Origin: Rhodococcus sp. IEGM 1409
GTDB lineage: Bacteria; Actinomycetota; Actinomycetes; Mycobacteriales; Mycobacteriaceae
Length of the DNA: 64,000 nt
Assembly (NCBI RefSeq): GCF_030056735.1
Contig: NZ_JASHKN010000002.1
Span: forward strand, 496,001-560,000
Reading direction: 5' to 3'
Below, in pieces: positions 1 to 64,000 of the stretch. Made by a program: the position numbers and the translations under genes. Numbering within the stretch: the first letter of the stretch is position 1; every line of letters starts with the position of its first letter. The notes beneath the pieces are model-generated. The model ran no database searches. It was not told the DNA's origin and saw only the letters and a program-made list of their open reading frames with translations.

Positions 1-127
1 TCACGCCAGGTTAGTGGTTCCGCGCGGCGGCGTTGCGGCTCGGCAACGCCGCTATCCTGCGGCAATAGGGTGACTGGGGGAAGATGGACATCAAGATCCA
101 CAATCCGGTCACGAGAGGTGCTGCACT
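1..127. other. Left edge, upstream of pfkA
   Basis: No complete gene is visible here. In related actinobacteria gatC and gatA lie directly upstream of pfkA, so the first few bases could be the tail of gatA or intergenic DNA; the window is too short to tell. The stretch ends with a GAGAGGTG ribosome-binding region before the pfkA ATG. Confidence 0.4.
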
Positions 128-1159
128 ATGCGAATCGGAATCCTCACGGGCGGCGGCGACTGCCCGGGCTTGAACGCGGTCATCCGTGCCGTCGTACGTA
201 CGTCGGCCGGTCGTTACGGCAGTACGGTGGTCGGATTCCGGGACGGCTGGCGAGGATTGCTCGAGGACCGCAAGGTTCCGCTCGACGCGGACGATCGCAT
301 CAACCGCATCCTCACCCGCGGCGGCACGATCCTCGGCACCGCTCGCGTGAACCCCGACAAACTTCGCGCGGGCCTCGATCAGATCAAGCAGACCCTCGAC
401 GACAACGGGATCGACGTCTTGATCCCGATCGGCGGCGAAGGCACACTGACCGCGGCCAGTTGGCTTTCCGAGAGCGGCGTGCCTGTGATCGGCGTGCCCA
501 AGACGATCGACAACGACATCGACTGCACCGACGTGACTTTCGGATTCGACACCGCCTTGGCTGTCGCCACCGATGCCATCGACAGACTCCACACCACGGC
601 CGAATCACACCAGCGGGTCATGCTCGTCGAGGTGATGGGCCGGCACGCTGGCTGGATCGCGCTGCAAGCCGGACTGGCGTCAGGGGCACACCTGACTCTG
701 GTTCCGGAACAGCCGTTCGACGTCGACGAGGTGTGCGCGATGGTCAAGAAGCGCTTCCAGCGCGGCGACTCCCACTTCATCTGCGTAGTGGCTGAAGGTG
801 CGATGCCCGATCCCGCATCGATGACTCTGCGCGAAGGTGGCATCGACGAGTTCGGCCACAAGATCTTCACCGGAGTCGCGCAGCAGCTCGGCAACGAGAT
901 CGAGCGTCGGATCGGCAAGGAAGTTCGCACCACCGTCCTCGGACACATTCAGCGCGGCGGCACCCCGACGCCGCACGACCGCATCCTCGCCACCCGCTTC
1001 GGCGTTCATGCCACGGACGCAGCTCACCGCGGAGATTTCGGTCAGATGGTCGCCTTGCACGGAACGTCCATCGACCTCGTTCCGCTCGCCGAGGCGACCC
1101 GCAAACTCAAGACGGTGCCCAAGGAGCGCTACGAGGAGGCAGCCGCATTCTTCGGCTGA
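128..1159 (+). CDS. pfkA: 6-phosphofructokinase, ATP-type group III
   Basis: Phosphorylates fructose 6-phosphate to fructose 1,6-bisphosphate in glycolysis. The 343-residue protein starts with the nucleotide-binding GGGDCPGLN motif near residue 8, followed by GGEGT near residue 100 and PKTIDND near residue 120, where the Asp is the catalytic base. The Gly in GGEGT, at the position that is Asp in pyrophosphate-dependent enzymes, points to ATP as donor, while the Lys of PKTIDND is shared with the PPi and mixed group; this combination is typical of actinobacterial group III ATP-PFKs. GAGAGGTG precedes the ATG at a normal distance. It lies 25 bp upstream of gatB, the order seen in mycobacteria (gatC-gatA-pfkA-gatB). 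Confidence 0.93.
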
Positions 1160-1184
1160 GCCGCAGACGCATAAACTGATCACC

Positions 1185-2696
1185 ATGACTGCTGTCGATG
1201 CGCCCGACATCCTCGATTACGACGAAGTACTGACCAAGTACGAGCCTGTGATGGGTATGGAGGTGCACGTAGAACTCGGCACCGCGACCAAGATGTTCTG
1301 CCCGTGCCCCACCGAGTTCGGTGCCGAACCCAATACCCAGGTGTGCCCGGTCTGTCTGGGCATGCCCGGTTCGTTGCCGGTGGTGAACGCAGCTGCTGTC
1401 GAATCCGCGATCCGGATCGGCCTTGCGCTCAACTGCTCCATCACACCGTGGGGTCGATTCGCGCGTAAGAACTACTTCTACCCGGATCAGCCGAAGAACT
1501 ACCAGATCTCCCAGTACGACGAGCCGATCGCAACCGAGGGCTACCTCGACGTGATCCTCGACGACGGCACGACGTGGCGTGTCGACATCGAGCGCGCGCA
1601 CATGGAAGAGGACACCGGAAAGTCCCTCCATGTCGGCGGCGCTACCGGCCGTATCCACGGCGCCAGCCACTCGCTTCTCGACTACAACCGTGCGGGTGTG
1701 CCGCTGGTCGAGATCGTGACCAAGACCATCCACGGTGCCGGCGAGCGCGCTCCCGAGGTTGCCCGTGCCTACGTGACGGCGCTTCGTGATCTGCTGAAGT
1801 CCCTGGACGTCTCCGACGTGCGGATGGATCAGGGATCGATGCGCTGCGACGCCAACATCTCGCTGATGCCGATCGGCGCCACGGAACTCGGAACGCGTAC
1901 CGAGACCAAGAACGTCAACTCCCTCAAAAGCGTCGAGGTTGCGGTTCGCTACGAAATGCGCCGTCAGGCAGCAGTTCTCGACGCCGGCGGTGAGGTCATC
2001 CAGGAGACCCGCCACTTCCAGGAAGCCGACGGGACCACCGCCGCTGGGCGCCGTAAGGAAACGGCCGAGGACTACCGCTACTTCCCGGAGCCGGATCTCG
2101 AGCCTGTCGCCCCGAACGCCGAGTGGGTCGAAGAACTGCGCGGAACCTTGCCGGAGCTTCCCTGGATTCGCCGCGCGCGGATTCAGAAGGACTGGGGGAT
2201 CTCCGACGAGGTCATGCGCGACCTCGTCAACGCCGGTGCCATCGATCTGGTGATCGCGACTACCGAGGCCGGTGCTTCGCCCGAGGCAGCGCGGTCGTGG
2301 TGGCTGTCCTACCTGTCACAGCAGGCCAACACCCGCGGGGTCGAACTCGGTGCTTTGCCGATCACCCCGGTGCAGGTTGCGCAGGTCGTCGCTCTCATCG
2401 ACAGTGGCAAGCTCAACAACAAGGTCGCTCGCCAGGTCGTCGATCACGTCCTCGACGGCGAGGGTGACCCTGAGCAGGTTGTCGCGGCGCACCCGGAGTT
2501 GGTCGTCGAACGTGACGAAACCAAGCTCAAGGCAGCCGTCGACGAAGCGCTCGCAGCCAACCCCGACATCGCGGACAAGATTCGCAGTGGCAAGGTGCAG
2601 GCCGCCGGAAAGATCGTCGGCGACGTCATGAAGGCCACTCGCGGACAGGCAGACGCGGCACGGGTGAAGGAACTCGTCATCGAGGCGTGCAGCTAG
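1185..2696 (+). CDS. gatB: Aspartyl/glutamyl-tRNA amidotransferase subunit B
   Basis: Subunit B of the GatCAB amidotransferase, which converts Glu-tRNA(Gln), and in some species Asp-tRNA(Asn), to the amidated form. The 503-residue protein carries the GatB kinase-like core ([10 protein letters not shown] near residue 25, then CPCPTEFG and [12 protein letters not shown] with zinc-binding cysteines, then an RAGVPLVEI segment) and a C-terminal YqeY/GatB helical tail ending in a [10 protein letters not shown] motif. The reading frame stays open upstream into pfkA, but the ATG at 1185 is chosen because homology begins there. There is no Shine-Dalgarno; a TAAACT box lies exactly 7 nt before the ATG, so this start could also serve a leaderless transcript. 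gltX and the Gln/Glu tRNAs are also in this window. Confidence 0.95.
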
Positions 2697-2710
2697 TCCT
2701 CAGTAGCGAA

Positions 2711-2757
2711 CAATGATGCCCGGCCGAACTTCAATTCGGCCGGGCATCATTGTTTTT
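2711..2757. terminator. Bidirectional terminator between gatB and adh
   Basis: Perfect 18-bp inverted repeat (2711-2728 with 2735-2752), 6-nt loop, followed by TTTTT on the plus strand and by AAAAA-complement on the other side. It sits between two converging genes and should stop both. Confidence 0.93.
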
Positions 2758-2769
2758 CCCGCTGTCGTT

Positions 2770-3816
2770 TTACAGACCAGGGACCACAACCGCGCGGCCG
2801 TTGAGCGTTCCGGCGGCCAGTCGTCGATACGCTTCAGCTCCGTTGTCGAGACTGAACGTCTCCACCGCGATGTCGAAGATGCCGGCGTGGGCGAGGTCGA
2901 TCAATTCGATCAACTCGTTGCGGGCACCCCAGTAAGGAACGGTCACCGAAGCCTCGTAAGGACTTTGGAAGAACCCGACCTTGGCATGCGCCTGCCCGTC
3001 GCCGATCCCGACTATGGTGACGTCGGATCCGACGCCGGCGACAGCCATCGCGGTGTCGATGGTGGGCTGATAGCCGACGAAGTCGAGAACCAGTGCGGCG
3101 CCCTGACTTCCGGTGATCTTGCGGACGTTCTCGGCCGCGTCCTTGTCGGAGAGCACCACTTCGTGAGCGCCGACCTTGGTAGCCAGTTCGAGCTTGTCCG
3201 CGCTCACGTCGAGTGCGATGACCGTGGCTGCCGAGAGGTGGCGGAGGAGCTGAATGGCGACATGACCGAGACCACCGGTACCGATGACAACGGCGTACGA
3301 GCCTCCGCGAAGTTTCGGCAGAGAACGCTTGATCGCGTGATACGGGGTCAGGCCGGCGTCGGTCAGTGGCACTGTCTTGACCGGGTCGAGGTCACCGATC
3401 GGGACGAGGTGGCGAGGTGAATCGACGATCATGTACTCGGCCAACGCACCGGGTGCGCCTAGTCCGGGAGGGTTGATGCCGAGTTCTTTTGCGCGAGAAC
3501 AGTAGTTTTCCAGTCCCTGCGAGCAGTGCCAACAGTTGCCGCAACCCCAAGGCCCGTAGACGACGACATTGGTTCCGATGTCGAGTCCTTCGACGCCCTC
3601 GCCGACGGCTGCAACCCGGCCGGCGCCTTCGTGACCGAGAGTGAGCGGAAGGCCGTAGGTGTACTGCTCTTCGGGCAGGCTCATGATGAAGTCGTCCGAG
3701 TGGCAGACGCCGGCCGCGGTTACTTCCAGGAGCACTTCACCGGGACCGGGCTCGGGTTTGGGAATCTCCGTGAGTTCGGGTTCTGCGCCAATTCTCGTGT
3801 ATTGGATTGCCTTCAT
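2770..3816 (-). CDS. adh: Zinc-dependent secondary alcohol dehydrogenase
   Basis: NAD(H)-dependent medium-chain dehydrogenase interconverting secondary alcohols and ketones. The 348-residue protein has the catalytic zinc ligands in GVCHSDDF and GHEGAG, four structural-zinc cysteines in CGNCWHCSQGLENYC, and the Rossmann motif GTGGLGHV. The sequence agrees almost completely with the R. erythropolis ketone-reductase ADH and clearly with R. ruber ADH-A as I recall them; both are known for solvent-tolerant (S)-selective ketone reduction. The start is the ATG at 3816, which has AAAGGAG 7 nt upstream; an earlier in-frame codon adds nine residues without support. It is a single gene with its own terminator, convergent to gatB; whether it is inducible cannot be read from the sequence. 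Confidence 0.93.
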   Translation of the reverse strand: MKAIQYTRIGAEPELTEIPKPEPGPGEVLLEVTAAGVCHSDDFIMSLPEEQYTYGLPLTLGHEGAGRVAAVGEGVEGLDIGTNVVVYGPWGCGNCWHCSQGLENYCSRAKELGINPPGLGAPGALAEYMIVDSPRHLVPIGDLDPVKTVPLTDAGLTPYHAIKRSLPKLRGGSYAVVIGTGGLGHVAIQLLRHLSAATVIALDVSADKLELATKVGAHEVVLSDKDAAENVRKITGSQGAALVLDFVGYQPTIDTAMAVAGVGSDVTIVGIGDGQAHAKVGFFQSPYEASVTVPYWGARNELIELIDLAHAGIFDIAVETFSLDNGAEAYRRLAAGTLNGRAVVVPGL

Positions 3817-3876
3817 TCCGACTCCTTTGTCGTGGTTGGCCAACCGGTCCTGGAAGTGCGTGTGGAGATCAGAGGC

Positions 3877-5007
3877 TCAGTCGATCCCGCCACTGCCACT
3901 CGGCATGGGGATCTTGACCACCTTGTCGTCGTTCGGTCCCGGTTCGCCCGCGGTCTTGTTGATCGTGCTCGCCCACATCAAACCGTCGGATCCGAGTGCC
4001 AAACCGCCCAATTGGCCGTACGTGTCCTTCGCCACTGCCGACGGCGCGGTCGTAACTGCTCCTGTTCCGGGGTCGGCAGCCAACGCCGAGATCGCTTTGC
4101 CGGCCCCCAGCGCGACAGCTACCACTCCCTGCGCCGCAATGCACCCTCCGACGCCGGGTCGGTCAGGCCACGTCCAAGCGGGGGACGTCACTGTGCCGTC
4201 GGAGCCGACACGTTGGAGGCGATCCTCGAGAGTGGTTCGGTCGGTGACCCACGTCGCGACACCGGGATCCACGCACACGCCGCCGCCGTTCCCGATTCCG
4301 GACAGAACAACTTCCGGGCGAGGCGGCGCTGCGTTGGGTGTCAACGATCGCACTCGCAACAGTTTCCCCGCCAACGAGCCGGGATCCTGAGCAACCGCAG
4401 GGTTTCCGGTATCCCCCGTCAGGACCATGAGCTGGTCCGGTGCCGCGAATTCCAGTGACCCGCCGTTGCCACTCGCGCCGCGCGGAATTCCACCGAGGAC
4501 TTCCTTGGCGGTGTCGCCCGGCGCGATACGGACCACCCGGTTGTCGGTTCCGGTGGTGACGTAGGCATAAATCAGGTTGTCTTCGACAAATGTGGGGGAG
4601 AGGGCGATGTCGAGCAGTCCGCCGTCGCCGCTGCCGTCGACGTCGATCTTGGCAACCTCGACGGGCGTCGTGTTGGGCGCCACCTGCATGATTCGGCCGG
4701 TCCGACGTTCGGCGACCAACCCCGAGTTCCCGTCCGGGAGTGTGACGAGCCCACCCGTGGTGTCGAGACAGGTTGCGATCACGGCAGTGTCGGCGTCCTG
4801 ACACGGTCCGAGCGGGCCGGTACGCGGCGCCGGCGGCGTGGTCGAGGGCGGCGGATTCTCCGGCTGCACTTCGGCGCTGGCCTGGTTGGTCGGCTCGGGT
4901 GTGAACGGCGAGGCGGTCGATTCGTCGAAGTCGGCGCAACCTGCGAGCAACGATGTCCCGAGCATCAGAGCCAGTGCGCCCAGCGCTGCATGCCTACCCG
5001 TAGTCAT
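3877..5007 (-). CDS. lppZ: LppZ-like lipoprotein, sorbosone-dehydrogenase-type beta-propeller
   Basis: Exported lipoprotein of 376 residues. A signal peptide with the lipobox LLAGC puts the lipidated cysteine at residue 24; a Pro/Thr-rich linker of about 50 residues follows, then a propeller of the glucose/sorbosone dehydrogenase family with short repeated LPDGN, VDGSGDGGLLDIALSP and GNGGSLEF segments. The family can bind PQQ, but neither substrate nor cofactor use is certain here. It is divergent from the DoxX gene across about 90 bp, the arrangement of lppZ and Rv3005c in M. tuberculosis. The reading frame is open far upstream, but the ATG at 5007 is fixed by the signal peptide. A surface redox or sensing role is only inferred. 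Confidence 0.82.
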   Translation of the reverse strand: MTTGRHAALGALALMLGTSLLAGCADFDESTASPFTPEPTNQASAEVQPENPPPSTTPPAPRTGPLGPCQDADTAVIATCLDTTGGLVTLPDGNSGLVAERRTGRIMQVAPNTTPVEVAKIDVDGSGDGGLLDIALSPTFVEDNLIYAYVTTGTDNRVVRIAPGDTAKEVLGGIPRGASGNGGSLEFAAPDQLMVLTGDTGNPAVAQDPGSLAGKLLRVRSLTPNAAPPRPEVVLSGIGNGGGVCVDPGVATWVTDRTTLEDRLQRVGSDGTVTSPAWTWPDRPGVGGCIAAQGVVAVALGAGKAISALAADPGTGAVTTAPSAVAKDTYGQLGGLALGSDGLMWASTINKTAGEPGPNDDKVVKIPMPSGSGGID

Positions 5008-5097
5008 GCCCAAGACGTTACGTAACCCACGGTCGATGCCGCCACGCCGGACCAAGGTTCCCCGTCGAGTCCGTGAATCGGTCATAGGCTCACCTAC

Positions 5098-5940
5098 GTG
5101 ACTGACGAGCGAAAAGATCCCAGCGTGTTGTCGGATGCGGACAAGCCGGCGGGCAATGTGTCCAGTCCGTATGATTCGCCCACCGAACAATTTCCGACGG
5201 TGAGCGCCAAGAATCCGTTGCCGCGTACCGACGACGATCTTGATTTCGGTTCCACGAACGCCAATTCCCTCACCGAACAGATACCGACGTATCGAGCACC
5301 GGGCGCGGATCAGCCGACAGTGGCTCTCGAGCGTGAGACGGCGTACGACGCTCCGATCGCCGCCGTCCCCACGGCCGAAGCGGTGGCAGGTACAACGGTG
5401 GCAGGTACAACTGAGGCTCCGCGGAGTCGAGGCACTCTCGACCTCGGCTTGCTTGCCCTGCGGTTGGCCGTCGGCGGAACTGCGTTGGTGCACGGTCTGC
5501 AGAAGTTGACCGGTATCTGGAACGGGCCGGGTCTGGGCGGGTTCGAGACGATGCTGGCGGATGCCGGGTTCCAGCAGGCGAAGTGGATGGCGATACTCGG
5601 CGCCGTCGGTGAGGTCGCGGGTGGCGCGCTCCTCATCCTCGGGTTGCTGACTCCCGTTGCGGCAGCGTCGGTTCTGGCCGTGATGATCAATGCGTGGGCG
5701 CTGCGTCAGGCGAGCGCCCCTGGTCTCGAGTACTTCGCCCCGGCCGGTACCGAGTACGAGATGCTGCTGGGAATCTGCGCCGGCGTCATCATCTTGACGG
5801 GTCCTGGCCGTATCGCACTGGATGGTCGTCGGGGCTGGGCCACCCGCCCGTTTGTCGGGTCGCTCGTGGTCTTGATTCTCGGCATCGCTGCCGGCGTCTG
5901 CACCTGGATCTTCCTGAACGGTGCCAATCCGCTCATCTGA
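5098..5940 (+). CDS. DoxX-family membrane protein
   Basis: Integral membrane protein of 280 residues. The first 110 or so are hydrophilic and probably disordered, with related TEQFPT and TEQIPT segments and a tandem VAGTT pair; the rest is a four-helix DoxX domain (RLAVGGTALVHGLQKL, GEVAGGALLILGLL, then two more helices). In M. tuberculosis the DoxX protein Rv3005c was reported in a membrane complex with SodA and the thiosulfate sulfurtransferase SseA that resists oxidative stress, so a similar job is plausible. The GTG start has no Shine-Dalgarno but a TAGGCT box 7 nt upstream, consistent with a leaderless mRNA. The N-terminal repeat is a perfect 15-bp DNA duplication at 5381-5410. Confidence 0.85.
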   Translation: MTDERKDPSVLSDADKPAGNVSSPYDSPTEQFPTVSAKNPLPRTDDDLDFGSTNANSLTEQIPTYRAPGADQPTVALERETAYDAPIAAVPTAEAVAGTTVAGTTEAPRSRGTLDLGLLALRLAVGGTALVHGLQKLTGIWNGPGLGGFETMLADAGFQQAKWMAILGAVGEVAGGALLILGLLTPVAAASVLAVMINAWALRQASAPGLEYFAPAGTEYEMLLGICAGVIILTGPGRIALDGRRGWATRPFVGSLVVLILGIAAGVCTWIFLNGANPLI

Positions 5941-5953
5941 AACTCGCGCAACC

Positions 5954-6000
5954 ACAAACGAACCGCCGCCTTCCGAATCGGAAGGCGGCGGTTCGTTTGT
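5954..6000. terminator. Convergent-gene terminator after doxX and permease
   Basis: Inverted repeat of about 21 bp (5954-5974 with 5980-6000) with a short loop, between the stop of the DoxX gene and the stop of the permease gene on the other strand. The outer arms carry the AAAC/GTTT bases that give short U-rich ends both ways. Confidence 0.85.
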
Positions 6001-6006
6001 GAAGGA

Positions 6007-7542
6007 TCAGTCCTTGACGAGTACCGGGTCGGCATTCGCAGACGGGATGGCTGTTCCGTCCTTGAGCTTGCGACCGAGGACCGACTTGCGGTGTCCGTAC
6101 GCGAAGTACACGACAACACCGATGGCCATCCAGACGAGGAATCGGATCCAGGTCTCGACCGAGAGGTTGAGCATCAGCCAACCACAGGCGAGCACGGCGA
6201 CGATCGGAACGAAGGGAACCAGCGGGACGCGGAATCCGCGCGGCAGGTCGGGGCGGGTGCGGCGCAGGACGATAACGCCGACGCAGACCAGGACGAATGC
6301 GAAGAGCGTGCCGATGTTGACCATCTCTTCGAGCGTTCCCATGGGGAAGAAGGCCGCCAGGACAGCAACGATGCCGCCGACGATCAGCGTGATGCGTATC
6401 GGGATGCCCTTGGCATTGGTCTTGGCCAGGCTGCGCGGCATGAGACCGTCACGGGACATGGCGAACAGGACGCGGGTCTGGCCGAGCATCATGACCATGA
6501 CGACTGTTGTCAGGCCGGCCAGGCCACCGAAGTTGATGGCAGTCTGTGCCCAACCGATTCCGTTTGCCTCGAATGCGGTAGCAAGCGTGGCGCTGGAATC
6601 GCCGACCAGCGGGCTGCCGTCCTTGAGTTCGGTGTACTTGACCATGCCAGTCAGGACGAGTGTGACGGCAACATAGAGCACGGTGACGATGGCGAGCGAG
6701 CCGAAGATTCCGCGCGGCAACGACTTCTGCGGGTTCTTGGTTTCCTCGGCCGTGGTCGCAACGACGTCGAATCCGATGAATGCGAAGAACACGAGGCTGG
6801 CTGCGGCGAGCAATCCGTATGCGCCGTAGCTGCTTCCGCCGGCACCGGTCAGCCAGGAGAACAATGTCTGGTGGATTCCGCTGGCAGAGCTCTCGGACCC
6901 CTCGGACGGCGGGATGAACGGGGAGTAGTTCTCCCTCTTGACGTAGAACGCGCCGACGACGATGACGAGCAGTACTACCGCGATCTTGATTGCGGTGATG
7001 ACAGCGGAGACTCGCGAGGAAACTTTGGTGCCGATCGCGAGGATCAGCGTGATCACTCCGATGATGAGCAGTGCGCCCCAGTCGAAGCTGATCGATCCGA
7101 TGTGCGCGGTGGTACTGCCGCTGGCACCGATGACGTTGCCGAGATAGAGCGACCAACCCTTGCCGACAACAGCGGAGGCGAGTGCGAACTCGAGGATGAG
7201 GTCCCAGCCGATGATCCAGGCCGCGAACTCACCGAACGTCGCGTAGGAGAAGGTGTATGCGCTGCCGGCGACCGGAACAGTGGAGGCGAACTCCGCATAA
7301 CACAGTGCGGCAAGGCCACAGGCGATGGCAGCGAGAACGAATGCCAGTGAAATGGAGGGTCCTGCGACATTGCCTGCGGTTCGAGCAGTCAGCGTGAAGA
7401 TGCCTGCGCCGATGACGACGGCGACTCCGAATACCGTGAGGTCCTTCGCGGTCAGTTCCTTCTTGAGCTTTGTCTCAGGCTCGTCGGTGTCCGCGATCGA
7501 TTGCTCGACGGATTTGGTGCGCCATATGCCGACTCCGGGCAT
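6007..7542 (-). CDS. APC-family cationic amino acid permease
   Basis: Membrane transporter of 511 residues with a hydropathy pattern of 12 or more helices and the amino acid-polyamine-organocation family pattern: GVAVVIGAGIFTLTA in the first helix, then CYAEFASTVPVAGSAYTF. It most resembles the cationic amino acid transporter branch (arginine/lysine/ornithine type), but the substrate cannot be assigned from sequence. The ATG at 7542 follows AAGGAG at 7 nt; the open frame continues upstream without a usable start. It is a single gene, upstream of and divergent from the radical SAM cassette, and in M. tuberculosis it is not at this place. Confidence 0.88.
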   Translation of the reverse strand: MPGVGIWRTKSVEQSIADTDEPETKLKKELTAKDLTVFGVAVVIGAGIFTLTARTAGNVAGPSISLAFVLAAIACGLAALCYAEFASTVPVAGSAYTFSYATFGEFAAWIIGWDLILEFALASAVVGKGWSLYLGNVIGASGSTTAHIGSISFDWGALLIIGVITLILAIGTKVSSRVSAVITAIKIAVVLLVIVVGAFYVKRENYSPFIPPSEGSESSASGIHQTLFSWLTGAGGSSYGAYGLLAAASLVFFAFIGFDVVATTAEETKNPQKSLPRGIFGSLAIVTVLYVAVTLVLTGMVKYTELKDGSPLVGDSSATLATAFEANGIGWAQTAINFGGLAGLTTVVMVMMLGQTRVLFAMSRDGLMPRSLAKTNAKGIPIRITLIVGGIVAVLAAFFPMGTLEEMVNIGTLFAFVLVCVGVIVLRRTRPDLPRGFRVPLVPFVPIVAVLACGWLMLNLSVETWIRFLVWMAIGVVVYFAYGHRKSVLGRKLKDGTAIPSANADPVLVKD

Positions 7543-7979
7543 GTATTGCTCCTTGGTTGTTCCCCGTCGACCTTGTGGGTGACGGGCGGTGGCTGACTGT
7601 CGTCGTTGTGATGTGCGTCTCAGCGACCTGATGAGGGAACCACTGGTGAGCGCTGTGTGCAAGTCAGCTCGCGCGAACTGACCGAAATGATCACCTGACT
7701 GAAAGTCATCCCCCCTCATGTATCTGAATTGATCAGCTGGTGTCTGGAACCCTACGTCCAAGTGAATTCGCTCACGAGCCGGACGCGCCATTCTGTCTGA
7801 AATGTCTGATAGCTCATATCGTTCCGTTCGGTTGCTCCGCGTGTCGCGCAGTGGTTCGGTAACCCAGTGGTTCAGGAACTCATTCAGTACCTGTCGGTCG
7901 GTCTTGCTATCAATGAGTTCTCAACCGCCGTGTGTGATCAACCGCCGCGCTCGCGGTACCCGACCTGAAGGAGATCGTG
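7543..7979. promoter_or_regulatory. 437-bp divergent intergenic region
   Basis: Separates the permease from the five-gene cassette and must hold promoters for both. Two TGATCA sites about 37 bp apart (7688 and 7725 area) are visible, but no clear operator, hairpin or RNA motif. An open frame from 7802 has no ribosome-binding site and runs on into the LRR gene in another frame, so it is not called. AAGGAG at 7968-7973 serves the LRR gene. Confidence 0.5.
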
Positions 7980-8930
7980 ATGATCCAGGCCCACCTCGAC
8001 ACCTTGCACGGACTGCCGGCCTTCGACTTTCCGGCGCCGGACGAGGCCGAGCCGTTGCCGGCCGCAGACGCCGTGGCGTGGCGCATCTCGGTCGAACCGT
8101 ACGACGACGACCCGGAAGAGTTTTCCGATGCCTGGGCGCGATTCGTCGAGACGGTGGACCTGTCGGCGGTGAAGGCACTGATCATCGGCCAGTGGGGTGA
8201 GTCGTACGAGGTCGATTCGTCGTCGATCGTGGATCTGGTTGTCGAGCAACGTCACCGGCTCACGGCACTGCGTGCAGTATTTCTCGCGGACATCACGCAG
8301 GAGCAGCAGGAGATTTCCTGGATCCAACAATCCGACGTCACTCCCGTGCTGGGGGCGTTTCCGGAGTTGGTCGAATTCGGGATCCGTGGCGGCACCGAAT
8401 TGAAGTTCCCGGAAACCAGTCATGCTTCGCTACGACGATTGACCATCGAAGCGGGCGGCGTGCCCGCCGCAGTCGTCCGCGGTGTGTCTTCCAGCGATTT
8501 TCCTTCGCTCGAGTTTCTCGACCTGTGGCTCGGAACCGGTAATTACGGAGGAGATTCGACTGTCGAGGACCTTGCGCTCATTCTCGGCGGCGCAAAACTA
8601 CCGTCGTTGCGGCACTTGGGGCTACGGAACAGCGAGATCGAGGACGCCATTGCTGCGGCGATAGTCGACGCTCCCATTCTTCGTCAGTTGACCACGTTGG
8701 ATCTCTCCATGGGCACGCTCTCCGACGAAGGTGCAACGGCCTTGTTGGGCAGCCGATCGATCTCGCACCTCGAGTTCCTCGACCTGCACTACCACTTTCT
8801 CAGCGACGCTACGGTTGCCGAGTTGGCTCGCCACTGCGCCGAACTGGGAGTACGGGTTGATCTCGCCGATCAGACCACGCCGGATGCGTACGACGGCGAA
8901 GCCTGGCGATATGTTGCCGTCTCCGAGTAA
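7980..8930 (+). CDS. STM4015-family leucine-rich-repeat protein
   Basis: First gene of the five-gene cassette, 316 residues, probably cytoplasmic since no signal or membrane segment is seen. From about residue 100 it shows degenerate leucine-rich repeats (LRAVFLADI, LVEFGIRGG, LRRLTIEAG, LEFLDLWLG, LRHLGLRNS, LTTLDLSMG, LEFLDLHYH), each about 25 residues; the N-terminus has the family-typical HGLPAFDF and the C-terminus ends in a compact WRYVAVSE. LRR proteins of this kind usually bind other proteins; here it could be a scaffold, a receptor or the substrate of the enzymes that follow. ATG 7980 is preferred over GTG 7977 because AAGGAG is then 6 nt away. No biochemical function is known to me. 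Confidence 0.88.
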   Translation: MIQAHLDTLHGLPAFDFPAPDEAEPLPAADAVAWRISVEPYDDDPEEFSDAWARFVETVDLSAVKALIIGQWGESYEVDSSSIVDLVVEQRHRLTALRAVFLADITQEQQEISWIQQSDVTPVLGAFPELVEFGIRGGTELKFPETSHASLRRLTIEAGGVPAAVVRGVSSSDFPSLEFLDLWLGTGNYGGDSTVEDLALILGGAKLPSLRHLGLRNSEIEDAIAAAIVDAPILRQLTTLDLSMGTLSDEGATALLGSRSISHLEFLDLHYHFLSDATVAELARHCAELGVRVDLADQTTPDAYDGEAWRYVAVSE

Positions 8931-8940
8931 TCCGGCAGTC

Positions 8941-10056
8941 GTGAGTAATCAGGTGGTGCAGCGTTCCCGCCCGAAGTTCGTGGTTGTCGGTATTCCAGGA
9001 AATCGTCGCGTATCCGGATTTGTCGAAGCAGTCACCGGTGCTGGACTGCCCGCGCCGCGGATCGTGGATTGGCGGGAGATAGTCGATCGTAATTACGGTT
9101 TCGAGGCGGGTGAGATCGTTCGGATCGATTCGCCCGGTGAGGATTCTGTGGTCGACGGATGTTTTCGTGGAGCGGGTGAGTCGACCAGGGTGGAGGGCAG
9201 CGGCCAGTGGTACCGGCACTTTTCCGCAGCGATTCGTGAGGTGACCGGTAGAGCCGAAGACGCAGGTGCCCGAGTGCTCGGTGATGCCGACGAGATCGCA
9301 GTGATGTTCGACAAGCGTCGATGTCACCGTCGCCTGGGAACCGCTGGAGTGCGTGTTCCTGCCGCATTACCAATCTCCCCGCGCAGCTACTCCGAACTGG
9401 CGCAGCATGCGGCCGACGCGGGAATGCCGCGGGTTTTCGTCAAGCTGGCACACGGGTCGTCGGCATCGGGAGTGATTGCACTGCAATGGGGTCCGCGTGG
9501 ACAGGTTCGTGCCGTTACGTCGGTGGAGATGGGCGATGACGGAGTTTTGCACAATTCGCTACGGGTGCGCACCTATCGAAATGAATGGGAAATCGCAGCG
9601 ATTGTCGATCGGCTGGCACCGGACAGCCTTCATGTCGAGCAGTGGTTACCTAAGGCATCGCTCGGGGGACGCACCGCCGACATTCGGGTAGTCGTCGTCG
9701 GAGGCGTCGCCACCCATGCGGTCGTCCGAACCAGCACCACTCCGCTCACCAACCTGCACCTCGGTGGCTCTCGCGGCGAACTGCACGACGCTGTGACCGC
9801 TGCGGGTGAAAACTGGTCGCAGTTGCTGGAATTGAGTGAACAGGCAGCCTCATGTTTTCCTTCGGCGCCCCACGTCGGTGTTGACATATTGCCGGGTGAG
9901 GGGTGGCGACGCTTCTCGGTCGGTGAGGTCAACGCGTTCGGTGACCTCCTGCCTGGGCTCACCGGTCTGCCCGGCGGCCCGGCCGAAGGGCTGAACACGT
10001 ATCAAACACAGGTGGCTTCGCTCCTGGAATCCGAGAGCAGGGAGTGCACCCGATGA
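8941..10056 (+). CDS. STM4014-family ATP-grasp-like protein
   Basis: Second cassette gene, about 371 residues. The N-terminus begins with a Rossmann-like segment (KFVVVGIPGNRR), and the rest has an ATP-grasp layout: a lysine strand and glycine-rich loop (VFVKLAHGSSASGV, near residue 160), HVEQWLPKASLGGRTADIRV near 235, and a metal-binding end DILPGEGW...VGEVNAF near 320. ATP-grasp enzymes make acyl-phosphate intermediates and join carboxylates to amines or thiols, so a ligase step is expected, with unknown substrates. The start is uncertain: GTG 8941 lies 10 nt after the LRR stop; ATG 8911 would overlap it; GTG 8953/8956 are also possible. The stop overlaps the next start as ATGA. Confidence 0.85.
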   Translation: MSNQVVQRSRPKFVVVGIPGNRRVSGFVEAVTGAGLPAPRIVDWREIVDRNYGFEAGEIVRIDSPGEDSVVDGCFRGAGESTRVEGSGQWYRHFSAAIREVTGRAEDAGARVLGDADEIAVMFDKRRCHRRLGTAGVRVPAALPISPRSYSELAQHAADAGMPRVFVKLAHGSSASGVIALQWGPRGQVRAVTSVEMGDDGVLHNSLRVRTYRNEWEIAAIVDRLAPDSLHVEQWLPKASLGGRTADIRVVVVGGVATHAVVRTSTTPLTNLHLGGSRGELHDAVTAAGENWSQLLELSEQAASCFPSAPHVGVDILPGEGWRRFSVGEVNAFGDLLPGLTGLPGGPAEGLNTYQTQVASLLESESRECTR

Positions 10057-10889
10057 TGCGCGCAGAACCAGCGCTCGACATGAATGACGTTGTCGGTCAG
10101 GACGACATCTTGTTGCTGACGTTGGACACGCTCCGATACGACGTAGCGCGCGAGTTGGCGTCGAGTGGACGCATTCCCACTCTTGCGTCGTACCTCCCCG
10201 GGGGACAGTGGGAAAAACGCCATGCCCCGGGAAGTTTCACCTACGCCTCTCATCAGGCGATTTTTGCCGGCTTTCTCCCGACCCCGGCCAGCCAAGGGCC
10301 GCACCCCCGATTGTTCGCTGCTCGATTCTCCGGGAGTGAGTCCACCGCGGACGGCACGTTCGTGTTCGAGGGCTCCACCCTAATGGACGGTCTGCGGCAA
10401 GCCGGCTACCGCACTGTGTGTATCGGCGGTGTGGGGTTCTTCAACAAAGCTGCACCGCTGGGGTCGGTGTTGCCCGAGATGTTCGACGAGAGTTTCTGGG
10501 AGCCACGTTTCGGCGTGACGTCTCCGGAATCCTTCGAAGCGCAGGTCGAGTGTGCCGAAGGGGTGGTCTCGCGACTGCATCACGAAGAGAGGCTCTTTCT
10601 CTTCGTCAACGCTGCTGCGCTGCATCAACCCAACTGGTTCCACCTTGACGGAGCATCTGCGGAGTCGGGGGACACCCTCGACTCGCATGCTGCCGCACTC
10701 GAATACATCGACAGACATGTCGAACGACTCCTGCGGGTAATGAGTTCACGGCGACGGTGTTTTGCCATCGTCTGTTCCGATCACGGCACCGCGTACGGCG
10801 ACGACGGTTGGACCGGACACCGGCTGGGTCACGACAGCGTCTGGACGGTTCCCTACTCACACTTCTTCGTGGAAGGTCCGCTGCAATGA
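10053..10889 (+). CDS. STM4013/SEN3800-family alkaline-phosphatase-fold hydrolase
   Basis: Third cassette gene, 278 residues. It has the metal-site pattern of the sulfatase/alkaline phosphatase superfamily: LLLTLDTLRYD with D25, a nucleophile segment TYASHQAIFAGFLP, and a C-terminal CSDHGTAYGDDGWTGHRLGH with D243, H244, H256 and H260. Laid over the sulfatase signature CxPSRxxLLTGxxP, Thr63 takes the place of the formylglycine Cys/Ser and His67 that of the Arg. Thr nucleophiles are found in phosphoethanolamine and glycerol-phosphate transferases of this superfamily, so phosphoester chemistry is likelier than sulfate hydrolysis. It lacks a signal peptide. GGGAG lies 8 nt before ATG 10053; both gene junctions are ATGA overlaps. 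Confidence 0.87.
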   Translation: MMRAEPALDMNDVVGQDDILLLTLDTLRYDVARELASSGRIPTLASYLPGGQWEKRHAPGSFTYASHQAIFAGFLPTPASQGPHPRLFAARFSGSESTADGTFVFEGSTLMDGLRQAGYRTVCIGGVGFFNKAAPLGSVLPEMFDESFWEPRFGVTSPESFEAQVECAEGVVSRLHHEERLFLFVNAAALHQPNWFHLDGASAESGDTLDSHAAALEYIDRHVERLLRVMSSRRRCFAIVCSDHGTAYGDDGWTGHRLGHDSVWTVPYSHFFVEGPLQ

Positions 10890-12226
10890 GTCTCGCAGTC
10901 GCGGTACGTCCGTACCAGAATTACGTCTATGCGTATCCGCACAAGACGGCCTACCGGCCGCTGAACCCCCGGCCGTCCTTGCAGAAATTGTGGGCGTCCG
11001 AACCCAAGGGGGCGCTGTCGCTGTACCTGCACATCCCGTTTTGTGAGGTGCGGTGCGGATTCTGCAATCTGTTCACCCGTATCGGGGCACCGGGCGAGAT
11101 GAGCACCGCGTACCTCGATGCGCTCGAGCGTCAATCGCGCGTCGTTGCAGAGTGCGTCGGCGACGGAACCCACTATGACGCAGTGGCGTTCGGTGGTGGT
11201 ACTCCGACCTTCCTCCACGCGTCCGAACTCGACAGACTGTGCGACATCGCGGAATTCCGTATGGGCGCTGATCTTTCATCTATTCCGTTCTCGGTGGAGG
11301 CATCACCGTCGACGGTCACCGCCGATCGGATGTCGGTGTTGGCATCGCGGGGCACTACCCGATTGAGCTTGGGTGTTCAGAGCTTCATCGACTCGGAGGC
11401 GAGGGCGGCGGCCCGTCCACAGAAGCGCGCCGACGTCGAGGCCGCTCTGGGACGGATCCGCGCCGCACGAATTCCCGTGCTCAACATCGATCTCATCTAC
11501 GGAATCGACGGTCAGACCGAGCAGACATTCAAGCAGTCCCTGGACCGTGAGCTGGCTTGGGAACCCGAAGAGTTGTATCTGTACCCGTTGTACGTGCGTG
11601 CGCTCACCGGTTTGGGGAGAAAGGTAGACGGAACCGATACCGAGACCGAATGGGACGAACATCGGCTGCGCCTCTACCGGTTCGGGCGCGACTATCTCGA
11701 GCGTTCGGGCTATCGACAGGTCTCGATGCGCATGTTCCAACGTGTTGGCGCGGTTGTCGAAGGTGCCGCCGACTACGCGTGCCAAACCGACGGAATGATC
11801 GGATTGGGTTGTGGTGCACGCTCGTACACGGCTGATCTGCACTATTCCTTCGACTACGCAGTCGAGATGCGCGAGATTCGTGGCATCGTCGACTCTTTCA
11901 TCGCGAGGCCTGCCAACGAGTTCGCCTACGCGGAAGTCGGCCGATACATGACTGCCGACGAGACGCGTCGCAGGCACCTCGTCCAGTCGGTGCTCCAAGC
12001 CGAGGGGATGGACGTGCACGACTATCGCGCCCGGTTCGGATCAACACCGGAGGACGATTTTCCGGAGGAACTGGCGCGTTTCGCCTCGGCCGGATGGCTG
12101 GCGAGCGACCGGGGATCCGGTCGTCTGGTCCTCTCGGCCGAAGGTATCGCGTATTCGGATGCAATCGGTCCCGCGCTCTTCTCGGACAGCGTCAGCCGTG
12201 ACATGGCGGACTACGAGGCGAAATGA
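10886..12226 (+). CDS. STM4012-family radical SAM protein, HemN/HemW-like
   Basis: Fourth cassette gene, 446 residues. The radical SAM cluster is C53-x3-C57-x2-C60 (CEVRCGFCN), preceded by the HemN/HemW-type SLYLHIPFC and followed by GGGTP (103-107) and RLSLGVQSF (159-167). A C-terminal HemN-like domain is present. Databases often label such proteins coproporphyrinogen III oxidase, but the setting next to a second radical SAM enzyme, an ATP-grasp protein and an LRR protein makes heme synthesis improbable. The frame is open upstream; ATG 10886 is chosen for the ATGA overlap with the hydrolase and GGAAGG 9 nt upstream. The radical chemistry and target are unknown. Confidence 0.88.
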   Translation: MSLAVAVRPYQNYVYAYPHKTAYRPLNPRPSLQKLWASEPKGALSLYLHIPFCEVRCGFCNLFTRIGAPGEMSTAYLDALERQSRVVAECVGDGTHYDAVAFGGGTPTFLHASELDRLCDIAEFRMGADLSSIPFSVEASPSTVTADRMSVLASRGTTRLSLGVQSFIDSEARAAARPQKRADVEAALGRIRAARIPVLNIDLIYGIDGQTEQTFKQSLDRELAWEPEELYLYPLYVRALTGLGRKVDGTDTETEWDEHRLRLYRFGRDYLERSGYRQVSMRMFQRVGAVVEGAADYACQTDGMIGLGCGARSYTADLHYSFDYAVEMREIRGIVDSFIARPANEFAYAEVGRYMTADETRRRHLVQSVLQAEGMDVHDYRARFGSTPEDDFPEELARFASAGWLASDRGSGRLVLSAEGIAYSDAIGPALFSDSVSRDMADYEAK

Positions 12227-13128
12227 ACCCGACCCTGTCGATTCTCTATCGTGGCCCGTTGGCGAGCTGCAATTACGACTGCCCGTACTGCCCTTTCGCA
12301 AAGCGTCGTGACCCACCTGCCGAGTTGCGTGCGGACAGAGCGTCATTGGAGCGGTTTGCCACCTGGGTCACCGAGCAGACTGATCGACAATTGTCCGTGC
12401 TGTTCACGCCCTGGGGTGAGGCGTTGGTGCGGTCCTGGTATCGACGCACCCTCGCGGAGTTGAGTTGGTTGCCGCACGTCCAACGGATCGCGATCCAGAC
12501 CAATCTCAGCGCTCGAACCAGTTGGCTCGCCGACGCCGACCCGTCGACGCTGGCTCTCTGGTGCACGTTCCATCCCGGGCAGACGTCGATCGAGCGTTTC
12601 CTCGCGAAGTGTTCTGAACTCGACGGTGCCGGTATTCGCTATTCGGTAGGCGTGGTTGGATTTCCGGAACATCAGGCATCGGCAAGGGAACTGCGACAGA
12701 AGCTGCCCGAGCACGTGTACCTGTGGGTGAACGCGGCCGAAGGATTGGAATACACCGATGGCGAAGCGGCACGGTGGACGGAGTTGGACCCCCTGTTTCC
12801 GTACAGCCGGAACCCTCACCAGAGCGGCGGAAAAGCCTGCCGAACCGGAGAATCCGTCATTTCCGTGGACGGTGACGGCACTATCCGTCGGTGCCACTTC
12901 GTTCCCGAAGTGATCGGAAATCTGTACGACGACGCCCTCGAGAAGGTTCTTGCCGCCCGAGAGTGCCCGAAAACGCTGTGTGACTGTCACATCGGCTACG
13001 TGCATCTCGAGTCTCTACCGCTCTACGACGCATTCGCCGGGGGAGTGCTCGAGCGGATACCTGCGCCCCTCGAGTATTCACATGTCGGCGCTGGTGTGGA
13101 TCTGATCCCGATTCATGTCGCTCGCTGA
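12223..13128 (+). CDS. STM4011-family radical SAM protein with auxiliary-cluster cysteines
   Basis: Last cassette gene, 301 residues. The N-terminal CxxxCxxC is C16, C20, C23 (CNYDCPYC); PWGEA at 63-67 stands for the SAM-binding GGE motif. The C-terminal third has C206, C224, C248, C253 and C255 in the order ACRTGE, DGDGTIRRCHF, GNLYDDALEKVL, CPKTLCDCHIGYVHL, which looks like a SPASM/twitch auxiliary iron-sulfur domain. Such domains are common in peptide- and protein-modifying radical SAM enzymes, including RiPP maturases and anaerobic sulfatase-maturing enzymes. The ATG overlaps the previous stop as ATGA and a terminator follows at once, so this ends the operon. Confidence 0.88.
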   Translation: MNPTLSILYRGPLASCNYDCPYCPFAKRRDPPAELRADRASLERFATWVTEQTDRQLSVLFTPWGEALVRSWYRRTLAELSWLPHVQRIAIQTNLSARTSWLADADPSTLALWCTFHPGQTSIERFLAKCSELDGAGIRYSVGVVGFPEHQASARELRQKLPEHVYLWVNAAEGLEYTDGEAARWTELDPLFPYSRNPHQSGGKACRTGESVISVDGDGTIRRCHFVPEVIGNLYDDALEKVLAARECPKTLCDCHIGYVHLESLPLYDAFAGGVLERIPAPLEYSHVGAGVDLIPIHVAR

Positions 13129-13132
13129 CAGC

Positions 13133-13167
13133 AAAGATCCCCGGCCGAAGAGCGGCCGGGGATCTTT
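13133..13167. terminator. Terminator between cassette and ilvD
   Basis: Perfect 15-bp inverted repeat (13133-13147 with 13153-13167), loop of 5, with TTTT at the 3' side and the mirror T run on the other strand. It closes the cassette operon and the convergent ilvD transcript. Confidence 0.93.
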
Positions 13168-13184
13168 TCCGTTCGTGTCGGGAC

Positions 13185-15026
13185 TTACGGAACGTAGCGA
13201 ACCGCGCCCTTGTCGGCGGACGTTGCCAGAGCGGCGTAGGCGCGCAGGGCTGTCGTCACGGTGCGCTGACGATCGACCGGCTGCCACGGGCGCTCCGAGG
13301 TCTCCATCTTGGCGCGTCGCTCGGCGAGGACGTCGTCGTCGACAAGGATCTCCAGCGTGCGCGAGGCGACGTCGATGCGAACCTGATCGCCGTTCTGGAC
13401 GAGTCCGATGACTCCGCCTGCGGCAGCTTCGGGGGAGATGTGGCCGATGGACAGCCCGGAGGTTCCGCCCGAGAAACGACCGTCGGTGATCAGTGCGCAT
13501 TCCTTACCGAGGCCCGCGCCCTTGAGGAAGGCGGTGGGGTGCAGCATTTCCTGCATGCCGGGGCCGCCCTTGGGGCCTTCGTAACGCACGACGAGAACGT
13601 CGCCGGCCTTGATCTTCTTTTGCAGGATGACCGAGACGGCTTCTTCCTGAGACTCGACGACCAGCGCCGGGCCCTGGAAGGAGAACAGTTCCTCGTCGAT
13701 GCCGGCCGTCTTGAGGATAGCGCCGTCGAGTGCGATGTTGCCGCGCAGGACAACCAAGCCGCCTTCGACGGTGTAGGCGTTCGCGACGTCGCGGATACAG
13801 CCGCCGGCCGCATCGGTGTCGAGGGCAGACCAACGGTTGTCCGTGGAGAACGGTTCGATGGTGCGCACGCCGCCGGGAGCAGCGTGGAAAAGTTCGATTG
13901 CCTCGTCGGTTGCCTTGCCGGAGCGGATGTCCCAGTCGTCGAGCCACTGGTCGAAGCTCTTGGTGTGCACGGTGGAGACGTCGGTTTCGAGGAGTCCGCC
14001 GCGGCGAAGCTCACCGAGCAGCGCGGGGATTCCGCCGGCGCGGTGGACGTCTTCCATGTGGTAGTCCGAGTTGGGGGAGACCTTGGACAGGCACGGCACC
14101 TTACGGCTGATCGCGTCGATGGTGTCGAGGTCGAAGTCGACCTCACCTTCTTGCGCCGCAGCCAGCGTATGCAGGACGGTGTTGGTGGAACCGCCCATGG
14201 CGACATCGAGAGCCATTGCGTTGCGGAACGCTGCCGGGGTCGCGATGTTGCGAGGCAGAACCGACTCGTCGCCGTCGCGGTAGTACTTGAGTGCAGCCTC
14301 GACCACAGTGGTGCCCGCACGAGAGAAGAGTGCGTGACGAGCCTTGTGAGTTGCCAGCGTGGAGCCGTTGCCCGGCAACGCGAGGCCGAGGGCTTCGGTC
14401 AGGCAGTTCATGGAGTTGGCGGTGAACATGCCGGAGCAGGACCCGCACGTCGGGCACGCGCTGCGCTCGACCTCGTCGAGGCCTTCGTCGGACACGGCAT
14501 CGTTGGCAGAGGCGGAAATCGCGGTGATGAGGTCGGTGGGGGCTTGTGCCACGCCGCCGACGACCACTGCCTTACCGGCCTCCATCGGACCACCGGAGAC
14601 GAAGACGGTCGGGATGTTCAGACGCATCGCGGCGTTGAGCATGCCGGGAGTGATCTTGTCGCAGTTGGAGATACACACCAGTGCGTCGGCCGTGTGGGCG
14701 TTTGCCATGTACTCGACCGAGTCGGCGATGATCTCGCGGCTCGGGAGTGAGTAGAGCATTCCGCCGTGGCCCATTGCGATGCCGTCGTCGACTGCGATGG
14801 TGTGGAACTCACGAGCGACGCCGCCGGCTGCACTAATGGCCTCGGCAACGATCTCGCCCACGTTCTTGAGATGCACGTGGCCGGGTACGAACTGGGTGTA
14901 CGAGTTCGCTACGGCGACGATCGGCTTGCCGAAGTCGGAATCCGTCATTCCTGTGGCGCGCCACAGGGATCGGGCTCCGGCAGCATTACGTCCGATGGTG
15001 GTGGTGCGTGACCTCAACGGGGGCAT
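13185..15026 (-). CDS. ilvD: Dihydroxy-acid dehydratase
   Basis: Dehydrates 2,3-dihydroxy-isovalerate and 2,3-dihydroxy-3-methylvalerate to the 2-oxo acids, the third common step of valine and isoleucine synthesis. The 613-residue protein has the iron-sulfur cysteines in [13 protein letters not shown] and [19 protein letters not shown], and the [10 protein letters not shown]...GHISPEA active-site region near the C-terminus. The ATG at 15026 follows AAGGAA. It lies downstream of, and is co-directional with, the PH-domain gene and points away from ilvBNC. In M. tuberculosis ilvD is elsewhere, so its place beside ilvBNC is a feature of this lineage. Confidence 0.96.
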
Positions 15027-15098
15027 GGGCGTGTTCCTTATGTGATCGTTGCTGGTCCACTCAAATAGAAGCGAGGGCCTTCCAACGCTACTCGCGTG

Positions 15099-15653
15099 CT
15101 ATTGGCGCTTCTCTTCGGGCTGGTTCTGACCGTTGTCGGCGTTGTCGGACTCGACCTCTGATTGTTCGTCTGATTCTGCCGCTGCTTCTTCCTCTTCGGC
15201 TTCCTTGGCGGCGAAGGCTTCTGCGGCCGATGCATAGGGATCAGTGATGCGGCCGCCGCTGGCGATCGCGATCTCGGGAAGCCTGACGAAGCTGACCGCA
15301 GGCAGGGTCACCTCGGTTCCGTCGGTGAGTTCCGCGCGCGCCCAGCTGCGCTTCGGGAAGCGGAAACCCTTGACGTCGTCCCAGGCGAGGGTGCGCTTGG
15401 AGAACGTCGAGCGGACCTCGAGGCCGTCAGGGCTGACGGTGGTGCGCAGTCGCGCGACAAGATAGACGGCGATGATCGGAAGGATCAGCAACCAGCTGAA
15501 GGCGACGGGCCACCCGAAGATCGGGAAGCTGACCGCGAACAGAAGGAACGCGCACGCCATGTAAGCGAGTTGCGAAATGCGGATGACGTGCCGAAGTGGT
15601 TGCGGCGTGTGGGATGATTGAGCCGGTGGCACGGGCTGCTGCGAAGTTGACAC
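15099..15653 (-). CDS. PH-domain membrane protein, CFP-6 family
   Basis: About 184 residues with two adjacent membrane helices near residues 25-70 (AYMACAFLLFAVSFPIFGW and FSWLLILPIIAVYLV), a bacterial PH-like domain with VSPDGLEVRSTF and WDDVKGFRFP, and an acidic Glu/Ala-rich tail. It corresponds to the low-molecular-weight antigen 6 (Cfp6, Rv3004), adjacent to ilvB in M. tuberculosis. The frame opens with a TTG at 15704; the GTG at 15653 is preferred because the protein then starts STSQQ and because the TTG lies inside a TTGACC hexamer that looks like a -35 box. The function is unknown. Confidence 0.75.
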   Translation of the reverse strand: MSTSQQPVPPAQSSHTPQPLRHVIRISQLAYMACAFLLFAVSFPIFGWPVAFSWLLILPIIAVYLVARLRTTVSPDGLEVRSTFSKRTLAWDDVKGFRFPKRSWARAELTDGTEVTLPAVSFVRLPEIAIASGGRITDPYASAAEAFAAKEAEEEEAAAESDEQSEVESDNADNGQNQPEEKRQ

Positions 15654-15714
15654 CTCTACATCTTCGCATTGCAGCCGATGTATCTCAGATTCTGGGACGG
15701 TCAACTCACCAAGT

Positions 15715-15743
15715 TTGCCGTTCGCGACTAGCGCCTCTACTGT
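15715..15743 (+). promoter_or_regulatory. Predicted ilv operon promoter
   Basis: TTGCCG at 15715-15720 and TACTGT at 15738-15743 are separated by 17 bp, a good housekeeping sigma pattern. The expected transcript start, about 7 nt after the -10 box, falls on the GTG of the leader peptide at 15751, so the leader would be translated from a leaderless RNA. Confidence 0.65.
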
Positions 15744-15750
15744 CGAGTGC

Positions 15751-15798
15751 GTGAAACAGAATGAGTTGCTCGTAATCGGCCGGCGCGTCGTCGCCTGA
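15751..15798 (+). CDS. ilvBNC leader peptide
   Basis: A 15-residue peptide, MKQNELLVIGRRVVA, starting at GTG 15751 and ending TGA. Seven of fifteen residues are hydrophobic and six of these are Leu, Leu, Val, Ile, Val, Val, the three end products of the pathway that follows. It is 100 bp upstream of ilvB and its Val codons lie inside one arm of a 9-bp helix (15782-15790 with 15824-15832) just before an attenuator hairpin. Leader-peptide attenuation of ilvBNC is known in Corynebacterium glutamicum; here the details are inferred from sequence. No Shine-Dalgarno is present, fitting leaderless translation. Confidence 0.8.
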   Translation: MKQNELLVIGRRVVA

Positions 15799-15866
15799 GT
15801 CGATTTTTCAACTCACCAGATAACGACGCGCCACCCTCGCTCAGCAGATGCTGACGGGGGTTTTTT
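15782..15866 (+). promoter_or_regulatory. ilvB transcription attenuator
   Basis: Two RNA elements follow the leader codons. A perfect 9-bp helix pairs 15782-15790 (containing the end of the leader frame) with 15824-15832. Directly after it, a hairpin pairs 15833-15846 with 15849-15861 (one G.U and one bulge) and is followed by six T residues at 15861-15866, an intrinsic terminator. A ribosome stalled on the Ile/Val codons would block the first helix; how that relieves termination needs folding of the full leader. An ATG at 15848 lies inside the hairpin and is not the ilvB start. Confidence 0.78.
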
Positions 15867-15898
15867 GTTGCCCGGAGCCAGAATCAGAGGATTTCCCA

Positions 15899-17839
15899 GT
15901 GAGCGCACCAACAGCACGGCCTCAACCAACGCCGCGCAAGTCAGGGACACCGAGCCCGACAACCGCGGCTGCCGCAACCCAGACGGCCAACCGTCGCCAG
16001 CTCCCGCCTGAGCGGGTAACCGGCGCGCAGTCTGTGGTTCGAGCCCTCGAAGAGCTCGAGGTCGACACGGTATTCGGCATTCCCGGCGGTGCCGTGCTCC
16101 CGGTTTACGACCCACTCTTCGATTCGGTCAAGGTCCGCCACGTGCTCGTGCGCCACGAGCAAGGCGCAGGCCACGCTGCCACCGGTTACGCGCAGGCGAC
16201 CGGCAAGGTCGGCGTGTGCATGGCTACCTCGGGTCCCGGTGCGACCAACCTGGTCACGCCGCTGGCCGATGCGCAGATGGACTCCGTTCCGATCGTCGCG
16301 ATCACCGGACAGGTGGCGCGCTCGCTGATCGGTACCGACGGCTTCCAGGAAGCCGACATCTCAGGCATCACGATGCCGGTCACCAAGCACAACTTCCTGA
16401 TCACCGACGCGATCGACATCCCGCGCATCATGGCCGAGGCTTTCTACCTCGCATCCAGCGGTCGCCCCGGCGCTGTCCTGGTCGATATCCCGAAGGACAT
16501 CCTGCAGTCGCAGACCACGTTCTCGTGGCCGCCGGAGATGCGTCTGCCGGGATACCGCCCGGTCACCAAGCCGCACGGCAAGCAGGTTCGTGAAGCGGCA
16601 CGTCTGATCGCCGACGCCAAGTCGCCGGTTCTGTACGTCGGTGGCGGCGTCATCAAGTCCGACTCCTCGCCCGAACTGCTCGAGCTGGCCGAGCTGACCG
16701 GAATCCCCGTCGTCACCACACTGATGGCCCGCGGCGCGTTCCCGGACAGCCACGACCTCAACTGCGGTATGCCCGGTATGCACGGCACCGTTGCCGCGGT
16801 CGCCGCTCTGCAGCGCAGCGATCTTCTGATCACCCTCGGCGCGCGTTTCGACGACCGCGTCACCGGTCAGCTGGATTCCTTCGCGCCCGATGCCAAGGTC
16901 ATCCACGCCGACATCGATCCGGCCGAGATCGGCAAGAACCGCTACGCGGACGTCCCGATCGTGGGCGACTGCAAAGAGGTCATCACCGAGCTCATCGAGG
17001 CGATCCGTGCCGACATGGCCACGGGTACCACGTTCGACCTCACCGCGTGGTGGGCGTACCTGAACGACATCCGTCGTACCTACCCGCTGAGCTACGACCG
17101 CCCCACCGACGGTCAGCTGAGCCCGGAGTACGTCATCCAGACCGTCGGCAAGCTCGCCGGACCGGATGCCATCTACTGCGCCGGCGTCGGCCAGCACCAG
17201 ATGTGGGCCGCGCAGTTCGTCGGTTACGAGAAGCCGCGCACGTGGCTCAACTCGGGTGGGCTCGGCACCATGGGATACGCGGTGCCCGCTGCCATGGGGG
17301 CCAAGATGGGCATGCCCGACACCGAGGTGTGGGCGATCGACGGCGACGGCTGCTTCCAGATGACCAATCAGGAACTCGCCACCTGCGCACTCGAAGGTAT
17401 TCCGATCAAGGTTGCCCTCATCAACAACGGCAACCTCGGCATGGTGCGTCAGTGGCAGACGCTCTTCTACGAAGAGCGCTACTCCAACACCAACCTCGGA
17501 ACGCACGGCGCCATCCGCATCCCGGACTTCGTCAAGCTCGCGGAAGCATTGGGCTGCCACGGAATTCGTGTCGAGCGCGAAGAAGATGTCGAAGCTGCGA
17601 TCCGTGAGGCGCAGTCCATCAACGACAAGCCTGTCGTGATCGACTTCATCGTCACCGCCGACGCTCAGGTGTGGCCGATGGTCGCTGCCGGAACGAGCAA
17701 CGACGAAATCATGGCGGCCCGGGGCATCCGGCCGCTGTTCGACGACGACGAGGCAGTAGCCGAGCCCGCCGTCATCCACGAAGCCATGTCACGCGAGCAA
17801 GCTGGATCTGCCGCGGGCACAGGGGAGGATCAGAAGTGA
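15899..17839 (+). CDS. ilvB: Acetolactate synthase, catalytic subunit
   Basis: Condenses two pyruvates, or pyruvate with 2-oxobutyrate, in the first common step of valine/isoleucine synthesis. The 646-residue protein has an N-terminal Pro/Thr-rich lead of about 40 residues, the catalytic Glu in [15 protein letters not shown], a central FAD domain, and the thiamine-diphosphate site [16 protein letters not shown]...[13 protein letters not shown]. The GTG at 15899 has CAGAGG upstream and follows the attenuator; the upstream ATG at 15848 is within the terminator stem. The stop overlaps the ilvN start (GTGA), so the two subunits are translationally coupled. The tail after residue 620 is variable. 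Confidence 0.96.
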
Positions 17840-18339
17840 GCACCAGTCACACCCTCAGTGTTCTCGTCGAGGACAAGCCAGGCGTGCTGGCTCGCATCTC
17901 CGCACTTTTCTCCCGCCGCGGATTCAACATCGAATCCCTTGCGGTGGGCGGAACCGAGATCCCCGAGATCTCACGTATGACCATCGTCGTCACGGTCGAC
18001 GAGTTCCCTCTCGAGCAGGTGACCAAGCAGCTCAACAAGCTGATCAACGTCATCAAGATCGTCGAGCAGGACGGTGAAGCATCCGTCGCTCGCGAGCTCG
18101 TGCTCATCAAGGTGCGCGCAGATGCAAGCGTGCGCACGCAGGTCATCGAAACGGTGAACCTGTTCCGCGCCAAGGTGATCGACGTCTCCCCGGAGTCCGT
18201 CACCATCGAGGCGACCGGTACTCGGTCCAAGCTGGATGCACTGCTGCGGATGCTTGATCCGTACGGTATCCGGGAGATCGTTCAGTCCGGGGTCGTGGCA
18301 GTCGGTCGAGGGCCGAAGTCGATCACGGCCACCCGCTAG
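17836..18339 (+). CDS. ilvN: Acetolactate synthase, regulatory subunit
   Basis: Small subunit of 167 residues that binds IlvB, raises its activity and gives feedback inhibition by branched-chain amino acids, mostly valine. The N-terminal ACT domain is evident ([20 protein letters not shown], with [13 protein letters not shown]), followed by the small-subunit C-terminal domain from about residue 85. GTG 17836 overlaps the ilvB TGA, with GGGGAGG upstream. ilvC follows after 41 bp. Confidence 0.96.
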
Positions 18340-18356
18340 TACTTTTAGACACGTAA

Positions 18357-19394
<1,038 letters not shown>

Positions 19395-19423
19395 TTCGCT
19401 GTTTCACGCTCCACGTTTCTGCT

Positions 19424-19486
19424 GGCCCGATGCCGCGCCGGTTCAATTGTCTTGAACCAGCGCGGCATTGGGCCGGAGTCGTTTTT
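19424..19486 (+). terminator. Terminator of ilvBNC
   Basis: Long inverted repeat of 23 bp with two G.U pairs (19424-19446 with 19452-19474), loop of 5, then TTTTT at 19482-19486 a few bases on. Confidence 0.85.
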
Positions 19487-19599
19487 CAGGCCGGTTGAGC
19501 CCGGATTCATATTGCATCGAGAATTTGCCCGCAAGAGTGTCCACTATGTGGTATTGCCTACCGCGTTGTGGATTCGAAGTCAGCGCGCACTAAACTATC

Positions 19600-19614
19600 G
19601 GTGGTTAAACCACC
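19600..19614. promoter_or_regulatory. Dyad upstream of serA
   Basis: GGTGGTT-A-AACCACC, a perfect 7-bp dyad, ends 30 bp before the serA start codon. It could be an operator or overlap the promoter; no known regulator is assigned. Confidence 0.4.
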
Positions 19615-19644
19615 TTCACACCCACCTAATCAGGGAGTTTGCAC

Positions 19645-21237
19645 GTGAGCCAGCCTGGCCGTCCCGTTGTTCTGATCGCCGACAAGCTCGCGCCGTCCAC
19701 AGTCGAGGCGCTGGGTGACGGTGTGGAGGTGCGATGGGTCGACGGACCCGATCGCCCGGCGCTGCTCGCCGCAGTGCCCGAGGCCGACGCGATCCTCGTT
19801 CGTTCCGCTACCACCGTCGACGCCGAGGTTCTGGCTGCCGGCACCAAGCTGAAGATCATCGGCCGCGCCGGTGTCGGCCTGGACAACGTCGAGATCCCCG
19901 CAGCCACCGAGCGCGGCGTGATGGTGGTCAACGCACCGACCTCCAACATTCACTCCGCTGCCGAGCACGCTGTCGCGCTCCTCATGTCGACTGCTCGCCA
20001 GATTCCCGCAGCAGACAAGACTCTGCGTGAGAACACCTGGAAGCGAAGCAAGTTCAACGGTGTCGAGATCCTCGGCAAGACCGTCGGTGTCGTCGGACTC
20101 GGCCGCATCGGCCAGCTCTTCGCGCAGCGTCTCGCTGCGTTCGAGACCACGATCATCGCGTACGACCCCTACCTGCCCGCCGCGCGCGCAGCGCAGCTCG
20201 GCATCGAACTGGTCACCATCGACGAGCTCGTGGAGCGCGCCGACTTCATCTCCGTGCACCTGCCCAAGACCAAGGAAACGGCCGGCCTGATCAACGCCGA
20301 GCGTCTCGCCAAGGCCAAGGACGGCGTCATCATCGTCAACGCCGCCCGCGGTGGTCTGATCGACGAAGATGCGCTCTACGACGCACTGGTCTCCGGCAAG
20401 GTTCGCGGCGCCGGTCTCGACGTGTTCAGCACCGAGCCGTGCACCGATTCCAAGCTCTTCGGTCTCGACAACGTCGTCGTCACCCCGCACCTCGGTGCAT
20501 CGACGTCCGAGGCTCAGGACCGCGCAGGCATCGACGTGGCGAAAAGCGTTCTCCTCGCTCTGGCAGGCGAATTCGTTCCCGAGGCCGTCAACGTCTCCGG
20601 TGGCCCCGTCGGCGAAGAAGTTGCTCCGTGGCTCGAGCTCGTCCGCAAGCTCGGTCTCCTCGCTGCGACGCTGTCGCCCGAGGCAGTTCAGACCTTGCAG
20701 GTTGTCGCCACCGGCGAGCTGTCGGCTGAAACTGTCGACATCCTCGGCCTGGCTGCGCTGCGCGGCGTGTTCTCCGCCAGTAGCGACGAGGCTGTCACGT
20801 TCGTCAACGCTCCGGCACTTGCCGAGCAGCGCGGCGTGACCGTGTCGGTCGAGAAGCACTCCGAGGCTCTTGCTCACCGCAGTGCGGTCGAGGTTCGTGC
20901 GGTTGCCGCCGACGGCACGGTCACGTCGGTCACGGGCGCACTCACCGGCCTGCAGCAGGTCGAGAAGATCGTCAACATCAACGGACGCAGCTTCGACCTG
21001 CGCGCCGAGGGGCACAACATCGTCGTTCACTACAGCGATCGTCCGGGCGTTCTCGGTGTGCTCGGCACGGTTCTCGGTAACGCGGGCGTCGATATTCTCG
21101 CGGCAGCGTTGAGCCAGGACGCCGAAGGCGAAGGCGCAACGGTCATCCTGCGCGTCGACCGCGTCGTCGGTGACACCGAGGTCGAGGCAATCGTCTCGCA
21201 GCTCGACGCTCGCGTCGCCCAGGTCGACCTTTCCTGA
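19645..21237 (+). CDS. serA: D-3-phosphoglycerate dehydrogenase, long form
   Basis: Oxidises 3-phosphoglycerate with NAD+, the first step of phosphorylated serine synthesis. The 530-residue length marks the long type I enzyme: catalytic domains to about 310 ([12 protein letters not shown] motif [10 protein letters not shown], Arg in [10 protein letters not shown], His in [10 protein letters not shown]), then an intervening ASB-type domain, then a C-terminal ACT domain ([20 protein letters not shown]) which in this family binds serine for feedback inhibition. GTG 19645 is preferred over TTG 19639 because AGGGAG is then 7 nt away. A stable hairpin separates it from leuB. Confidence 0.95.
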
Positions 21238-21247
21238 TGTGTTTTTG

Positions 21248-21291
21248 CTGTGCGCCTTTATTAACCGTCGGCGGTTAACAAAGGCGCACAG
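21248..21291. terminator. Hairpin between serA and leuB
   Basis: Nearly perfect inverted repeat: 21248-21259 with 21280-21291 and 21261-21267 with 21272-21278. No T run follows on either strand, so termination may be partial. Its outer arm GTGCGCCTTT recurs in the hairpin after ftsY. Confidence 0.6.
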
Positions 21292-21312
21292 TTCTACTGA
21301 GATGAGGACTCC

Positions 21313-22326
21313 ATGAAGCTTGCGGTCATTCCGGGTGACGGAATCGGCGTCGAGGTCACTGCCGAAGCGCTCAAGGTGCTCGGCAAGTTGGTTCCGGATC
21401 TGGAAACCACCGAATACGATCTCGGTGCCCGTCGCTACAACGCCACCGGCGAGTTGCTTCCGGCCGGCGAGCTGGACCAGATTCGTCAGCACGACGCAAT
21501 CCTGTTGGGCGCCATCGGTGATCCGCGTATCGTCGCACCCGGCATCCTCGAGCGTGGTCTGCTGCTGAACATGCGTTTCCAGCTCGATCATCACGTGAAT
21601 CTTCGCCCCGCACAGCTGTATCCGGGTGCGTTGTCGCCGTTGGCGGCTCAGCCGGAGATCGATTTCGTCGTGGTTCGTGAAGGAACCGAGGGTCCGTACA
21701 CTGGAAACGGTGGAGCGATCCGCGTCGGTACCGATCACGAGATCGCGACCGAGGTGTCGATCAACACCTGGTTCGGCGCCGAGCGCGTGGTGCGTTACGC
21801 ATTTGCATTGGCGCAGACCCGGTCCAAGCACCTCACGTTGATTCACAAGACCAACGTGCTCTCCAACGCGGGCGCAATCTGGACGCGTGCAATCGAGACC
21901 GTCGGCGCCGAGTTCCCGGACGTCGAAACCGCGTATTGCCACATCGACGCGGCCACGATCTACATGGTCACCGACCCGTCGCGCTTCGACGTGATTGTCA
22001 CGGACAACCTCTTCGGTGACATCATCACCGACCTCGCCGGCGCGGTGACCGGTGGAATCGGTTTGGCCGCAAGCGGAAACATCGACGCGTCGGGTACCAA
22101 CCCGTCGATGTTCGAGCCGGTGCACGGTAGTGCTCCCGATATTGCAGGTAAGGGGATCGCCGACCCCACTGCCGCGATCCTTTCCGCTGCACTGCTCCTT
22201 CGTCACCTCGGTCGTGAAGACGACGCCGCTCGGGTCGAGGCTGTAGTTGCCGCGGACCTGGCGACGCGGGGCGAAGGCCCCATCTCCACGACGGAGATCG
22301 GCGACCGGATCACCGCAGCACTGTAA
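21313..22326 (+). CDS. leuB: 3-isopropylmalate dehydrogenase
   Basis: NAD+-dependent oxidative decarboxylase making 2-oxoisocaproate in leucine synthesis. The 337-residue protein has GDGIGVEVT near residue 9, [24 protein letters not shown] segments carrying substrate-binding Arg/Lys, the metal-binding [12 protein letters not shown] near residue 235, and the NAD-binding [17 protein letters not shown]. It is of the short actinobacterial type. It is separated from leuCD by about 6 kb, as in mycobacteria. The ATG is preceded by GATGAGG. Confidence 0.96.
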
Positions 22327-22343
22327 GGATTCTTCTCACGAGA

Positions 22344-22379
22344 CTGACGCGCGTAAGCCTTTCGGCTTGCGCGCGTCAG
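22344..22379 (+). terminator. Hairpin after leuB
   Basis: Perfect 16-bp stem (22344-22359 with 22364-22379) and a TTTC loop; only a short T stretch follows (GCGTTT). Confidence 0.75.
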
Positions 22380-22410
22380 GCGTTTCCGGCACCCGGATAG
22401 ACTTGTGTTC

Positions 22411-23184
22411 ATGCGTCTTGGTCGAATTGCCAGTCCCGATGGTGTTGCGTTCGTCAGTATCGAAGGTGAAGAGGATGCCCTCGTCGCCAAGGAGATCGCG
22501 GAGCACCCGTTCGGGAATCCCACATTTACCGGCCGAAGTTGGCCGCTCGCCGATGTTCGCCTTCTCGCTCCGATTCTGGCCAGCAAGGTGATCTGCATCG
22601 GTAAGAACTACGCCGACCACATTGCCGAGATGGGCGGCGAAGCTCCCGCGGATCCCGTGATCTTCCTCAAGCCCAATACGTCCATCGTCGGTCCGGGTGC
22701 CCCGATCGTCTTGCCTCCCACCTCCAACGAGGTGCACTTCGAGGGTGAACTCGCGATAGTCATCGGTCAACCCTGCAAGGACGTTCCCGCGGCGAAGGCG
22801 TTGAGCGTGGTCCTCGGCTACACGATCGCCAACGACGTGTCGGCGCGAGATCATCAGCGTCACGACGGGCAGTGGACGCGCGCGAAGGGGCACGACACCT
22901 TCTGCCCACTCGGTCCCTGGATCGAAACCAGCCTGGACGCGTCCGACGTCGACATCAAGACCGAGGTCAACGGTCAGGTCAAGCAGGACAGCAGCACGGC
23001 TTTCCTCCTCCACGACATTCCGAAGATCATCGAGTGGATCTCGGCGGTGATGACCCTCCTGCCCGGCGACGTCATCCTCACCGGCACACCCGCCGGAGTA
23101 GGCCCGATCGTCGACGGCGATTCCGTGTCGGTCACGGTCTCGGGGATCGGAACGCTCACGAACCCGGTGACCGCCAAGAGTTGA
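22411..23184 (+). CDS. Fumarylacetoacetate hydrolase-family protein
   Basis: 257-residue protein of the FAH superfamily, whose members cleave C-C bonds in, or isomerise or decarboxylate, beta-diketone or oxo-acid substrates with a divalent metal. The core motifs are KVICIGKNYADHIAEMG, PVIFLKPNT, the metal-binding HFEGELAIVIG (near residue 113), YTIANDVSARDHQ, and LTGTPAGVGP. The substrate is unknown; it is the orthologue of Rv2993c, which likewise lies near gltX. TAGACT is 7 nt before the ATG with no Shine-Dalgarno, suggesting a leaderless mRNA. Confidence 0.88.
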   Translation: MRLGRIASPDGVAFVSIEGEEDALVAKEIAEHPFGNPTFTGRSWPLADVRLLAPILASKVICIGKNYADHIAEMGGEAPADPVIFLKPNTSIVGPGAPIVLPPTSNEVHFEGELAIVIGQPCKDVPAAKALSVVLGYTIANDVSARDHQRHDGQWTRAKGHDTFCPLGPWIETSLDASDVDIKTEVNGQVKQDSSTAFLLHDIPKIIEWISAVMTLLPGDVILTGTPAGVGPIVDGDSVSVTVSGIGTLTNPVTAKS

Positions 23185-23216
23185 TCTAACCCAGTTCGTT
23201 CAGTCACACGACGACG

Positions 23217-23250
23217 GAGGCCCCATCCTTACCGGATGGGGCTTCTTTCG
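23217..23250 (+). terminator. Terminator after FAH-family gene
   Basis: Stem 23217-23228 with 23234-23245 (GCCCCATCC core), loop of 5, then TTTCG. Confidence 0.8.
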
Positions 23251-23564
23251 TGCTGTGAGTTGTCCATCAAGTAAAGTTGCACGATGGTAACTATCAGTCG
23301 GGGATTGGTCTGAATCGCCGTTCAACTATGTCGATCGCGCCCTGGGGCTGACCTGCAGGTTTCATGAGTCAAGCGAAGCTTCGTATGACCTGTCCTGGCA
23401 TTATGGGCGATATCCCGGATTTGAAGAGTTTGCTGCGAGGGTTTGCTGCCGCGGCCGATATCAGACCAAAATCCCTGAAATGTAACGCTGAGCAGTAGGG
23501 TGGTCGATAACTGGATAGAAGCCGATGGGGTAATCGAGTGGATTGCATAGAAACGTGGTGACAG
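23251..23564 (+). promoter_or_regulatory. Upstream region of alkB
   Basis: About 310 bp with no full gene. It should hold the alkB promoter, but no firm -35/-10 pair or operator was found. A TAAAGT box at 23272-23277 lies 6 nt before a nine-codon frame (23284-23313, ATG to TGA), a possible leaderless mini-ORF. The rest is moderately AT-rich without inverted repeats of note. Confidence 0.4.
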
Positions 23565-24725
23565 ATGACGACTTTCGCGGAAGCCTCCCGGACGGCGGCT
23601 GGGGACGCGCGGAACGGGCAGCGGCCGGTGTGGCGGGACAAGAAGCGCTACCTGTGGCCGTTGGGTTTGCTGGTGCCTCTCAGTCCCTTTGCTGCTTGGT
23701 TCCTGGTCGACAAATTCAGCCTCGGGCTCTTCTGGGCTATCGGGGCGTGGCTGATCGTCATCGTCATTCCTCTGATTGATCTCCTGGCAGGCGAAGACGG
23801 GAACAGCCCGCCGGATGAAGCGATCCCACATTTGCAGGAAGACCGCTTCTACCGCTGGTGTACATATCTGTTCCTGCCCCTTCAATACGTCGGTCTTGTG
23901 TTCGTCGCGTGGTGCTGGGTGAACGCGCCGATGGCTGCGGGGGAGAAGTTCGCTCTCGCGATGACCGCCGGCGTTGTTGCCGGTGTGGGGATCAACGCGG
24001 CACATGAACTGGGGCACAAGAGTGAGAAGCTCGAGAAGTGGCTCGCGAAAGTAGCGCTGGCGCAGTCCTTCTACGGTCATTTCTACGTCGAACACAACCA
24101 TGGCCACCACGTCCGCGTCGCGACGCCGGAAGATCCGGCCAGTTCGCGCTACAAGGAGAATTTCTGGTTCTTCTTGCCTCGCAGTGTCATCGGCGGTCTG
24201 CGCTCGGGATGGCGGATCGAAAGCGCTCGACTGAAGCGTCAAGGCCGGCGGACCTGGAGCTGTCGGAACAACATCCTGAACGCGTGGGCGATGAGCGTTG
24301 TTCTGTTCGGCGGCCTGATCGCGGTGTTCGGGTGGGAAATCGCACCGTGGCTGGCCGTTCAGGCGATTGCCGGATTCACGTTCCTCGAGACCGCCAACTA
24401 TCTCGAGCATTACGGACTGCTTCGCGCAAAGAGGTCTGACGGCTCGTACGTTCGCTGCTCACCAGAGGACAGCTGGAACAGTGACCACGTGGTCAGCAAC
24501 CTCTTCCTCTATCAGCTTCAACGCCACAGCGACCATCACGCGAATCCGCGTCTGCGGTACCAGAGCCTGCGCAGTGCGGCCGAAGCGCCGCAACTTCCTG
24601 CGGGTTACGCGGTCATGATCGTGTGCGCGTGGGTGCCACCGCTGTGGCGAAAGGTCATGGACAAGCGACTACTCGCCTACTACGACGGTGACACGACGAG
24701 AATCAACGCCCTACCGGGTAGGTGA
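23565..24725 (+). CDS. alkB: Alkane 1-monooxygenase (stand-alone AlkB)
   Basis: Membrane di-iron hydroxylase that oxidises the terminal carbon of n-alkanes with O2 and electrons from rubredoxin. The 386-residue protein has all histidine boxes: HELGHK (147-152), EHNHGHHV (176-183), NYLEHYG (278-284) and LQRHSDHHAN (318-327), set among six or so membrane helices. No rubredoxin or rubredoxin reductase gene lies nearby, unlike alkB1/alkB2 clusters of R. erythropolis, so it resembles the solitary alkB3/alkB4 type and must borrow electron carriers encoded elsewhere. It is placed between two conserved housekeeping genes. The Shine-Dalgarno is weak; ATG 23565 fits family N-termini. Confidence 0.93.
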   Translation: MTTFAEASRTAAGDARNGQRPVWRDKKRYLWPLGLLVPLSPFAAWFLVDKFSLGLFWAIGAWLIVIVIPLIDLLAGEDGNSPPDEAIPHLQEDRFYRWCTYLFLPLQYVGLVFVAWCWVNAPMAAGEKFALAMTAGVVAGVGINAAHELGHKSEKLEKWLAKVALAQSFYGHFYVEHNHGHHVRVATPEDPASSRYKENFWFFLPRSVIGGLRSGWRIESARLKRQGRRTWSCRNNILNAWAMSVVLFGGLIAVFGWEIAPWLAVQAIAGFTFLETANYLEHYGLLRAKRSDGSYVRCSPEDSWNSDHVVSNLFLYQLQRHSDHHANPRLRYQSLRSAAEAPQLPAGYAVMIVCAWVPPLWRKVMDKRLLAYYDGDTTRINALPGR

Positions 24726-24798
24726 TCGGGGGGATGGAGGAAGCGCTACCGGACTAACCTGTAGTACGACCATCCTCCATCGCCGAGCCAAGTGAGCC

Positions 24799-26274
24799 AT
24801 GACCAACAGCGAAGTACGCGTCCGTTTCTGTCCGTCACCCACCGGAACCCCGCACGTAGGTTTGGTGCGCACAGCCTTGTTCAACTGGGCATTCGCACGA
24901 CACCACGGCGGCACGTTCGTGTTCCGTATCGAAGACACCGATGCGCAGCGCGACAGTGAAGAGTCCTACCAGGCCATCCTCGACGCCCTCCGCTGGTTGG
25001 GGCTCAACTGGGACGAGGGCCCGGAGGTCGGTGGGCCGCACGCGCCGTATCGCCAGTCCGAGCGTCGTGACCTGCATCTCGATGTCGTAGCCAAGCTGCT
25101 TGCCGCGGGTGAGGCCTACGAGTCGTACTCGACCAACGAAGAAGTGGAAGCGCGGCACAAGGCTGCCGGCCGCGATCCGAAGCTCGGATACGACAATTTC
25201 GATCGCGACCTCAGCGACGAGCAGCGCGCTGCCTACATTGCCGAGGGTCGCAAGCCCGTCGTCCGACTCCGGATGCCCGATCACGACCTGACGTGGAACG
25301 ACCTGGTTCGCGGCGAGACCACGTTCAAAGCAGGCACCGTTCCGGACTTCGCGTTGACTCGCGGCAACGGTATTCCGCTGTACACGCTGGTCAACCCGGT
25401 CGACGACGCGTTGATGAAGATCACCCACGTACTGCGCGGCGAGGATCTGTTGTCCTCGACTCCGCGTCAGCTCGCGTTGTACGAGGCATTGATCCGCATC
25501 GGTGTTGCCGATTTCACACCGTCGTTCGGACACTTGCCTTTCGTGATGGGTCAGGGCAACAAGAAGCTTTCCAAGCGCGATCCCGAGTCCAATCTCTTCA
25601 TTCACCGTGATCGGGGCTTCATTCCCGAGGGACTGCTGAATTACCTGGCTCTGCTCGGGTGGAGCATCGCTGACGATCACGACGTGTTCTCTCTCGACGA
25701 GATGGTGGCGGCCTTCGACGTCTCCAAGGTCAACTCCAATCCCGCGCGCTTCGACCAGAAGAAGGCCGACGCGATCAACGCCGAGCACATTCGCTTACTC
25801 GAGCCGGCCGACTTTGCGGCCCGCCTGAAGTCGTTCCTGGTGGGGCACGGCCACATCGGCGCCGACGTCGACGAAGCGACGTTCATTGTTGCTGCGGACC
25901 TCGTGCAGACGCGCATCGTCGTTCTGTCCGACGCGTGGGATCTGCTGAAGTTCCTGTTCGTCGACGAGGCGTCGTTTGCCCTCGATCCGGCTGCAGCGGC
26001 CAAGAACCTGAAGGAAGATGCGGGACCGGTTCTGGACGCATCGCTTGCTGCGCTCGACGGTGTCTCGGAGTGGACTGCGGCAAGCATCGAGGAAGCTCTC
26101 AAGAAAGCTCTCATCGAGGATCTGGAGCTCAAGCCGCGTAAGGCCTTCGCCCCGGTGCGAGTGGCAGTCACGGGCTCTCACATCAGCCCTCCGCTCTACG
26201 AGTCGATGGAATTGCTCGGTCGCGACGTCTCTCTCGCGCGGTTGCGAGCAGGTAGGGCAGCCGTAACCGCCTAG
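24799..26274 (+). CDS. gltX: Glutamyl-tRNA synthetase
   Basis: Class I synthetase of 491 residues charging tRNA-Glu and, where GlnRS is missing, also tRNA-Gln. The HIGH-type motif is [10 protein letters not shown] (residues 12-21) and the KMSKS-type motif is KLSKR (256-260). The C-terminal third is the helical anticodon-binding domain. In actinobacteria the enzyme is normally non-discriminating and its Glu-tRNA(Gln) product is amidated by GatCAB; gatB is at the left of this window, and genes for both tRNAs follow immediately. Confidence 0.96.
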
Positions 26275-26430
26275 ATCGGGCAGTCTTCCGGTCGAAAATG
26301 AAGCAAAAACCTCCCGTGACCATACGATTTGGTATTTGGGGCAGGGGTACTGGTAATCTTCTTTTCGGCCGGAGACGAGCCGCCGAGCACAACAGCGAAG
26401 CGGATCGGGCAAGGCTGGAAAGCAAGACCT

Positions 26431-26502
26431 TGGGGTATGGTGTAATTGGCAACACAGCGGTTTCTGGTACCGCCATTCTAGGTTCGAGTCCTGGTACCCC
26501 AG
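26431..26502 (+). tRNA. tRNA-Gln (CUG)
   Basis: 72-nt cloverleaf: 7-bp acceptor stem TGGGGTA/TACCCCA, anticodon stem GCGGT/ACCGC with loop TTCTGGT giving anticodon CUG, T arm with GGTTCGAGTCC, discriminator G. The 3' CCA is not encoded. The U1-A72 first pair fits tRNA-Gln. Confidence 0.95.
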
Positions 26503-26598
26503 CGGAAATCCGGTCGATTTTGTGGCCGGACTCAGACAAGCTAAGCTTGCTGAGCATCCAACAGCAAGACTGAAATACCACGTTTAAAAGCGTGTCCT

Positions 26599-26671
26599 GG
26601 CCCCGTCGTCTAGCGGCCTAGGACGCCGCCCTCTCAAGGCGGTAGCGCGGGTTCGAATCCCGTCGGGGCTA
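26599..26671 (+). tRNA. tRNA-Glu (CUC)
   Basis: 73-nt cloverleaf: acceptor stem GGCCCCG/CGGGGCT with a G.U first pair, D arm GTCTAGCGGCCTAGGAC, anticodon loop CTCTCAA giving CUC, T arm GGTTCGAATCC, discriminator A, no encoded CCA. It is 96 bp after tRNA-Gln. Confidence 0.95.
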
Positions 26672-26678
26672 CAAAGGA

Positions 26679-26710
26679 AAGACCTTCCGATCATCGATCG
26701 GAGGGTCTTT
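26679..26710 (+). terminator. Terminator after tRNA-Glu
   Basis: 14-bp stem with one G.U (26679-26692 with 26696-26709), loop of 3, then TTTT. Confidence 0.88.
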
Positions 26711-26749
26711 TCGTATATTCAGGAAACCTTGCCTTGGTCGCGAAAAGCA

Positions 26750-26781
26750 ATCACCCCCAATCGAATTCGACTGGGGGTGAT
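26750..26781 (-). terminator. Terminator of the DUF5302 gene
   Basis: Stem 26750-26763 with 26768-26781, one A.C mismatch, AATT loop; on the minus strand a TTTT run follows. It lies 30 bp after the stop of the minus-strand gene. Confidence 0.8.
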
Positions 26782-26810
26782 CGTTATCTCACTCTGTTGT
26801 CCGCTGAAAG

Positions 26811-27008
26811 CTATCCGCTCTTACGGCGGAACTCTCGCTTGTGATCGGCAGGGCCATGCGTGTTGTGGACCTTGGACTGTCCGTCGCGATGGTCGGTCGA
26901 TTTTGCGTTCTGATGATTCTTCCGTTCGAGGGCCTCACGGAACTTTCGTTTGGTCTCCTCCGATTGGGATTCGGGTTCCGACGGGGTATTGCTGTCGAGA
27001 TCGCTCAT
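26811..27008 (-). CDS. DUF5302-family small protein
   Basis: 65-residue, very hydrophilic protein: an acidic Ser/Glu-rich first third, then EETKRKFREALERK, then a His/Lys-rich tail ending HKREFRRKSG. This layout matches the actinobacterial DUF5302 family; no function is known. The ATG at 27008 has AAGGAG 8 nt upstream, stronger evidence than for the longer open frame that contains it. It follows the PPOX gene on the same strand after 74 bp. Confidence 0.8.
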   Translation of the reverse strand: MSDLDSNTPSEPESQSEETKRKFREALERKNHQNAKSTDHRDGQSKVHNTHGPADHKREFRRKSG

Positions 27009-27082
27009 ATGCTCACTCCTTGTTGTTGGGCCTGTTGGTGAAACTACGCCGGCCCGAATTCGAATGCTCGTGATTTTTCTGC

Positions 27083-27595
27083 TCACGAATCTCGGGGCTG
27101 CGGCGGCGGTGCGGTAGAGCCGGAAAGAGGCATCGTAGGCATCCCGAGCTTGCGGTGATCCCACGAACGAGTGCGATCGGGAACGAACCGTACCGCGACG
27201 CGTTTGTGGAGCATCGCGTCGACCGCTGGGCGGAGATCGTCCGTGTACGGGCCGGTGTATCGCTCCCAGACGCTGATTCCCACGGCGAAGAGGGCTTCCG
27301 GATCCTCGACGATCACTCCGGTGCCTTCCATCGAGACCCCTCGGAGCGTGTCGTACGTCAGACCGTCTTCGATCAGCACGGACATACGGGCGTCTCGGCG
27401 AAGATTGACGGCCTTCTGCGACGTGGCTTTGGTCTCGAACCAGATTTCGCCGTCGACTATCGCGAACCACATCGCGATCAGGTGAGGCATTCCGTCTGCG
27501 CTCAACGTCGCCATCGTTGCCGTGCGGCTCTTTTCGACGAAGCTCGAAATTTCGGCCTCGGCCATCGTGATCTGACTACGCTGCTTTCCTGCCAT
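27083..27595 (-). CDS. PPOX-class flavin/F420-binding split-barrel protein
   Basis: 170 residues with the pyridoxamine-phosphate-oxidase-like split barrel: RTATMATLSADGMPHLIAMWF, then GEIWFETKATSQKAVNLRRDARMSVLIED. In actinobacteria this subgroup usually binds F420 or a flavin; Rv2991, at the corresponding place in M. tuberculosis, is of this kind. Which cofactor and substrate it uses cannot be decided by eye. fbiD, an F420 biosynthesis gene, is 7 kb away. The start is ATG 27595. Confidence 0.8.
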   Translation of the reverse strand: MAGKQRSQITMAEAEISSFVEKSRTATMATLSADGMPHLIAMWFAIVDGEIWFETKATSQKAVNLRRDARMSVLIEDGLTYDTLRGVSMEGTGVIVEDPEALFAVGISVWERYTGPYTDDLRPAVDAMLHKRVAVRFVPDRTRSWDHRKLGMPTMPLSGSTAPPPQPRDS

Positions 27596-27650
27596 GGTCG
27601 CGTCGTACTCCTACGTGCTCGAGGATCTGAAGACCTTACTGTGTCACGAA

Positions 27651-28352
27651 TTACAGACGCTTGTGGAGCGCTTCGGCAGCTGCGAGAAGGTCGGCCGCCC
27701 AGCGCGCTCCCGGTCGCCGACCCATCCGGTCGATGGGGCCGGAGACCGAAATCGCGGCAATGACAGCACCTGCGGAGTCGCGGACGGGAGCCGCGACGCT
27801 GGCGACACCCGGCTCACGTTCGGCTGCGCTCTGTGCCCAGCCGCGCCGACGCACCTCGAGGAGCACTCGTTCGCCGAACGACGCATCGGCGAGAACGGTC
27901 CGTTGGGTTTGTGGATCTGCCCATGCGAGAAGGACCTTGGCGCCGGATCCGGCATTCATCGGCAGCCGGGCTCCGACGAGAACCGTGTCGCGCAAACCTG
28001 TCGGCGGCTCCATCGATGCGACGCAGATGCGTTGTGTGCCTTCCCGGCGGTACAGCTGGACGCTTTCGCCGGTGATTTCGCGAAGGCGGGGGAGGATGAG
28101 TCCGGCCGCTGCAATGAGTGGATCATTAGCGGTGGCAGCGAGTTCGGCGAGTCCGGGCCCCGGGCACCACTGGCCGTCCGAGTCGCGGGTGAGGAGTCGA
28201 TGGACTTCGAGACCGACGGCGAGTCTATGGGCGGTTGCGCGCGGCAAACCGGTTCGTGCACAGAGTTCGGTGAGGCTGCACGGTTCCTCAGCTACTGCAT
28301 GAAGCACGCCCATTGCTTTGTCCAGGACGCCGATGCCGCTATGCTGTCTCAT
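27651..28352 (-). CDS. ltbR: IclR-family regulator divergent from leuCD
   Basis: 233-residue transcription factor: N-terminal winged helix-turn-helix (GVLDKAMGVLHAV...LTELCARTGLPRATAHRLAVGLE) and the C-terminal IclR effector domain (LREITGESVQLYRREG, PMNAGSGAKVLLAW, GVASVAAPVRDSAGAVIAAISVSGP). The orthologue in C. glutamicum, LtbR, represses leuB, leuCD and trp genes, and shares this divergent position. The 211-bp gap to leuC contains three tandem 20-bp repeats that are good operator candidates. The symbol is by position and family, not by experiment. Confidence 0.85.
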   Translation of the reverse strand: MRQHSGIGVLDKAMGVLHAVAEEPCSLTELCARTGLPRATAHRLAVGLEVHRLLTRDSDGQWCPGPGLAELAATANDPLIAAAGLILPRLREITGESVQLYRREGTQRICVASMEPPTGLRDTVLVGARLPMNAGSGAKVLLAWADPQTQRTVLADASFGERVLLEVRRRGWAQSAAEREPGVASVAAPVRDSAGAVIAAISVSGPIDRMGRRPGARWAADLLAAAEALHKRL

Positions 28353-28385
28353 AGGTCGATACCAGTTTCTCGCATAGTGGGATGA

Positions 28386-28445
28386 TAGCGCATTCTCTGG
28401 CGGGCTAGCGCATTTCCTGTAGGGCTAGCTCATTTCCTGGAGGGT
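28386..28445. repeat. Three tandem 20-bp repeats before leuC
   Basis: Units at 28386-28405, 28406-28425 and 28426-28445, all built on TAGCGCATTTCCTG.AGGGC with few differences. The period of 20 bp is close to two helical turns, which would put three protein sites on the same DNA face, between the IclR gene and leuC. Confidence 0.85.
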
Positions 28446-28452
28446 GGGGCAC

Positions 28453-28470
28453 GTTACCGAAAGGGGTAAC
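28453..28470. promoter_or_regulatory. GTTACC/GGTAAC dyad upstream of leuC
   Basis: Perfect 6-bp arms (28453-28458 with 28465-28470) around GAAAGG, 94 bp before leuC and just after the tandem repeats. Could be an operator or part of the leuC promoter. Confidence 0.4.
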
Positions 28471-28563
28471 CTGCATCCGCTGCGGAGGGTGGAGACCTAT
28501 CTTCACGCGCGGTGGGCCAGCCCGTAGTCCGCCGACGCGAGGCTACGTACAGAGGTGGAAGAC

Positions 28564-29976
28564 ATGGCACAGAAAGCACGCACTCTCGCCGAGAAGGTGT
28601 GGGACGACCACGTTGTCGTGAAAGGGGAGGGGCAGGATCCCGACCTCATCTACATCGATCTCCACCTCGTTCACGAAGTGACGAGCCCGCAGGCATTCGA
28701 CGGACTTCGCTTGGCCGGACGCCCGTTGCGCCGTCCCGACCTGACGATCGCCACCGAGGATCACAACGTCCCGACGATCGACATCGACAAGCCGATTGCC
28801 GATCCCGTGTCCAAGACTCAGGTCGACACCTTGCGCCGAAATTGTGAGGAGTTCGGAGTTCGCTTGCACCGCATGGGCGATCTCGATCAGGGCATCGTGC
28901 ATGTGGTCGGACCGCAGCTCGGCCTGACTCAGCCCGGAACCACCGTGGTGTGCGGTGACAGTCATACGTCGACGCACGGCGCCTTCGGTGCGCTCGCAAT
29001 GGGAATCGGCACCAGCGAGGTCGAGCACGTGATGGCGACGCAGACATTGTCGTTGCGCCCCTTCAAGACCATGGCGATCACGGTCGACGGCGAGCTGCCG
29101 CCGAGCGTCACTAGCAAGGACTTGATCCTCGCCGTCATCGCCAAGATCGGCACCGGCGGCGGCCAGGGCTACGTACTGGAGTACCGCGGCGAGGCCATTC
29201 GCAAACTGTCGATGGAAGCTCGTATGACCATCTGCAACATGTCGATCGAGGCCGGAGCACGCGCCGGCATGATCGCTCCGGACGAGACCACTTACGAGTT
29301 CATCAAGGGTCGTCCGCACGCACCGTCCGGCGCGGAGTGGGACGAAGCGGTCGCCGCGTGGGAGCTGCTCAAGACCGACGAGGGTGCGGAATTCGACAAC
29401 GAGGTCCACATCGACGCAAGCGCATTGACGCCTTTCGTCACCTGGGGAACCAATCCGGGACAGGGTGCGCCACTCGGTGACCGTGTGCCCGATCCCGAAC
29501 TGATCGTCGACGAGAGCGAGCGTCAGGCAGCTGAGAAGGCGCTCACCTACATGGGTCTCGACGCCGGGATGCCGCTTCGGGATGTTGCTGTCGACACCGT
29601 GTTCGTCGGTTCGTGCACCAACGGACGTATCGAAGATCTGCGCGCAGTGGCCGAGGTGCTCGAAGGTCGCCATGTGGCAGAGGGCGTTCGGATGCTCATC
29701 GTTCCCGGCTCGATGCGGGTGCGTGCTCAAGCCGAAAGTGAAGGTCTCGGTGAAATCTTCACAGCGGCAGGGGCGGAATGGCGCCAGGCCGGTTGCTCGA
29801 TGTGCTTGGGAATGAACCCTGACCAGCTCGCTCCCGGCGAGCGCTCGGCATCGACGTCCAACCGGAATTTCGAAGGCCGACAGGGTAAAGGCGGTCGGAC
29901 CCATCTGGTTTCCCCGCTCGTCGCGGCGGCCACTGCGGTCCGCGGAACGCTCTCGGCACCGGCCGATCTGCTCTGA
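28564..29976 (+). CDS. leuC: 3-isopropylmalate dehydratase, large subunit
   Basis: Aconitase-family enzyme isomerising 2- to 3-isopropylmalate with LeuD. The 470-residue protein has the motifs [26 protein letters not shown] and [12 protein letters not shown], whose three cysteines hold the [4Fe-4S] cluster. ATG 28564 ([15 protein letters not shown]) matches family starts, with AGAGGTGG upstream; GTG 28555 is less likely. leuD follows after 28 bp. Regulation by the divergent IclR protein is probable. Confidence 0.96.
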
Positions 29977-30004
29977 CCCACTTACCTTCTCGAGGAGAAT
30001 TTCG

Positions 30005-30613
30005 ATGGAATCCTTTACCACGCACAAGGGTATCGGCGTCCCGCTGCGACGCTCGAATGTCGATACCGATCAGATCATCCCTGCCGTGTACCTGAAACGG
30101 GTGACGCGCACGGGATTCGAGGACGGGCTGTTTGCAGGCTGGCGTGCCGACCCCAACTTCATTCTCAATCTGGCTCCGTACGACAAGGGAAGCGTTCTCG
30201 TTGCCGGTCCCGATTTCGGCACAGGCTCTTCGCGTGAGCATGCAGTGTGGGCTCTCTCCGACTTCGGATTTCGGGTCGTGATCGCTTCGCGGTTCGCCGA
30301 CATCTTCCGCGGGAACGCCGGAAAAGCCGGTCTCGTAGCGGCACAGGTCGAGCAGAGCGACGTCGAATTGCTGTGGAAGTTGCTCGAAGAGCAGCCCGGA
30401 CTCGAATTGACAGTAGATCTCGAGAATCGGACCGTGAGTGCCGGAACTACGGTGGTGCCGTTCAATATTGACGACTACACACGGTGGCGTCTGCTGGAGG
30501 GTCTGGACGACATCGGACTGACATTGCGGCAGGTAGAAGCGATTTCCGAGTTCGAAAAGTCAAGGCCTTCATGGAAACCGACTACCCTTCCGGCTCGAAT
30601 TTCGCAGGGCTGA
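30005..30613 (+). CDS. leuD: 3-isopropylmalate dehydratase, small subunit
   Basis: Swivel-domain partner of LeuC, 202 residues. It begins [22 protein letters not shown] and contains the substrate-binding [11 protein letters not shown] near residue 72 and [23 protein letters not shown] precedes ATG 30005. hupB follows 157 bp on with its own promoter. Confidence 0.96.
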
Positions 30614-30669
30614 ACCGAAATCCGCGACTCCGCGCGGGAAGAGAAATAGGTCACCATTTCGCAGTCACG

Positions 30670-30699
30670 TTGAATGAGAATTGGCGTGGCACATAGACT
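30670..30699 (+). promoter_or_regulatory. Predicted hupB promoter
   Basis: TTGAAT (30670-30675) and TAGACT (30694-30699) with 18 bp between, about 70 bp before the hupB start. Good match to a housekeeping promoter. Confidence 0.55.
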
Positions 30700-30770
30700 C
30701 TTGCCGTTATCAGGTTTACCGTGGTTCTCAGTCGGTCCGACGGTGGACCACAATTAGCGGAGGAATTTCA

Positions 30771-31346
30771 ATGAACAAGGCAGAGCTCATCGATGTTCTG
30801 ACTGAAAAGCTGGGTTCGGACAGGCGCACAGCGACCGACGCAGTGGAGCACGTCGTGGACACCATCGTCCGCGCCGTCCACCGTGGCGAGAGCGTGACCA
30901 TCACCGGCTTCGGAGTCTTCGAGCAGCGTCGTCGTGCAGCACGTGTTGCACGCAACCCGCGTACGGGCGAGACCGTCAAGGTCAAGCCGACGTCGGTTCC
31001 GGCTTTCCGTCCGGGTGCGCAGTTCAAGGCTGTTATCGCTGGTGGACAGAAGCTTCCGGCCACCGGCCCGGCAGTCAAGCGTGGCGTAGTAGCACCGGCC
31101 ACCAAGGCTGCAGCCAAGAAGGCTGCTGCCAAGAAGACCGCAGCCAAGAAGGCTCCGGCAAAGAAGGCTCCGGCCAAGACCGCAGCCAAGAAGACGGTTG
31201 CCGCCAAGGCTCCCGCCAAGAAGGCTCCGGCCAAGACCGCAGCCAAGAAGACGGTTGCCACCAAGGCTCCCGCCAAGAAGGCTCCGGCCAAGACCGCAGC
31301 CAAGAAGGCTCCGGCCAAGAAGGCTCCGGCCAAGCGCGGCAAGTAG
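30771..31346 (+). CDS. hupB: HU-type nucleoid protein with Lys/Ala/Pro tail
   Basis: 191-residue DNA-binding protein. Residues 1-90 are a classic HU domain ([36 protein letters not shown]); the rest is a histone H1-like tail of PAKKA and AAKK repeats, as in mycobacterial HupB, where the tail binds DNA and is acetylated and methylated. At the DNA level the tail contains two copies of a 57-bp unit (31173-31229 and 31230-31286) and part of a third. GGAGG precedes the ATG. A strong terminator follows. Confidence 0.96.
31173..31310 (+). repeat. 57-bp tandem repeats within hupB
   Basis: Two nearly identical 57-bp copies (19 codons) start at 31173 and 31230, with a partial third from 31287. They can expand or contract in frame, changing tail length. 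Confidence 0.85.
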
Positions 31347-31380
31347 TCGCGTTCGGGTGAAAAACCCGATGCCGTAAGAC

Positions 31381-31427
31381 AAAGAGGTGCAGCCGCGGAT
31401 TCAATCCGCGGCTGCACCTCTTTTTGC
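31381..31427 (+). terminator. hupB terminator
   Basis: Perfect 20-bp stem (31381-31400 with 31404-31423), 3-nt loop, with TTTTT within and after the 3' arm. Confidence 0.93.
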
Positions 31428-31512
31428 TGTCTCGGAGAAGTCTGAATTCTCCTGTGTTTCAGTGCTTTGCAAAACTACCGAATCGGTCCCTGGCTCCGGT
31501 TGCCCAAATCCC

Positions 31513-32439
31513 TCAGGAGTTGGCGACTTTGGGGAGCGGGCTGTCGAGGTGATCGGCCGCTACAAGACGGCCGTCGAGGAACGAGAGCACCCAGGTGCTC
31601 GCCTTACGGTTGCGTGCAGAGGGCGGTGTTACGCCGGCCGCATCGGCCCACCAGCGCATCAGATCGGGAATGACGCCCCCTTGGCTGCAGATCACGGGAG
31701 TGCCCTCCAGCGCGGCGATCTGCAGCGCACGGGCCCGAGCGGCATCGGGATCGGCCCCATAACCTTCTTCGGTCAGAAGAGGTTCCGCAGAAATCTCGAC
31801 ACCCAATGCCTCCGCCAATGGCATCACCGTGTCGATGCAGCGAGTACGGTCGGCCGCGAAAACGGAATCGGCGCCGAAGATTTTCAGCTGCTCGACCAAC
31901 GCGGCCGATTGCTCTTTGCCCTTGGCGTCGAGTGGACGCAGATTGTCGTCGCCCTTGTATCGCTTCCGGCTTCCGGCTTTTGCGTGGCGGACGAGTAATA
32001 CCGTTTTCGTGTCAGGCCGAATGGAAACGAAGCGGCGAAGAATCATTCGATCCATCGGGTAGGAAAGATGATCGGCGACCTCGGCGACCGGAAGCCAATA
32101 AAGAACATCTACTTCGTTATTCGGTCCGAAATCTCCGTCGACTGCTTCTGCCGACCAGTATTCGACCCGCTTGAGTTTGCGATGCCCGGGGATCGGGTAT
32201 GTCACGCCACCGAGGTGCCTTCCGAAACGTCCCGTGACCGAGGTCTCTTCGCGCACCTCGCGAACCGCCGCGGTCAGGAAGGTCTCACCGGGGTCGAGTT
32301 TTCCTTTGGGGAATGACCAGTCGTCGTACTTCGGTCGATGTACGACGGCGATCTCGATGGCGGAAGGATCCTCAGGAGCCTTCCGCCACAGAACCGCGCC
32401 TGCGGCAAAGATGTTGGCTTTGACCGGCTTGTCGCTCAT
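31513..32439 (-). CDS. mutT1: Nudix hydrolase plus histidine phosphatase (MutT1 type)
   Basis: 308 residues in two domains. The N-terminal Nudix domain has the box GKLDPGETFLTAAVREVREE, then TSV where the consensus has TG and a hydrophobic residue; the C-terminal domain is a histidine phosphatase (LLVRHAKAGSRKR near residue 145). In mycobacteria MutT1 hydrolyses 8-oxo-dGTP and 8-oxo-GTP and diadenosine polyphosphates, so it sanitises oxidised nucleotides. It follows ppk1 directly on the same strand; ATG 32439 is used, though a TTG at 32460 would overlap the ppk1 stop. It is convergent with hupB. Confidence 0.9.
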   Translation of the reverse strand: MSDKPVKANIFAAGAVLWRKAPEDPSAIEIAVVHRPKYDDWSFPKGKLDPGETFLTAAVREVREETSVTGRFGRHLGGVTYPIPGHRKLKRVEYWSAEAVDGDFGPNNEVDVLYWLPVAEVADHLSYPMDRMILRRFVSIRPDTKTVLLVRHAKAGSRKRYKGDDNLRPLDAKGKEQSAALVEQLKIFGADSVFAADRTRCIDTVMPLAEALGVEISAEPLLTEEGYGADPDAARARALQIAALEGTPVICSQGGVIPDLMRWWADAAGVTPPSARNRKASTWVLSFLDGRLVAADHLDSPLPKVANS

Positions 32440-32456
32440 TGTGTGATCCGAGCCCG

Positions 32457-34697
32457 TCAAGACCCGCTGGAGGTGCGGCTGCGCATCAACGACTGCTGAT
32501 GCTCACGTACGTCCTCGCCGCGTTCGGGGGCAGCTACCCAACTGCCGTCCGGATGCAGTACCCAGCAGCGAGTTCGGGGATCGAGCGCGGAGTCGAAGAT
32601 GTCACCGAGTTGCTTCGACAGTTTCGGATCCTTGACCTGCACCATGACCTCGACGCGGCGATCGAGGTTGCGGTGCATCATGTCTGCGCTGCCGATCCAG
32701 AATTCGTCGGCAGAGCGGAAATGGAACATTCGCGAGTGTTCGAGGAACCGTCCGAGAATGGAACGTACTTCGATATTTTCGCTGAGGCCGGGAACACCCG
32801 GTTTGAGCGCGCAGATTCCGCGGACCACGATCTCGACGGGGATACCGGCCTTTGACGCGCGGTACAACGCGTCGATGACCTGCTCGTCCACCAATGCGTT
32901 GGCTTTCAATCGGATACCCGCCTCGCGACCCGCGAGTTTGTGAGCGATCTCGTTGTCGATCCGCTCGATGATCCCGCGGCGAACCCCGTACGGCGCGACG
33001 AGAAGGTTGCGGTAACTCGTCTTACGGGAGTATCCGGTCAGCGAGTTGAAGAGGTCGGTGAGGTCAGCACCGATCTCCGGTGCTGCGGTGAGCAATCCGA
33101 CGTCCTCGTACATGCGCGCGGTCTTCGGGTTGTAATTGCCGGTGCCGATGTGGCAGTAACGACGAATGGTCGACCCCTCACGCCTGACGACGAGGCACGT
33201 CTTGCAGTGAGTCTTGAGACCGACGAGACCGTAGACGACGTGAACGCCTGCCTGCTCGAGTTTGCGTGCCCACTTGATGTTGGCCTGCTCGTCGAAGCGC
33301 GCCTTGATCTCCACGAGGGCAACAACTTGCTTGCCGGCCTCGGCGGCGTCGACCAGTGCGTTGACGATGGGGGAGTCGCCGGAAGTGCGGTACAGCGTCT
33401 GCTTGATCGCGAGCACCTGCGGGTCCGCGGCGGCCTGTTCGATGAAGCGTTGAACGCTGGTGGAAAACGAGTCGTAAGGATGGTGGACGAGCACGTCGCC
33501 GTCGCGCAGGGTCGAGAACACACTCTTCGGCGTCTCACGCTCGCCGAACGCCGGATGCGTCGCCGGAACGAACGGAGCGTCCTTGAGCGCTGGGCGGTCG
33601 ACGGCGTAAACCTGCCAGAGGCAGGACAAGTCGAGGAGTCCGGAAACCTCGATCACATCGGCCGGGTCGACGTCGAGTTCACGCAGAAGCAGTTCGAGCA
33701 TGTGCTCGGTCATGTCGTCCGCGACTTCGAGTCGGACGGGCGAACCGAAACGGCGACGCGCCAATTCACGTTCGAGTGCCTGCAACAGATCCTCGTCGCG
33801 ATCCTCTTCGACCTCGAAATCGGCGTTGCGTGTGATTCGGAAAGCGTGATGTTCGACGATTTCCATTCCGGGGAACAGTACGTCCAGATGGGCCGAAATC
33901 AGTTCTTCCATCGGGAGGAACGAATCGATGGTGGACGAAGACGTCGTGCTCTTGACTCGCACGAACCGGCCGACGTTGTCGGGGACCTTGACGCGAGCGA
34001 AGTGTTCGCCGCGGGTGACGGAGTCCTTCACGGTGACGGCGAGGTTGAGGCTCAACCCGCTGATGTAAGGGAACGGGTGAGCGTGATCGACTGCCAACGG
34101 CGTCAGTACCGGGAAGACCTGCTCGTGGAAATGCGCCGAGAGTCGGCCGTGATCGTCGGCGCTGAGATCGGCCCACCGAACTATCGAAATGCCTTCTGCC
34201 GCCAACGCGGGACGGACCGAGTCGAGAAACACGTGTGCGTGCTTGTCGGCGAGTTCCTGGGTGCGACGCGCGATGAGCGCCAATTGTTCGCGCGGGGACA
34301 GACCGTCGGCGGACCTGACCGACAGTCCCGTCTCGTCGCGGCGCTTGAGTCCGGCGACCCGGACCATGAAAAATTCGTCGAGATTGGAAGCGAAGATTGC
34401 CAGGAACTTTGCGCGTTCGAGCAACGGCAGTGACTCGTCGGCGGCCAACGCGAGAACGCGGGCATTGAAATCGAGCCAGCTGAGTTCGCGGTTGAGGTAA
34501 CGATCCTCGGGAAGTCCGACGAGCAGTTCGGGTAGCTCTGCCTTGGTAGCTGCAGGGGGAGCGCCCGGGATGTTGGTGGCAGTCGCGACGGCCTGAGATC
34601 GAGTAGAGGCGGCCACGCCGTTCTCGTGTCGGCCGGAGCTGTGGTCTCCGTCCGACGGGTCTTCGGAAATGCGGTTTTCGAGTGCTTCGCCGTTGCT
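32457..34697 (-). CDS. ppk1: Polyphosphate kinase 1
   Basis: Makes polyphosphate from ATP through a phosphohistidine. 746 residues from GTG 34697: a variable N-terminus of about 60 residues, the PPK N domain ([33 protein letters not shown]), the middle domain, then two phospholipase-D-like catalytic domains with [36 protein letters not shown] (the phosphorylated His region), and [15 protein letters not shown] ending. A TTG at 34736 would add 13 residues; mycobacterial Ppk1 length favours the GTG. mutT1 is 17 bp downstream. Confidence 0.94.
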
Positions 34698-34751
34698 CAC
34701 TCGTCGATCATCCCCCACAATCGCGCGGTCCGACAATCGATGAAGGAAAAT

Positions 34752-35501
34752 TCATCGACTGTTCGACGGCGCGGCCTTGAGTCTGGTCAACGACGCCAGT
34801 GTGGCTGGGCCTACTCCCAGTGCTCGCACAGTGTCGAGGTCGGCATGGGTGTCGACGTCGGTCCGCAGTCCCGGCCACTGGCCGGTAAGTCGCCGTGCGC
34901 CTGAATTAGTATGTCCGCGTGCGGATTCCGGACCGAATCGAGGGTCGAGTGAGCTCTCACCACACGCGAAGAGTGCCGAGGTTCCGGTGCCGTGGTGATC
35001 GACGACGACGGAACGCCCGCCGTTTCGGGCCGCGACCACAGCCTCCGACAACTCGCTCGGTTGCATGGCGGGCAAGTCGGCTTGCAGCACAACGAGGTCG
35101 ACCGCTCCGCGCTTGGCTCGGATATCGGCGGCCGCTGCACTCAACGCGGCGTTGAGGGTTTCCTCCGTGCGCGGCGTGGCGCCGTTGGTTCGTGCGCCGT
35201 CGGGAGCTGGATCGGCATAGACGGCGACGCCGGCGGAGTACGCGAGAGCGGCGACGGTCGGGTCGGGGGTGACCACTGTGACGCTGTCGATAGCCGAGAC
35301 GGCGGCAACAGTGGACAGGGTGTCGTGAAGCATTGCCAGCACGAGGTCCGCCCGCGCATCCGAGTCGAGTTCGTCCGCGAGGCGAGACTTGGCCGATCCC
35401 AAGGACTTGACGGCAACAATCGCATGCATGGGGCGTTCGATCTCCGCGTGCGCATGCGGCGTCTCCACGACGTGTGGGTACGGGGGTTCCGCGCTGTCCA
35501 T
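34752..35501 (-). CDS. fbiD: Phosphoenolpyruvate/2-phospholactate guanylyltransferase
   Basis: Activates PEP (mycobacteria) or 2-phospho-L-lactate (archaeal CofC) with GTP for coenzyme F420 synthesis. 249 residues, with the nucleotidyltransferase motifs [17 protein letters not shown] near residue 27, [19 protein letters not shown], and [12 protein letters not shown], closing with [19 protein letters not shown]. The N-terminus may start at Met25 (35429) instead. It is co-directional with ppk1 and divergent from gpsA, as in M. tuberculosis (Rv2983). Confidence 0.9.
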
Positions 35502-35627
35502 CCCTCGATCTTGCCAGTCATCGCGCTTGGTGTCCGCGGCTGCCCACCGCAGCGCATTACAGGCGATACTCTGTGCAGACGATTTTTCTGGCGGCGACCC
35601 GCTTCGCCGGGTAGACGGGGTGAGCGT

Positions 35628-36626
35628 GTGAGTAAGGCAGCTGTACTGGGCGCAGGTTCATGGGGAACGGCGTTGGCCAAGGTGATGGCCGAGGCCGGAA
35701 CCGACGTGACGATGTGGGCCAGGCGTGAAGAGGTCGCGAAGCGCATCGACACCACGCACGAGAACAGCGACTATCTGCCAGGCATTGCTTTGCCTTCGTC
35801 GATTCGTGCGACCCACCACCACGAGGAGGCGATGGCGGGCGCGGACTTCATCGTGCTGGCGGTTCCCTCGCAGTCGCTGCGGGGAAACCTGGAGCAGTGG
35901 AAGGGCTCGATCGGAGCCGATGCGACTCTGTTGAGTCTGGCCAAGGGGATCGAGATCGGGACGCTCATGCGCATGAGTCAGGTCATCGTGTCGGTGACCG
36001 GGGTGGAACCCGGGCGCGTCGCAGTGCTCTCGGGCCCGAATCTTGCACGCGAGATCGCCAGCGGGCAGCCCGCGGCGACGGTGATCGCCTGCTCGGATTC
36101 CTCGCGTGCCCTCGCTCTCCAGGATGCTTGCGCTACCGGCTATTTCAGGCCGTACACCAATTCCGACGTCATCGGTTGCGAGATCGGTGGTGCGTGCAAG
36201 AACGTGATCGCGCTGGCCTGCGGCATGGCCGCCGGTAGTGGGTTCGGAGACAACACGGTTGCCAGCATCATCACCCGTGGGCTCGCCGAGACCATTCGTC
36301 TCGGCGTTGCGCTCGGTGCCAAGGCATCGACGCTTGCCGGTCTGGCGGGTGTCGGTGACCTGGTCGCGACCTGCACCTCCGAGCTGTCGCGAAACCGGAC
36401 GTTCGGCGAGCGGCTCGGACGGGGCGGGTCGATGGAGTCGGCGCAGAAGGCGACAAACGGGCAGGTCGCCGAGGGCGTGAAGTCGTGCACGTCGGTGCGC
36501 GCACTCGCTGCCGGATACGACGTCGAGATGCCGTTGACCGACGCGGTCCATCGGGTGTGCCACGAAGGCATGGCCGTCAGCGATGCGATCGGCCAGTTGC
36601 TCGGACGCCGGACGAAGTCGGAGTGA
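35628..36626 (+). CDS. gpsA: Glycerol-3-phosphate dehydrogenase [NAD(P)+]
   Basis: Reduces dihydroxyacetone phosphate to sn-glycerol 3-phosphate for phospholipid synthesis. 332 residues with [14 protein letters not shown] at the N-terminus, [18 protein letters not shown], and the catalytic-lysine region [15 protein letters not shown], then [14 protein letters not shown] 35628 is chosen because the Rossmann motif begins a few residues later; the long upstream frame overlaps fbiD on the other strand. The stop overlaps the next start (GTGA). Confidence 0.95.
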
Positions 36627-37774
36627 GCGAAATCGGTGTGAGTCACTTCGAGGGTTACGGGGATTCGACGCGCAGCGTCAGCGCGGTAGCGCGGGAACAT
36701 GCTGCAGGTCAGCCGATGCAGCTCGGTCCGATATTCGCTGCGCCGTACCAACTTTCGGCCGACGAAGGTTCCGAATCCGATACCTACGCTCGCGCCTCGA
36801 ACCCGGGTTGGCGCGGACTCGAATCTGCGCTCGCGGCGCTCGAGGGAGCGGACCACGCACTCGTCGTGGGTTCGGGGATGTCCGCGATCACCGCGACCTT
36901 GCGCAGCGCGCTCGTCACCGGGGATACCGTCGTCGTGCCCTCGGACGGGTACTACCAGGTGCGGTTGTACGCGAACGAACGGTTGGCTCCGTTGGGGATC
37001 ACCGTTCGTGAGGTCTCGACCCTGCAGATGGGGGACGCGAGCTTCGCAGATCTGATCGAGGCGGCGCCGGGCCGCGTGGTCGTCGTCGCCGAGACGCCGT
37101 CCAACCCGGTGTTGGACGTGGTCGACCTTCGCATCCTCGCCGACGTGTGCCACCGATCAGGTGCGCTCCTGATCGTCGACAACACGACTGCAACACCGCT
37201 GGGGCAGCGCCCGCTCGAATTGGGTGCCGACATCGTGGTGGCCAGCGGCACCAAGGCCCTCAGCGGCCACAGTGACCTTCTGATGGGTTACGTCGCTACC
37301 TCCGATGCTGCGATCGGTCAGCGAATCGAGCGCGAGCGACTCCTCTCGGGAACGGTGCTCGGACCCTTCGAGACGTGGCTCGCGCACCGGAGCCTCGGCA
37401 CGGCAGGACTGCGATTCGGGCGTCAGTGCGACAACGCGCTTGCACTGGCCGAGATGTTGGTAGGTCACAAAGCAGTCCGGTCAGTTCGTTACCCCGGCCT
37501 TCGCGGTGACCCGTCCTACGTAACGGCATCCGGTCAGATGAATCGGTTCGGCGGATTGGTGAGCGTCGAGTTGGATTCGGCACAGGCATTCCACTCGTTC
37601 GTCGAAGCGAGCGCTCTCGTCACGGCTGCCACCAGCTTCGGCGGGATCCACACGACGGCGGATCGCCGAGCGCGCTGGCGCGATCCGGTCAGTGCGGGTT
37701 TTGTCCGAATCGCTTGTGGCATCGAGGACACCACCGATCTCCTTGCCGACATCGAGCGCGCACTCGACACGTGA
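36623..37774 (+). CDS. Cystathionine gamma-lyase/synthase-type PLP enzyme
   Basis: 383-residue fold-type I PLP enzyme of the Cys/Met metabolism family. It shows [28 protein letters not shown], the PLP-binding VDNTTATP and the Schiff-base lysine in [12 protein letters not shown] (Lys211), then [15 protein letters not shown] at the C-terminus. It could be a cystathionine gamma-lyase, gamma-synthase or methionine gamma-lyase; the exact reaction is not decidable here. It is coupled to gpsA by a GTGA overlap and followed by ddl, and is not at this place in M. tuberculosis. Confidence 0.83.
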
Positions 37775-37846
37775 ACGGACCTCGTCGATGATTTCCGGTC
37801 CGGCCCGATCGCGTGCCGAAGTCGATTCGGCGGTACGGTTTGACGC

Positions 37847-38953
37847 GTGAACAGCAGCCGTACCCGCGTGGCCGTGATCTTCGGTGGCCGGAGCAATGAG
37901 CATTCAGTGTCCTGTGTTTCCGCCGGAAGCGTCCTGAGCAACCTCGACCCGGATCGGTACGACGTCGTACCGATCGGCATCACCGTCGACGGTTCCTGGG
38001 TGCTCGGTTCGAGCGACCCCAGCTCCCTGGCGATCAGTGGGCGCGCGCTGCCGTCGGTCGACAAGGACGGAACGTCGGTGGTCCTCAGCGCGGACCCCAC
38101 CCGCGGGGGCGAGGTCATCTCCTTCGACGGCTCTGACGCCGGGGCTGTGCTCGCGTCGGTCGACGTCGTGTTCCCGGTCCTGCACGGCGCTTACGGCGAA
38201 GACGGCACCATTCAAGGTCTGCTCGAACTTGCCGGGGTTCCGTACGTCGGACCCGGAGTCCTGGCCAGCGCCGCCGGCATGGACAAGGAGTTCACGAAGA
38301 AGCTTCTTGCCGCTGAAGGACTTCCCGTCGGAGTGCAGGTCGTGCTTCGACCGGGAACCGCAACGCTGACCGAAGAGCAGAAGTCGGAGTTGGGCCTTCC
38401 GGTGTTCGTGAAGCCCGCTCGAGGTGGTTCGTCCATCGGTATCACGCGGGTGAGCGATTGGGAGGGGCTGGACGGGGCAATTGCTCATGCACGCCTGCAC
38501 GATCCCAAGGTGATCGTCGAAGGCGCGATCATCGGCCGTGAGGTGGAATGCGGCGTCCTCGAATTCCCGAACGGTGACGTCGAGGCGAGCGTGGTCGCCG
38601 AGATCCGGATGCCGGATTCCGACGCCGATTCGGACGCGTTCTACGACTTCGACACCAAGTACCTCGACGACGTCTGCGAATTCGACATCCCCGCGAGACT
38701 CGACGAGTCGGTGAGCGACCAGATCAGGGAACTTGCAGTCCGCGCGTTCAAGGCACTCGATTGCCAGGGACTCTCGCGGGTCGATTTCTTCGTGACCGCT
38801 GACGGCCCGGTGATCAATGAGATCAACACCATGCCGGGGTTCACCTCCATCTCGATGTACCCGAAGATGTGGAACGCCACCGGAATCGATTACCGCACTT
38901 TGATTTCGACGCTGGTCGATACCGCTATTGCTCGCGGCACCGGACTTCGCTGA
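37847..38953 (+). CDS. ddl: D-alanine--D-alanine ligase
   Basis: ATP-grasp ligase making the D-Ala-D-Ala end of the peptidoglycan stem peptide. 368 residues with [53 protein letters not shown] and [18 protein letters not shown]. The GTG start has TACGGT 7 nt upstream and no Shine-Dalgarno, so a leaderless transcript is likely. Its TGA directly abuts the TGA of the convergent DUF3515 gene with no base between. Confidence 0.95.
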
Positions 38954-39556
38954 TCAGGGAACCGCGACCGGCGCCGGGTCGAGAGGCTTCTGTTCCAGAG
39001 TCGCCGTGATGGTGTCGGAAATCTCCTGAATCGGCGTCGGACCGGTCCCGTCGGGAACCGTGATGCCGATGTACTCACCACGGTCGACGGCAAACCAAGT
39101 GCTCGCGGCCAGACCGATGTCGGTTCCCGAGACCTGGAACCACTGGACGCCGTTCACGACCTGTAGCGCGGCCGCCTGGTCGAACTCGGTCGGACGGTCG
39201 AGCCCGCAGCGCAAGACGATCGGCTCACCTTCGCTGCGCTGCCACGCGGCCGCTCCAGCCGGGGCAGGTTCCACCAACTCGGCTTTCGTGAAGTCGTCGA
39301 TCTTGTCGGGGAGCGCGCCGAGGAGGGAAACGCAGGCTTCCGACTCCGCTGCCGGTGCGGGTACGGGTCCCAGCGCTACCGGCGAGAGTTCAGGATTATT
39401 GCCCGCGACGACGGCTGCGATCACCACTCCGATGATCAGGGCCACCGGCAGTGCGATGGCGGTGGCTATCAGCGCCGGACTGCGGCGCTCGGACGGATCG
39501 TCGTCGCCGTCGGGGTCGATGTCGGCGTTGTCTGCGGTGGAAGTGTTTTCTGCCAT
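38954..39556 (-). CDS. DUF3515 membrane-anchored/secreted protein
   Basis: 200 residues: a short acidic cytoplasmic start, one membrane helix (ALIATAIALPVALIIGVVIAA split over residues 27-47), and an exported domain of about 150 residues with two cysteines (SEACVSLL and VLRCGLDRP) that could form a disulfide. It matches the actinobacterial DUF3515 family (Rv2980), always near ddl and thiL. The function is unknown. ATG 39556 is preferred to longer starts since it gives a plausible export signal. Confidence 0.83.
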   Translation of the reverse strand: MAENTSTADNADIDPDGDDDPSERRSPALIATAIALPVALIIGVVIAAVVAGNNPELSPVALGPVPAPAAESEACVSLLGALPDKIDDFTKAELVEPAPAGAAAWQRSEGEPIVLRCGLDRPTEFDQAAALQVVNGVQWFQVSGTDIGLAASTWFAVDRGEYIGITVPDGTGPTPIQEISDTITATLEQKPLDPAPVAVP

Positions 39557-39721
39557 GCTCAGTTCTTCGCTCGGGTCCTGGTCCAGTCGATCAGCGGTCT
39601 TGTCACTTCTGAGGACACGTCGGTGAATCGGTAGGATTGCCGACACGCGTGAGCTTGCAGAAGCGTTCACGACCACAGCTAGAAGGTACCGCAGGCCGCT
39701 TACGGGCGAATTGCGTCGGCA

Positions 39722-40753
39722 TTGGAGACACTCATCGCATCATCGGAGTTCACTGCATCATCGGAGTTCGAGTCACGGCACACTGTCGAGCAGGTGGGGG
39801 AGTTCGATGTGATCGCGCGATCTCTGATCGGTCGAATCCAACCGGTCACCACCGAATTGGGGCCGGGTGACGATGCCGCGATCGTGACGTCCGGTGACGG
39901 CCGAGTGGTTGTCTCGTCCGACATGTTGGTCGAAGGTCGGCATTTCCGAGTGGACTGGTCTTCGCCGCGGGACATCGGTCGCAAGGCGGTGGCCCAGAAC
40001 GCCGCTGATGTGGTTTCGATGGGAGCCAGGCCGACGGCATTCACCGTGTCCCTGGGGTGCCCGCCCTCGACTCCCGTCGACGTGATCGACGGAATCTCGG
40101 CCGGGATCTGGGACGCGGCAACAGATATGGGGGCCGGTGTGGTCGGCGGTGACCTGGTCCAGTCGCCGGTGATCATCGTGTCGGTGACCGTGCTCGGCGA
40201 TCTCGGTGGCCGTTCGGCAGTTCTCCGTTCGGGAGCCAAGGTCGGTGACAAGATCGCTGTCGCCGGGTTGTTCGGTTGCTCGGCAGCGGGATTGGCACTA
40301 CTGCTCGACGAAACCGAATTGCTCGACGAAGCCGGTGGCTTTCCAGATTTACTTGCCTCCCATCGTGTTCCGAATCCGCCGTATCAATCGGCATGGGACG
40401 CCGCAGAATCAGCACATTCCATGACGGACGTCTCTGACGGATTGATCGCGGACCTTCGACATCTCGCAGAGGCATCACACGTACGGTTCGACATCTTGTC
40501 GGAAAGGGTTCCCACCTCACCAGACGTCCCGTCGGCGGCCGAGGCGCTCGACGTGAATCCTCTGCACTGGATCCTTTCCGGTGGTGAAGATCACGGATTT
40601 GCAGCAACTTTCGGGCCGGAGGTCGAGATTCCGTCGGGTTGGACTGTGATCGGTGAGGTCGTCGCCGGTTCCGGCGTCTCCATCGACGGTTCTCTTCGCG
40701 AGAGCGGTGGGGGTTGGCACAGCTTTTCGACCACCGGCACCACTGCGGTATAG
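39722..40753 (+). CDS. thiL: Thiamine-monophosphate kinase
   Basis: ATP-dependent kinase making thiamine diphosphate. Up to 343 residues with the AIR-synthase-like fold: GEFDVIARSL, LGPGDDAAIV, SSDMLVEGRHFR, GRKAVAQNAADVVSMGA, GGDLVQSP, MTDVSDGLIADLRHLAE and LSGGEDHGF. The start is uncertain: TTG 39722 adds a tandem ASSEFT/ASSEFE segment from an exact 15-bp duplication; GTG 39794 would start at VGEFDVI, shorter than the mycobacterial protein. TTG is given for length. Confidence 0.9.
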   Translation: METLIASSEFTASSEFESRHTVEQVGEFDVIARSLIGRIQPVTTELGPGDDAAIVTSGDGRVVVSSDMLVEGRHFRVDWSSPRDIGRKAVAQNAADVVSMGARPTAFTVSLGCPPSTPVDVIDGISAGIWDAATDMGAGVVGGDLVQSPVIIVSVTVLGDLGGRSAVLRSGAKVGDKIAVAGLFGCSAAGLALLLDETELLDEAGGFPDLLASHRVPNPPYQSAWDAAESAHSMTDVSDGLIADLRHLAEASHVRFDILSERVPTSPDVPSAAEALDVNPLHWILSGGEDHGFAATFGPEVEIPSGWTVIGEVVAGSGVSIDGSLRESGGGWHSFSTTGTTAV

Positions 40754-40762
40754 GTTGCTTTC

Positions 40763-41284
40763 ATGGCTGTATATGCACTTGGAGACAGAGTTCCGGACAT
40801 ACATCCGGACGCATACGTCCACCCGGACGCGGTGGTGATCGGCGCCGTGACTCTCGGGGCGGGCACCTCGATCTGGCCGCAAGCGGTCTTGCGTGGTGAC
40901 TACGGAACCATTTCGGTCGGTGCCGGATCCAACATCCAGGACGGAACCGTCATCCACTGCACCGCAATCGATGCGACCGTCATCGGTTCGGGCTGCGTCG
41001 TGGGCCACAACGCACACATCGAAGGTTCGACCATCGAAGACCACTGCCTGATCGCATCGGGGTCCGTGGTCCTCAACGGAACGGTGATCGGGACGGGGTC
41101 GATCGTCGCCGCTGGTGCGGTGGTGGCCAACAAAATGCAGGTGCCGCCGCGCAGCATGGCGCTCGGTGTGCCCGCCAAGGTCCGTGCGGGATACGAAGTT
41201 CCGCTCGGTCACCTCGACGGCAACGTCAAGATGTACGCAGCCAATGCGGCGTATTACCGCGACGCGTTGCGCAGGCTCGACTGA
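40763..41284 (+). CDS. Gamma-carbonic-anhydrase-like hexapeptide protein
   Basis: 173 residues forming a left-handed beta-helix (repeated V/I-x-I-G hexapeptides such as [33 protein letters not shown]). Three possible metal histidines are present, in VIHCTAI and GHNAHIEG, as in gamma-class carbonic anhydrases (Cam, CaiE/YrdA/PaaY group). Carbonic anhydrase activity is possible but not certain for this branch. A TAGGTT box lies 6 nt before the ATG. Its TGA overlaps the ung ATG. Confidence 0.85.
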
Positions 41285-41955
41285 TGGCGCCGCTTGCAGA
41301 GATCGTCGATCCAGGGTGGGCGCGGGCACTCGAACCGGTGTCGGAACAGATCTCCGCGATGGGCACGTTCTTGCGTGAAGAGATTGCTGCGGGGCGGGAG
41401 TATCTGCCGGCGGGGGAGAACGTCTTGCGTGCGTTCACGAACCCGTTCGACGACGTTCGAGTGCTCATCGTCGGTCAAGACCCCTATCCGACGCCCGGTC
41501 ACGCTGTCGGGTTGAGCTTTTCGGTTGCCCCGGACGTGCGGCCGGTTCCGCGCAGCCTCGGCAACATCTACAAGGAATATCACCAGGATCTCGGATTGCC
41601 CATACCGTCGAACGGTGATCTGACTCCGTGGTCGAAACAAGGTGTGTTGCTTCTCAATCGCGTTCTCACCGTGCAGCCGGGTCAAGCCGCTTCGCATCGT
41701 AAGAAGGGCTGGGAGCCGGTGACCGAGCAGGCCATCCGCGCTCTGGTCGCGCGGTCGTCACCGATGGTGGCGATCTTGTGGGGTCGTGACGCGTCCACTC
41801 TCGCGCCGATGCTCGGCGACACACCGATCATCGAATCCGCGCACCCGTCACCACTTTCGGCTTCGCGCGGTTTCTTCGGTTCGCGTCCGTTCAGTCGTGC
41901 GAACGAGCTCTTGACCGGACTCGGAGCAGATCCGGTCGACTGGAATCTGGGCTGA
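41284..41955 (+). CDS. ung: Uracil-DNA glycosylase
   Basis: Family 1 UDG removing uracil from DNA. 223 residues with the water-activating motif [29 protein letters not shown], and the minor-groove loop [11 protein letters not shown]. The start overlaps the previous stop (TGATG), so the two are coupled with thiL upstream. Confidence 0.96.
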
Positions 41956-41990
41956 TGAACAGCGTCTGATCGAACTGCGGCTGATCGAAC

Positions 41991-42029
41991 TGCCGTGCCG
42001 AACGTCGTGACGCGACGTTCGGCACGGCA
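41991..42029. terminator. Hairpin between ung and crotonase
   Basis: Perfect 17-bp stem (41991-42007 with 42013-42029), loop of 5, between convergent genes. No U tract follows. Just before it, CTGATCGAACTGC occurs twice 15 bp apart. Confidence 0.72.
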
Positions 42030-42035
42030 ATTCGA

Positions 42036-42830
42036 CTACGCCTGCTTTGCGGACGTGAAATCGGGGCGACGCTTGTCGACGAATGCGTCGACACCCTCAC
42101 GGCCGATGGGGCTGTTCGCCGCGATGGCGATGGACGCGGCTTCGGCGTCGAGTTGCTCGGCGAGCGAGTTCGTCCGCGAGGAACGCAGCAGCGCTTTGAT
42201 TCCCGAGTACGCCGTGCTCGGCCCGTTGGCCAAGGCGCGAGCGAGGCGGGCTGCCTCTTCCTGAACCTCGTCGTCGCCGACGAGTCGGGTGAGGATCCCC
42301 AGCCGGACGGCTTCGTCGCCACCGATCACCGAATCGTTGAGAATAATCTCGCGAGCGCGTGCCACACCGACGATGCGTGGAAGCGTCCACGACATTCCGC
42401 CGTCCGGGGTGAAACCGATGGACGGGTAGGCGGGGCGAAGCTTGGTGCCGGTGCCGCCGATTGCGACGTCGGCGAGGCAGACCAGGCTCATTCCGGCACC
42501 GGCAGCCCATCCGTGGACTCCGGCCACCACCGGAGCGGTCGCGGCGTCGAGCGCGCGAACGAATACGTGGAAAACGCGGGCAACTTCGGCCACGTACTCG
42601 CCGCGGTCGGGGGCTGCGGCGAACGCACGGACGTTGCCTCCGGCACAGAAGTTTGCGCCCTCGCCAACCAGAAGGATGCTCCCGATGTCGTTTCCGACTG
42701 TCTCGAGCGCCTGCGCGCCCTGAACCAGTCCTTCGTCGTCGAGGGAGGTGCCGTTGGCGGCGGTGGAAATGGTGATGCGGAGTACACCCTCGTCGAGGGT
42801 CACCTTGCTCAGATCATCGATGGAAGTCAC
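42036..42830 (-). CDS. Enoyl-CoA hydratase/isomerase-family protein
   Basis: 264-residue crotonase. The two oxyanion-hole segments are GANFCAGGN and GWAAGAGMSLVCLADV; the catalytic region reads TPDGGMSWTLPRIVG, with Asp where hydratases have Glu, as in PaaG-type and other isomerases. It is therefore better named isomerase/hydratase, probably in beta-oxidation or aromatic acid breakdown. It starts with GTG at 42830. It is a single gene, not part of a catabolic operon here. Confidence 0.85.
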   Translation of the reverse strand: MTSIDDLSKVTLDEGVLRITISTAANGTSLDDEGLVQGAQALETVGNDIGSILLVGEGANFCAGGNVRAFAAAPDRGEYVAEVARVFHVFVRALDAATAPVVAGVHGWAAGAGMSLVCLADVAIGGTGTKLRPAYPSIGFTPDGGMSWTLPRIVGVARAREIILNDSVIGGDEAVRLGILTRLVGDDEVQEEAARLARALANGPSTAYSGIKALLRSSRTNSLAEQLDAEAASIAIAANSPIGREGVDAFVDKRRPDFTSAKQA

Positions 42831-42903
42831 TCAACGCACATTACGGGTGTCTGACAACCATACGAACAGGGGGACAGGACTACAACGAAGCGCATAGATA
42901 CAG

Positions 42904-42937
42904 CTCTGCCCCCGTCACCGAAGTGACGGGGGCAGAG
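42904..42937. terminator. Hairpin after rpmB
   Basis: Perfect 15-bp stem (42904-42918 with 42923-42937) with a CGAA tetraloop, 26 bp past the rpmB stop on the minus strand; little U tract. Confidence 0.7.
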
Positions 42938-42962
42938 CCTGCAATAGTTTGTGCTCGGGCAA

Positions 42963-43154
42963 TCAGCCCCGAGCGACCTTGCCTGCCTTCAGGCAGGAGG
43001 TGCACACGTTGACCTTACGGGTGTTACCCGGGGCAACCTCGGTACGAACAGACTGAATGTTCGGGTTCCAGCGACGATTGGTACGCCGGTGCGAGTGCGA
43101 GACCGACTTACCGAAGCCGGGCCCCTTGGCGCATACGTCGCAGACGGCAGCCAT
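42963..43154 (-). CDS. rpmB: 50S ribosomal protein L28 (zinc form)
   Basis: 63 residues with [14 protein letters not shown] and two CxxC pairs (CDVC near the start, CTSC near the end), which make this the zinc-binding (C+) form. Actinobacteria often keep a cysteine-free second copy under Zur control elsewhere. AAGGAG lies before ATG 43154. Confidence 0.96.
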
Positions 43155-43487
43155 AGTCGCGAACTCCTTGTTAGAAATGAATATTGAAGTGGTTACCCTA
43201 CACGGTAGGGCAGCCAGAATTACAATCCGAATATACTCGACTTCGAACCGATCCTTGACCGCTCACTGTGCAGCCGAACGTGAAAACAGTCAATCAGCAA
43301 CAAACAAAGTGCAGCATTATTTCGTGTAGCCCGTTCGAGGCAACCGTGTAAGAGTAACCGCTTCCGGCCCGAATGGCCAAACCGCCCGGTAATGACGGTT
43401 GCGCAGAAGCGTCGGACTACCCTCGACTGCACCGATCACCGATCTCTTTTTCATCGTCAGTCTTTCCATCGTCGAGGGGAACCGTCA
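43155..43487. promoter_or_regulatory. Divergent region rpmB / DhaL gene
   Basis: 333 bp, more AT-rich than its surroundings. CCCTAC-ACG-GTAGGG (43196-43210) is a perfect dyad about 42 bp before the rpmB start, and on the minus strand a TAGGGT inside it could be the -10 box. No gene is seen; open frames on the right side lack ribosome sites until GTG 43488. Confidence 0.45.
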
Positions 43488-45269
43488 GTGGGGGAAGTGC
43501 AGCGAGTCGCCGACGATGGCCGAAAGCCGGGCGCCGACGATGGCCGAAAGCCGGGCGCCGGCGATGGCCGAAAGCCGGGCGCCGGCGAAGCGGAATCCGT
43601 CGCGGACGGACATCTGCTGCGGCGCTGGGCCCGCCGGGCCGTCGACAGCCTCCAGAAACGTCGCGGAGAGATCAACAGCCTCAACGTCTTTCCCATCCCT
43701 GATTCGGATACCGGCACCAATCTGTTGTTCACGATGCGGGCGGCGCTCGATTCCGCCGAGACGATCGAGGACGACGTCTGCAGTGCGGGCCGCGTCGCCA
43801 ACGCTCTGGCTCGGGGCGCGGTCTCCGGCGCCCGGGGTAATTCCGGAGTGATCCTCTCCCAAGTGATCCGGGGTATCGCCGAGAGTGTTCAAGGCGAGCA
43901 CATCGACGGCCGCAGCTTCGCGAACTCACTGACTACGGCGACGACGCTGGCCTCTCGGGCCGTCTCCGATCTGGTGGAAGGCACCATCGTCACGGTTCTG
44001 CGCGCATCGGGAGAAGCAGCGCAGGAGTGCGTCGACACCAGGACGCCGAGCGGCGAGGATCTTGCATCCGTAGTTTCCGCCGCTGCCGACGCCGCTGCGG
44101 TCGCACTGAACAAGACGCCGGAGCAACTGGACGTTCTGGCGTCGGCCGGGGTGGTCGATGCCGGGGGATTCGGTCTCGTTCTGATCCTCGACGCTTTTGT
44201 CGAGGTGGTGACCGGGAAGTCTCAGGTCCGCGAGGATCTGGGAACACCGGACCTGCGCTCGACCTCCCTGGTCGATGTCAGCGCTTTCGATCACGATTGG
44301 GCTCACAAGAGCCCGATCGAATGTGGTGATCACTCGGAGCAGGATTTCGAGGTCATGTACCTCGTCGACGACTCCGACGACGACCGGATGGCGGCGCTGC
44401 GCACGCGACTCTCCGTCCTCGGGGATTCGACGGTCATCGTCAGCGACGGCTTCGGCGGCTGGTCCGTGCACGTACATTGCTGCGATGCCGGCGCGGCCGT
44501 GGAAGCAGGCCTCGAGGCCGGAAAGGTTCACGGCATTCGCATCAGCAGTTTTCTCGTCGACGAACGCGACCAGCTGGTGGCACGGGCGGAGAGGCGATTC
44601 CCGGGCGCCGGCGCCCGCGGCGTTCTGGCCGTCGTTGCCGGTGTCAGTGCGGCGGCGTTGTTCGAGAGTGAGGGCGCGACGGTTCTTCGATGCGACGATG
44701 CGCCGGTGACACGCGCGCAGCTGCTCGGCCGCATTCGTCAGATGGAGCGAAGCGAAGTCCTGGTGCTGCCGAACGGAGCTTTGACCGCGCAGGAACTGGT
44801 CGCAGTCAGTGCCGCTGCACGCGATCCGCTTCACCAGGTTCTGCTGCTGTCGACGTCGTCGATGGTGCAGGGCTTGGCCGCCCTCGCTGTTCACGACGCC
44901 CAGCGCAACGTCGCCGACGACGGCTTCACGATGTCCGAGGCTGCAGCTGCGACGCGTTGGGGATCGTTGCGTATTGCCGTCGAGCGCTCGCTGACCTACG
45001 TCGGGACGTGTGATCCGGGTGATGCGATCGGGTTGATGGGTCACGAGGTGGTGCTCATCGGTCCCGACGTCGCGGAGTCGAGTGCTCGACTGGTCGATCT
45101 TGCGCTCGGATCCGGCGGTGAACTCGTGACCCTTCTCATGGGTGCCGACGCACCGAACGACCTGGCAGCACAGTTGGAGGCCCACGTGATCGCGCACCAC
45201 CCGGGCGTGGACGTACTCGTGTATCAGGGTGATCAGCCCGGCGACCTGTTCCAGTTGGGCGTGGAGTGA
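43488..45269 (+). CDS. DhaL/DAK2-domain protein, FakA-like
   Basis: 593 residues: N-terminal DhaL (DAK2) kinase domain with the Mg-binding NVFPIPDSDTGTN and ARGNSGVILSQ, then a middle domain and a C-terminal DegV-like region (FEVMYLVDDSDDDRM onward). This is the layout of FakA, the ATP-binding subunit of fatty acid kinase, which in Firmicutes works with FakB. No fakB gene is adjacent. In M. tuberculosis the equivalent is split (Rv2975c/Rv2974c); here it is intact. GTG 43488 follows GAGGGGA. The N-terminus contains three 8-residue repeats (DDGRKPGA) from exact 24-bp DNA repeats. Confidence 0.85.
   Translation: MGEVQRVADDGRKPGADDGRKPGAGDGRKPGAGEAESVADGHLLRRWARRAVDSLQKRRGEINSLNVFPIPDSDTGTNLLFTMRAALDSAETIEDDVCSAGRVANALARGAVSGARGNSGVILSQVIRGIAESVQGEHIDGRSFANSLTTATTLASRAVSDLVEGTIVTVLRASGEAAQECVDTRTPSGEDLASVVSAAADAAAVALNKTPEQLDVLASAGVVDAGGFGLVLILDAFVEVVTGKSQVREDLGTPDLRSTSLVDVSAFDHDWAHKSPIECGDHSEQDFEVMYLVDDSDDDRMAALRTRLSVLGDSTVIVSDGFGGWSVHVHCCDAGAAVEAGLEAGKVHGIRISSFLVDERDQLVARAERRFPGAGARGVLAVVAGVSAAALFESEGATVLRCDDAPVTRAQLLGRIRQMERSEVLVLPNGALTAQELVAVSAAARDPLHQVLLLSTSSMVQGLAALAVHDAQRNVADDGFTMSEAAAATRWGSLRIAVERSLTYVGTCDPGDAIGLMGHEVVLIGPDVAESSARLVDLALGSGGELVTLLMGADAPNDLAAQLEAHVIAHHPGVDVLVYQGDQPGDLFQLGVE
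43509..43580 (+). repeat. Three 24-bp tandem repeats in the DhaL gene
   Basis: Units at 43509-43532, 43533-43556 and 43557-43580, differing by one base, encoding DDGRKPGA or GDGRKPGA. A fourth partial unit follows. In-frame, so copy number can vary without a frameshift. Confidence 0.9.
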
Positions 45270-45342
45270 TCGGACCGAGTCTGTCGGTGACTGCTGATAT
45301 ACGAACACCTGTGCTTACCGCGATACTGTGCTGGAGGAACTG

Positions 45343-47604
45343 ATGGCGACGCTCGCCGACCCACTCGATCGGCTGCTGGGAAAGAAGACCGCGGACGCGC
45401 TCGACGAGGCATTCGAGATCCGGAATGTCGAGGACTTGCTGCGTCACTACCCACACCGGTACGCGTCGGCAGGTAAGGAACTTGCCGAGAAGGAGCCGCC
45501 CGAAGGTGAGCACATCACCATCATCGCGCGGGTGGCGTCGGCAGCCGTCGTGAAGATGAAGAACCGTCCGGGACAGATGCTGAGAGTCTCGCTCGCGACC
45601 GATTCGCAGACCGTCGACGTCACGTTCTTCAATCCGCAGAAGGTGCGTCACGTCGTCAAGCCCGGCGTGCGTGCGATGTTCTCCGGGACGGTGAAGTACT
45701 TCCGCGGAAAGTGGTCTCTCACTCATCCGAGCTACCTGATCCTCCCGGAACCTCGTGTCGGCGAGGAGGATTCGGTGGTTCCCCTGGCATCCATCAAGGG
45801 GGCCGGCGACCTTGCCGGTCTGGCTCGCGCAAATCAGGACCACGGCGCCGAACTCGATCTCTCCGTCTTCGACCGCGCATTGATCCCGCTGTATCCGGCG
45901 ACCCGCGAGGTCGAGAGTTGGACCATCATGCGGTGCGTGCGACAGGTGCTCGACCAACTCGATCCGATCGAGGAGCCGTTGCCTGACGAGACCCGGGCCG
46001 AGCACGGATTCATCGGCTTGGACGAAGCGCTGCGCATCGTTCACCTTCCCGATACCAAGGAAGACATCGAACGAGCACAGGATCGTCTGCGCTTCGACGA
46101 GGCTCTGTCTCTGCAGTTGGTCCTCGCGATGCGTCGTCATGACAACTCCGAGCGTGTAGCTCCGGCTTGCGCTCCGGTGGCAGGCGGGATCGCGGACCAG
46201 TTCGAGGAGATGCTCCCGTTCACTCTGACGGAGGGACAGCAAGCGGTCGCGGAGGAGATCTCCAGCGACCTTGCCCGCCCACGCCCGATGAGCAGGCTTC
46301 TTCAGGGCGAGGTCGGGTCCGGCAAGACGATCGTGGCCTTGCGCGCGATGTTGCAGGTCGTCGACGCGGGCTATCAGTGCGCGCTACTCGCACCCACCGA
46401 GGTCCTCGCCAATCAGCACGCGCGATCACTGCGCAAGATGATGGGTCCGCTTGCCGCTGGTGGTGAGCTCGGTTCGGCCGAACACTCCACCCGTATCGCT
46501 CTTCTGACCGGTTCGCTGCCTGTGGCCGCGAAACGCGCAGCGCTGCTCGAAGCTGTGACCGGCGACGCCGGGATCGTCATCGGTACCCATGCGCTCATCC
46601 AGGACAACGTAGAGTTCTTCAACCTCGGCATGGTCGTGGTCGACGAGCAGCACCGCTTCGGCGTCGAGCAACGTGATCAGTTGCGATCGCGGGCACGTGA
46701 AGGTCTGAGTCCGCATCTGCTGGTGATGACGGCAACGCCCATTCCGCGAACCATCGCCATGACCGTGCTCGGCGACCTCGAGGTATCGACCCTGCGGGAG
46801 CTACCGCGTGGGCGCACCCCGATCAAGAGCAATGTCGTGCCCGTGAAGCAGAAGCCGCAGTGGGTGGATCGCGCGTGGGAACGAATTCGGGAGGACGTTG
46901 CCGACGGCCGTCAGGCGTATGTCGTGTGCTCGCGGATCGGCGACGGTGAGCAGGGCGCAGGCGAAGACCAGTTCACCGAGGAGAAGCAGCCGGAGACCAA
47001 GTCGGCGGTCGACGTCTTCGAGGAGCTGTCGAGTGGCCCGCTGGCCGATCTGCGAGTCGGATTGCTGCACGGTCGACTGCCTTCCGACGAAAAAGACGTC
47101 GTCATGAGCGCGTTCAACGTCGGTGACATCGACGTCCTTGTCTGCACGACCGTCGTCGAAGTCGGTGTGGACGTCCCGAACGCGACGGTGATGGTGATCG
47201 TCGACGCCGAGCGGTTCGGTGTCAGTCAGCTCCATCAGCTGCGTGGTCGTGTCGGCCGAGGAAAGCACCAGGGACTGTGCATCCTCGTCACCGGAAGCAA
47301 TCCCGGCGGGCCGGCATACGAGCGACTATCCGCGGTGGCCGCGACCAACGACGGGTTCGAACTGGCTCAACTCGACCTCGCGACCAGACGCGAAGGCGAC
47401 ATCCTCGGAGCGGCGCAGTCGGGCACGACCTCGAACCTGCGGCTGCTTTCTCTCATGGCACATGGAGACATCCTCGAATCCGCCCGGGAGTTCGCCCAGG
47501 GAATCGTCGACGCCGATCCATCGCTCGACGGTCATCCCGCCCTGGCTTCCATGGTGACCGCCGCGCTGGACTCCGACCGGATCGAGTACCTCGAGAAGTC
47601 GTGA
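45343..47604 (+). CDS. recG: ATP-dependent DNA helicase RecG
   Basis: Branch-migrating helicase for stalled forks and Holliday junctions. 753 residues: N-terminal wedge domain with OB fold, Walker A GEVGSGKT (around 323-330), DEQH box VVVDEQHRFGVEQR near 433, and motif VI QLRGRVGRGKHQG, then the C-terminal LLSLMAHGDILESAR. ATG 45343 with GGAGG six nt upstream is preferred to GTG 45328. It follows the DhaL gene after 73 bp, as in mycobacteria. Confidence 0.95.
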   Translation: MATLADPLDRLLGKKTADALDEAFEIRNVEDLLRHYPHRYASAGKELAEKEPPEGEHITIIARVASAAVVKMKNRPGQMLRVSLATDSQTVDVTFFNPQKVRHVVKPGVRAMFSGTVKYFRGKWSLTHPSYLILPEPRVGEEDSVVPLASIKGAGDLAGLARANQDHGAELDLSVFDRALIPLYPATREVESWTIMRCVRQVLDQLDPIEEPLPDETRAEHGFIGLDEALRIVHLPDTKEDIERAQDRLRFDEALSLQLVLAMRRHDNSERVAPACAPVAGGIADQFEEMLPFTLTEGQQAVAEEISSDLARPRPMSRLLQGEVGSGKTIVALRAMLQVVDAGYQCALLAPTEVLANQHARSLRKMMGPLAAGGELGSAEHSTRIALLTGSLPVAAKRAALLEAVTGDAGIVIGTHALIQDNVEFFNLGMVVVDEQHRFGVEQRDQLRSRAREGLSPHLLVMTATPIPRTIAMTVLGDLEVSTLRELPRGRTPIKSNVVPVKQKPQWVDRAWERIREDVADGRQAYVVCSRIGDGEQGAGEDQFTEEKQPETKSAVDVFEELSSGPLADLRVGLLHGRLPSDEKDVVMSAFNVGDIDVLVCTTVVEVGVDVPNATVMVIVDAERFGVSQLHQLRGRVGRGKHQGLCILVTGSNPGGPAYERLSAVAATNDGFELAQLDLATRREGDILGAAQSGTTSNLRLLSLMAHGDILESAREFAQGIVDADPSLDGHPALASMVTAALDSDRIEYLEKS

Positions 47605-47724
47605 CGGGTATGACGACAAGCTGAAATCGAATAGCACGAGGACCGCCGGGTTGGTTTCTCGATTCAGTCCGAAATATGAGACTCCGCATGTAGACGCAAG
47701 ATGAAATCGGGGTAGTTTTCTCGA

Positions 47725-50700
47725 ATGTTCTCCAAAGTGCTCGTCGCGAACCGCGGCGAAATTGCGATCCGTGCCTTCCGCGCCGCCTACGAACTAGGTG
47801 CCGGAACCGTCGCGGTGTTCCCGTACGAGGATCGGAACTCGATCCACCGTCTCAAGGCAGACGAGAGCTACCAGATCGGGGAGAAGGGTCACCCCGTTCG
47901 CGCGTATCTCTCGGTCGAGGAAATCGTCGCCGCCGCCAAGAGCGCCGGAGCCGACGCCATCTACCCCGGTTACGGTTTCCTCTCCGAGAACCCGGATCTG
48001 TCGGCGGCGTGCGCCGAGGCAGGCATCAAGTTCGTCGGTCCCTCCGCGGAGATCCTCGAGTTGACCGGTAACAAGGCACGCGCCATCGCCGCGGCCAAGG
48101 CCGCCGGTCTCCCGGTGCTCGCGTCTTCGGAGCCGTCAGCGGACATCGACGAGCTGCTCGCCGCAGCCGAGGACATGACCTTCCCGATCTTCGTCAAGGC
48201 TGTCGCCGGCGGCGGCGGACGCGGAATGCGCCGCGTTGCGGAACGCTCACAGCTCAAGGAATCGATCGAAGCCGCAGCGCGCGAAGCGGAGTCGGCCTTC
48301 GGCGATTCGACGGTGTTCCTCGAGCAGGCCGTCATCGATCCCCGCCACATCGAAGTGCAGATCCTCGCCGACGAGCAGGGCAACGTCATCCACCTCTTCG
48401 AGCGTGACTGCTCGCTGCAGCGTCGCCACCAGAAGGTGATCGAGCTTGCTCCGGCCCCCAACCTCTCGGAAGAGTTGCGCGCCAAGATCTGTGCCGACGC
48501 CGTCGCTTTCGCGAAGGAGATCGGGTACACGTGCGCCGGCACTGTCGAGTTCCTCCTCGACAAGCGCGGCAACCACGTCTTCATCGAGATGAACCCGCGA
48601 ATTCAGGTGGAGCACACCGTCACCGAAGAAGTGACGGACGTGGACTTGGTCCAGTCGCAGCTCAAGATCGCGTCCGGTTCGACGCTTGCAGATCTGGGTC
48701 TGTCACAGGACACGATCAAGCTGCGCGGCGCGGCGCTGCAGTGCCGCATCACGACCGAGGATCCGGCCAACGGATTCCGCCCGGACACGGGCCGGATCAC
48801 CGCGTACCGCACCCCGGGCGGCGCCGGTATCCGCCTTGACGGCGGCGCGACGCTCGGTGCCGAGGTCGGTGCGTACTTCGACTCGATGCTGGTCAAGCTC
48901 ACCTGTCGCGGTCGCGACCTCGAAGCCGCTGTCGCGAGGGCTCGCCGCGCGGTCACCGAGTTCCGTATTCGTGGCGTCTCGACCAACATTCCGTTCCTGC
49001 AGGCGGTTCTCGACGACCCCGACTTCCGGGCCGGACGTGTGACGACCTCCTTCATCGAGGAACGTCCCCAGCTGCTGACCCTGCGTTCCTCCGCCGACCG
49101 CGGCACCAAGATTCTGACCTACCTCGCCGATGTGACGGTCAACAAGCCGCACGGCGAGCGCCCCTCTTCGGTGTACCCGCAGGACAAGCTGCCCAAGATC
49201 GATCTTTCGACGCCGCCGCCCGCCGGCAGCCGCCAGCGCCTGCTCGAACTCGGTCCCGAAGGTTTCGCTAAGGCGCTGCGCGAGCAGAGGGCCGTCGGCG
49301 TCACCGACACCACCTTCCGTGACGCGCATCAGTCGTTGTTGGCCACGCGGGTTCGAACCAGCGGACTGCTCGGAGTTGCCGGGCACGTCGCGCGGTTGAC
49401 GCCGGAACTGCTCTCGATCGAAGCCTGGGGAGGCGCGACCTACGATGTGGGACTTCGCTTTCTGCACGAGGATCCGTGGTACCGGCTCGCCGCGCTCCGT
49501 GAAGCGGTCCCGAACATCTGCCTCCAGATGCTTCTTCGCGGACGAAACACGGTGGGCTACACGCCCTATCCTGAGAAGGTCACGCGCGCGTTCGTTCAGG
49601 AAGCCACCGATACCGGCATCGACATCTTCCGAATCTTCGACGCGCTCAACAACGTCGACCAGATGCGCCCTGCCATCGACGCGGTGCGTGAGACGGGAAC
49701 GGCTCTCGCCGAGGTGGCGCTGAGCTACACCGGAGATCTGTCGGATCCGAACGAAACTCTGTACACGCTCGACTACTACCTGAAGTTGGCAGAAGAGATC
49801 GTCGATGCCGGCGCTCACGTGCTCGCGATCAAGGACATGGCCGGCCTGCTGCGCGCTCCGGCGGCCACCAAGCTGGTGACGGCGCTGCGCAGCAACTTCG
49901 ATCTGCCGGTTCACGTTCACACGCACGACACCCCCGGTGGACAGTTGGCCACGTACTTCGCAGCGTGGCAGGCGGGCGCCGACGCAGTCGACGGTGCTTC
50001 GGCGGCACTGGCCGGAACCACCAGCCAGCCTGCGCTCTCGGCCATCGTCGCCGCTGCTGCGCACTCCGAGTTCGACACCGGACTGAACCTGCAGAACGTG
50101 TGCGACCTCGAGCCGTATTGGGAGGCGCTGCGAAAGGTGTACGCGCCCTTCGAATCCGGGCTACCGGCCCCGACGGGGCGCGTGTACACGCACGAGATCC
50201 CGGGTGGTCAGCTCTCCAACCTCCGGACCCAGGCCGTTGCTCTCGGCCTCGGCGACCGGTTCGAAGAGGTCGAAGCCAAGTACGCCGACGCAGACCGCAT
50301 GCTCGGGCATCTGGTGAAGGTGACGCCGTCGTCGAAGGTCGTCGGCGACCTCGCGCTCCATCTTGTCGGTGCCGGTGTGCCTTCGGAGGAGTTCGCCGCA
50401 GATCCGGCGAAGTTCGACATCCCTGACTCCGTGGTCGGCTTCCTGCGCGGCGAACTCGGTACGCCGCCCGGTGGCTGGCCGGAACCGTTCCGCAGCAAGG
50501 CGCTCGAAGGACGTGGCCAGGCCAAGCCCGAAGCGACGCTCTCCGCCGAGGACGAGGTGCTGCTCGAGGGCTCGTCGAAGGACCGTCAGGCGACGCTGAA
50601 CCGTCTGCTCTTCCCTGGCCCGACAAAGGAATTCCTCGAGCACCGCGAGAAGTACGGTGACACGTCGCGGCTGTCGGCGAACCAGTTCTTCTACGGTCTG

Positions 50701-51129
50701 CGGCGCGGCGACGAACACCGCGTCGAATTGACTCCCGGAGTGGAACTGATCATCGGTCTCGAAGCCATCTCCGAGCCCGACGAGCGCGGCTACCGCACTG
50801 TCATGTGCATCCTGAACGGCCAGTTGCGTCCGGTCTCGATCCGCGATCGCTCCATTGCCAGTGACGTGCCGGCGGCGGAGAAGGCCGACAAGAACAACCC
50901 GGGCCACGTGGCGGCACCGTTCGCGGGCGTCGTGACGCTCGCGGTCAAGGAAGGCCAGAAAATCGAGGCCGGCGACACCGTGGCCACGATCGAAGCGATG
51001 AAGATGGAGGCAGCGATCACCTCTCCGCGTGCCGGCGTCGTTTCGCGTATCGCGATCAGCGCTGTTCAGCAGGTCGAGGGCGGAGACCTGCTGGTAGTCG
51101 TCTCGACGGGGGAGAGCGCCGCAGAGTGA
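47725..51129 (+). CDS. pyc: Pyruvate carboxylase
   Basis: Biotin-dependent enzyme adding CO2 to pyruvate to replenish oxaloacetate. 1134 residues, full length: biotin carboxylase (1-450; FVKAVAGGGGRGMR, FIEMNPRIQVEHTVTEE), carboxyltransferase (about 520-800; DTTFRDAHQSLLATRVRT, KDMAGLL, HTHDTPGG), the PYC/OADA conserved domain, and a C-terminal biotinyl domain with EAMKMEA, where Lys1093 carries biotin. Its stop overlaps rsmD (GTGA). Confidence 0.96.
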   Translation: MFSKVLVANRGEIAIRAFRAAYELGAGTVAVFPYEDRNSIHRLKADESYQIGEKGHPVRAYLSVEEIVAAAKSAGADAIYPGYGFLSENPDLSAACAEAGIKFVGPSAEILELTGNKARAIAAAKAAGLPVLASSEPSADIDELLAAAEDMTFPIFVKAVAGGGGRGMRRVAERSQLKESIEAAAREAESAFGDSTVFLEQAVIDPRHIEVQILADEQGNVIHLFERDCSLQRRHQKVIELAPAPNLSEELRAKICADAVAFAKEIGYTCAGTVEFLLDKRGNHVFIEMNPRIQVEHTVTEEVTDVDLVQSQLKIASGSTLADLGLSQDTIKLRGAALQCRITTEDPANGFRPDTGRITAYRTPGGAGIRLDGGATLGAEVGAYFDSMLVKLTCRGRDLEAAVARARRAVTEFRIRGVSTNIPFLQAVLDDPDFRAGRVTTSFIEERPQLLTLRSSADRGTKILTYLADVTVNKPHGERPSSVYPQDKLPKIDLSTPPPAGSRQRLLELGPEGFAKALREQRAVGVTDTTFRDAHQSLLATRVRTSGLLGVAGHVARLTPELLSIEAWGGATYDVGLRFLHEDPWYRLAALREAVPNICLQMLLRGRNTVGYTPYPEKVTRAFVQEATDTGIDIFRIFDALNNVDQMRPAIDAVRETGTALAEVALSYTGDLSDPNETLYTLDYYLKLAEEIVDAGAHVLAIKDMAGLLRAPAATKLVTALRSNFDLPVHVHTHDTPGGQLATYFAAWQAGADAVDGASAALAGTTSQPALSAIVAAAAHSEFDTGLNLQNVCDLEPYWEALRKVYAPFESGLPAPTGRVYTHEIPGGQLSNLRTQAVALGLGDRFEEVEAKYADADRMLGHLVKVTPSSKVVGDLALHLVGAGVPSEEFAADPAKFDIPDSVVGFLRGELGTPPGGWPEPFRSKALEGRGQAKPEATLSAEDEVLLEGSSKDRQATLNRLLFPGPTKEFLEHREKYGDTSRLSANQFFYGLRRGDEHRVELTPGVELIIGLEAISEPDERGYRTVMCILNGQLRPVSIRDRSIASDVPAAEKADKNNPGHVAAPFAGVVTLAVKEGQKIEAGDTVATIEAMKMEAAITSPRAGVVSRIAISAVQQVEGGDLLVVVSTGESAAE

Positions 51130-51692
51130 CTCGCATCATCTCGGGACTCGCGGGCGGTCGACGCCTGCGGGTCCCGCCGAGCGGGACCCGTCCGACGTCG
51201 GATCGGGTTCGCGAGGCGTTGTTCAGTGCTCTCGAAGCGCGCATCGATCTCGAAGGGTGCGCGGTTCTCGACCTCTTCGCGGGTTCGGGTGCCCTCGGCC
51301 TCGAAGCGCTCTCACGCGGAGCCGAGCACGTCGTTCTCGTGGAATCCGATGCCAAAGCCGCTGCCGTCATCAAGGCGAACATCGGCACTGTCGCGTTGCC
51401 GGGGGCGACGGTTCGCGCCGCTCCGGTCGCGGCCGTGGTGTCGGGGCCGAGCGCGCGGGAATACGACATAGTCATCGCCGACCCGCCGTATGCGGTGACC
51501 GACGAGGCTGTCTTGTCCATGCTCACTGATCTGCAGGCCAACAAATGGGTGGGGGAGGGCACGATCGTGGTACTCGAACGTTCGTCGCGCTCGCCGGAGA
51601 CCGTGTGGCCGCAGGGCTACGAGCCGATCAAGGCGAAGAACTACGGTGAAGCCCGCATCGAGCTGGCCACCTGCTACGGTCTGGACTCATGA
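51126..51692 (+). CDS. rsmD: 16S rRNA (guanine966-N2)-methyltransferase
   Basis: 188-residue Rossmann methyltransferase with [34 protein letters not shown] motif [19 protein letters not shown] and catalytic ADPPYA. The GTG overlaps the pyc stop and its own stop overlaps the coaD ATG, making pyc-rsmD-coaD a coupled unit. Confidence 0.94.
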
Positions 51693-52183
51693 CTGGCGCC
51701 GTCTGCCCCGGATCCTTCGACCCTGTGACCAACGGTCACCTCGACGTAATCGGAAGAGTTGCTGCGCAATTCGACGAGGTCGTGGTCACCGTGCTGATCA
51801 ACAAGAGCAAGCGTGGCATGTTCACGATCGACGAGCGGATCGAGATGCTCGAAGACGCGACGAGTCACCTGCCCAACGTTCGGGTCACGTCGTGGCACGG
51901 ACTGTTGGTCGACTACGCAAAACAAGAAGGCCTCAGCGCGATCGTCAAGGGTCTGCGCGGCGCGAACGACTTCGATTACGAGCTGCAGATGGCTCAGATG
52001 AATCAGAAGCTCACAGGCGTCGACACGCTCTTCGTCGCCACGAATCCGACCTACAGCTACCTGTCGAGTTCTCTGGTGAAGGAAGTTGCGACCTTCGGCG
52101 GCGATGTCTCCGACATGCTTCCGGCCAAGGTGCATTCTCGGCTACTCGCGCGTATCGCCGAACGAGCAGCAGAAAGCAGCTGA
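51689..52183 (+). CDS. coaD: Phosphopantetheine adenylyltransferase
   Basis: Fourth step of coenzyme A synthesis. 164 residues with [34 protein letters not shown] and [21 protein letters not shown]. The ATG overlaps rsmD; TACGGT lies 8 nt upstream, so an internal leaderless transcript is possible. Confidence 0.96.
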
Positions 52184-52314
52184 TCCCCGACACACCGACC
52201 ACGACGACACCCCGTTGGCCGTTCTTCCGGCAAACTTGGACAGGAACGGGCACAGGTCCGAGTGGACCGGTGACGATGTGGGCCGAATTCGGCCGGTAGA
52301 GATTGGGGTTGCTT

Positions 52315-53076
52315 GTGTACCGCGTATTCGAGGCACTGGACGAACTGGTCGCAATTGTCGAAGAGGCGCGCGGTGTTCCCATGACCGCGGGGTGTGTTGT
52401 GCCTCGCGGCGACGTGCTCGAGCTTCTCGACGACGTCCGAGACGCAATTCCGAGCGAGCTGGACGACGCTCAGGACGTCCTCGATCATCGGGACAAATTG
52501 GTCGGTGACGCGCGGGCCAACGCGGAGAAGACGGTCAGCAGCGCCAACGCCGAGGCGACGTCGACTGTGGAGAACGCACGCGACGACGCCGACCGCATTC
52601 TGTCCGACGCCAAGGCTCAGGCCGATCGCATGGTTGCCGAAGCACGTGCACACGCCGATCAGTTGGTCGAGGACGCAGAAGCAGAAGCGGAACGGACTGT
52701 CACGGACGGCCGTCGTGAGTACGACGCAGTGACCGGACGGGCTCGTACCGAGGCCGATCGGATGATCGAGTCGGGCCAGGCCTCGTACGACCATTCGGTG
52801 GCCGAGGGAACGGCAGAGCAGGCTCGTCTGGTCTCGCAGACCGAGGTTGTCCAGACTGCCCACGCGGAATCCGCGCGGGTGATCGACGCCGCTCACGCCG
52901 AGTCCGATCGGATGCGGTCGGAGTGCGACCTGTACGTCGACACCAAGTTGGCCGAGTTCGAGGAGTTCCTCACGGGAACCGTTCGATCGGTCGGTCGTGG
53001 TCGTCAGCAGCTTCGATCGGGTTCGGGAGTTCCCGATTACCAGGACGACGATCGTCGTTCGGAGCGGCGCCGCTAG
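52315..53076 (+). CDS. sepIVA: SepIVA-like DivIVA-family coiled-coil protein
   Basis: 253 residues: an N-terminal YRVFEALDELVAIVEEARGVPMT that matches mycobacterial SepIVA (Rv2927c, essential for septation and cell elongation control), followed by a long coiled coil with Ala/Glu/Asp heptads (EKTVSSANAEATSTVENARDD and repeats of AEADR or ARAHADQL type) and an Arg-rich end. Start GTG 52315 gives the family N-terminus. It is followed by a terminator. A role at the septum is inferred from the orthologue. Confidence 0.9.
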   Translation: MYRVFEALDELVAIVEEARGVPMTAGCVVPRGDVLELLDDVRDAIPSELDDAQDVLDHRDKLVGDARANAEKTVSSANAEATSTVENARDDADRILSDAKAQADRMVAEARAHADQLVEDAEAEAERTVTDGRREYDAVTGRARTEADRMIESGQASYDHSVAEGTAEQARLVSQTEVVQTAHAESARVIDAAHAESDRMRSECDLYVDTKLAEFEEFLTGTVRSVGRGRQQLRSGSGVPDYQDDDRRSERRR

Positions 53077-53096
53077 AGCGGATCAGACAGTCGAGG

Positions 53097-53129
53097 GTGG
53101 GTCGTCCGATATGGGGCGGCCCACTTTTT
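53097..53129 (+). terminator. Terminator after sepIVA
   Basis: 11-bp stem with two G.U pairs (53097-53107 with 53114-53124) and TTTTT at 53125-53129. Confidence 0.88.
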
Positions 53130-53214
53130 CGTGGATGGAATTGGGATTTGCCTAATAGCTGCCGTATTGTGGAGTGGTTGCCCATACCAGTTTCAACAGT
53201 TAGGTGAGTTCTCT

Positions 53215-53826
53215 TTGTCAACGCATCGTCGTAGTTCGTCGCATCAGTCAAGTGATGCGGGATTTTTGCTGGACACGGTCAAGCTCGGTCGTCGTCCAGG
53301 GTCGATGCGTACCGTCGAGAGAACAATTCAGTCCCCGAACCGTATCGGTCTCGATCTGATCGCGATCGAAGCGGGCGCGGACATAGATCTCGATCTTCGT
53401 CTCGAAGCAGTGTCCGAAGGTGTTCTTGTCACCGGAAACGTGCACGCACCCACCAAGGGTGAGTGCTCACGGTGCCTCGAACCGTTCACCGACACCGTGG
53501 ACGTCTATCTCACGGAGTTGTTCGCTTACCCGGACAGCACCACCGAGGAGACGACGGAAGAGGGAGAGGTCTACGCGGTCGAAGACGACGAAATCGACCT
53601 CGAACCGGTCATCGTCGATGCAGTCGGGCTGGCGCTTCCGCTCCAGCCTCTGTGCAGTGACGATTGCCTGGGATTGTGCTCAGAATGTGGCATTCGCCTG
53701 GCGATTGCGGAATCTGGGCATGGGCATGACATACTTGATCCTCGCTGGGCTGGTCTCGCGGCCAAATTTGGCGTGGAATCAAACACCAGCGAAAATCTTG
53801 TGATCACCGAAGCCGAGGAGAAGTAG
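53215..53826 (+). CDS. YceD/DUF177-family protein
   Basis: 203 residues, always upstream of rpmF in bacteria, likely with a role in 23S rRNA or large-subunit biogenesis. Visible are GECSRCLEP near residue 85 and [13 protein letters not shown] near 150, possible zinc sites. The start is probably TTG 53215 with AGGTGAG six nt upstream, since the earlier ATG 53131 overlies the upstream terminator region and lacks a ribosome site. It is 2 bp from rpmF. Confidence 0.85.
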
Positions 53827-53828
53827 AA

Positions 53829-54011
53829 GTGGCTGTCCCCAAGCGCAAAATGTCGCGATCCAACACGCGGTCGCGTCGTAGCCAGTGGAAGACCACTGTG
53901 CCCACCCTCGTTACCTGCCCCAACCGTGGCTGTGGCGAGCAGACCCTTCCCCACATCGCATGCCCGTCATGCGGTACTTACAAGGGCCGCCAGGTAACCG
54001 CTGCTGTCTAG
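53829..54011 (+). CDS. rpmF: 50S ribosomal protein L32
   Basis: 60 residues: [20 protein letters not shown], then the zinc-binding pairs CPNRGC and CPSC. Starts GTG 53829 with GAGGAGA in the end of the previous gene. Part of the yceD-rpmF-rnc-mutM block. Confidence 0.96.
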
Positions 54012-54030
54012 TTCTCCCCGGAGAAAGACT

Positions 54031-54804
54031 ATGACGAGCGAAAATACAGTTTCAGCCGCCGGCGGCGAGGGCAATCACGACAAGCTCCTCGCCGCTGTCG
54101 GCGTAGATATAGAGCCCGGTCTTCTGACCCTCGCTCTCACGCACCGCTCGTACGCGTACGAGAACGGCGGACTGCCCACGAACGAGCGCCTCGAGTTTCT
54201 CGGGGATTCCGTTCTCGGCGTCACGGTGACCGAAAATCTCTATCTGTCCCACCCGGACAAATCCGAAGGTGATCTGGCGAAGATCCGTGCCAGCGTGGTC
54301 AACATGCATGCACTCGCCGAGGTTGCCAGGACTCTGGGTGAAGGTGGACTCGGAGCGCACCTGCTGCTGGGTAAGGGTGAGGAAATGACGGGCGGCCGTG
54401 ACAAGCCGTCCATCCTCGCCGACGGTATGGAGTCGATTCTCGGCGCCATCCACCTGCAACACGGCATCGAGACTGCGCGACGCGTTGTTCTCGATCTGTT
54501 CGACGATCTACTCACTCGCGCACCGCTTCTGGGCGCGGGTCTGGATTGGAAGACGAGCCTGCAGGAACTGACCGCAGAACACGGTGCCGGAGTTCCCGTC
54601 TACGAGATCACCGCTACCGGACCCGATCACGACAAGGAATTCACGGCCACCGTTCTCATCAGTGGCAAGCCCTTGGGTGTCGGCGTCGGTCGTTCCAAGA
54701 AGGAAGCCGAGCAGAAGGCAGCAAGTTCGGCATGGAAGACGATGTCGGAAAATGCCGCTGCCAGCGCAGTCGTTGCTGACGACGCGTCTGATCTTGCCGG
54801 CTGA
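54031..54804 (+). CDS. rnc: Ribonuclease III
   Basis: Double-stranded RNA endonuclease for rRNA processing. 257 residues: RNase III domain with [13 protein letters not shown] and the second acidic site [13 protein letters not shown], then a double-stranded-RNA-binding domain from about 165 ([30 protein letters not shown]). It is followed 8 bp on by mutM. Confidence 0.95.
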
Positions 54805-54812
54805 GTTCACTC

Positions 54813-55682
54813 TTGCCTGAGCTTCCCGAAGTCGAAGTCGTTCGCCGCGGCCTGCAGTCTCATGCTGTAGGTGCGGCGATCGAGGCCGTCGAGGTCCTCC
54901 ATCCCCGCGCGATCAGGCGCCACATTCTCGGTTCCGAGGACTTGATCGGCCAACTCACCGGGCAGACCATCGCTTCGGCAGAGCGTCGTGGCAAGTATCT
55001 GTGGCTGGTTCTCGAGCCTGCCGGTGTCGGACTGGTAGTTCATCTCGGGATGAGCGGACAGATGTTGGTCCAACCCCCGACCGTCGACTGGGAAAAGCAC
55101 CTCCGCATTCGGTTGGCCCTCGATTCCGGAGCTGATCTTCGATTCGTCGATCAGCGAACCTTCGGTGGCTGGTCGATTTCACCTCTCGTCGAGGTCGACG
55201 GAACGATGCTGCCCGAGTCGGTGGCGCACATTGCTCGCGATCCCATGGACGTTGCATTCGATCTCGAATCTGTCGTGAAAGTCCTGCGGGGCAAGCACAC
55301 CGAGATCAAGCGTGCGATTCTCGACCAGACCGTGGTATCCGGGATCGGAAACATCTACGCCGACGAATCATTGTGGCGCGCAAAGATTCACGGCAACCGA
55401 ATTGCCGAATCCCTCACCAGGCCCAAACTTCGAGAGCTGTTGAACGCAGCGCACGCAGTGATGGGTGAAGCGCTCGATCAGGGCGGTACGTCCTTCGACG
55501 CGCTGTACGTGAACGTCAACGGCGAGTCCGGGTACTTCGACCGGTCACTGTCGGCGTACGGTCAGGAAAATCTTCCGTGCCCGCGATGCGGCGCGCCGAT
55601 CAAGCGTGAGAAGTTCATGAATCGATCGTCGTTCAGTTGCCCGCGGTGTCAGCCGACCCCGAGGGCAAGGCGAATCGCCTAG
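54813..55682 (+). CDS. mutM: Formamidopyrimidine-DNA glycosylase
   Basis: Removes 8-oxoguanine and formamidopyrimidines and nicks the strand. 289 residues beginning [13 protein letters not shown] after the initiator; the proline at position 2 is the catalytic nucleophile, so the TTG at 54813 is the only workable start. [10 protein letters not shown] segment holds the conserved Lys, and the C-terminal zinc finger is CPRCG...CPRCQ. It is coupled closely to rnc. Confidence 0.95.
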
Positions 55683-55724
55683 GTCTCCCGCCCCTCCGGT
55701 TCGGCGGAGTGGCAAGATTGCGTC

Positions 55725-56177
55725 ATGGCTGAACAGACTCCCGACAACGCTGCAACCGCCCCGGCTCACACCGAGCTTTGGGTCGAACGCACCGGAACCC
55801 GCCTCTACACCGGCAAGAGTTCGCGCGGCGCAGAGGTTCTCATCGGCTCCGAATCGGTGCCAGGAGTCTTCACGCCAGGCGAACTCCTCAAAATCGCACT
55901 GGCCGCGTGCACCGGTATGAGCTCCGACTTCCCGATTTCTCGCCGCCTCGGTGACAACTACGACGCGACGGTCCGAGTGTCCGGCGCCGCCGATCGGGAG
56001 AACGAGGTCTACCCGCGGCTCGACGAGGTCCTCGAACTCGATCTCAGCGAGTTGGATGCCGAAGCACAGCAGCGCCTCATCACTCTCGTCGAGCGTTCCG
56101 TGGACAAGGTATGCACCGTCGGGCGCACTCTCAAGGCCGGAACCAAGGTCACTCTGTCGTTCGACACGGAAGCCTGA
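55725..56177 (+). CDS. OsmC/Ohr-family peroxide-reducing protein
   Basis: 150 residues with two conserved redox cysteines, in LAACTGMSSDF (near 62) and VDKVCTVGRT (near 129), as in OsmC/Ohr thiol peroxidases that reduce organic hydroperoxides. The orthologue Rv2923c lies at the same place beside mutM (fpg), a DNA-oxidation repair gene. Its TGA overlaps the next ATG (TGATG). Confidence 0.9.
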   Translation: MAEQTPDNAATAPAHTELWVERTGTRLYTGKSSRGAEVLIGSESVPGVFTPGELLKIALAACTGMSSDFPISRRLGDNYDATVRVSGAADRENEVYPRLDEVLELDLSELDAEAQQRLITLVERSVDKVCTVGRTLKAGTKVTLSFDTEA

Positions 56178-57100
56178 TGCGCCGCGCGGGCAGCATTGTC
56201 GCTGCGATCGCACTGGGTTCCGTTGTGGCAGTGAGTGCTCCGGCGCACGCCTCGGTCCCGGTCGACGTCTCTGCCGGTGGTTGCGGTTCATGGACGTCGA
56301 GCGTCGTGACGACTGGCGCCGGCATGCTCGAGAATCTCGAATTCGACGGCAACGGTTCGATGGTGCTGTCGCAGTCGGCTCTGATCGGGCCGGGTGCACT
56401 GCTGAAAGTGGCTCCGGGCGGAACACGGACAACTTTGGTCGGTGACGTCACCGGACCTGGCGGGCTGCTCGCGCGTGACGGTTCCGTGTACTTCACCACG
56501 GGCAACTCGACTGTCTCGGGACTGTTCGGAATCGCCGACGGCAGCCTTCGCAAGGTCGACGTCGCGGACGGATCGGTGACAACGATTGCCGACGGTCTGG
56601 TGATGCCGAACGGGCTTGTGCCGCTGGACGGTAACCGCTTCCTCACCGCTCGCACACTGACCCGGCCGGGCCTGACGGTCATCAACAGTGACGGAACCAG
56701 TTCGATTGTTCGTGAGGATCTCGGCACCGTGGACGGCCTCGCACGCTCCGGTTCGACGATCTACGTGACGACGACCTTCGACATGGTGACCGCCGTCCAC
56801 GTCCTCGACGAACACGATCTGGGCGGAGCAGTGCGGACGATCACGCTCCCCGGGTTCGGTCCGGCAAACATGGCGGACGATCTGACCGTCGGACCGGACG
56901 GCGCGCTGTATGTCGCATTCAATGCCGGCGGCAAAGTTGTTCGCGTCGATCCGGATTCGGGATCTTCGTGTGAGATCGCCTCGGGTCTGCCGTTCACATC
57001 CGCGGTCAAGTTCGGCGCCGGCCCGGGCTGGGATCCCAACTCTCTTTACACCACCGGTTTCCTCGGCGAGGTTCACCGTCTCGAACGTGTGGCGAGCTGA
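56177..57100 (+). CDS. Secreted ScyD/ScyE-like beta-propeller protein
   Basis: 307 residues with a Sec signal peptide (RRAGSIVAAIALGSVVAVSA, cleavage near APAHA-SV) and a six-bladed propeller of repeated G-x-LL-x-V and DG-x-V-Y-F strands similar to the SMP-30/ScyD-ScyE group (GPGGLLARDGSVYFTTGN, ADDLTVGPDGALYVAFN). The function is unknown. ATG 56177 is coupled to the OsmC gene. Two cysteines (CGSW and SSCEI) could form a disulfide. Confidence 0.82.
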   Translation: MRRAGSIVAAIALGSVVAVSAPAHASVPVDVSAGGCGSWTSSVVTTGAGMLENLEFDGNGSMVLSQSALIGPGALLKVAPGGTRTTLVGDVTGPGGLLARDGSVYFTTGNSTVSGLFGIADGSLRKVDVADGSVTTIADGLVMPNGLVPLDGNRFLTARTLTRPGLTVINSDGTSSIVREDLGTVDGLARSGSTIYVTTTFDMVTAVHVLDEHDLGGAVRTITLPGFGPANMADDLTVGPDGALYVAFNAGGKVVRVDPDSGSSCEIASGLPFTSAVKFGAGPGWDPNSLYTTGFLGEVHRLERVAS

Positions 57101-57105
57101 GCGCC

Positions 57106-57390
57106 ATGGCTGAGACAGCGCCTGTGCGGTTGACGGCGTGGGTTCACGGATACGTTCAAGGCGTCGGGTTTCGGTGGTGGACCCGGGCCCGCGCTCTCGA
57201 ACTCGGGTTGATCGGATACGCGTCCAATCAGCGTGACGGTCGAGTGCTCGTCGTGGCGGAAGGCGAACGCCCGCAGCTCGAGCGATTGGTGGAGTTGCTG
57301 CGCTCGGGGACTACCCCGGGCACGGTGGATCTTGTGGTCGACAGCTGGGACCCCGCCAGGGGCGACCTGACAGGGTTCGTCGAACGCTGA
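57106..57390 (+). CDS. acyP: Acylphosphatase
   Basis: 94 residues hydrolysing acyl phosphates. The catalytic Arg is in [11 protein letters not shown] (R23), and the Asn is in [11 protein letters not shown]. It lies 26 bp upstream of smc, as in mycobacteria. Confidence 0.93.
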
Positions 57391-57416
57391 CCGGTTTGGC
57401 GGTAAAGTTTCCCCCC

Positions 57417-60400
57417 ATGCACCTCAAGAGTCTGACACTCAAGGGATTCAAATCCTTTGCGTCGGCAACGACTCTTCGGTTCGAGCCGGGGATCACCTGT
57501 GTCGTCGGCCCCAACGGCTCGGGTAAATCCAACGTCGTCGATGCGTTGACCTGGGTGATGGGCGAGCAGGGCGCCAAGGCACTGCGCGGCGGCAAGATGG
57601 AGGACGTCATCTTTGCCGGCACCTCCGGCCGCGCGCCGCTCGGCCGCGCCGAGGTGACCCTGACCATCGACAACGCCGACGGCGCGCTCCCGATCGAGTA
57701 CTCCGAGGTGTCGATCACGCGCCGGATGTTCCGCGACGGCGCGGGGGAGTACGAGATCAACGGCTCGTCCTGCCGTCTGATGGACGTCCAGGAACTGCTC
57801 AGCGACTCCGGTATCGGCCGCGAGATGCACGTCATCGTCGGGCAGGGACGGCTCGCCGCGATCCTCGAATCCCGGCCCGAAGACCGTCGCGCCTTCATCG
57901 AAGAAGCAGCGGGAGTCCTCAAACATCGCCGCCGCAAGGAAAAAGCGGTGCGCAAGCTCGATTCCATGCAGGCCAATCTCGCTCGGCTCAGTGACCTCAC
58001 CGCGGAACTGCGTCGGCAACTCAAACCGCTGGGACGCCAAGCCGAGGTCGCTCGGCGAGCGCAGACGGTCCAGGCCGACCTCCGTGATGCCAAGATGCGG
58101 CTGGCCGCTGACGACCTGGTGACCCGTCGAACCCAATTGAACGACCAGGCGCAGGACGAGAAATCGGCCCGCGAACAGCACAACCAGGTGGCGGCCGCGC
58201 TGGACGATGCGAACCTCGAACTCGGGCGCCAGGAACAAGCTCTCGCTCGTCTGACTCCGGGATCGGAAGCCGCTGCGCAGAGTTGGTTCCAGCTCTCCGC
58301 GCTTGCCGAACGAGTCAACGCCACGGTGCGCATCGCCCGCGAACGTGCACGCCATCTCGACTCCGAACCCGTCGGCAACCGAGGCCAGGACCCGGACGAG
58401 ATGGAAGCCCGCGCCGAACGTCTTGCTGCCGAGGAAGCCGAACTCCTCGAAGGCGTCGAGATCGCGCGAGCGGCATCGGAAGCAGCTCGTGAGCAGCTGG
58501 CAGCCACGGAAGATGCTGCAGCGGAGGCAGAACGGGCGCACATGGCGGAAGTTCGCGCTGTCGCGGATCGACGCGAAGGTCTCGCTCGACTCTCCGGTCA
58601 GGTCGACACTCTGCGTACCCGCGTCGAATCCGTCGACGCGGAAGTGTCTCGGCTGACCGAGGCGATCGACGAGGCTCGTCTGCGTGGGGACGCCGCACAG
58701 GCCGAGTTCGACACGGTGCAGGAAAGCATCGGGGATCTCGATGCCGGTGAAGTCGGCCTCGACACCAATCACGAACACGCCATCGAAGCTCTCGAGATGA
58801 TCGACGCGCGCGTCGAAGAACTTCGCGAGGAAGAAAAGACGAGCGGGCAACGCATCGCCTCGCTCCGTGCGCGCATCGAGGCACTGTCGATGGGCTTGCA
58901 GCGCAAGGACGGTGGCGGTTGGCTGCTTGAACACCGGCGCGACGACGGCATCACCTCGCTGGCCGGATTGATCCACGTCGAACCCGGCTACGAAGCCGCG
59001 ATCGCCGCCGCGATGGGGCCGGCAGCGGACGCCGTTGTGGCGCAGTCGCTGAACTCGGCTCGCTCGGCTGTTGCAGCACTGGCCGATCAGGACGGTGGGC
59101 GTGCATCACTGATCGTGAGCGGTGAACCGGCGATCAAGCGCGAGGCCGAGATCGCGCCGGGTAGTCGTCACGCCGTCGACGTCATCGACTGCCCCGACGA
59201 GTTGCGTGCCGGATTGACCGCCATCCTCGATGGCGTCGTCCTGGTCGACACTCTCGATGACGCGATTCGAGTTGTTACTGACCACAAGGGAATTCGTGCA
59301 GTGACGCTATCCGGCGATCTGCACGGTCCGGGGTGGATGATCGGTGGCTCGGATCGGCAACCGAGCACGCTGGAGGTGCAGGCGGCGATCGACGCGTCCG
59401 CAGCGGAACTGGCGGCAACGGAGAGCCGATCCGAGGAACTCGATGCTGCGCTGTCCGGCGCTCTGGCCGAACAGGCTGCTCGACGCGAGACCGCGGAGCA
59501 GACTCTGGCCGCGCTCAACGAGTCGGACGCCGCCATGTCGGCCATCTACGAGCAGTTGGGCAGATTGGGGCAGGCAGCACGTGTCGCCCACGCGGAATCC
59601 GATCGGCTGACCTCCCAGCGGGTGCGTGCCGAGGAGGGGCGCGGTGAGTCGCTGACAAAGCTCGCGGATCTGGAGGAACGACTGCGCGTTGCCGAAACCG
59701 ACGGCAATGCACCGGGACACGGCGCAGAATCGACCGCTGCCGATCGTGAAATGGCCGCAGCAGCGCTGGCGGAAGTGCGCATCGTCGAAATGGATGCTCG
59801 CCTCGCGGTGCGGACCGCCGAAGAACGTGCGGAATCCGTTCGCGGCAAGGCTGATTCGCTTCGCCGCGCCGCGGCCGCCGAACGAGAAGCGCGAATTCGC
59901 GCCGAACGGGCTCTGCGCGCCAGGGCGCACGCTGCGGAGGTTGCAGCTGCCGTCGCCGAATCGGGACAGCGTGTGGCGGCCGAACTCGAGGGCGTCGTCG
60001 CTGCGGCTCTTGCTCACCGCGACGAGTTGGCTCGGGCTCGCTCCGAGTGCACGGCCAAACTGGATCAGGTCCGCGAGACAGTCCGATCACTGACCGGACA
60101 ACTCGCTTCGCTCACCGACGCCGTCCATCGCGACGAGGTCGCGAAGGCTCAGGCAGCGTTGCGCATCGAACAACTCGAGGAGTCGATCCTCGATCAGTAC
60201 GGTATCGGCCTCGACGATCTGATCGCCGAGTACGGACCTGAAGTCGAATTGCCGCCGACGGCACTCGAAATCGAGGAGTACGAACACGCGAAGGAGCGTG
60301 GGGAGCAGGTCACCGCGCCCGCTCCGCTTCCGTACGACCGAGCGACTCAGGAACGCCGAGCCAAGCGAGCGGAGAAGGACCTCGCTACCCTCGGCAAGGT

Positions 60401-61004
60401 CAATCCGCTGGCGCTCGAGGAATTTGCGGCACTCGAGGAGCGGTACACCTTCCTCTCCACTCAGCTCGAGGACGTCAAGACCGCACGCAAGGACCTTCTT
60501 GCTGTGGTCGCAGACGTGGACGCACGAATTCTGCAGGTATTCACCGAGGCGTATGCCGATGTCGAGCGTGAGTTCGTGGGAGTGTTCGAGAAATTGTTCC
60601 CCGGGGGAGAAGGGCGACTGGTCCTCACCGATCCCTCGGACATGCTCACTACCGGCATCGAAGTCGAGGCGCGTCCGCCCGGCAAGAAGGTCAAGCGGTT
60701 GTCGTTGCTGTCGGGCGGCGAGAAGTCGTTGACCGCGGTGGCCATGCTGGTCGCGATCTTCCGGGCTCGCCCCTCCCCGTTCTACGTCATGGACGAGGTG
60801 GAGGCGGCATTGGACGACACCAACCTGCGGCGGCTGATCGGACTCTTCGAACAATTGCGGGAGAAGTCGCAGTTGATCGTGATCACCCACCAGAAACCGA
60901 CCATGGAAATCGCCGACGCGTTGTACGGGGTCAGTATGCGCGGCGACGGCATCACCACAGTGATTTCGCAGCGACTTCGCGGTCAAGACATGGCCTCTAC
61001 GTAA
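57417..61004 (+). CDS. smc: Chromosome segregation protein SMC
   Basis: Condensin ATPase of 1195 residues. N-terminal Walker A ([16 protein letters not shown]), coiled coil from about 170, a globular hinge around 515-650 ([20 protein letters not shown]), second coiled coil, then the signature [15 protein letters not shown] and Walker [17 protein letters not shown] 57417 ([13 protein letters not shown]) is chosen since it matches family starts; TTG 57396 adds seven residues. TAAAGT lies 8 nt before the ATG and no Shine-Dalgarno, again a leaderless pattern. Confidence 0.95.
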
Positions 61005-61046
61005 GCCCTGCTCACTTTCCGGCTCGGAGCCTGAAACAATGGGCCG

Positions 61047-62477
61047 GTGACTACCCAGGCTTGGATCATCATCGCGGCTGTAGCAGCCGTACTACTCGTC
61101 GTTCTCGTTGCCGGATTCCTGCGCTATCGCAAGGGGCAGGTGTCTCTGAAGGCGCCCGAGACGAAGCCGGAGCTCGGCGCCCCTGAGAAGGACAAGTCAG
61201 GCGGCTACAAGGCCGGCGGCGGGTTCAACTTCAGTCAGGGGTCCACGGCGACGGCGCCGCCTCCGGTGGTGCCGTCACCTCCGGTCGCGGAGAAGCCGCC
61301 CGTCGTCGAAAAACCAGTCGTCGAAGAACCAGTAGTCGAAGAACCAGCTGTTGCGGAACCGGTTGTCGAAGAACCTGTCGCTGAGAAGCCGGCCGTCGTC
61401 GAGGAACCGGTTGTCGAAGAGCCGGTAGTAGAAGAGGCACCGGTAGCAGAACCGGTTGTCGAAGAGCCTGTTGTCGTTCCCGAACCGGTTGTCGTTCCCG
61501 AACCTGTAGTTGTACCCGAGCCCGTCGTGCCTGCACCGCGCGTGCTGGACGAGATCGACCCGACCGAGGGTCGGCTGGACCGACTGCGCGGACGCCTCTC
61601 CCGCTCGCAGTCAGCGGTCGGCAAGAGCTTGCTCGGTCTGCTCGGCGGCGGCGATCTGGACGAGGATTCGTGGGAAGAAGTCGAGGACACCCTTCTGATC
61701 GCGGACCTCGGCTCCGCGACCACCGAGAAAGTCGTCACCAAGCTTCGTGAGCAGATGGCGGCCCGCAGTGTTCGCACCGAAGCAGACGCCCGCGCACTGC
61801 TTCGCGAGGTGCTGATCGCCGAACTGCGTCCCGAACTGGACCGTTCCATTCGCGCACTGCCACACGACGATCACCCGGCTGTTCTGCTCGTCGTCGGTGT
61901 CAACGGGACCGGCAAGACCACCACCACCGGCAAGCTGGCTCGCGTGCTCGTCGCCGACGGTCGCCGCGTCGTGCTCGGTGCCGCGGACACGTTCCGCGCC
62001 GCCGCTGCCGATCAGCTCCAGACGTGGGCCGAGCGTGTCGGCGCCGAAGTTGTCCGTGGCAAGGAGGGTGGCGATCCCGCTGCGATCGCATTCGACGCGG
62101 TTTCACGCGGCATCGCAGACGGCGTCGACGTGGTCCTCATCGACACCGCCGGCCGGTTGCATACCAAGACCGGTCTGATGGACGAACTCGGCAAGGTCAA
62201 GCGGGTCATCGAGAAGAAGGCGTCGGTCGACGACGTTCTGCTGGTTCTCGATGCGACGGTCGGCCAGAACGGACTCGCGCAGGCACGAGTGTTCGCGGAG
62301 GTCGTGGACATCACCGGCGTCGTGTTGACCAAGCTGGACGGAACCGCCAAGGGTGGAATCGTCTTTCAGGTTCAGCATGAACTGGGCGTGCCGGTGAAGT
62401 TGGTCGGTCTCGGTGAAGGCGCCGACGATCTGGCGCCGTTCGAGCCGGGTGCGTTCGTAGACGCCCTGCTGGGCTGA
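61047..62477 (+). CDS. ftsY: Signal recognition particle receptor FtsY
   Basis: GTPase receptor that docks SRP-ribosome complexes on the membrane. 476 residues: an N-terminal membrane helix (IIIAAVAAVLLVVLVAGF), a long acidic Pro/Val/Glu A-domain made of PVVEE and PEPVVV repeats (about 75-165), and the NG domain with GVNGTGKTTTTGK, DTFRAAAADQL, DTAGRL and TKLDGTAKGG. Start GTG 61047. The DNA of the repeat part is reiterated and may vary in length between strains. Confidence 0.95.
   Translation: MTTQAWIIIAAVAAVLLVVLVAGFLRYRKGQVSLKAPETKPELGAPEKDKSGGYKAGGGFNFSQGSTATAPPPVVPSPPVAEKPPVVEKPVVEEPVVEEPAVAEPVVEEPVAEKPAVVEEPVVEEPVVEEAPVAEPVVEEPVVVPEPVVVPEPVVVPEPVVPAPRVLDEIDPTEGRLDRLRGRLSRSQSAVGKSLLGLLGGGDLDEDSWEEVEDTLLIADLGSATTEKVVTKLREQMAARSVRTEADARALLREVLIAELRPELDRSIRALPHDDHPAVLLVVGVNGTGKTTTTGKLARVLVADGRRVVLGAADTFRAAAADQLQTWAERVGAEVVRGKEGGDPAAIAFDAVSRGIADGVDVVLIDTAGRLHTKTGLMDELGKVKRVIEKKASVDDVLLVLDATVGQNGLAQARVFAEVVDITGVVLTKLDGTAKGGIVFQVQHELGVPVKLVGLGEGADDLAPFEPGAFVDALLG
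61306..61530 (+). repeat. Degenerate repeats in ftsY A-domain
   Basis: Irregular 15-bp and 18-bp units encoding VVEEP, VAEKP and PEPVV. All keep the frame. Confidence 0.8.
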
Positions 62478-62484
62478 TGCCCCC

Positions 62485-62524
62485 GTGCGCCTTTTTGGTA
62501 GCGCGAACTACCAAAAAGGAGCAC
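62485..62524. terminator. Hairpin after ftsY
   Basis: 17-bp stem with one mismatch (62485-62501 with 62508-62524), loop CGCGAA, starting 8 bp after the ftsY stop. It contains CTTTTTGG in the stem but no T run after it. Its outer arm resembles that of the serA-leuB hairpin. Confidence 0.75.
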
Positions 62525-62546
62525 AGGGTTCGTAGAACCCCCTGGC

Positions 62547-62562
62547 GAAACCTGTTTGCAAC
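62547..62562 (+). promoter_or_regulatory. Possible GlnR site upstream of amtB
   Basis: GAAAC, six bases, GCAAC: fits the AC-n9-AC pattern described for GlnR in mycobacteria and the half-site form known in Streptomyces. It lies about 118 bp before amtB, a typical nitrogen-regulated gene. Confidence 0.45.
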
Positions 62563-62679
62563 AAAGTTGGGCAATTGGTTCACGTCTGCGAAACGCGACA
62601 GCGCCATGGACGAAACACCAGCCCAGCACTCTTCTCCTTAACGACGTGCTGCCCGGCACGTGCGACTAGGAGGTAGTAA

Positions 62680-63984
62680 GTGAGTACCGACGATTTGTTG
62701 GCGAACTCCGGTAACGCCGCATGGATGCTGATGGCTGCATCTCTGGTCTTGCTGATGACACCCGGCCTCGCTTTCTTCTACGGCGGGATGTCTCGGTCCA
62801 AGTCCGTCCTGAACATGATGATGATGTCCTTCGGGGCCATGGCCGTCATCGGCGTCATCTACGTTCTGTGGGGATGGTCGATGTCCTACGGCACCGAGAA
62901 CATCGGGGGCATTTTTGCCAACCCGTTCGAGTTCTTCGGCCTCAAGAACAGCATCACGGATGCTGACGGCAACTTCATCGCCGGCGCGTGGGGCTACCCC
63001 AACGTCATCGACATCGCGTTCCAGGTGACCTTCGCGATCATCACCACCGCCCTCATCAGTGGTGCCCTGGCCGAGCGAGTCAAGTTCGGCACCTGGCTCC
63101 TGTTCTCGGGTATCTGGGTCACCGTCGTCTACTTCCCCCTCGCACACATGGTGTGGGGCGGCGGACTCCTCTCGGGCTCCGAGGACGGCATCGCGGCAAA
63201 GCTCTTCGGCACCACGGTCAACGACGACGGAGTCACTGTCGCCAACGTCGCTCCGATCGACTTCGCCGGTGGCACAGTCGTTCACATCAACGCCGGTATG
63301 GCCGGTCTGGTCCTCGCACTCATCGTCGGCAAGCGTCTCGGCTTCGGCAAGACAGCCTTCCGTCCGCACAACCTGCCGTTCGTGATGCTCGGCGCCGCAC
63401 TGCTCTGGTTCGGTTGGTTCGGCTTCAACGCAGGCTCGGCATTCGCCGCCGACGGTAACGCCGGTCTCGCCTGGGTCAACACGACCACCGCGACGTGTGC
63501 TGCAGTCCTGGCCTGGCTCGCTACCGAGCGTATTCGAGACGGTCACGCCACCAGCCTCGGCGCAGCATCCGGTGCGGTTGCCGGTCTGGTCGCCATCACT
63601 CCTGCTGCCGGTGCGCTCAACCCGGTCGGTTCCATCTTCCTCGGCGCAGTCGCCGGCATCCTGTCCGCTCTCGCCGTCGGCTTGAAGTTCCGCTTCGGCT
63701 TCGACGACTCGCTCGACGTCGTCGGTGTTCACCTCGTTTCCGGCTTGTGGGGCACGATCGGTATCGGATTCTTCGGCACCGCAACCGGCCTTTTCTACGG
63801 CGGCGACTACAAGCAACTGGTGGTTCAGATCGTGATCGCACTCGCAGCACTCGTCTTCACCGGCGTTCTGACGACGATCATCGGCTTCGCACTCAAGCCC
63901 TTGGGCTGGCGAATCTCGGCCGAGGACGAGGCACGCGGCATCGACGAGACCGAACACGCAGAGACCGCATACGACCTCGCGTGA
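62680..63984 (+). CDS. amtB: Ammonium transporter
   Basis: 434-residue Amt/Rh channel with eleven membrane helices. Conserved pore histidines lie in VHINAGMAG and VHLVSGLWG; other markers are FFYGGMSRSKSVLNMMMM, GALAERVKF and LWFGWFGFNAGS. GTG 62680 is preceded by AGGAGG at 6 nt. In mycobacteria glnB and glnD follow, and probably do so beyond the end of this window. Confidence 0.96.
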   Translation: MSTDDLLANSGNAAWMLMAASLVLLMTPGLAFFYGGMSRSKSVLNMMMMSFGAMAVIGVIYVLWGWSMSYGTENIGGIFANPFEFFGLKNSITDADGNFIAGAWGYPNVIDIAFQVTFAIITTALISGALAERVKFGTWLLFSGIWVTVVYFPLAHMVWGGGLLSGSEDGIAAKLFGTTVNDDGVTVANVAPIDFAGGTVVHINAGMAGLVLALIVGKRLGFGKTAFRPHNLPFVMLGAALLWFGWFGFNAGSAFAADGNAGLAWVNTTTATCAAVLAWLATERIRDGHATSLGAASGAVAGLVAITPAAGALNPVGSIFLGAVAGILSALAVGLKFRFGFDDSLDVVGVHLVSGLWGTIGIGFFGTATGLFYGGDYKQLVVQIVIALAALVFTGVLTTIIGFALKPLGWRISAEDEARGIDETEHAETAYDLA

Positions 63985-64000
63985 TCAGCACGTGATTAAA

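What the first reader, a model, noticed from the sequence alone, without database searches (positions are those of the whole stretch)
7980..13128. Five-gene STM4015-4014-4013-4012-4011 cassette: LRR, ATP-grasp, Thr-type phosphatase-fold hydrolase and two radical SAM enzymes
Seen directly: five genes on one strand, three of four junctions are ATGA overlaps, one terminator directly after the last gene, and the motifs listed for each. From established knowledge: the same five families are annotated together in Salmonella and other bacteria under locus-tag names and, to my knowledge, have no assigned function. Inference: a stoichiometric pathway or protein-modification machine in which radical SAM chemistry, an ATP-dependent ligation and a phosphoester step act on a substrate held or represented by the LRR protein. 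Its compact, fixed content across distant phyla would suggest one complete, transferable system.
Basis: partly seen in the sequence, partly recalled or inferred. Interest (0 to 1): 0.92.

Follow-up and report, generated by a model that had tools for sequence, protein, structure and literature searches.

The report
Five-gene protein-tail modification cassette
Five bacterial genes that travel together appear to build something on the very last amino acid, a glutamate, of a repeat protein; the chemistry and purpose are unknown, but the idea can now be tested directly.

Summary
Window 7980-13128 (+) encodes STM4015 (leucine-rich repeat, LRR), STM4014 (ATP-grasp), STM4013 (phosphatase fold), STM4012 and STM4011 (radical SAM), all far above NCBIfam cut-offs. 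Order is fixed in 98 of 99 loci holding all five. The same 19 of 197 actinomycete genomes carry STM4015, STM4011 and STM4014.

New: STM4015 ends in glutamate in 240 of 240 listed relatives and 128 of 129 locus copies, after an acidic stretch and a conserved tail; the last residues of the four enzymes are not conserved. The STM4014 model is closest to ArgX with LysW, LysX and RimK, which join amino acids to a protein's C-terminus. STM4015 occurs in arrays of up to five beside single enzyme genes. Four STM4015 genes in genomes without STM4014 have unusual tails.

Best explanation: STM4014 loads an amine onto STM4015's C-terminal glutamate and the other enzymes modify the load. It works like an amino-group-carrier pathway but fails that family's membership tests (carrier fold, recognition motifs). 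No chemical step is shown.

The parts
7980..8930 (+). STM4015 family LRR protein, proposed carrier or substrate
8868..8903 (+). Codons of the acidic linker before the tail (residues 297-308)
   Evidence: 47% Asp/Glu at positions -20 to -9 over 70 non-redundant proteins
8904..8927 (+). Codons of the conserved C-terminal tail WRYVAVSE; last residue Glu316, proposed attachment site
   Evidence: Glu last in 240/240 listed relatives and 128/129 locus copies, 84/85 at 65% non-redundancy
8911..10056 (+). STM4014 family ATP-grasp ligase (GTG 8941 is the likelier start)
   Evidence: NF038074 414.5 bits; model pLDDT 92, nearest ArgX/LysX/RimK
9748..9768 (+). TNLHLGG loop of STM4014, aligned with SNLHRGG of RimK and TNTARGG of LysX
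   Evidence: T, N, L invariant in 58 non-redundant sequences
10053..10889 (+). STM4013/SEN3800 family hydrolase, alkaline phosphatase/sulfatase superfamily with invariant Thr where sulfatases have their nucleophile (position inferred)
   Evidence: NF038075 409.3 bits; Asp, Thr, His, Asp-His-Gly, His, His invariant in 17 of 17
10886..12226 (+). STM4012 family radical SAM enzyme, HemN/NocN-like
   Evidence: NF006067 616.7 bits; HemN 1olt E 3e-57, NocN 9p2u E 9e-34
12223..13128 (+). STM4011 family radical SAM enzyme with CxxxCxxC and C-x12-G-x4-C plus CxxxxCxC auxiliary-cluster-like motif
   Evidence: NF038073 411.7 bits; invariant Cys in 43 non-redundant sequences; SkfB match of that region
13133..13169 (+). 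Terminator-like hairpin after STM4011
   Evidence: 15-bp stem, -32.9 kcal/mol, z -6.0

Best explanation
The cassette loads and chemically elaborates a group on the C-terminus of the LRR protein STM4015. Step 1 (inferred): STM4014 uses ATP to activate the C-terminal glutamate of STM4015 (gamma- or alpha-carboxyl) and joins it to the amino group of an amino acid or other amine. Step 2 (inferred): with the intermediate tethered and the acidic stretch and R-Y tail serving as handle, the HemN/NocN-like STM4012 and the SkfB/BtrN-like STM4011 perform radical chemistry, and STM4013 adds, moves or removes a phospho group. In some lineages an APS-kinase-like kinase and/or a HAD phosphatase joins in. The end product is either released (no protease belongs to the five genes) or stays on STM4015 as a permanent prosthetic group. 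Shown by computation: the gene set, fixed order, co-occurrence, conserved tail, ligase fold and copy-number pattern. Not shown: any reaction, the loaded amine or the product.
Against: No reaction is shown. Ranks within 1 Z are tied, and glutathione synthetase and D-Ala ligases lie only 2-4 Z lower; two other LysX entries (1uc8, 1uc9) score 19.7-19.8, below several unrelated ATP-grasp enzymes. STM4014 lacks the GSWGR motif described for ArgX (0 of 38 and 0 of 120 sequences) and no listed tail ends in EDWGE. The tail is predicted with fair confidence (last six residues mean pLDDT 88) and a solved relative is aligned to its end, so it may be a structured cap, not a free arm. Position -6 is neither Tyr nor Phe in 44 of 120 more distant relatives, which weakens the Cys argument; three of the four orphans share ancestry (about two events) and three keep the last Glu. 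Eight other lone copies without STM4014 in the fetched stretch keep the last Glu; most lie in genomes or replicons that hold the enzymes elsewhere, one (Calothrix) was not resolved. STM4012 also has a conserved residue near its end (Met at -7 in 35 of 39). A 280-residue LRR protein is a costly carrier.
Confidence: 0.57

Rival explanations
1. RiPP-like protein modification: the residues of the STM4015 tail itself (Arg, Tyr/Phe, Ser/Thr) are modified by the radical SAM enzymes, and STM4014 closes a lactam or lactone within the tail; STM4015 is a giant precursor or a permanently modified protein.
For: Position -6 is Tyr or Phe in 194 of 240 relatives and -7 is Arg in 54 of 85 non-redundant ones; STM4011 resembles SkfB, a RiPP enzyme, in its auxiliary-cluster region; precursor-like tandem copies.
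Against: -6 is Asn, His, Asp, Ser, Thr, Cys or Trp in 46 of 240, so no tail side chain except the terminal Glu is invariant; an invariant end residue fits end-loading better than internal crosslinks.
Confidence: 0.2
2. STM4015 is a scaffold whose conserved tail only docks the enzymes (or caps the LRR), while the pathway makes a free small molecule.
For: The tail is predicted fairly ordered and is aligned to the end in 2RA8; the fixed order in 98 of 99 loci fits a multienzyme assembly.
Against: Docking does not explain why the chain always stops exactly at Glu; in the other 49 listed LRR structures the match ends at residue 308 or earlier, so the tail is an addition; tandem copies beside single enzymes fit a substrate better.
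Confidence: 0.14
3. STM4014 is a RimK-like enzyme that adds one or more glutamates to STM4015 for regulation; the radical SAM enzymes do unrelated work.
For: RimK is among the nearest folds, with a shared NLH loop.
Against: Glutamate addition alone leaves two radical SAM enzymes and STM4013 unexplained, although they lie in the same fixed order.
Confidence: 0.06
4. STM4011 is a maturase that makes formylglycine in the sulfatase-like STM4013.
For: Sulfatase-fold enzyme next to a radical SAM enzyme with an auxiliary-cluster-like motif.
Against: The residue at the inferred nucleophile position is Thr in 17 of 17 non-redundant sequences; the Cys/Ser signature of formylglycine enzymes is recalled.
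Confidence: 0.01

Closest known systems
Amino-group carrier pathways (LysW/ArgW with LysX/ArgX; Vzb22)
   Same: Protein with C-terminal Glu after an acidic stretch; ATP-grasp ligase whose model is closest to ArgX/LysX; further enzymes encoded beside it
   Different: Carrier is an LRR protein, not a small zinc protein; no EDWGE or GSWGR motif; radical SAM enzymes in the gene set
RimK with ribosomal protein S6
   Same: ATP-grasp fold and NLH loop, C-terminal acceptor
   Different: Different acceptor, embedded in a radical SAM cassette
Pearlin pathways (TglA/TmoA with a PEARL ligase)
   Same: Idea of building on a protein C-terminus; radical SAM step in one case (passages of PMC9303977)
   Different: No tRNA-dependent PEARL ligase among the five genes; different carrier
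HemN/HutW/NocN radical SAM enzymes
   Same: STM4012 aligns over most of HemN and the core of NocN
   Different: Scores far below HemN and HutW cut-offs
SkfB and BtrN
   Same: Auxiliary-cluster region of STM4011 aligns to SkfB; core to BtrN
   Different: Weak similarity (E 0.0026 and 0.033); own NCBIfam family

Membership tests
NCBIfam STM4015/4014/4013/4012/4011 families | Score above each curated cut-off | tested here: met
Amino-group carrier protein (LysW/ArgW) | C-terminal Glu acceptor residue | tested here: met
   240/240 and 128/129 end in Glu; that it accepts anything is untested
Amino-group carrier protein (LysW/ArgW) | Small zinc-binding domain and EDWGE end | tested here: not met
   LRR fold; no LysW model among hits of 41 members; 0 of 240 end in EDWGE
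LysX/ArgX ligase | ATP-grasp fold of the LysX/RimK group | tested here: met
LysX/ArgX ligase | GSWGR carrier-recognition motif and LysX model score | tested here: not met
   GSWGR in 0 of 38 and 0 of 120 STM4014 sequences; LysX_arch 17.6 of 275.6 bits
LysX/ArgX ligase | Isopeptide bond between carrier Glu and an amine | not testable with these tools
   needs mass spectrometry
Pearlin pathway | PEARL (LanB-like) ligase | tested here: not met
   No such family among hits of the five proteins; neighbours were not scanned for it
Graspetide pathway | Ester or amide crosslinks inside a precursor core peptide | not testable with these tools
   cannot be seen from sequence
Formylglycine sulfatase with anSME maturase | Cys/Ser nucleophile in the sulfatase signature | tested here: not met
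   Thr in 17/17 at the inferred position
HemN or HutW | Equivalog cut-off | tested here: not met
   136.7 of 325 and 139.4 of 400 bits
Known anti-phage defence systems | PADLOC family match covering the protein | tested here: not met
   Only two partial weak matches, to STM4012 and STM4011

The most novel reading that the evidence does not exclude
STM4015 proteins are LRR adaptors that carry a radical-SAM-made, covalently attached C-terminal prosthetic group. One enzyme set equips several diverging LRR bodies that share one tail, giving a new kind of post-translationally armed or cofactor-bearing repeat protein, not a mere biosynthetic carrier.
Probability: 0.22. Interest if true: 0.92.

Novelty: new variant of a known kind. 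Interest (0 to 1): 0.75.

Why it matters
A cassette that NCBI names only by Salmonella locus tags gets a specific, cheap test: does the last glutamate of STM4015 gain mass when STM4014 is present? If true, carrier-protein biosynthesis extends to LRR proteins and to two radical SAM enzymes, in bacteria from Rhodococcus and Streptomyces to Paenibacillus, Salmonella and some E. coli. It would yield a new cofactor, metabolite or protein modification, and would recast a structural-genomics entry without assigned function (2RA8) as the unmodified carrier.

Tried and rejected
Rejected: formylglycine maturation of STM4013 (Thr in 17/17); membership in LysW, LysX, HemN, HutW or pearlin families; a known defence system. 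A phage gene set: one viral-contig locus and five phage records hold STM4015 or pieces; the five records were not fetched. One of them is a 156-kb record named as a Salmonella strain and looks like host DNA, so a complete cassette there is not excluded.

Led nowhere: scan for sigma-70 promoters, 0 found; near search of E. coli genomes, no match, while the distant search gave 154 of 5426 genomes; a DNA pattern back-translated from GSWGR, one chance-like hit elsewhere in the window; literature searches in the open-licence library (for DUF6745) found no function; two papers hold an STM401x name, each once in a table passage. Cassette GC is 61.6% against 63.1% for the window, rank 21 of 118 windows of its size.

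Protein lists show the best 120 of 2461, 4236 and 801 hits, with about 8000 candidates scored each; the first includes the window's own protein. Non-redundant sets at 75% or 65% identity were made before some counts, and rows with over 20% gaps were dropped. A 25-bit LRR hit (L163) was left out of the tail count. The draws include the window's own genome; the centre genomes were known carriers. Without them none of 246 and none of 348 is over cut-off; G291, just below at 273.6 bits, carries a rearranged cassette. STM4013 conservation rests on 17 sequences. The genus of the unnamed G genomes is inferred to be Rhodococcus from named proteins with matching contig lengths. STM4011 was not sought in G1003, G1010 and G1009.

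Full report
What is there. The five genes at 7980-13128 (+) are confirmed, with NCBIfam scores of 373.7, 414.5, 409.3, 616.7 and 411.7 bits against cut-offs of 275, 175, 250, 380 and 200. Three ATGA junctions and a strong hairpin after the last gene are as described. STM4014 starts at ATG 8911 or, more likely, GTG 8941.

One unit. Among 99 loci (window included) in which all five families score above 200 bits, all genes lie on one strand, and the order is 4015(n)-4014-4013-4012-4011 in 98; the exception, in Bacteroidota, is 4013-4012-4011-4015-4014. 69 of the 99 are Paenibacillus and close kin by record title, but the order also holds in Deinococcus, Methylobacterium, Salmonella, Undibacterium, Chitinophagaceae, Saprospiraceae and actinomycetes and, by annotation, in an E. 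coli strain. In one draw of 197 actinomycete genomes, STM4015, STM4011 and STM4014 exceed their cut-offs in 19 each, and these are the same 19. In E. coli 154 of 5426 genomes match the 4014-4011 stretch, and all 154 cover at least 80% of it; one of the 20 listed is interrupted by IS1. Distances of the five families over 50 loci correlate at r 0.80-0.95; shared host descent adds to that. The distribution is patchy: 5 of 198 Actinomycetota genomes, own genome included; in the Bacteroidota and Pseudomonadota draws only the known centre genome was over cut-off, plus G291 just below in Bacteroidota.

Copy number. STM4015 has 38 copies over cut-off in the 19 genomes, more than one in 12 of them, whereas STM4011 and STM4014 are single over cut-off in all 19. 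Arrays of 2, 3 and 5 tandem copies precede one enzyme set. Bodies of co-located copies are on average 64% identical, their last six residues 88% (24 pairs). This is what one expects if STM4015 is the substrate or carrier.

The other enzymes. STM4012 aligns with HemN (E 3e-57) and the radical SAM methyltransferase NocN (9e-34), keeps CxxxCxxCNLF, and lies below the HemN and HutW cut-offs. STM4011 has CxxxCxxC and invariant C-x12-G-x4-C plus CxxxxCxC; that region aligns with SkfB. STM4013 has sulfatase/phosphatase-type metal residues and an invariant Thr at the inferred nucleophile position (17 of 17), which argues against formylglycine.

Natural loss series. In the genus of the window, 5 of 28 genomes have STM4015 over cut-off. 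At the same site, between an amino-acid permease gene and ilvD, the own genome, G990 and G1005 have the whole cassette; G1003 and G1010 have STM4015 alone. A broken STM4015 lies beside the permease in G1009, near a contig end. Of 28 ilvD loci, two (G1000, G988) have the permease beside ilvD and a 17-residue STM4011 remnant, 14 have the permease and no cassette gene, and seven show neither within the short flank or are another paralogue. G1003, G1010, G1009 and the Bacillota genome G203 have no STM4014 match, while three positive controls do. Their tails read WRCIAVTE, WRCVAFSE, WRCVAVTE and FRYPAVTV. Among the 120 nearest relatives, 118 have Tyr or Phe at -6 and the two with Cys carry exactly the G1010 and G1003 tails; among 120 more distant relatives 44 have other residues at -6, none Cys. 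Val at the end occurs once in 129 locus copies. This suggests relaxed constraint once the ligase is gone, but it is only about two independent events, and three of the four keep the last Glu. STM4015 copies away from the cassette in genomes that do have it (L142, L149, L152, L161) keep Glu and Tyr/Phe but have Ala at -3, which none of 120 copies with STM4014 in the same locus has.

Sixth partners. An APS-kinase gene follows STM4011 within about 500 nt in 23 of 69 loci of Paenibacillus and kin and lies on the opposite strand, tail-to-tail with the cassette, in two Bacteroidota loci; in 7 of 10 genomes tested it is the only apsK over cut-off, so it may also serve ordinary sulfate metabolism. A HAD phosphatase sits between 4014 and 4013 in six loci, next to 4013 in the rearranged one, after 4011 in Salmonella, E. 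coli and some actinomycetes, and is fused to STM4011 in a Bacteroides plasmid. DUF6745 with a 98-residue protein lies on either side of the cassette in Deinococcus, Methylobacterium and seven actinomycete loci. These suggest phosphorylated intermediates, but that is inference.

Verdict. The most likely working is ATP-dependent loading of the C-terminal Glu of STM4015 followed by radical and phospho chemistry (0.57). Internal tail modification is the main rival (0.20). Which amine is loaded, the product and the physiology are unknown.

Noticed in passing
L020:11597-12208 and 22 other Paenibacillaceae-type loci; L159:7633-8235; L087:14481-15119: APS-kinase gene directly beside the cassette, in 7 of 10 tested genomes the only apsK over cut-off.
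   Followed up: partly
L084, L086, L087, L089, L090, L094 between 4014 and 4013; L011, L166, L151 after 4011; L009 fused to STM4011: HAD phosphatases of two Pfam types recur as a sixth gene at different positions.
   Followed up: partly
L008:12948-14257, L013:6452-7777, L140, L145, L146, L148, L150, L154, L155: DUF6745 protein paired with a 98-residue protein beside the cassette in three phyla; the two 98-residue proteins scanned had no Pfam match.
   Followed up: partly
L206:7900-8620: A putative integrative element whose integrase-like end lies inside an STM4015 gene just before the EISWI motif, as if STM4015 were its attachment site. Salmonella phage JD01 also has an STM4015 piece at its record end.
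   Followed up: no
L179 and L182 (genomes G1000, G988): Permease-ilvD junctions with a 17-residue STM4011 remnant: deletion of the cassette in near relatives of the window's genome.
   Followed up: partly
L009:8763-11703: Bacteroides finegoldii plasmid locus keeps 4015, 4014 and 4011-HAD, with only a 76-bit STM4013 fragment and no detectable STM4012.
   Followed up: partly
L142, L149, L152, L161: STM4015 copies away from the cassette have Ala at -3; 0 of 120 copies with STM4014 in the same locus do.
   Followed up: no
L012:2014-3288: Calothrix plasmid STM4015 with an N-terminal extension and no STM4011 on the same plasmid; the chromosome was not examined.
   Followed up: no
3 of 41 members of the STM4015 alignment: Also match NCBIfam LIC_11051 family fibronectin-binding protein (best E 1.8e-22), probably through shared LRR sequence.
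   Followed up: no
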